DNA from: an uncultured bacterium
GTDB lineage: Bacteria > Pseudomonadota > Gammaproteobacteria > Burkholderiales > Burkholderiaceae_D
Direction: 5' to 3'
Length of the DNA: 18,660 bases
NCBI GenBank assembly: GCA_903872555.1
Contig: CAIQLE010000319.1
Location: 1-18,660 of the forward strand
Positions 1 through 18,660 of the stretch are shown piece by piece. The notes below the pieces were generated by a model. That model saw nothing but the letters and a program-made list of their open reading frames with translations. It ran no database searches and had not been told where the DNA came from. The position numbers and the translations under genes were made by a program. Position 1 is the stretch's first letter, and every line of letters begins with the position of its first letter.

Positions 1-168
1 AAAACCGGCCAGTACACCGGCGCTGTCCGTGATGGCCACATTGATGGCAATACCCAGACTGCTGGCATGCGCCACCGTGGCCTGCAGGGCAATGCTGGCA
101 GCTTCCGATGAGATCACCGCCTGACTTACGCTGAGCGGGGCGACGAGGTTTGGTTGAGTCTTGTTCAT
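1..168 (-). CDS. GlcG/HbpS-like (DUF336) protein, N-terminal part
   Basis: Only the first 56 codons are in the window; the gene runs off the left edge. Translation from the ATG at 168 begins MNKTQPNLVAPLSVSQAV and continues into an alanine-rich helix, then a strand reading GIAINVAITDSAGVLAGF. This pattern (alpha helix, then an N-V-A-I-x-D-x-x-G strand) is typical of the GlcG/HbpS heme-binding fold. Such small proteins are often found in aromatic meta-cleavage clusters, where their exact role is not settled. The gene is divergent from the LysR regulator and shares its operator region. No strong ribosome binding site is visible before the ATG. The family call is by eye from a partial protein. 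Confidence 0.7.
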   Translation of the reverse strand, partial: MNKTQPNLVAPLSVSQAVISSEAASIALQATVAHASSLGIAINVAITDSAGVLAGF

Positions 169-194
169 AGCGATTAAGGTGGAATGACGGGTTG

Positions 195-229
195 AGGTTA
201 GCGGTGGCCAGCGATACTGTCCAATACTG
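195..229 (-). promoter_or_regulatory. Candidate promoter and activation half-sites for the leftward DUF336 operon
   Basis: On the minus strand there is a -35-like TTGGAC (219-224) and a -10-like TAACCT (195-200) separated by 18 bp, with a start site expected near 188. The sequence ATACTG occurs twice, 10 bp apart (214-219 and 224-229), overlapping the -35. This is where the lower-affinity activation site of a LysR-type regulator normally sits. The prediction is by inspection only. Confidence 0.4.
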
Positions 230-237
230 AATTTTTC

Positions 238-266
238 ATTCACAATACCTATCAGGTATTGTGAAT
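238..266. promoter_or_regulatory. LysR-type operator palindrome (ATAC-N7-GTAT core)
   Basis: ATTCACAATACCT (238-250) and AGGTATTGTGAAT (254-266) are exact reverse complements with a 3-nt centre. Inside is ATAC-N7-GTAT (245-259), the recognition core known for CatM/BenM/CbnR-class LysR regulators of aromatic catabolism. The centre (252) lies about 64 bp upstream of the predicted leftward start site, the usual place of a LysR recognition site. It ends 14 bp before the lysR start codon, so autoregulation is also likely. Confidence 0.8.
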
Positions 267-280
267 TGAGGGCGGACAGC

Positions 281-1210
281 ATGGATCTGAGACAGATGCG
301 TTACTTCCTGACGGTGGCTGAAGAGCGTAATTTCACGCGTGCGGCGCAGCGCCTGCACATGGCACAGCCGCCTCTGACGCGTCAGATCCATGCGCTGGAG
401 GCCGATCTCGGTGCTGAGCTGTTTGTGCGCACGCCCAAAGGCGTATCGCTGACCGAGGCCGGACAGGCGCTGATGGATGAGGTGCCGAATTTGCTGGCGC
501 TGGCGCAGCGCGCCAAAGAGCGGGCGCTGCTGGCCAGTCAGGGCCAGAGCGGCCGGCTCGACGTGGGTATTTTTGGTTCCGGCGTGCTCGATGTGATTCC
601 GCGCATACTGGCGCGCTTTCATGCCGAGCGGCCCGAAGTCCATATCGTGCTGCATAACCTCACCAAATCTGAACAGATTCAAGCCTTGCGTGAGCGTCGC
701 ATCACCGTGGGTTTCAATCGCCTGATTCCGCCGGAAGATGATCTGGTGGTTGAGACGGTACTGCGCGAACCGCTGGTGGTAGCGCTGCCCGAGGCTCACC
801 CCTTGTGCAAAAAAACTTCGCTGCGCATTCCTGAGCTCAGCGATCAGCCTTTGATCTTGTATCCCAATCTGCCTATCGCCGGACTGGCGCAGCAAGTGAT
901 GCAGGCCTTTGTGCGCGAAAAAGCTATCGTGCGAGTGGAACAGGAAGTGGAAGATGTACTGACTGCCGTGGCGCTGGTGGCAGGTGGTTTTGGTATTTGT
1001 GTGACGACCGCTTCCTCGACCAGCTTGCGCCTGCCGGGTGTGGTCTACCGTCCGCTGGAAAGTGCTTATTTGCGTGAGATCGAGCTCAGCTGTCTCTACA
1101 GGCAATCTGATGAGTCGCCCGTGCTGGCAGCTTTTGTTGCGATGGTGCGTGATTTCGCCTCGCAGGCGGCTTCGCACAAGGCGAAGCCGGCCGCGAAACG
1201 AAAAGCCTGA
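281..1210 (+). CDS. LysR-family transcriptional regulator, CatM/BenM-like
   Basis: A 309-residue protein starting MDLRQMRYFLTVAEERNFTR. The winged helix-turn-helix covers about residues 1-60 and includes the A-Q-P-P-L-T-R-Q-I recognition helix seen in the CatM/BenM/ClcR clade. The rest is the two-lobed effector-binding domain, with a basic alanine/lysine tail. Regulators of this clade sense muconate or related ring-cleavage products and activate a divergent operon. I chose the ATG at 281 because it gives the normal family N-terminus; a TTG at 266 in the same frame would add only five residues and overlaps the operator palindrome. The divergent DUF336 gene, and any meta-pathway genes behind it, are the likely target. 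The effector cannot be read from sequence. The gene ends 7 bp from the convergent dioxygenase gene. Confidence 0.9.
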   Translation: MDLRQMRYFLTVAEERNFTRAAQRLHMAQPPLTRQIHALEADLGAELFVRTPKGVSLTEAGQALMDEVPNLLALAQRAKERALLASQGQSGRLDVGIFGSGVLDVIPRILARFHAERPEVHIVLHNLTKSEQIQALRERRITVGFNRLIPPEDDLVVETVLREPLVVALPEAHPLCKKTSLRIPELSDQPLILYPNLPIAGLAQQVMQAFVREKAIVRVEQEVEDVLTAVALVAGGFGICVTTASSTSLRLPGVVYRPLESAYLREIELSCLYRQSDESPVLAAFVAMVRDFASQAASHKAKPAAKRKA

Positions 1211-1217
1211 ATAAAGA

Positions 1218-2162
1218 TCAGGTGTAGACATCGGTGAATGAAGGCACCGCATCGCCAGTGTGATAGAAGATGCCGGTCCACAGCTTGTCTTCGGTCCAGG
1301 TGGTGACAGGACGATCAGGCTGAGCCAGATAGCCCAGACCAGCGAAGGTCTCGTTACGGTTGCCGCTAGGGTCGAAGAAATAAATCGTCTCGCCGCGCGT
1401 GATGCCGTGACGGGTCGGAGCCACGTCGATCTTGACCTTTTTCTTGGACATGATGTCAGCTGCTTTTAGTACGTCATGCCATGAATCGAGGAAGAAGGAC
1501 ACGTGGTGTATGCCAGCCTTTGCGCCACCGACGAAAGCGATGTCGTGTGGTGTGTTGGTACGGGTCAGCCAGGCTGCAGCCTGAATCGCGCCGCCAGGTC
1601 CGACAGTGACTTGTTCGACCAGATAGAAGTCCAGCACCTTGCAAAAGAACTCAGTATTTTCGGCGACTTTGTTGACACCCGTTTCAGGATTCAGTTCGCA
1701 CATCAGCAGTACATGGTCAACCCAGTGGGCGCCAGCACCCGTGATGTTGTCAGGCCATGGATCAGGGTTAGTCGTGCCGACTTCTGTGCCCACATATTCT
1801 TTCAGTGCATAGAGGCGCATTTCATGGCCGCTAGGCATCTTAAATTGCAGCATACGACCGGTCGCAGGCATGCTGCCTTCAGCCAGTTCTGTGACTTTGA
1901 TACCCGCTGCTTCGATGCGCTGTTTGAAGCTGTCCAGATCGCTGTCTTTCTCGCACTTGTAAGCAACGTGGTTCATGCCGGCCTGATCGGATTGCGTCAG
2001 GATCACGGAGTAACGATCCCATTCGTCCCAGCACTTCAGATACACATTGCCCGACTTGTCTTCCATCGTGACTTTCATGCCCAGCACTTCTGTGTAGTGC
2101 TTGACTGCCGCCGCCATGTCCATGACTTTCAGGCTGACGTGCCCGATACGCATAACACCCAT
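1218..2162 (-). CDS. dmpB: Catechol 2,3-dioxygenase (extradiol, XylE/DmpB type)
   Basis: A 314-residue type I extradiol dioxygenase that cleaves catechol or methylcatechols to 2-hydroxymuconic semialdehydes using Fe(II) and O2. It has two vicinal-oxygen-chelate modules. The ligands aligning with XylE His153, His214 and Glu265 are His150, His220 and Glu271, and the second-sphere residues are His206, His252 and Tyr261. The C-terminal signature [11 protein letters not shown] is intact. It is about seven residues longer than XylE. The start at 2162 follows a strong AGGAG; the upstream ferredoxin stop codon overlaps that ribosome binding site, so translation is probably coupled. It is the last gene of the leftward operon and takes the catechol made by the phenol hydroxylase. 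Confidence 0.96.
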
Positions 2163-2172
2163 TGTTATCTCC

Positions 2173-2532
2173 TCATTTTGTTATAGCAGGTGGGGCAGCC
2201 TGCGCTTGAAACCCCTTGGAAAACGGTTTGATCATCTTGCCTGCCACTTCGAGTTTCACCTCGACGGTGGGTCCTACTCTGCAGGCCAGGGTATAGCCCT
2301 GAGCTTCTTCAGATTCTGTAACGTGGGCACGACTGATCGGCCCGAGCATTTCTGTTTTTCCTTCAATGATGCGCACCTTGCACACCCCGCAGCCGCCGTT
2401 CTCGCAACCGACAGGAATGCCCTTGCGGCCCAGACGCAGCATGCCTTTCAGCAGGCTTTCACCGATCGCGCAGGGATAGGATTCTCCTGTCTGCTCTATG
2501 GTGACCTGTACCTTAGGACGAAAATCAAACAT
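2173..2532 (-). CDS. dmpQ: [2Fe-2S] ferredoxin, XylT/DmpQ-like
   Basis: A 119-residue plant-type ferredoxin. The cluster ligands are Cys43, Cys48, Cys51 (C-x4-C-x2-C) and Cys84. In meta-pathway operons this protein donates an electron to reduce the oxidised iron of catechol 2,3-dioxygenase after inactivation by substrate analogues such as 4-methylcatechol, restoring activity. Its place directly before the dioxygenase gene matches xylT-xylE and dmpQ-dmpB. AGGAAG lies about 8 bp before the ATG. The alanine/proline-rich C-terminal tail after residue 100 looks disordered. Confidence 0.92.
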
Positions 2533-2551
2533 CGCTCTCGCTTCCTATGGC

Positions 2552-3610
2552 TCAGACGCGCTTGAAGAAAGCACTGCGTGGCTTGGAGGCATCAGCGGCA
2601 GTGATGAATTTTTCGGCATACATATCGCGCTCATACAGACGGCCTTGCATCAGCGTCGATAAGCAGGCTTCGATCATCACCGGCGGGCCGCACATATAAG
2701 CTTTGTGCCCTGAGAAATCACCCTTGAAATGATCCTTGGCGGCGTCATGCACATAGCCATGAAAGCCATCGAATCCGGTGGCGTCATCACTCAGTGCAGG
2801 AACGTAGCTGAAGTTGGGATATTTTTCTGCCAGCGCCTTGAATTCAGCGTCGTAATACAGCTCGGCCAGATTGCGCTGACCATAGATCAGCGTGATGTGT
2901 TGCGTGCAGCCCTGCGCCAGCAAATCAAGAATCATGGAACGCGGACTGGACAGACCAGAACCCCCCGCCATGAAAATCATGGGCTCTGTGTGTGAAGTGC
3001 GAACAAAGAAGCGACCATACGGACCCGAGATGCGCAGCTTGTCACCCACCTTGAGTTTGTCATGCAGATAGCTGGTACCGGCCCCGCCTTCGACGATACG
3101 GACATTGATTTCCAGTTCACCCGTGCGTGCAATATCTTCCGGTGAATTGGCAATTGAAAACGGACGGCCACCTTCAACGCCCGGCATCAGCAACTGCACA
3201 TACTGACCCGCCTGAAAATCAATACTTCTGTCGAGCTTGAACCAGATGCCCTTGATGGTCGGCGTCAGCGTTTCAATCCGGCTCACCGTGGTGTCGAAAT
3301 CTTCCACCGGAATGATGCGTGCATCAGGCTCATCATCAATGTCAGCCTCTACCGTGACATCACTTTGCAAGGTTGCACAGCAGGCCAGCGTCTTGCCTTC
3401 ATCACGTTCAAAATCCATCAAGGCAAAAGGATTCGACACACCGTGGTCGACATGGCCGGCACTGACTTCTACTTTGCAGGTGCCACACAAACCATGACCA
3501 CAGGCATGAGGAATATAAATACCCTGACGAAGAGCGGCATCCAGTATCGTCTGTCCGTCCTCCACTTCAATCGTGGCACCCAGAGGTTCAATGGTCAGTA
3601 ACTGAGACAT
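2552..3610 (-). CDS. dmpP: Phenol hydroxylase reductase component (P5)
   Basis: A 352-residue NADH-dependent reductase that passes electrons through FAD and a [2Fe-2S] centre to the diiron oxygenase. The N-terminal ferredoxin domain has Cys37, Cys42, Cys45 and Cys77. The FAD-binding domain shows RPFSIAN (149-155), and the NAD domain has GGSGLSSPRS (216-225) and CGPP (307-310). Length and domain order match DmpP. Only one reductase gene is present, so it must serve whichever oxygenase copy is active. The start at 3610 gives the normal family N-terminus, although the ribosome binding site is weak. It lies 22 bp after dmpO copy 2. Confidence 0.96.
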   Translation of the reverse strand: MSQLLTIEPLGATIEVEDGQTILDAALRQGIYIPHACGHGLCGTCKVEVSAGHVDHGVSNPFALMDFERDEGKTLACCATLQSDVTVEADIDDEPDARIIPVEDFDTTVSRIETLTPTIKGIWFKLDRSIDFQAGQYVQLLMPGVEGGRPFSIANSPEDIARTGELEINVRIVEGGAGTSYLHDKLKVGDKLRISGPYGRFFVRTSHTEPMIFMAGGSGLSSPRSMILDLLAQGCTQHITLIYGQRNLAELYYDAEFKALAEKYPNFSYVPALSDDATGFDGFHGYVHDAAKDHFKGDFSGHKAYMCGPPVMIEACLSTLMQGRLYERDMYAEKFITAADASKPRSAFFKRV

Positions 3611-3632
3611 GATGTAATTTCTTTAAATAAGT

Positions 3633-4031
3633 TTAAAACGCCTGACGACCTTCGGACACCGTCACCCGACTGCCTTCGAGTGCCGGTGTGCGAAAACGGA
3701 TCAGTGTCTTGTGACCGAGTCCGTGATGCTCCAGTGATTTGCCGACGTCAGGAATGAAGCGCTTGTCCGAGTTGAACCACTGCGTACGCTTCCAGTCTAT
3801 GGATTCGAATTCAGGATGCTCGCCATATAGATCGGGCAGCACATCCCGAATCAGTGCACCGAAAGGCAGGGTCGGTGGCAAAGGCACGCACAAAGGTGCA
3901 GCAAACATCAGATGGTTTTCCCAGCACAGGTAAACCAGCCGCTTGCCATGAAACAGACTTTCGTCGTCTTGCTGGCGCAGCGGATAGTCACCCAGGTGCT
4001 TCATATCATCCTCAAGGCGGGGACTGGACAT
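3633..4031 (-). CDS. dmpO: Phenol hydroxylase small subunit (P4), copy 2
   Basis: A 132-residue gamma subunit of the (LNO)2 oxygenase. The conserved core runs from about residue 31 (L-V-Y-L-C-W-E-N-H-L-M-F) through LYGEHPEF and ends at RFRTPALEG. Compared with copy 1 it has a longer N-terminus and a different C-terminal tail, SRVTVSEGRQAF, in place of the usual short Gly-Ser-Cys ending. Its ATG overlaps the stop of dmpN copy 2 by one base (TAATG), so the two are probably translated in a coupled way. The pairing implies that N2 and O2 form one alpha-gamma unit. Confidence 0.92.
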   Translation of the reverse strand: MSSPRLEDDMKHLGDYPLRQQDDESLFHGKRLVYLCWENHLMFAAPLCVPLPPTLPFGALIRDVLPDLYGEHPEFESIDWKRTQWFNSDKRFIPDVGKSLEHHGLGHKTLIRFRTPALEGSRVTVSEGRQAF

Positions 4032-5599
4032 TATTTGTCTCCGTGTTCCTGAGGCTTCATGCGACCGCTCCAGGCCTTGAAGTGTTGACGGTCTTCGCTG
4101 GAAGCGAATTCACCATTGTCTTCACCGCCCTTGATGCCGTAGTAGCGAATCACTTCACGCACCGGGCTGTCACCAGGTGATGCAGGATTGATCTCGTCTG
4201 GATAGCAGGCACCCTGATAGATCTGGTGCACAGGCAGCCATGCCTGTACATACTTGCGTGGCTCATGATCAAAAATCTCTTTGCAGTGGTCGCTGCAGAA
4301 GTGATATTTCATGCCGTGGTAGCTGCTCTCGCGGAAACTGATCTGGGTCGGATCGCCTGGCTCAGTGAAGAGCATAGGCACCTGACAGGTCTGGCACAGC
4401 ATAGGCAGGATCTGGTTGTACCAGCGGCCTTCATCACCTTCTGCCTGTTCGCCCCAGTGTTCCAGACGTGCGCGGTAGTGACGGTCAAAGCTGTCCGGAT
4501 ATTTGCTGGCCAGCCAGTCGAGTTCATCCTTGCTTGGAATCCAGGTATGGAATGCCGCAGCGTGACCGTATTGATAGAAGGTCGCCCAGGCCTGATGGCT
4601 GATGTGATTCTTACCTTCGCAGGCATCATCCCAGCCCTTAGGCTTGCGAATGCCATAGCGCGCCAGATCAGCAAACAGTGCGCCGCCATTCGATTCGGCA
4701 TACATTTCCCATGCTTCTTTCCAGCTCATCACACGCTTAGGCAGCATGTAATCCTGCATCATCGCGACCAGAGTCAGCAGGCGATAGCCACGCCAGAACC
4801 ACTTGTCCATCCAGCGCTGCACGATAGGCACGTTGGCAGGATCTTGTTCGAGCATGAACTTGATGCACTCAATGCCCAGGGTCATGTGACGTGATTCATC
4901 CGACTGTGCCGAGAAACCAAAGGTGACTGTCGACAGATCGCCATTGTGTGCAGCGCCGCTCATGAAGGGCACGAACAGCAGGTTGGTCAGTACATATTCA
5001 AACGAGAAGCTGACGGCAGTCAGGAACTCGAAAGGGCCGCCCGAATACGCATCTTCAAAGAAGCTCTTAGGCACCGACAGATACCAGACATTGTCGAACC
5101 AGTGGTTCGCATTGTGCATGCCGTTGTAGTACTTGTTGTAATGCGAGATGGCGTGGGTTTCAGTCTGGAAGTGACGCAGTTCATCGACCGCCTGCATCTG
5201 AGAAGCCACGCGTGCACCGGCACCGGTGAATTGACGGCCTACGTGAGCAAAGCCACGGTGAGCGTAATACTCCAAGGGAGTCACGCCCTGAATGAAAAGC
5301 TTCAGTGCATTGATATAGCGCGCATCGGTCACGCCGAGTTCACCATGGTTCTGCGCAAACGCTTCAATCACGGCGTAGAGTTTTTTCTCTTTCTCGGCCT
5401 GATATTTCCAGTACGCGTCCATGGTCAGACGGAACGGGTCTTCCCATTTGTCCCAGTCATGAATCTTGATGCCTTCGTATTTATCGAAGGGGAATACTTT
5501 GTCCATGGGCTGATAGGTGGTTTCCCAGTGCAGTCCGCGGGTCATGGCGGCATAGCGCTCTTTCAGGCCCAGTTTCTTTTTAGTGACACGTGTGTCCAT
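4031..5599 (-). CDS. dmpN: Phenol hydroxylase large (diiron) subunit (P3), copy 2, catalytically intact
   Basis: A 522-residue alpha subunit of a soluble diiron monooxygenase that hydroxylates phenol to catechol. All six iron ligands are present: Glu110, Glu140 and His143 (first site) and Glu201, Glu235 and His238 (second site), matching Glu106, Glu136, His139, Glu196, Glu230 and His233 of the OX1 phenol hydroxylase within a shift of four or five. The active-site Thr205, four residues after Glu201, is also present. The structural zinc cysteines are Cys402, Cys405, Cys435 and Cys439. The C-terminal stretch from about residue 470 differs from the usual phenol hydroxylase ending. GGAG precedes the ATG at 5599. 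It lies between the transporter genes and dmpO copy 2 and is the likely working catalyst of the operon. Confidence 0.96.
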   Translation of the reverse strand: MDTRVTKKKLGLKERYAAMTRGLHWETTYQPMDKVFPFDKYEGIKIHDWDKWEDPFRLTMDAYWKYQAEKEKKLYAVIEAFAQNHGELGVTDARYINALKLFIQGVTPLEYYAHRGFAHVGRQFTGAGARVASQMQAVDELRHFQTETHAISHYNKYYNGMHNANHWFDNVWYLSVPKSFFEDAYSGGPFEFLTAVSFSFEYVLTNLLFVPFMSGAAHNGDLSTVTFGFSAQSDESRHMTLGIECIKFMLEQDPANVPIVQRWMDKWFWRGYRLLTLVAMMQDYMLPKRVMSWKEAWEMYAESNGGALFADLARYGIRKPKGWDDACEGKNHISHQAWATFYQYGHAAAFHTWIPSKDELDWLASKYPDSFDRHYRARLEHWGEQAEGDEGRWYNQILPMLCQTCQVPMLFTEPGDPTQISFRESSYHGMKYHFCSDHCKEIFDHEPRKYVQAWLPVHQIYQGACYPDEINPASPGDSPVREVIRYYGIKGGEDNGEFASSEDRQHFKAWSGRMKPQEHGDK

Positions 5600-5615
5600 G
5601 CTTGGTCTCCGCGTT

Positions 5616-5642
5616 GGTATATTTAAAAAAATCGTTAGTCAA
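5616..5642 (-). promoter_or_regulatory. Weak candidate internal promoter before dmpN copy 2
   Basis: In the AT-rich 53-bp gap between the last transporter gene and dmpN copy 2, the minus strand reads TTGACT (5637-5642) and TATACC (5616-5621) with a 15-bp spacer. The -35 is good but the spacing is short. It could give dmpN2-O-P-Q-B some independent expression. No terminator stem is seen in the gap. Confidence 0.25.
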
Positions 5643-5652
5643 AATAAAAAAA

Positions 5653-6420
5653 TCAGAGGCCGACTGCTTCACGGTCACTCACAGGGAAATAAGCCAGATG
5701 CAAAATCTCAGGGTTGTCACGCAGCTTGCCGGGTTCGCCGTCATACGACACACGACCGCGCGACATGACATAGGCATGATTAGCCAGTGCCAGCGCCAGC
5801 TGAGTAAACTGTTCAATCAGCAGCACACCGATGCCGCTGGCAGCAATGCGGCGAATCACCGGCACCAGACGTGCCACGATGGTGGGGGCCAGTCCAAACG
5901 ACAATTCATCGATCACCAGAAAGCGCGGTGAGACGATCAGTGCCTGTGCCAGCGCCACCATTTGCTGCTGACCACCGGAGAGATCGCCGGCAGCGTGTTG
6001 CAAACGTTCTTTTAATTCAGGAAAGAGTTCCAGTGTGCGGTCGATGGATGCATTCAGTTCACCGCGGCTCAGACCGCCACCGGCCACCAGCAGGTTGTCG
6101 CGTACCGTCAGTTCACGCAGCACCTGATGACCTTCGGGTACGGTAGCGACACCCAGACGGCGGATTTCATCGGCCTCCATGCCCACCATGTCCACGCCAT
6201 CCAGCCAGATCTCGCCGAAGGCAGGTTCCACCACTCCGGCAATGCCTAACACGGTGCTGGTTTTGCCGGCACCATTCGGTCCCATCAGCGCAGTGATCGC
6301 TCCGGGTGCAATTGAAAGTTCGATCGCATGGGTGACAGGCTTGGTACCGCGCACCATCACCAGATTTTTGATCTCGAGATGATCATCACGCAAATTGGCA
6401 GGTCGAATCTTGGCACTCAT
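5653..6420 (-). CDS. ABC transporter ATP-binding protein, LivF type
   Basis: A 255-residue cytoplasmic ATPase of the branched-chain amino acid (HAAT) transporter class. Walker A is GPNGAGKT (47-54), the signature LSGGQ (147-151) and Walker B FLVIDE (167-172). The switch-loop residue is Gln204, as usual in LivF proteins (E-Q). It starts with ATGA overlapping the stop of the LivG-type gene and has a good GGAGG ribosome binding site. Gene position suggests that the system imports an aromatic substrate or metabolite; the substrate itself cannot be read from the sequence. Confidence 0.93.
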   Translation of the reverse strand: MSAKIRPANLRDDHLEIKNLVMVRGTKPVTHAIELSIAPGAITALMGPNGAGKTSTVLGIAGVVEPAFGEIWLDGVDMVGMEADEIRRLGVATVPEGHQVLRELTVRDNLLVAGGGLSRGELNASIDRTLELFPELKERLQHAAGDLSGGQQQMVALAQALIVSPRFLVIDELSFGLAPTIVARLVPVIRRIAASGIGVLLIEQFTQLALALANHAYVMSRGRVSYDGEPGKLRDNPEILHLAYFPVSDREAVGL

Positions 6421-7148
6421 GCTGCGGCCTCCAGTTCATCAAAATTACCCAGATAGGCCTGTTGCACTTCAGGTTTTTTCAGCACTTCTAGTGTCGGTCC
6501 GAGGGCCAGCAATTTGCCGAAGTCCAGCACCATGGTTTCAAGACAGCAGGCTGAAATCAGTTCGACATCGTGGTCGATCAAAAAGACTTGCGCCTTGCAA
6601 TAGGCAGGAATGCCCTTGATGACTTTTTCCAGATGTTCCGATTCGGTTTCACTCATACCGGCACCGGGTTCATCCAGCATCACCAGTTTCGGGCTGCCTA
6701 TCAGTGCTTTCGCGATTTCTGCCAGATGCCGTTCTTCCGTCGACAAATCACTACCGCGCCGGTTCAGGCGGTGACTCAGGCCGACAAAATCAATCGCACC
6801 CATGATGGCTTTAGTTTCTGCTGCACGGCTGTCAAAGCGCACATGGTCAGCAATTGCCATCACGTTTTCCAGCAGCGTCAGATCTTCTGCGATCTGGTCT
6901 GTCTGAAACGTGCGGCGCAAGCCCATGTCAGCGCGCTTGTGAGCCGGTATGCCTGTGATCAGTTCGCCATTCACTTTGACCCAGCCTTCTCTGGGCTCGA
7001 CAAAGCCAGACAGCACATTCAGCAGCGTGGTTTTGCCGGCACCGTTAGGGCCGATCAGACCCACCACCGGTTTGGTCAGATTGACGGTCAGGCCATCGAT
7101 GGGTTTGACGCCACCGAACTGCACACAAAGATTATGAATTTCTATCAT
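6417..7148 (-). CDS. ABC transporter ATP-binding protein, LivG type
   Basis: A 243-residue ATPase partner of the LivF-type protein. Walker A is GPNGAGKTT (33-41), the Q-loop is Gln82, Walker B LVMLDE (155-160) and the H-loop His193. The ABC signature reads LSTEE (135-139) instead of the usual LSGGQ or LSYGQ form, so the two glycine/glutamine positions that contact nucleotide are altered. That suggests asymmetric ATP sites in the LivF-LivG pair, with the site using the LivG signature being weak. It starts 14 bp after the long LivM-type permease gene. The ribosome binding site is only a weak GAGAG. Confidence 0.92.
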   Translation of the reverse strand: MIEIHNLCVQFGGVKPIDGLTVNLTKPVVGLIGPNGAGKTTLLNVLSGFVEPREGWVKVNGELITGIPAHKRADMGLRRTFQTDQIAEDLTLLENVMAIADHVRFDSRAAETKAIMGAIDFVGLSHRLNRRGSDLSTEERHLAEIAKALIGSPKLVMLDEPGAGMSETESEHLEKVIKGIPAYCKAQVFLIDHDVELISACCLETMVLDFGKLLALGPTLEVLKKPEVQQAYLGNFDELEAAA

Positions 7149-7162
7149 CGCTGTGCTCTCAA

Positions 7163-8644
7163 TCAGCGGTAGGCTGCAAAAGGTTTGGGATAGCGCTCAT
7201 CGAGACGCTGACGCAAAGGAAGGATGGCAGGGTAGAGCGCCAGTTCGATCAGGAAGCGCAGTCCTATCGCAGCCCAGATGATGGTCACAGCGAACATGAA
7301 ATCCACATCGAAAACACCCCAGGCAACCCAGCCCACAAAGCAACCGATGAAAGCCACATTCAGGCCGCGCTTGAGAATGCGGTGATCTGCAACGCCCCCT
7401 AGCGCTTCAATCACGCGTGACAGACGCAACGAAGCGGCGGCTTCCATATCTTCGGCAAAATCCTGTACGCGTTTGCCAAAGAAACCCAGTAGCAACCAGC
7501 ACACACCGGGAATCGCTTGTCTGAACAGCAGAGCGATCAGCGTAATGAACAAGGTGCCTGCGAAACCGGCATAGCCATAATGCGAAGCTGCAAGTGCAAA
7601 GCCGACCGAAATTACGCCCCAGATGATGGAGCCTTCGACGATGCGGCTGACACGTACAAATTTATAGAAATCGGCCAGCTGACCGGCCAGACCTTTGCGG
7701 CCCTGAATCAGAGAGACCAGTAAGGCAAAGCCATAAAACGCATTCGCCAGATTGCCGTCCACACCGTGATCATTCAGCAGTGCAGGCAGGGCACGAATCA
7801 ACAGACCGGCAAACACCGCGCCCATCCAGTGATAAGAACCACCGACAATGGTCAGTGCATACAAGAGTATCGACTGACTGGTCGGGAAGCCCGTATTGTC
7901 GAGCTGACCATTCAGGCCCGCGATCAGGCCACCTGCCAGACCAGCCAGTGCACCACCAATGGTGAAGGCAAGTGCTTTGTAACGCACCACGCTGACACCG
8001 GCAGCAATCGCAGCCGCTTCACTCTTACGGATCAGTCCCCATGCACGGCCGGGCAGGCTGGCACGTGTCCATTCGATCAGTGCCATGCCGATGGCAAGCC
8101 AGAACATCACATACTGGAAGTAGGCCGTATCACTGCTGGCTATCCACGGACGCTGAATCAGGGCACGCTGACCATTGCTGACATGTCCGGCCCAGCCAGG
8201 ACCACCATCCGGAAAGCCGATCACATTCACCACCACCTGGAAGGCGGCAGCCACCATCAGCGTCAGGAGTGCGAGGTAGAGACCGCGCATACGCAGAGCA
8301 GGCAGGCCGACGATCAGTCCGAACAGACCGGCGATGATGGCACCGAGTATCAATGCCAGTTCGAAAGGCATACCGGTGCCGTGCACCAGCCTCAGGCAGA
8401 ACCAGCCGCCTACACCCGTGAGTGCAAACTGCGCCAGTGACACCATGCCCAGCTGTCCATACAGCAGCGAGACGGTACCTGCAACCAGCGTCAGACAGGC
8501 GACGGTGCTGAAAGTATTAAGCCAGTAAGCTGAAAACAGGTGCGGTCCTATCAGTGCCACCACCAGAAAGGTGATCAGCATGGGACGCAGACGCTGTAAG
8601 GGCGTGCCTGGAGGAATATCGGGTTTATCTTTAGTACGGGCCAT
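7163..8644 (-). CDS. ABC transporter permease, LivM type with extra C-terminal membrane domain
   Basis: A 493-residue inner-membrane permease. Residues 1-323 look like an ordinary LivM protein, including a Y-G-Q-L-G-M-V-S-L-A-Q-F motif near 62-73, a family-typical LRMRGLY (117-123), the coupling-helix region around 199-240 and the usual end near Lys-Gly-Leu-Ala-Gly at about 317-321. A further 170 residues follow with four hydrophobic stretches (about 337-355, 359-389, 428-446 and 447-475) separated by a charged helical segment (about 391-425). Normal LivM proteins lack this part. I do not recognise the extra domain. The start at 8644 is 6 bp after the LivH-type stop, with GGAG inside the end of that gene. 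Confidence 0.9.
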   Translation of the reverse strand: MARTKDKPDIPPGTPLQRLRPMLITFLVVALIGPHLFSAYWLNTFSTVACLTLVAGTVSLLYGQLGMVSLAQFALTGVGGWFCLRLVHGTGMPFELALILGAIIAGLFGLIVGLPALRMRGLYLALLTLMVAAAFQVVVNVIGFPDGGPGWAGHVSNGQRALIQRPWIASSDTAYFQYVMFWLAIGMALIEWTRASLPGRAWGLIRKSEAAAIAAGVSVVRYKALAFTIGGALAGLAGGLIAGLNGQLDNTGFPTSQSILLYALTIVGGSYHWMGAVFAGLLIRALPALLNDHGVDGNLANAFYGFALLVSLIQGRKGLAGQLADFYKFVRVSRIVEGSIIWGVISVGFALAASHYGYAGFAGTLFITLIALLFRQAIPGVCWLLLGFFGKRVQDFAEDMEAAASLRLSRVIEALGGVADHRILKRGLNVAFIGCFVGWVAWGVFDVDFMFAVTIIWAAIGLRFLIELALYPAILPLRQRLDERYPKPFAAYR

Positions 8645-8650
8645 CGGGCT

Positions 8651-9535
8651 CTACTCCAAGTGGCTGTTATCACGCGACAGACCAATGCCATGGCGCTGTT
8701 GCCACAACACGGCCAAGATTGCGACGACGAAGGCCGTAGCCGAGCCGTAGCGCTGTACCGCTGGCATCAGGTTGACCATGGATTCAATCACGCCGATTGC
8801 CAGGCCACCCAGTACCGTCGCGGTCAGGGAATTCATTCGTCCCACCATGGACGCAGCCATCGCAGGAATCACAAGAAAGGTCAGTACCGTAGGATTCAGC
8901 CTGACCATATTGCCCATGAACAGACCGCTCACACCAGCAAGCAGTCCGGCCAGAGTCCAGGCCCAGGTGTCTACGTTTTTAATACGAACGCCCACAATGG
9001 CGCTCAGGGTGCGGTTACTTTGTAAAGCACGCATGCGCAGACCTAAGGAGGTTTTTGCCAGCAGCCACAACATGCCAAAGGTGGCGAAGGCAGCAAACAA
9101 CAGGGCTGCAACGCGGGTATGACTGATTAAGCGACGGCCATCAAATTCGATGCCATCCGAATCAGTAGGCAAAACTAAACGGCGTGGGGTATCGCCCCAG
9201 TACCATTGAGCGATGCCCATGATCATCAAGGCAAAACCGAGTGTCGCCATGGCGCGCACTACTCTGTCCTGATGCGTGAGTGAAGGAGCGATGTAACGAC
9301 CATAGCTCCAGGAGAGCAGGGTGGCTGAGCCTATGCCAGCCATCCAGCCCATCCAGTCTGCGTACTCCAGGTCGATCACCTGCCAGCACACCATGGCGGC
9401 TAAGCCACCTAATGCACCGTACGCAAAATTCACCACACCGCTGGCGCGGTACAGCACCACCAGGCCTACGCCTGAGAGTGCGTACACCGCGCCAACGCTG
9501 ATGCCAACGACGAGGAAAGGAAGCAGTGTTTCCAT
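8651..9535 (-). CDS. ABC transporter permease, LivH type
   Basis: A 294-residue inner-membrane permease of the HAAT class with about eight hydrophobic segments. The N-terminal G-x-x-x-G-A-V-Y-A-L-S-G-V-G-L motif and G-V-V-N-F-A-Y-G near residues 33-40 are typical of LivH. The ATPase-coupling region is near residues 164-203, with G-L-R-M-R-A. Length is normal. It sits between the binding protein and the LivM-type permease, the usual order for these systems. The ribosome binding site before 9535 is not strong. Confidence 0.93.
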   Translation of the reverse strand: METLLPFLVVGISVGAVYALSGVGLVVLYRASGVVNFAYGALGGLAAMVCWQVIDLEYADWMGWMAGIGSATLLSWSYGRYIAPSLTHQDRVVRAMATLGFALMIMGIAQWYWGDTPRRLVLPTDSDGIEFDGRRLISHTRVAALLFAAFATFGMLWLLAKTSLGLRMRALQSNRTLSAIVGVRIKNVDTWAWTLAGLLAGVSGLFMGNMVRLNPTVLTFLVIPAMAASMVGRMNSLTATVLGGLAIGVIESMVNLMPAVQRYGSATAFVVAILAVLWQQRHGIGLSRDNSHLE

Positions 9536-9574
9536 GTTCTACCCGGTTTGCCTTTATTTATAACAATGTGACGA

Positions 9575-10825
9575 TTAGTTGACCAAACCGCCCTTGGCTT
9601 CGAGGGACAGCACATCGCTGAGCTCGGAGTCTTTGGACTGATAGCATTCGGTCAGTGTCTTGAAGCCACCTGGGATCAGGAGAGCAGCACGACCTTTGTG
9701 GTTAGGCTGGTGACGCTCGCCGCTACCGAAGTACCAAGGCGAACACATCATGTCGGTCTTCCACTTTTTGGTATTGGCAATCGCGGTGTAAGCAGACTTG
9801 CGATCCACATTGCCCTTGATGCTCAGCAGCGCATCAGTGACAACACGTGCCGACAGATAGCCAGCTTGCGAGAAGGTGTCACGTGGATCCTTCTTGTCGC
9901 CGAACTTGTCCATCACCGCTTTCCAGTTTTTATTGTCTGGACCTTCGCCATCCATAGGCTCAAGTTCCATGTGCACGTTCAGCTTGTTGTGCCAGTACTT
10001 GCCCACAGCCTTAGGCATGTCAGCGTGATAGGCCGAGGTAGGCAGACCCCACTTGGCTGATTTGCCCAGATCTTGCTGCTCAGCGGCCGTCAGAATTGGC
10101 AGCATCATGCCGCGTGGCATACCCAGCACAACGCCTTCGCTTTTGGCTGCAGCGATTTGCAGTGCAATCGCATTGCCATCGAGTTGGCCCGGATCAAAGA
10201 TTACGGTCTTGACAGGAATGCCAGCTGCTTTGCCGTAGCTTTCAACGCCACCGCAAACCCAGTCACCAAAACCAGGAATGCCAGGAGCGACGCAAGTCAG
10301 GCTCTTGAGCTTGTAGGTTTCGACGATGTACTGAGCAGCACCCAGCGTCGACTGACGTGGACCCTGATTGAAGGAGACATAATTTTTACCGAAGAAGCAG
10401 GCACGTGGAACGCCCACACCTGATACCGAAGCAACGCCTTCAGCGGCATACAGATTATTATTAGCGCCGCATTCGACGAAGCTCGAAGAGCCTGCCATCG
10501 CAACCACTTTGGTGTCTTTCACCAGCTTGTTGGCAGCCTGTGAGGCTACTTCAGGATTCCAAGTGTCATCCTGAACGGTGTAAGCGATAGGGCGGCCGTT
10601 GATGCCACCGTTCGCATTGACGCACTTGAAATACGCATCTGCTGCACGGGCCGAAGACGAAAAGTCTTCTGGTCCGGTTTTGCCGACGATAGCGCCGATC
10701 TGGATAGGCTCGCCCGAAGCTTTCTTGCCATTACTCAAACCGCACTTTTCGTCAGCCATCGCGCTGCTGGCCATCATTGTCAAGGCCACGGCGATTGCGC
10801 TGCCGAGGTAGGTAGTCTTCTTCAT
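9575..10825 (-). CDS. ABC transporter periplasmic substrate-binding protein, LivK/HAAT class
   Basis: A 416-residue exported protein. The signal peptide covers residues 1-24, with cleavage expected after Ala-Met-Ala before Asp25. The mature part begins with I-Q-I-G-A-I-V-G-K-T-G, the first strand of type I binding proteins that recognise amino acids or aromatic acids. The mature protein has eight cysteines (28, 68, 119, 143, 178, 191, 361, 394), many for the family, so disulfides are possible. Aromatic-degradation clusters often contain such proteins for benzoates, cinnamates or phenolics, so an aromatic ligand is likely by context only. GGAG precedes the ATG. It starts the transporter block, 104 bp after dmpO copy 1. 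Confidence 0.92.
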   Translation of the reverse strand: MKKTTYLGSAIAVALTMMASSAMADEKCGLSNGKKASGEPIQIGAIVGKTGPEDFSSSARAADAYFKCVNANGGINGRPIAYTVQDDTWNPEVASQAANKLVKDTKVVAMAGSSSFVECGANNNLYAAEGVASVSGVGVPRACFFGKNYVSFNQGPRQSTLGAAQYIVETYKLKSLTCVAPGIPGFGDWVCGGVESYGKAAGIPVKTVIFDPGQLDGNAIALQIAAAKSEGVVLGMPRGMMLPILTAAEQQDLGKSAKWGLPTSAYHADMPKAVGKYWHNKLNVHMELEPMDGEGPDNKNWKAVMDKFGDKKDPRDTFSQAGYLSARVVTDALLSIKGNVDRKSAYTAIANTKKWKTDMMCSPWYFGSGERHQPNHKGRAALLIPGGFKTLTECYQSKDSELSDVLSLEAKGGLVN

Positions 10826-10851
10826 GTGTTGCTGTCTCCGTGGTTATTGAT

Positions 10852-10869
10852 ATAAACGCCGGCCTTTAT
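10852..10869. repeat. Near-perfect 18-bp palindrome before the binding-protein gene
   Basis: ATAAA-c-GCCGGC-c-TTTAT is symmetric except for one base pair on each side of the GCCGGC core. It has no loop and no T-run, so it does not look like a terminator. It lies in the leader of the transporter genes and could be a protein-binding site. Confidence 0.35.
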
Positions 10870-10913
10870 TGCTTCATTACGCTGCATCCCTGGCCGACTA
10901 AGTTGCAGCTTCT

Positions 10914-10929
10914 TGCGTGATCCCTGCCA
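10914..10929 (-). promoter_or_regulatory. Weak -24/-12 (sigma54)-like element before the transporter genes
   Basis: The minus strand reads TGGCAGGGATCACGCA, with GG and GC separated by 10 bases as sigma54 promoters require and a good -24 TGGCA, but a poor -12 (ACGC instead of TTGC). A start near 10903 would give a leader of about 78 nt. This may be chance. Confidence 0.2.
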
Positions 10930-11286
10930 TCAGCCGCAGGAGCCGTGCAATCCTTCTAATCCGGGTGTTCTGAAACGCAGCACCGATTTATGTCCAAAGC
11001 CGTGTTCTGCCAGCGTGCCCTGCATATTTGGCGTGAACATCACGTGACTGCGGAACCACTGCACCTTGCTCCAGTCGATGATGGCGAATTCAGGGTGTTC
11101 GCCATACAGCGCAGGTAGCACCTCATGTACCAGTTGCTCAAAGCGGGTTGACATGGAAAGCGGCACTGTCAGAGGTGCACTGAACATCATGTGTTCGTCC
11201 CAGCCCACATACAGCAGAGGCTGTGCAAAGTGAGCGACGCTGTCATGCGTAGCGAAGTCATAAGTTCCGATAGCGGTCACGCTCAT
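10930..11286 (-). CDS. dmpO: Phenol hydroxylase small subunit (P4), copy 1
   Basis: A 118-residue gamma subunit of normal DmpO length. The core reads L-L-Y-V-G-W-D-E-H-M-M-F, then LYGEHPEF and RFRTPGLEG, and it ends in the usual Gly-Ser-Cys-Gly. Its ATGA start overlaps the stop of dmpN copy 1, and a perfect AGGAGG stands seven bases before the ATG inside the end of dmpN1. It shares the core blocks with copy 2 but differs at both ends, so the duplication is not recent. It would pair with the altered copy 1 of dmpN, or with copy 2. Confidence 0.93.
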   Translation of the reverse strand: MSVTAIGTYDFATHDSVAHFAQPLLYVGWDEHMMFSAPLTVPLSMSTRFEQLVHEVLPALYGEHPEFAIIDWSKVQWFRSHVMFTPNMQGTLAEHGFGHKSVLRFRTPGLEGLHGSCG

Positions 11287-12845
11287 AGCTGAGCCTCCTG
11301 CATGTCTTGTCCGCCGCCCCAGTTCTCGAAATGGATGTCGTCTTCCGATCCCTTAAATTCAAGGTTGTCGCGGCCTGCATTGATCTGACAGAAATCGAGC
11401 ACAGCTGCATCTGCATCGAAACCGGCTGCTTTGCTATCGGCATCCTGAGCAAAGCACTGTCCCTGCAGAATCTGATGCACGGGCAAGTTCGCCTGCACAT
11501 ATTTTTCAGGCTCGTTGACGAAGATGTCTTCGCAATGCGCACTGCAGAAATGGAAGGTCTCGCCGGCATGCTGAGTTTCGTGATACGCGGTACGTCGTGG
11601 ATTACCTTGCTCCGTGAAGATCATGGGCATCTGGCAGGTCTGGCATTGCATCGGCAAGGTCTTGGTGTAGTAACGCTTGCCTTCTGCCTGACGCTGGGCG
11701 TAATGCTCCAGACGCGGACGATAAAAACGCTCAAAACTGTTGGGATATTTTTTATTCAGCCAGTCCAGTTCAGACGCTTCCGGCACCCAGGTATGGAAGG
11801 CGGTGGCATGGCCGTAGCCATAGAAAGCATTCCATGCCTGATGGCTGATGTGATCTTTGCCATCGCAAGCCTGCTGCCAGCCTTTAGGTTTGCGTATGCC
11901 GTAATGCGCCAGATCTTTAAACAAAGCTTCGCCAGCCGGCTCGACATACATCTCCCAGCTTTCTTTCCAGCTCATCATGCGCTTGGGCAGCATGTAGTCC
12001 TGCATCATGGCCGCCAGCGTCATCAGACGATAGCTGCGCCAGAACCATTTATCTATCCAGCGCTGCACCGTGGGCAGATTGCCAGCGTCCTGTTCCAGCA
12101 TGAACTTGATGCACTCCAGACCCATGGTCATGTGACGCGTGGTGTCAGATTGTGCGTTGAAGCTGGTAATCACCAGAGAGAGATCGCCGTTGTGTGCGAC
12201 ACCGCTCATATAAGGCACGAACAGCAGATTGCTCAGCAGCGTGTCGAATGAAAAGCTGATCGCGACCAGACGCTCGAAAGGACCGGCGCTGAAGGCATCT
12301 TCCTGAAAGCTTTTAGGCGCGGCGAGGTACCACAGATGATCAAACCAGTGAGCAGGGTTGTGCATGCCATTGAAGTACTTATTGAAGGTGCCCATGGCAT
12401 GAGTCTGAGTCTGAAAATGACGCAGTTCATCGGCTGATTGCATCTGACAGGCCATGCGCAGTCCGTCGTCGCGCATGTGACGCCCAAGGTGGGCGAAGCT
12501 GCGGTGCGCATAATATTCCTGCGGTGTCACAGCCTGTATGAACAGCTTGAGCGAATTGACATAGCGTGCATCGCTCACGCCCAGCTGACCATTGTTCTGG
12601 GCAAAGGCCTCAATCACGGCGTAGAGCTTTTTATCTTTTTCGCCCTGTGCTTTCCAATACGCTTCCATGGTCAGACGGAAGGGATCTTGCCAGCTGTTCC
12701 AGTCACGGATGGTGATGCCCTCATATTTATCGTGAGGGAATACCTTGTCCATGGGCTGGTAAGTCGTGTCCCAGTTCAGGCCATGCGACATCGCCGCATA
12801 GCGTTCATTCAGACTGAGCTTTTTTTTCTCTACGCGCTTGTCCAT
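11283..12845 (-). CDS. dmpN: Phenol hydroxylase large subunit (P3), copy 1, with degenerate diiron site
   Basis: A full-length (520 residues) homologue of dmpN; 46 of the first 60 residues match copy 2. The first-iron ligands Glu110, Glu140 and His143 are kept, as are His238 and the zinc cysteines of the C-terminal domain. The other second-iron ligands are lost: Glu201 is Asp and Glu235 is Thr (AQSDTTRH where copy 2 has AQSDESRH). The active-site Thr205 is Ser. The nucleotide sequence around 12131-12170 gives this reading without ambiguity. The overall fold, subunit contacts and C-terminal tail look normal, and the tail is closer to the classical DmpN ending than that of copy 2. It is not a simple pseudogene, because the frame is intact. 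It may be an inactive partner, a regulatory subunit or an enzyme with changed chemistry. Translation may be weak, because a small hairpin abuts the ATG. Confidence 0.95.
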   Translation of the reverse strand: MDKRVEKKKLSLNERYAAMSHGLNWDTTYQPMDKVFPHDKYEGITIRDWNSWQDPFRLTMEAYWKAQGEKDKKLYAVIEAFAQNNGQLGVSDARYVNSLKLFIQAVTPQEYYAHRSFAHLGRHMRDDGLRMACQMQSADELRHFQTQTHAMGTFNKYFNGMHNPAHWFDHLWYLAAPKSFQEDAFSAGPFERLVAISFSFDTLLSNLLFVPYMSGVAHNGDLSLVITSFNAQSDTTRHMTMGLECIKFMLEQDAGNLPTVQRWIDKWFWRSYRLMTLAAMMQDYMLPKRMMSWKESWEMYVEPAGEALFKDLAHYGIRKPKGWQQACDGKDHISHQAWNAFYGYGHATAFHTWVPEASELDWLNKKYPNSFERFYRPRLEHYAQRQAEGKRYYTKTLPMQCQTCQMPMIFTEQGNPRRTAYHETQHAGETFHFCSAHCEDIFVNEPEKYVQANLPVHQILQGQCFAQDADSKAAGFDADAAVLDFCQINAGRDNLEFKGSEDDIHFENWGGGQDMQEAQL

Positions 12846-12888
12846 CTGCAGACTTTCTGTAGTGAGTGAGGGCTGAGGCGACAGGCGC

Positions 12889-13158
12889 TCAGTGCTTCCA
12901 GCTCAGAGTGAATTCGTCATCATCCTCATCCAGATTGCCGGACAGGGTGACGAGATTGATTTGCAGTTGCTGCAGGTCGTATTTGCGGCCTATCTGTTCT
13001 TCAATCGTTTCGCGACGAATCACCAGTCTGCCCGGGGCATCAATTTTCACCAGACCCGGTGAATACACCACGGTTGCCTCCGGGTTGTCGGCCACGATGG
13101 CATCGACGATGGGGCGAGATTCTTCGTTGGCCTGAAAGGCGATGAAGACGTTGGACAT
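12889..13158 (-). CDS. dmpM: Phenol hydroxylase activator (coupling) protein (P2)
   Basis: An 89-residue cofactor-free effector protein that binds the oxygenase and is needed for turnover. It matches DmpM in length and pattern: V-F-I-A-F-Q near the start, L-V-I-R-R-E-T-I-E-E in the middle and G-N-L-D-E-D-D-D-E-F near the end. AGGAG lies eight bases before the ATG. It is the only copy in the window, so it must work with either dmpN copy. It lies 36 bp after dmpL and 43 bp before dmpN copy 1. Confidence 0.96.
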   Translation of the reverse strand: MSNVFIAFQANEESRPIVDAIVADNPEATVVYSPGLVKIDAPGRLVIRRETIEEQIGRKYDLQQLQINLVTLSGNLDEDDDEFTLSWKH

Positions 13159-13194
13159 GATGCTTTCTCCTGAATATTTTTTATAGGTGATGAA

Positions 13195-14193
13195 TCAGAT
13201 GCTCAGACCGGCTTTGCCTATCCGTACATTGATCGCTGTGCCAACCGCCTTCAAGGCTTCCTGACCTTTATCGCCGAGAGCGATTTCAGCCACTGGTGCC
13301 AGCGCTGCCTGCACACGTTCTGTCCATACACGCGCCCACTCTGAGAGCAAGGCCTTGTTTTCTTCTGATTCAGCAGCAGCGGCTTTGATGACGCTATCGA
13401 CCCAGCGTATGCTTTCGTCATGCCACTCAGGCATAAAGGAAGTCAGCATTGCAATCGCACTGCCGCCCATCAGCGTCAGGTGCTCATCAACGTAATTGCC
13501 GTAAATGAGTGGGTAGAGCTGTCCGTCCAGCGCGAGATTTTGCGCGACAAACATTTCCATCGGATCTTTGATGACCAGCGTGTCTTCCACCAGACGGCGC
13601 AGCACTTGCCAGCGCGGGTCATTCAGCCAGTCGTTCTTGCCTGCGTCCAGTACACCCGGCTCATCGACTGCCAGACCTAAGCGCGTCAGATATTGCGCAA
13701 TGCCCAGATGATCCATGGAGTGGAAAGTGGTGGCCGCCGTCAGCGCTGTGCCGTAGCCATACGCCGCGATGAAGCAGTTATTCATATTGCCGGCCCAGGC
13801 CACATGACGCAGTGGCATCAGCACCTGACATGCACTGGCGCGGACTTCATCCGACATGCGTGCCAGCAGACCGCGTGAATCGACGAACTGATAATTCGCC
13901 TCGACCGCTTCTTGCTGACGCGCGCGAGCCATGGTCCAGGTGGCGTAGTAATACTGGCGCGGATCTTTCAGTACATACCAGTCCGCCAGTTTGATGGCCG
14001 AGCGCGAGGCATCAAACAATTCATATTGGGGTTCCCAGGTAGGACGATAGTGAAAGTTCTGAGTGGGTTGAGCACCCAGCGTCGCTTCCTGATAGCGGGT
14101 AGCAGGCTTATCGCCACCGATATAACGCGCCACATGGGTGAAGGTATTGCGCGTCGGTTTAATTTCTTTGGCCTGAAGGTCAATGCTCGTCAT
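13195..14193 (-). CDS. dmpL: Phenol hydroxylase beta subunit (P1)
   Basis: A 332-residue beta subunit of the (LNO)2 oxygenase; it lacks the iron ligands and supports the alpha subunit. Recognisable blocks are KPATRYQEA near residue 30, FHYRPTWEPQ near 48, DPRQYYYA near 78 and W-x-D-E-S-x-R-W-V-D near 255. Length is as for DmpL. The start at 14193 lies inside the end of dmpK (14-bp overlap) and has a good AGGAG before it. There is only one copy, so both dmpN products would share it. Confidence 0.95.
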   Translation of the reverse strand: MTSIDLQAKEIKPTRNTFTHVARYIGGDKPATRYQEATLGAQPTQNFHYRPTWEPQYELFDASRSAIKLADWYVLKDPRQYYYATWTMARARQQEAVEANYQFVDSRGLLARMSDEVRASACQVLMPLRHVAWAGNMNNCFIAAYGYGTALTAATTFHSMDHLGIAQYLTRLGLAVDEPGVLDAGKNDWLNDPRWQVLRRLVEDTLVIKDPMEMFVAQNLALDGQLYPLIYGNYVDEHLTLMGGSAIAMLTSFMPEWHDESIRWVDSVIKAAAAESEENKALLSEWARVWTERVQAALAPVAEIALGDKGQEALKAVGTAINVRIGKAGLSI

Positions 14194-14464
14194 GGTTCTC
14201 TCCTAACTTGTCACCCACGGCCTGCGTGAGGAATTCCACTTGGTTTTTTGAACAAAATTCATTAAATGAAGGCTCTGGCAAGACCAGCTCTACCGACATA
14301 TCTGGCCAGCCCACTGAAAACTCGAAGGCCACCAGACCATTCGGACGGCGCTCGGTCACACGTACAAAGCGGCGCTGCAGAGTGGCTGCATCGGTATTGA
14401 TCGAGTCCAGAACCGACACATGCGGCACCTCTGGAAGCGGGTTTTTGGATTCGGACTCGGCCAT
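14180..14464 (-). CDS. dmpK: Phenol hydroxylase assembly protein (P0)
   Basis: A 94-residue protein of the DmpK/TomA0 family. DmpK is not needed for catalysis in vitro; it is thought to help make the oxygenase active, probably at the iron-loading stage, and it inhibits turnover when in excess. The core reads R-F-V-R-V-T-E-R-R-P-N-G-L-V-A-F-E-F, followed by an acidic C-terminus. It is the first gene of the operon, about 43 nt after the expected sigma54 start. An in-frame stop lies two codons before the ATG, which fixes the start. The nearest ribosome binding site-like AAGGA is somewhat far from the ATG and is part of a small hairpin (14480-14492). Confidence 0.9.
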   Translation of the reverse strand: MAESESKNPLPEVPHVSVLDSINTDAATLQRRFVRVTERRPNGLVAFEFSVGWPDMSVELVLPEPSFNEFCSKNQVEFLTQAVGDKLGENHDEH

Positions 14465-14518
14465 GATCTAAAGTATTTTCCTTATAACAAGGTATTGCTA
14501 TCTGGTATAACTCCATAG

Positions 14519-14533
14519 GCAATTGCCGTGCCA
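14519..14533 (-). promoter_or_regulatory. Sigma54 (-24/-12) promoter of the phenol hydroxylase operon
   Basis: The minus strand reads TGGCACG, four bases, then TTGC: an essentially perfect match to the sigma54 consensus with correct GG-N10-GC spacing. Transcription should start near 14507. Together with the divergent DmpR-type gene, this is the equivalent of the Po promoter of the dmp operon. Confidence 0.92.
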
Positions 14534-14663
14534 GAGGCATCAAGGACGCCGGAAAATATCGATAAAAATAGGTTTCTCCTTGAATTTGCTTGCAGTAAGG
14601 ATTTCAATTTGAAAAGGCATGGTCTTGCTGCGAAGCAGCAAAAATTGGGTTAAACAGGGTGAA

Positions 14664-14683
14664 ATTTCATCAAATGATGAAAT
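14664..14683. promoter_or_regulatory. Enhancer-like palindrome 1 for the DmpR-type activator
   Basis: ATTTCATCA (14664-14672) and TGATGAAAT (14675-14683) form a perfect 9-bp inverted repeat with a 2-bp centre. It is centred about 166 bp upstream of the expected sigma54 start, the usual place for XylR/DmpR upstream activating sites. The sequence is related to, but not identical with, the TTGATCAA-type sites of DmpR. Confidence 0.7.
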
Positions 14684-14695
14684 ATAAAGTCTGTA

Positions 14696-14715
14696 ATTTC
14701 ACTAAATCATCAAAT
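14696..14715. promoter_or_regulatory. Enhancer-like palindrome 2 (degenerate copy of site 1)
   Basis: This 20-bp stretch matches site 1 at 16 of 20 positions, and its centre is 32 bp away, about three helical turns. Paired sites with this phasing are typical for cooperative binding of XylR/DmpR hexamers. The outer halves ATTTCA and TCAAAT are the best kept parts. Confidence 0.6.
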
Positions 14716-14742
14716 CCTGCTCGTGGCCTCAAATAAAAAACA

Positions 14743-14771
14743 TTTCCAATTCCGAATATTTTCTCGATAAT
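14743..14771 (+). promoter_or_regulatory. Weak candidate sigma70 promoter for the DmpR-type gene
   Basis: TTTCCA (14743-14748) and GATAAT (14766-14771) are 17 bp apart. The start site would fall at or very near the A of the ATG at 14778, implying a leaderless or nearly leaderless message. No Shine-Dalgarno sequence is visible, which agrees with that, but the -35 is weak. Confidence 0.3.
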
Positions 14772-14777
14772 CTGCAA

Positions 14778-16454
14778 ATGAATCACACACCCATCCCACC
14801 CTTACCTCAAGACGCCGATCTGCGCAGGCTGGTGCATTTTTCGGCCAGTGACGGTCGAATCTGGCTGGCTGGCCACAGGATGCTCTTGCTGCATGTGGAG
14901 GCTTTGGGGGGCTTGCGGCGGGAATTGATGCAGACCATAGGCACCGAACAAACCCGCCGCGTGCTGAAGCGGACAGGCTATGCCTCAGGTAGCCGGGATG
15001 CAGCGCTGGCGCGGCAGGTAAGGCCGACTGCTACGGCCTATGAACAATTTGCCGTGGGTCCCCAGCTGCATATGCTTGAGGGTGCAGTTCAGGTTACGCC
15101 CCAGCACTTTGAGCTGGATCTGGAGACTGGCCGGCATTTAGGCATTTTTCGCTGGGATCATTCCTGGGAAGTCGACACCCATGTAAAGCACTTCGGTCCT
15201 CAATCCGACCCCGTGTGCTGGATGCTCTGTGGGTATGCCTCAGGTTATGTGAGTGCCTTTATGGGCCAGCCCGTGATCTACAAAGAAACCCAGTGCAGCG
15301 CCTGTGGCCATGATCATTGCGTGATCGAAGGACGTCCCTTGAAAGACTGGCCTGATGCAGAGCAGCTGCAGGAAGACTATGAAGCTGACTCTATGCTGGT
15401 GCGCATGGAAGATCTGCATGCTGAGCTGGAGAGCCTGCGTATTTCGCTCAATCCCAGTGACGATCTGGGTGAATTGATAGGGCGTTCTAAATCATTTACT
15501 ACCGCGATTGATTTGCTGCGCAAGGCCGCCAACACACAAGTCACCGTCATGCTGACCGGTGAGACCGGTGTCGGCAAAGAACGCTTTGCACGCACCTTGC
15601 ATGGCATGAGTCAGCGCTCTGATAAACCTTTTGTCGCAGTCAATTGCGCGGCCTTGCCGCATGAACTGATAGAGAGTGAATTATTTGGTGCCGAGAAAGG
15701 CGCCTATACCGGTGCCGGCGTGGCAAGACAGGGACGTTTCGAGCGCGCTGATGGCGGTACTTTATTTCTGGATGAATTAGGTGACCTTCCTTTATCGGCA
15801 CAGGCCAAGCTCTTGCGAGTGCTGCAGAATGGTGAAGTCGAACGACTAGGCTCGACAGCTGTGCGCAAAGTGGATGTGCGTGTCGTAGCAGCCACCAATG
15901 TTGATCTCGAAGCTGCGGTAGCGGCGGGTCGTTTCAGGCGTGACCTGATGTACCGCCTGAATGTCTATCCGATCGCCATTCCGCCTTTGCGCGAGCGCGT
16001 GGAAGATATAGAACCACTCGCAAATCATTTGCTGAATCAATTCATGGCGCAACATAACAAGCGCGTTGCAGGTATTACTGACCGCGCACTGGACGCCATG
16101 CGCCATTACCCCTGGCCCGGCAATGTGCGTGAACTTGAAAATCTGATCGAGCGCGGACTGATCGTTGCTTCTGCCGGACAGATGGTGGACGTGGAAGATT
16201 TGTTTGCTTTCCCCTCCGGTACACAGGGCATCACCGTGAATGCTTCGGGTGAATTACAGCAAAGCGTGGCGCCCGATGTTGATTCATTATTTGATGAATT
16301 GCAGCGACGCGGTCTCGGTCTGGAAGGACTGGAAGATGCACTGATACAGGAAGCCGTGATGCGCTCGGGCGGCAATCTTTCTGCTGCAGCTCGCGCGCTC
16401 GGACTGACCAGACCACAACTGAGTTATCGCCTGCAGCGCATGAAAGATAAGTAG
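14778..16454 (+). CDS. dmpR: Sigma54-dependent phenol-sensing activator, DmpR/XylR/MopR type
   Basis: A 558-residue enhancer-binding protein. The N-terminal V4R sensor domain (about 15-190) keeps the residues known in MopR with a constant shift of eight: phenol contacts His98 and Trp126, and zinc ligands Cys147, Glu170, Cys173 and Cys181. A linker (about 195-232) follows. The AAA+ domain has Walker A GETGVGKE (261-268), the sigma54 contact loop as GAYTGA (308-313; Tyr for Phe, a common variant) and Walker B with Asp332-Glu333. The C-terminal Fis-type helix-turn-helix is at about 533-555. Phenol binding should release repression of the ATPase and activate the divergent operon. The next Met is at residue 35, inside the conserved domain, so the ATG at 14778 is the right start. 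Confidence 0.96.
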   Translation: MNHTPIPPLPQDADLRRLVHFSASDGRIWLAGHRMLLLHVEALGGLRRELMQTIGTEQTRRVLKRTGYASGSRDAALARQVRPTATAYEQFAVGPQLHMLEGAVQVTPQHFELDLETGRHLGIFRWDHSWEVDTHVKHFGPQSDPVCWMLCGYASGYVSAFMGQPVIYKETQCSACGHDHCVIEGRPLKDWPDAEQLQEDYEADSMLVRMEDLHAELESLRISLNPSDDLGELIGRSKSFTTAIDLLRKAANTQVTVMLTGETGVGKERFARTLHGMSQRSDKPFVAVNCAALPHELIESELFGAEKGAYTGAGVARQGRFERADGGTLFLDELGDLPLSAQAKLLRVLQNGEVERLGSTAVRKVDVRVVAATNVDLEAAVAAGRFRRDLMYRLNVYPIAIPPLRERVEDIEPLANHLLNQFMAQHNKRVAGITDRALDAMRHYPWPGNVRELENLIERGLIVASAGQMVDVEDLFAFPSGTQGITVNASGELQQSVAPDVDSLFDELQRRGLGLEGLEDALIQEAVMRSGGNLSAAARALGLTRPQLSYRLQRMKDK

Positions 16455-16459
16455 CATTC

Positions 16460-16488
16460 ATCATTTTCTGACGCCGGTAAAAAATGAT
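16460..16488. repeat. AT-rich inverted repeat after the DmpR-type gene
   Basis: ATCATTTT (16460-16467) and AAAATGAT (16481-16488) form an 8-bp inverted repeat with a 13-nt loop, starting 6 bp after the stop codon. The stem is AT-rich and no T-run follows it on the plus strand, so it is at best a weak terminator. Confidence 0.3.
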
Positions 16489-16505
16489 TCAGCAGAAAAG
16501 CAGCG

Positions 16506-16553
16506 AACAAAGTATTCAACAAAGTATTCAACTTTGCATTGAACAAAGCAGTA
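16506..16553. repeat. Four 12-bp repeats upstream of the GntR gene
   Basis: Two exact tandem units AACAAAGTATTC (16506-16517, 16518-16529) are followed by AACTTTGCATTG (16530-16541) and AACAAAGCAGTA (16542-16553). CAAAG and CTTTG also form overlapping inverted repeats with 7-bp spacers. The block ends 27 bp before the gntR start codon and may be its operator. Confidence 0.6.
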
Positions 16554-16580
16554 CAAAAAAGGATTTAAAAGGGTTGTGTC

Positions 16581-17306
16581 ATGGTAAAAAAAACATTCAT
16601 CAGTCTGGTTGATACAGGAGCGCCCTCAGCGCCCACGGGCTACCGAACCCTGATCGAGCGTACCTACGGACTCTTGCGTGAAGACATATTGACCGGACGA
16701 CTGGCGCCGGGCGAAAAATTACTGGTCGAGCACCTGAAGGACAGATATGACGTGGGCGCCGGCACACTGCGAGAAGCACTGTCACGGCTAGTGAGTGATG
16801 CCATGGTCAGCGCTGAAGGCCAGCGCGGCTTTACGGTCGCTCATATCACCATAGAAGAACTGGTGGATATTACAAATCTGCGTGTGAGTGTAGAGACAGA
16901 GGCACTGCGTGCCTCTATACGTCAAGCTGACACAAACTGGCGCAATCAGCTGCGCAATGCCTACGACACATTATCTGCACTGGAGCAGCCACTTATCTCG
17001 GCTAATGCAAAGCAATGGGAAGTGGCGAATGCAAAATTTCATGAAGCGCTTTTGTCTGGTTGTGGCTCCCCATGGACTTTGCGCGTCATACGTCAGCTGA
17101 CTCAGCATTGCGAACGTTACCGCCGTTTTGCCATAGGTCTGCAGTCTGGACGTGATGTGCATGCAGAGCATGCATTTATTTTCGAAAGCGCCATGGCAGG
17201 GCAGGATGCACGTGCTGCGCTGGCACTGGAATCGCATATACGCGCTACGCCAGAGCTCATCATTCAGACCATAGAAAACGGCACAGATGTTTTCAGGCAG
17301 GTTTAA
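16581..17306 (+). CDS. GntR-family regulator with FCD ligand domain
   Basis: A 241-residue protein. The winged helix-turn-helix lies at about residues 24-87 (I-L-T-G-R-L-A-P-G-E-K-L then G-T-L-R-E-A-L-S-R-L). The all-helical FCD domain (about 92-230) has the expected metal-site histidines His154, His197 and His219; the usual acidic ligand position appears as Asn150. FCD members normally sense a small carboxylate and repress neighbouring genes. It stands directly before the meta-cleavage hydrolase on the same strand, so the hydrolase, and possibly the gene itself through the upstream 12-bp repeats, are likely targets. The effector is not known. Confidence 0.9.
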   Translation: MVKKTFISLVDTGAPSAPTGYRTLIERTYGLLREDILTGRLAPGEKLLVEHLKDRYDVGAGTLREALSRLVSDAMVSAEGQRGFTVAHITIEELVDITNLRVSVETEALRASIRQADTNWRNQLRNAYDTLSALEQPLISANAKQWEVANAKFHEALLSGCGSPWTLRVIRQLTQHCERYRRFAIGLQSGRDVHAEHAFIFESAMAGQDARAALALESHIRATPELIIQTIENGTDVFRQV

Positions 17307-17310
17307 AGAA

Positions 17311-17366
17311 AAAATCAGAAAAAAATCAGTAAATTATTCAGTAAAAAATTAAATCAAATAATTCAG
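17311..17366. repeat. AT-rich phased TCAG repeats between the GntR and hydrolase genes
   Basis: TCAG following an A/T run occurs at 17315, 17326, 17338 and 17363, that is at steps of 11, 12 and 25 bp, with one degenerate unit (TCAA) at 17354. Nearly all other bases are A or T. The block fills the 72-bp spacer before the hydrolase gene and could be a bent-DNA or operator region. Confidence 0.4.
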
Positions 17367-17378
17367 CAAAGGTTAGTC

Positions 17379-18215
17379 ATGAGCACAACAACGACTTCTC
17401 CAGAAATCGGTAAGAGCATCAATGCAGGTGGTTTAATGACAAATTATCACGACATGGGCAGTGGTTTCCCCGTGCTGATGATTCATGGTTCAGGCCCGGG
17501 AGTGAGTGCCTGGGTTAACTGGCGGCTGGTGATGCCGGAGTTGTCCAAACATCGCAGGGTATTGGCGCCGGACATGGCAGGTTTTGGTTTTACCGAGCGC
17601 CCTGAAGGCATGGTCTACAACATGGATACCTGGGTAGATCAGGCGGTTGCTTTCATTGATGCGCTGGACTTGCCGCAAGTCGATCTGGTGGGTAATTCAT
17701 TTGGTGGCGCACTCGCGCTGGCACTCACGATACGCCGGCCTGAGCGCATACGCCGACTGGTACTGATGGGTGCCGTAGGCGTGTCCTTTCCCATTACACC
17801 GGCACTCGACGCCGTCTGGGGCTATGAACCATCTTTTGAGAATATGCGCAGCATCATGGATGTGTTTGCCTATGACCGCGGACTCATCAATGATGAACTC
17901 GCCAAGCTCAGATACGAAGCCAGCATACGTCCCGGTTTTCACGAAAGTTACGCCAGCATGTTTCCGGCACCACGACAGCGCTGGGTTGATGCACTGGCCA
18001 GTAATGAAGCCGATATTGCACGCATAGACAAAGAAACCCTGATCATTCACGGCCGTGAAGATCAGGTCATCCCCTTAGATAATTCGCTACGATTTGCAAA
18101 TCTGATTTCACGCTCACAGCTGCATGTCTTTGGCCGTTGCGGACACTGGACACAGATTGAGCATGCGGCTCGCTTCGCAAGACTGGTAGGGGATTTTCTG
18201 GCAGAGGCCGGATGA
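17379..18215 (+). CDS. dmpD: Meta-cleavage product (2-hydroxymuconic semialdehyde) hydrolase, DmpD/XylF type
   Basis: A 278-residue alpha/beta-hydrolase that hydrolyses the C-C bond of the ring-fission product to 2-hydroxypentadienoate and formate (or another acid). The oxyanion loop is HGSGPG (36-41), the nucleophile elbow GNSFGG with Ser107, and Asp228 and His256 complete the triad. The N-terminal region and the H-G-S-G-P-G-V-S-A-W motif are typical of DmpD/XylF/TodF-class enzymes. It is separated from the dioxygenase gene by 15 kb and lies with the GntR gene on the other strand, so it may be controlled separately. The exact substrate could be a substituted semialdehyde. AAAGG precedes the ATG. 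Confidence 0.9.
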   Translation: MSTTTTSPEIGKSINAGGLMTNYHDMGSGFPVLMIHGSGPGVSAWVNWRLVMPELSKHRRVLAPDMAGFGFTERPEGMVYNMDTWVDQAVAFIDALDLPQVDLVGNSFGGALALALTIRRPERIRRLVLMGAVGVSFPITPALDAVWGYEPSFENMRSIMDVFAYDRGLINDELAKLRYEASIRPGFHESYASMFPAPRQRWVDALASNEADIARIDKETLIIHGREDQVIPLDNSLRFANLISRSQLHVFGRCGHWTQIEHAARFARLVGDFLAEAG

Positions 18216-18269
18216 ATCGATAGCCGCTGTTGTAGTCAATGACTTGACCGACGCATACTCTTCACGCAG

Positions 18270-18299
18270 TTTTCATCAAAGTCCAAGCCTTTTCATCAA
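18270..18299 (+). repeat. Direct repeat of TTTTCATCAA
   Basis: TTTTCATCAA occurs at 18270-18279 and 18290-18299, exactly 20 bp apart. It resembles the half-site of the enhancer palindrome near dmpK. It is just before the terminator hairpin, so a binding role is uncertain. Confidence 0.35.
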
Positions 18300-18328
18300 T
18301 TCCGAAGCCTGAATCAGGCTTCGGAATT
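18298..18328. terminator. Strong hairpin after the hydrolase gene
   Basis: AATTCCGAAGCCTGA (18298-18312) and TCAGGCTTCGGAATT (18314-18328) are perfect reverse complements around one base. The stem is 12-13 bp with a loop of 5-7 nt. The following T-run is short (TTT then CCC), so termination strength is uncertain, but it is the best terminator-like element in the window, 83 bp after the hydrolase stop. Between 18329 and 18474 I see nothing else that I can support. Confidence 0.7.
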
Positions 18329-18474
18329 TCCCGTGTTCGCGCATCTCGCTGAAGTCGCAACTCTGAGATGCTATTCAATTCTGGCATTATAGGCATCGAC
18401 TCTTAGTCTGTTACGGGCCGGCCACCTGCTGTCCTTTGTACAAAAATTCGAAAATCGGGACCAGCCTCAGGATC

Positions 18475-18660
18475 ATGAAATATAAAACATTACTCCGCAT
18501 TGTATTTTTAGCATCATTGTTTCAAATGAGTGCCGCATTTGCCGTACAGGACAGGGTGACGGAGCGGGGCGATGTTGAGGACAAGTCCAGGTCACTGGCA
18601 CTGGACCAGGTAACACAGGAGCCTTACGAAAATATTTCCGGCTTATTGAACAAGGGCTAT
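18475..18660 (+). CDS. Start of an exported protein of unknown function
   Basis: An open frame of 62 codons runs from the ATG at 18475 off the right edge. It begins with a clear signal peptide (basic MKYKTLLR, a hydrophobic core, cleavage expected after Ala-Ala-Phe-Ala at about residue 24). The mature part is charged and then reads NISGLLNKGY. AGGA lies before the ATG. I do not recognise the family. It is after the terminator hairpin and probably not part of the catabolic cluster. Confidence 0.65.
   Translation, partial: MKYKTLLRIVFLASLFQMSAAFAVQDRVTERGDVEDKSRSLALDQVTQEPYENISGLLNKGY

Follow-up and report, generated by a model that had tools for sequence, protein, structure and literature searches.

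We analysed a stretch of 18,660 nucleotides (the window) from an uncultured bacterium of the Burkholderiaceae_D, which carries a phenol hydroxylase operon with two alpha subunit genes. Judged from sequence comparison, it is somewhat better than an even chance that the first of these, N1, no longer has to catalyse and is turning into a pseudo-alpha, while the second, N2, serves as the oxygenase. Five observations form the basis of this reading: the graded loss of metal ligands among N1 relatives, the unchanged N2 twin, purifying selection on N1, the single copies of the L and M subunits, and the conserved gene order. The initial annotation had described N1 as a full-length large subunit with a half-destroyed diiron site and had offered several interpretations. 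Its maintained pseudo-oxygenase is well supported by the graded losses, the dN/dS values and the unchanged twins in 10 of 10 genomes, and nothing points to new chemistry in the window N1 itself.

The split operon and its altered alpha subunit

The minus strand of the window encodes dmpK, L, M, N1, O1, an ABC transporter, N2, O2, P, Q and B in that order; the plus strand encodes a MobR-like sigma-54 activator, a GntR regulator and what we take to be a hydrolase. K (14180..14464, PF06099) is a phenol hydroxylase subunit and L (13195..14193, PF02332) the beta subunit. M (12889..13158) is assigned as the regulatory/effector component by a weak match to an effector-subunit model (26 bits, where the cut-off is 150); L and M are each present once. 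N1 (11283..12845), a DmpN/PhN-type alpha subunit, matches PF02332 with 202 bits and the YHS domain with 35 bits, and adjoins a DmpO-type gamma subunit, O1 (10930..11286, PF04663), whose ATG overlaps the N1 stop. A branched-chain-amino-acid-type ABC transporter (5653..10825; a binding protein, two permeases and two ATPases, one of the latter named from sequence only) lies between this pair and N2 (4031..5599) with its gamma subunit O2 (3633..4031, PF04663). These are followed by the ferredoxin/FAD reductase component P (2552..3610) and by two genes of conserved position, the ferredoxin-like Q (2173..2532), presumably DmpQ-like, and B (1218..2162), whose sequence we take to be that of a catechol 2,3-dioxygenase-like protein. 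A sigma-54-like promoter upstream of K (TGGCACGGCAATTGCC, 14518..14533, minus strand, one mismatch) is plausible from its position and from the activator (14778..16454, plus strand; NF041906, 567 bits, under its cut-off of 999), the pattern itself showing no enrichment over shuffled sequences (19 matches against 16.7 expected). N1 lies nearer to this likely promoter than N2.

The N1 frame (12845-11283, minus strand) is open and encodes 520 residues. The residue changes first noticed in it are real: alignment of N1 residues 7-510 by phmmer to PhN of Pseudomonas sp. OX1 (3u52/2inn) gives E201D, T205S and E235T, with E110, E140, H143 and H238 kept. The three codons are GAC (Asp201, 12243..12245), AGC (Ser205, 12231..12233) and ACC (Thr235, 12141..12143), all on the minus strand. 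Among the 119 matches listed for N1 (the best 120 of 1374, minus the window's own protein), the same positions hold Glu in 111, Thr in 116 and Glu in 114, respectively. N1 thus lacks the full E-E-H-E-E-H ligand set (D201, T235) and the active-site Thr205 (Ser) of a catalytic diiron alpha subunit, and five of its six ligand places still hold residues able to bind metal. N2 (5599-4031, 522 residues, 66% identical to N1) retains all seven residues, the six ligands and Thr205, just as the initial annotation had stated.

In other respects N1 is a DmpN/PhN alpha subunit. It has PF02332 together with the C-terminal YHS/zinc region, its zinc cysteines (401, 404, 434 and 438) remain as previously claimed, and its operon has K, L, M, O and P components. 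The C-terminal tail, which had been called canonical, reads WGGGQDMQEAQL; it differs from that of N2 and is common to N1-like proteins, including those with a canonical site. The predicted fold is that of PhN, with a pLDDT of 81.1 and TM-scores of 0.89/0.93 to 2inp_A at 55% identity; this AlphaFold model was built from a 101-row alignment, a 12-row version (pLDDT 52) having been set aside, and its residues 1-3, 218-231 and 515-520 have a pLDDT below 50. N1 therefore shares fold, length, zinc cysteines and neighbours with the known alpha subunits (2inn, 2inp, 3u52; 54-55% identity), and differs from them in E201D, T205S, E235T and the presence of a second, canonical alpha gene behind an ABC transporter.

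Graded and probably repeated ligand loss among N1 relatives

Relatives were drawn from three protein searches, taking the best 120 of 1374, of 1403 and of 241 matches; in the last of these, scoring was limited to the 7995 candidates with the most words in common. In a ligand table of 260 alpha rows, 208 are canonical. The 52 others comprise N1-like proteins, near-copies from the same loci, a fragment (L018) and one N2-like protein, P0117, with the single change H238Y. N1 falls in a main clade of 41 rows (SH-aLRT 80), in which position 110 is Lys in 31, Glu in 6, Asn in 3 and Ser in 1. Position 201 is acidic throughout (28 Asp, 13 Glu), position 235 holds Thr (20), Ala (9), Val (7), Glu (4) or Ser (1), and H143 and H238 persist in 38 and 40 rows. 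Within it, a Lys subclade of 35 rows (SH-aLRT 100) has Lys (31), Asn (3) or Ser (1) at 110 and Thr, Ala or Val at 235; position 140 is variable (E, Q, L, N, A, T, M or S), and some members have Glu at 201. One member, P0148 (KAQDSTY), has lost both histidines as well.

The loss is thus common to relatives of N1, and the nearest of these share it only in part. P0002-P0005 (74-76% identical to N1) have D201 alone and keep E235 and T205, P0009 (72%) has D201 with S235, and P0006 (73%), P0007 and P0008 (both 71%) are fully canonical. Whether other genomes carry the same Asp/Ser/Thr set had been posed as a check on the sequence. Among the matches listed, only P0192, a protein of another lineage with 60% identity and exactly the window's pattern (EEHDSTH), does so; the set is rare, yet related graded losses are common to the clade. 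A fixed order of losses does not hold throughout: P0171 and P0178 lost E235 with E201 kept, and P0169 and P0170 show the reverse.

The losses seem not to have a single origin. P0027 (AEHDTAH) and P0150 (EEHDSAH) are placed among canonical proteins, and a single clade of all 43 changed rows is rejected (AU p 0.0038) in a test that omitted L100 and preceded the discovery of a second family. This family came to light when the divergent L100 N1 was used as the query; the matches listed then included 55 new proteins: 29 canonical, 18 of the second family and eight others (P0169-P0172, P0175, P0178, P0179 and P0192). The 18 proteins, P0151-P0168, are 50-93% identical to L100 N1, one of them being annotated as Limnohabitans. 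Their family occupies the same operon slot as N1 and has a different pattern, with E110 in 18/18, H140 in 16/18, H143 in 18/18, K235 in 15/18 and H238 in 17/18. In a wider tree, thinned at 88% for changed and 82% for canonical sequences, the starred branches require three or more changes of state, each either a loss or a gain; the trees were read without a fixed root. There no supported fork unites the window group (support 92) with the Lys clade (99), and long-branch attraction may be pulling the second family, whose place is unsure, towards the window clade. Near-copies from the same locus (e.g., P0002/L003/L029), P0117 and fragment L018 were dropped before tree building.

Conserved context and selection on N1

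Genomic context was compared across loci, the P proteins being outside this comparison. A phenol hydroxylase alpha gene is present in 8 of 21 genomes of the window genus, and all eight agree with the order K-L-M-N1-(O1)-ABC transporter-N2-O2-P-Q-B, four of them without a contig break. N1 and N2 are the only two alpha matches in the window genome as assembled. L and M of the phenol hydroxylase type are single copy in 8/8 genomes, save for a remote monooxygenase in G020; L is therefore presumably common to N1 and N2. In a family sample of 392 genomes, 35 had a match, and the 22 that were read among the 27 outside the genus are all canonical. In the genus of the second family, 3 of 84 genomes have an N1/N2 pair, in the same order as far as the contigs reach and with O1 missing in all three; one of these genomes carries its alpha genes on separate contigs. 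Wherever the ligands of a changed N1 could be read completely (10 genomes, seven of the window genus and three of the second-family genus), N2 is present and has no changed ligand (residue 110 of the G013 N2 lies beyond the contig end).

Split operons with two canonical alpha genes also occur (L023, L028, L032/L098 and L039). In the tree, N2 genes from every split operon fall into a single clade (12 rows, SH-aLRT 100). The genes in the N1 slot of different genera do not group together, and L028, L032 and L039 have theirs close to single-copy genes. On the N2 side the split layout therefore seems to have arisen once, but the N1 slot may have been refilled. We do not claim that duplication preceded loss, since the N1 genes of the split operons with two canonical alphas fall outside the window clade.

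Purifying selection on N1 is weaker than on N2 yet strong after the loss of the site. For two close pairs of the Lys clade, N1 dN/dS (NG86) is 0.046 and 0.057 (dS 0.79 and 1.03), compared with 0.009 and 0.023 for N2, 0.031 and 0.025 for L, and 0.044 (dS 1.77) and 0.075 for O1 in the same pairs. In the second family, N1 gives 0.089 at a dS of 0.38 and its N2 0.014. For the window lineage itself, the estimates come from distant pairs only: 0.067 against G014, near-saturated (dS 2.2), 0.056 against a G010 fragment (122 codons, dS 2.3) and 0.122 against G001 (dS 2.6), with 0.094 between G010 and G014 (122 codons). Three of these distant or saturated comparisons (window with G001, G010 with G014, window with G014) thus exceed the ratios of the close Lys-clade pairs. 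A one-omega codon model over five genomes yields 0.078 for N1, 0.029 for N2 and 0.087 for O1. N1 proteins of the same genus with K110 and Q140 are likewise under purifying selection. The proposal that N1 is a maintained protein therefore holds, the close-pair values (0.046-0.089) lying far below 1 and contradicting the value near 1 that would have spoken against it. Identity to the window copy is 57-77% for N1 and 88-96% for N2, N1 being the least conserved of the large operon genes.

The distribution of this relaxation was assessed by positional entropy in 32 Lys-clade and 68 canonical proteins, two sets that were picked by ligand pattern and differ in spread (mean identity 71.6 and 78.3%), after removal of the seven ligand-table positions. 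The rise in entropy is 0.56 bit in the ligand regions (101-150 and 195-250) and averages 0.06 bit elsewhere, with a fall of 0.28 bit at 321-440 (p 1e-7 and 1e-13 for the region comparisons). The loss of constraint is not confined to the metal site, since entropy is also up at 41-80 (0.50), 281-300 (0.70) and 441-480 (0.59). Part of these stretches may be the docking surface of M, in which case N1 would not be treated as a working alpha subunit. At the same time, of the 253 positions that hardly vary among canonical proteins, 150 retain their residue in 90% or more of the Lys clade, and the zinc cysteines are present in 32/32. The Lys clade has also near-fixed new residues in the old metal site: K110 in 28/32, S205 in 31/32, D206 in 32/32 (Asn in 68/68 canonical proteins) and K239 in 31/32 (Met in 68/68). 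We read the Lys-clade core as metal-free and stabilised by charged residues, while some of the C-terminal half is retained; the subunit contacts of N1 may be preserved as well. That the seven ligand-table places never vary in canonical relatives was discarded as an argument, being circular, because the canonical rows were picked by that very pattern.

A proposed path from catalytic subunit to pseudo-alpha

These data suggest a scenario for the two alpha subunits, N1 and N2, that the split operon encodes. N2 would have stayed the oxygenase, while N1, freed from catalysis, would be becoming a non-catalytic pseudo-alpha that still folds and shares L with the active N2. N1 would bind L and O1, most likely within a mixed hydroxylase of N1-L-O1 with N2-L-O2, or else it would lend N2 structural or assembly help. 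An N1-L-O1 protomer is not general, as the three second-family operons have no O1. At later stages, Lys110 would fill the space and supply the charge of the lost iron; the order of losses in this scheme is conjectural. The window N1 would represent an early, intermediate stage that may still bind iron, its first-iron ligands being whole. Given that its second-iron site has D201 and lacks E235, it may hold a single iron, or two loosely, and show slight oxygenase activity at most.

Several other explanations were weighed against the pseudo-alpha reading. N1 might still be a diiron oxygenase with altered tuning, in which D201 serves as a ligand and water or another group replaces E235, perhaps for another phenol. 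The retention of E110, E140, H143, D201 and H238, the strong selection on N1, and the activity of the ToMO T201S variant, a substitution that also appears in the titles of solved structures, agree with this view. Position 235, however, is Glu in 114 of the 119 matches listed, and relatives have further lost E110, E140 and, in P0148, H143 and H238 too, while same-genus N1 proteins with K110 and Q140 remain under purifying selection. As such relatives lose ligands yet stay under selection, the N1 gene does not need the metal site, and we consider the altered oxygenase rather unlikely. A single-metal protein with new chemistry appears distinctly unlikely: the near-fixed E110/H140/H143/K235/H238 set of P0151-P0168 could make up a mononuclear 3His-1Glu site, K235 then lying where the second iron had been, and its N1 dN/dS of 0.089 fits a functional protein, but this site is known from the residue pattern alone and the Lys clade, with its variable position 140, has no such conserved set. 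With similar reservation we regard the idea that N1 is a decoy or regulator, one that would sequester L, M or P and so set the amount of active N2 enzyme. The position of N1 nearer the likely promoter and the single copies of L and M would suit this decidedly doubtful role, whereas the stretches that we assume to dock M have lost constraint.

Decay of a gene too young to have lost its frame would account for N1 being the least conserved large operon gene, with an omega about 2.5 to 5 times that of N2. It is nevertheless contradicted by dN/dS far below 1, at 0.046-0.089 in close pairs that share the lost ligands, and by the absence of an internal stop in any match listed; we hold it to be very improbable. 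The probability of a sequencing or assembly error is practically negligible. The source assembly is in 413 contigs, and proteins 71-73% identical to N1 (P0006-P0008) have the full normal set, as the initial annotation had foreseen for the case of an error. These normal relatives exist, yet they do not imply an error here, because P0002-P0005 share D201 and P0009 shares D201 with S235. Moreover, ACC at codon 235 differs from GAA and GAG at all three bases, so that a single base error is excluded, and the cluster to which N1 belongs (P0001) contains seven sequences on two contigs. A broader and speculative reading, to which we give a low probability, is that the N1 slot has been rebuilt repeatedly beside a working twin, as a Lys-filled metal-free core in the window clade and as a 3His-1Glu/Lys site in the second family. 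The latter site may then hold a single metal with chemistry new to multicomponent monooxygenases, and the window N1 may be a living intermediate.

The pseudo-alpha reading finds parallels in known systems. The beta subunit L is itself an alpha paralogue without a metal site, with the same PF02332 and fold relation as N1. In two alignments, L has Arg at the place of alpha E110 (50/50, MAFFT) and Asp at that of E201 (47/47 with a letter there), changes in the same direction as K110 and D201 of N1 relatives. The parallel is a lead only, given that L and N align poorly (hhalign probability 3%, E 0.014; hmmsearch gave nothing significant) and that L is deeply diverged from alpha, whereas N1 is still 66% identical to N2. 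Pairing of a structural paralogue with a diiron catalytic subunit of the same fold is described for PaaC and PaaA in PMC4498308; these two share 17% identity and their complex has been solved, whereas a pairing of N1 is proposed here. In class Ie ribonucleotide reductase R2e (VPK/QSK), three metal-binding Glu are replaced, one of them by Lys, and the enzyme stays active through a DOPA residue, according to PMC11846895. Ligand loss does not therefore prove loss of function, as R2e is active by another route. Its Lys is comparable to K110, found in 31 of the 41 main-clade rows; the window N1 has E110 there. Dead paralogues can also serve live ones: yeast Rnr4 forms a heterodimer with its live counterpart, and this is the active complex. 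The trypanosome prozyme likewise heterodimerises with its live paralogue into an active complex, as outlined in PMC6221367. Heterodimers are established in both systems; for N1 the equivalent would be its presumed assembly with N2.

Among the titles and abstract openings listed by searches of the open-access literature, none describes a diiron-degenerate alpha paralogue in a phenol hydroxylase operon. The N1 relatives form a graded series, under selection, in which a metal site is dismantled within a persisting fold and operon. These monooxygenases probably acquired their metal-free beta subunit long ago by the same kind of event, and an old evolutionary question thereby becomes testable with present-day proteins. 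On the practical side, counts of dmpN-like genes in metagenomes, when taken as phenol hydroxylases, would include copies with a broken site.

N1-slot genes and other relatives

In the tree of alpha subunits, the N2 genes of the split operons (loci L023, L028, L032, L039 and L100, together with the window) formed one clade, whereas the N1-slot genes of the same operons formed no single clade. This pattern would fit a replacement of the gene in the N1 slot in certain lineages. A second family in this slot, comprising protein matches P0151–P0168 and genes at L100 (3274–4722), L154 (near 11069–12526) and L155 (from 3515), conserves E110, H140, H143, K235 and H238, and all three of its operons that were read lack O1, the gamma subunit gene adjoining N1. 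Judging from sequence, E110, H140, H143 and H238 possibly constitute a mononuclear 3His-1Glu site.

Three further protein matches, P0192, P0178 and P0171, represent a lineage apart, with the patterns EEHDSTH, EEHESTH and EEHESAH at residues 110, 140, 143, 201, 205, 235 and 238. The residue set of the window N1 was matched exactly by P0192, at 60% identity. Additionally, one genome of the same genus as the window carries a second, remote multicomponent monooxygenase at L113 (G020:C65)/L022, with identities of 27% (alpha), 24% (beta) and 29% (effector).

Promoter and translation signals

A sigma-54-like promoter, TGGCACGGCAATTGCC, is located on the reverse strand at window 14518–14533, approximately 54 bases upstream of dmpK, which is consistent with the MobR-like activator of the window (14778–16454, forward strand). 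The codons for the C-terminal EAQL of N1 (window 11283–11300) carry an AGGAGG ribosome-binding-like site, and the 3' end of N1 there overlaps the ATG of O1; the conservation of this tail may therefore be partly translational in cause.

Intervening ABC transporter

Within the phenol hydroxylase operon, a complete branched-chain-amino-acid-type ABC transporter (window 5653–10825) separates N1 from N2, and this placement between two alpha genes recurs in several genera. The transporter may import an aromatic substrate. At L023 (11988–13268), its binding-protein gene reads as two ORFs, perhaps owing to a frameshift or an assembly error.
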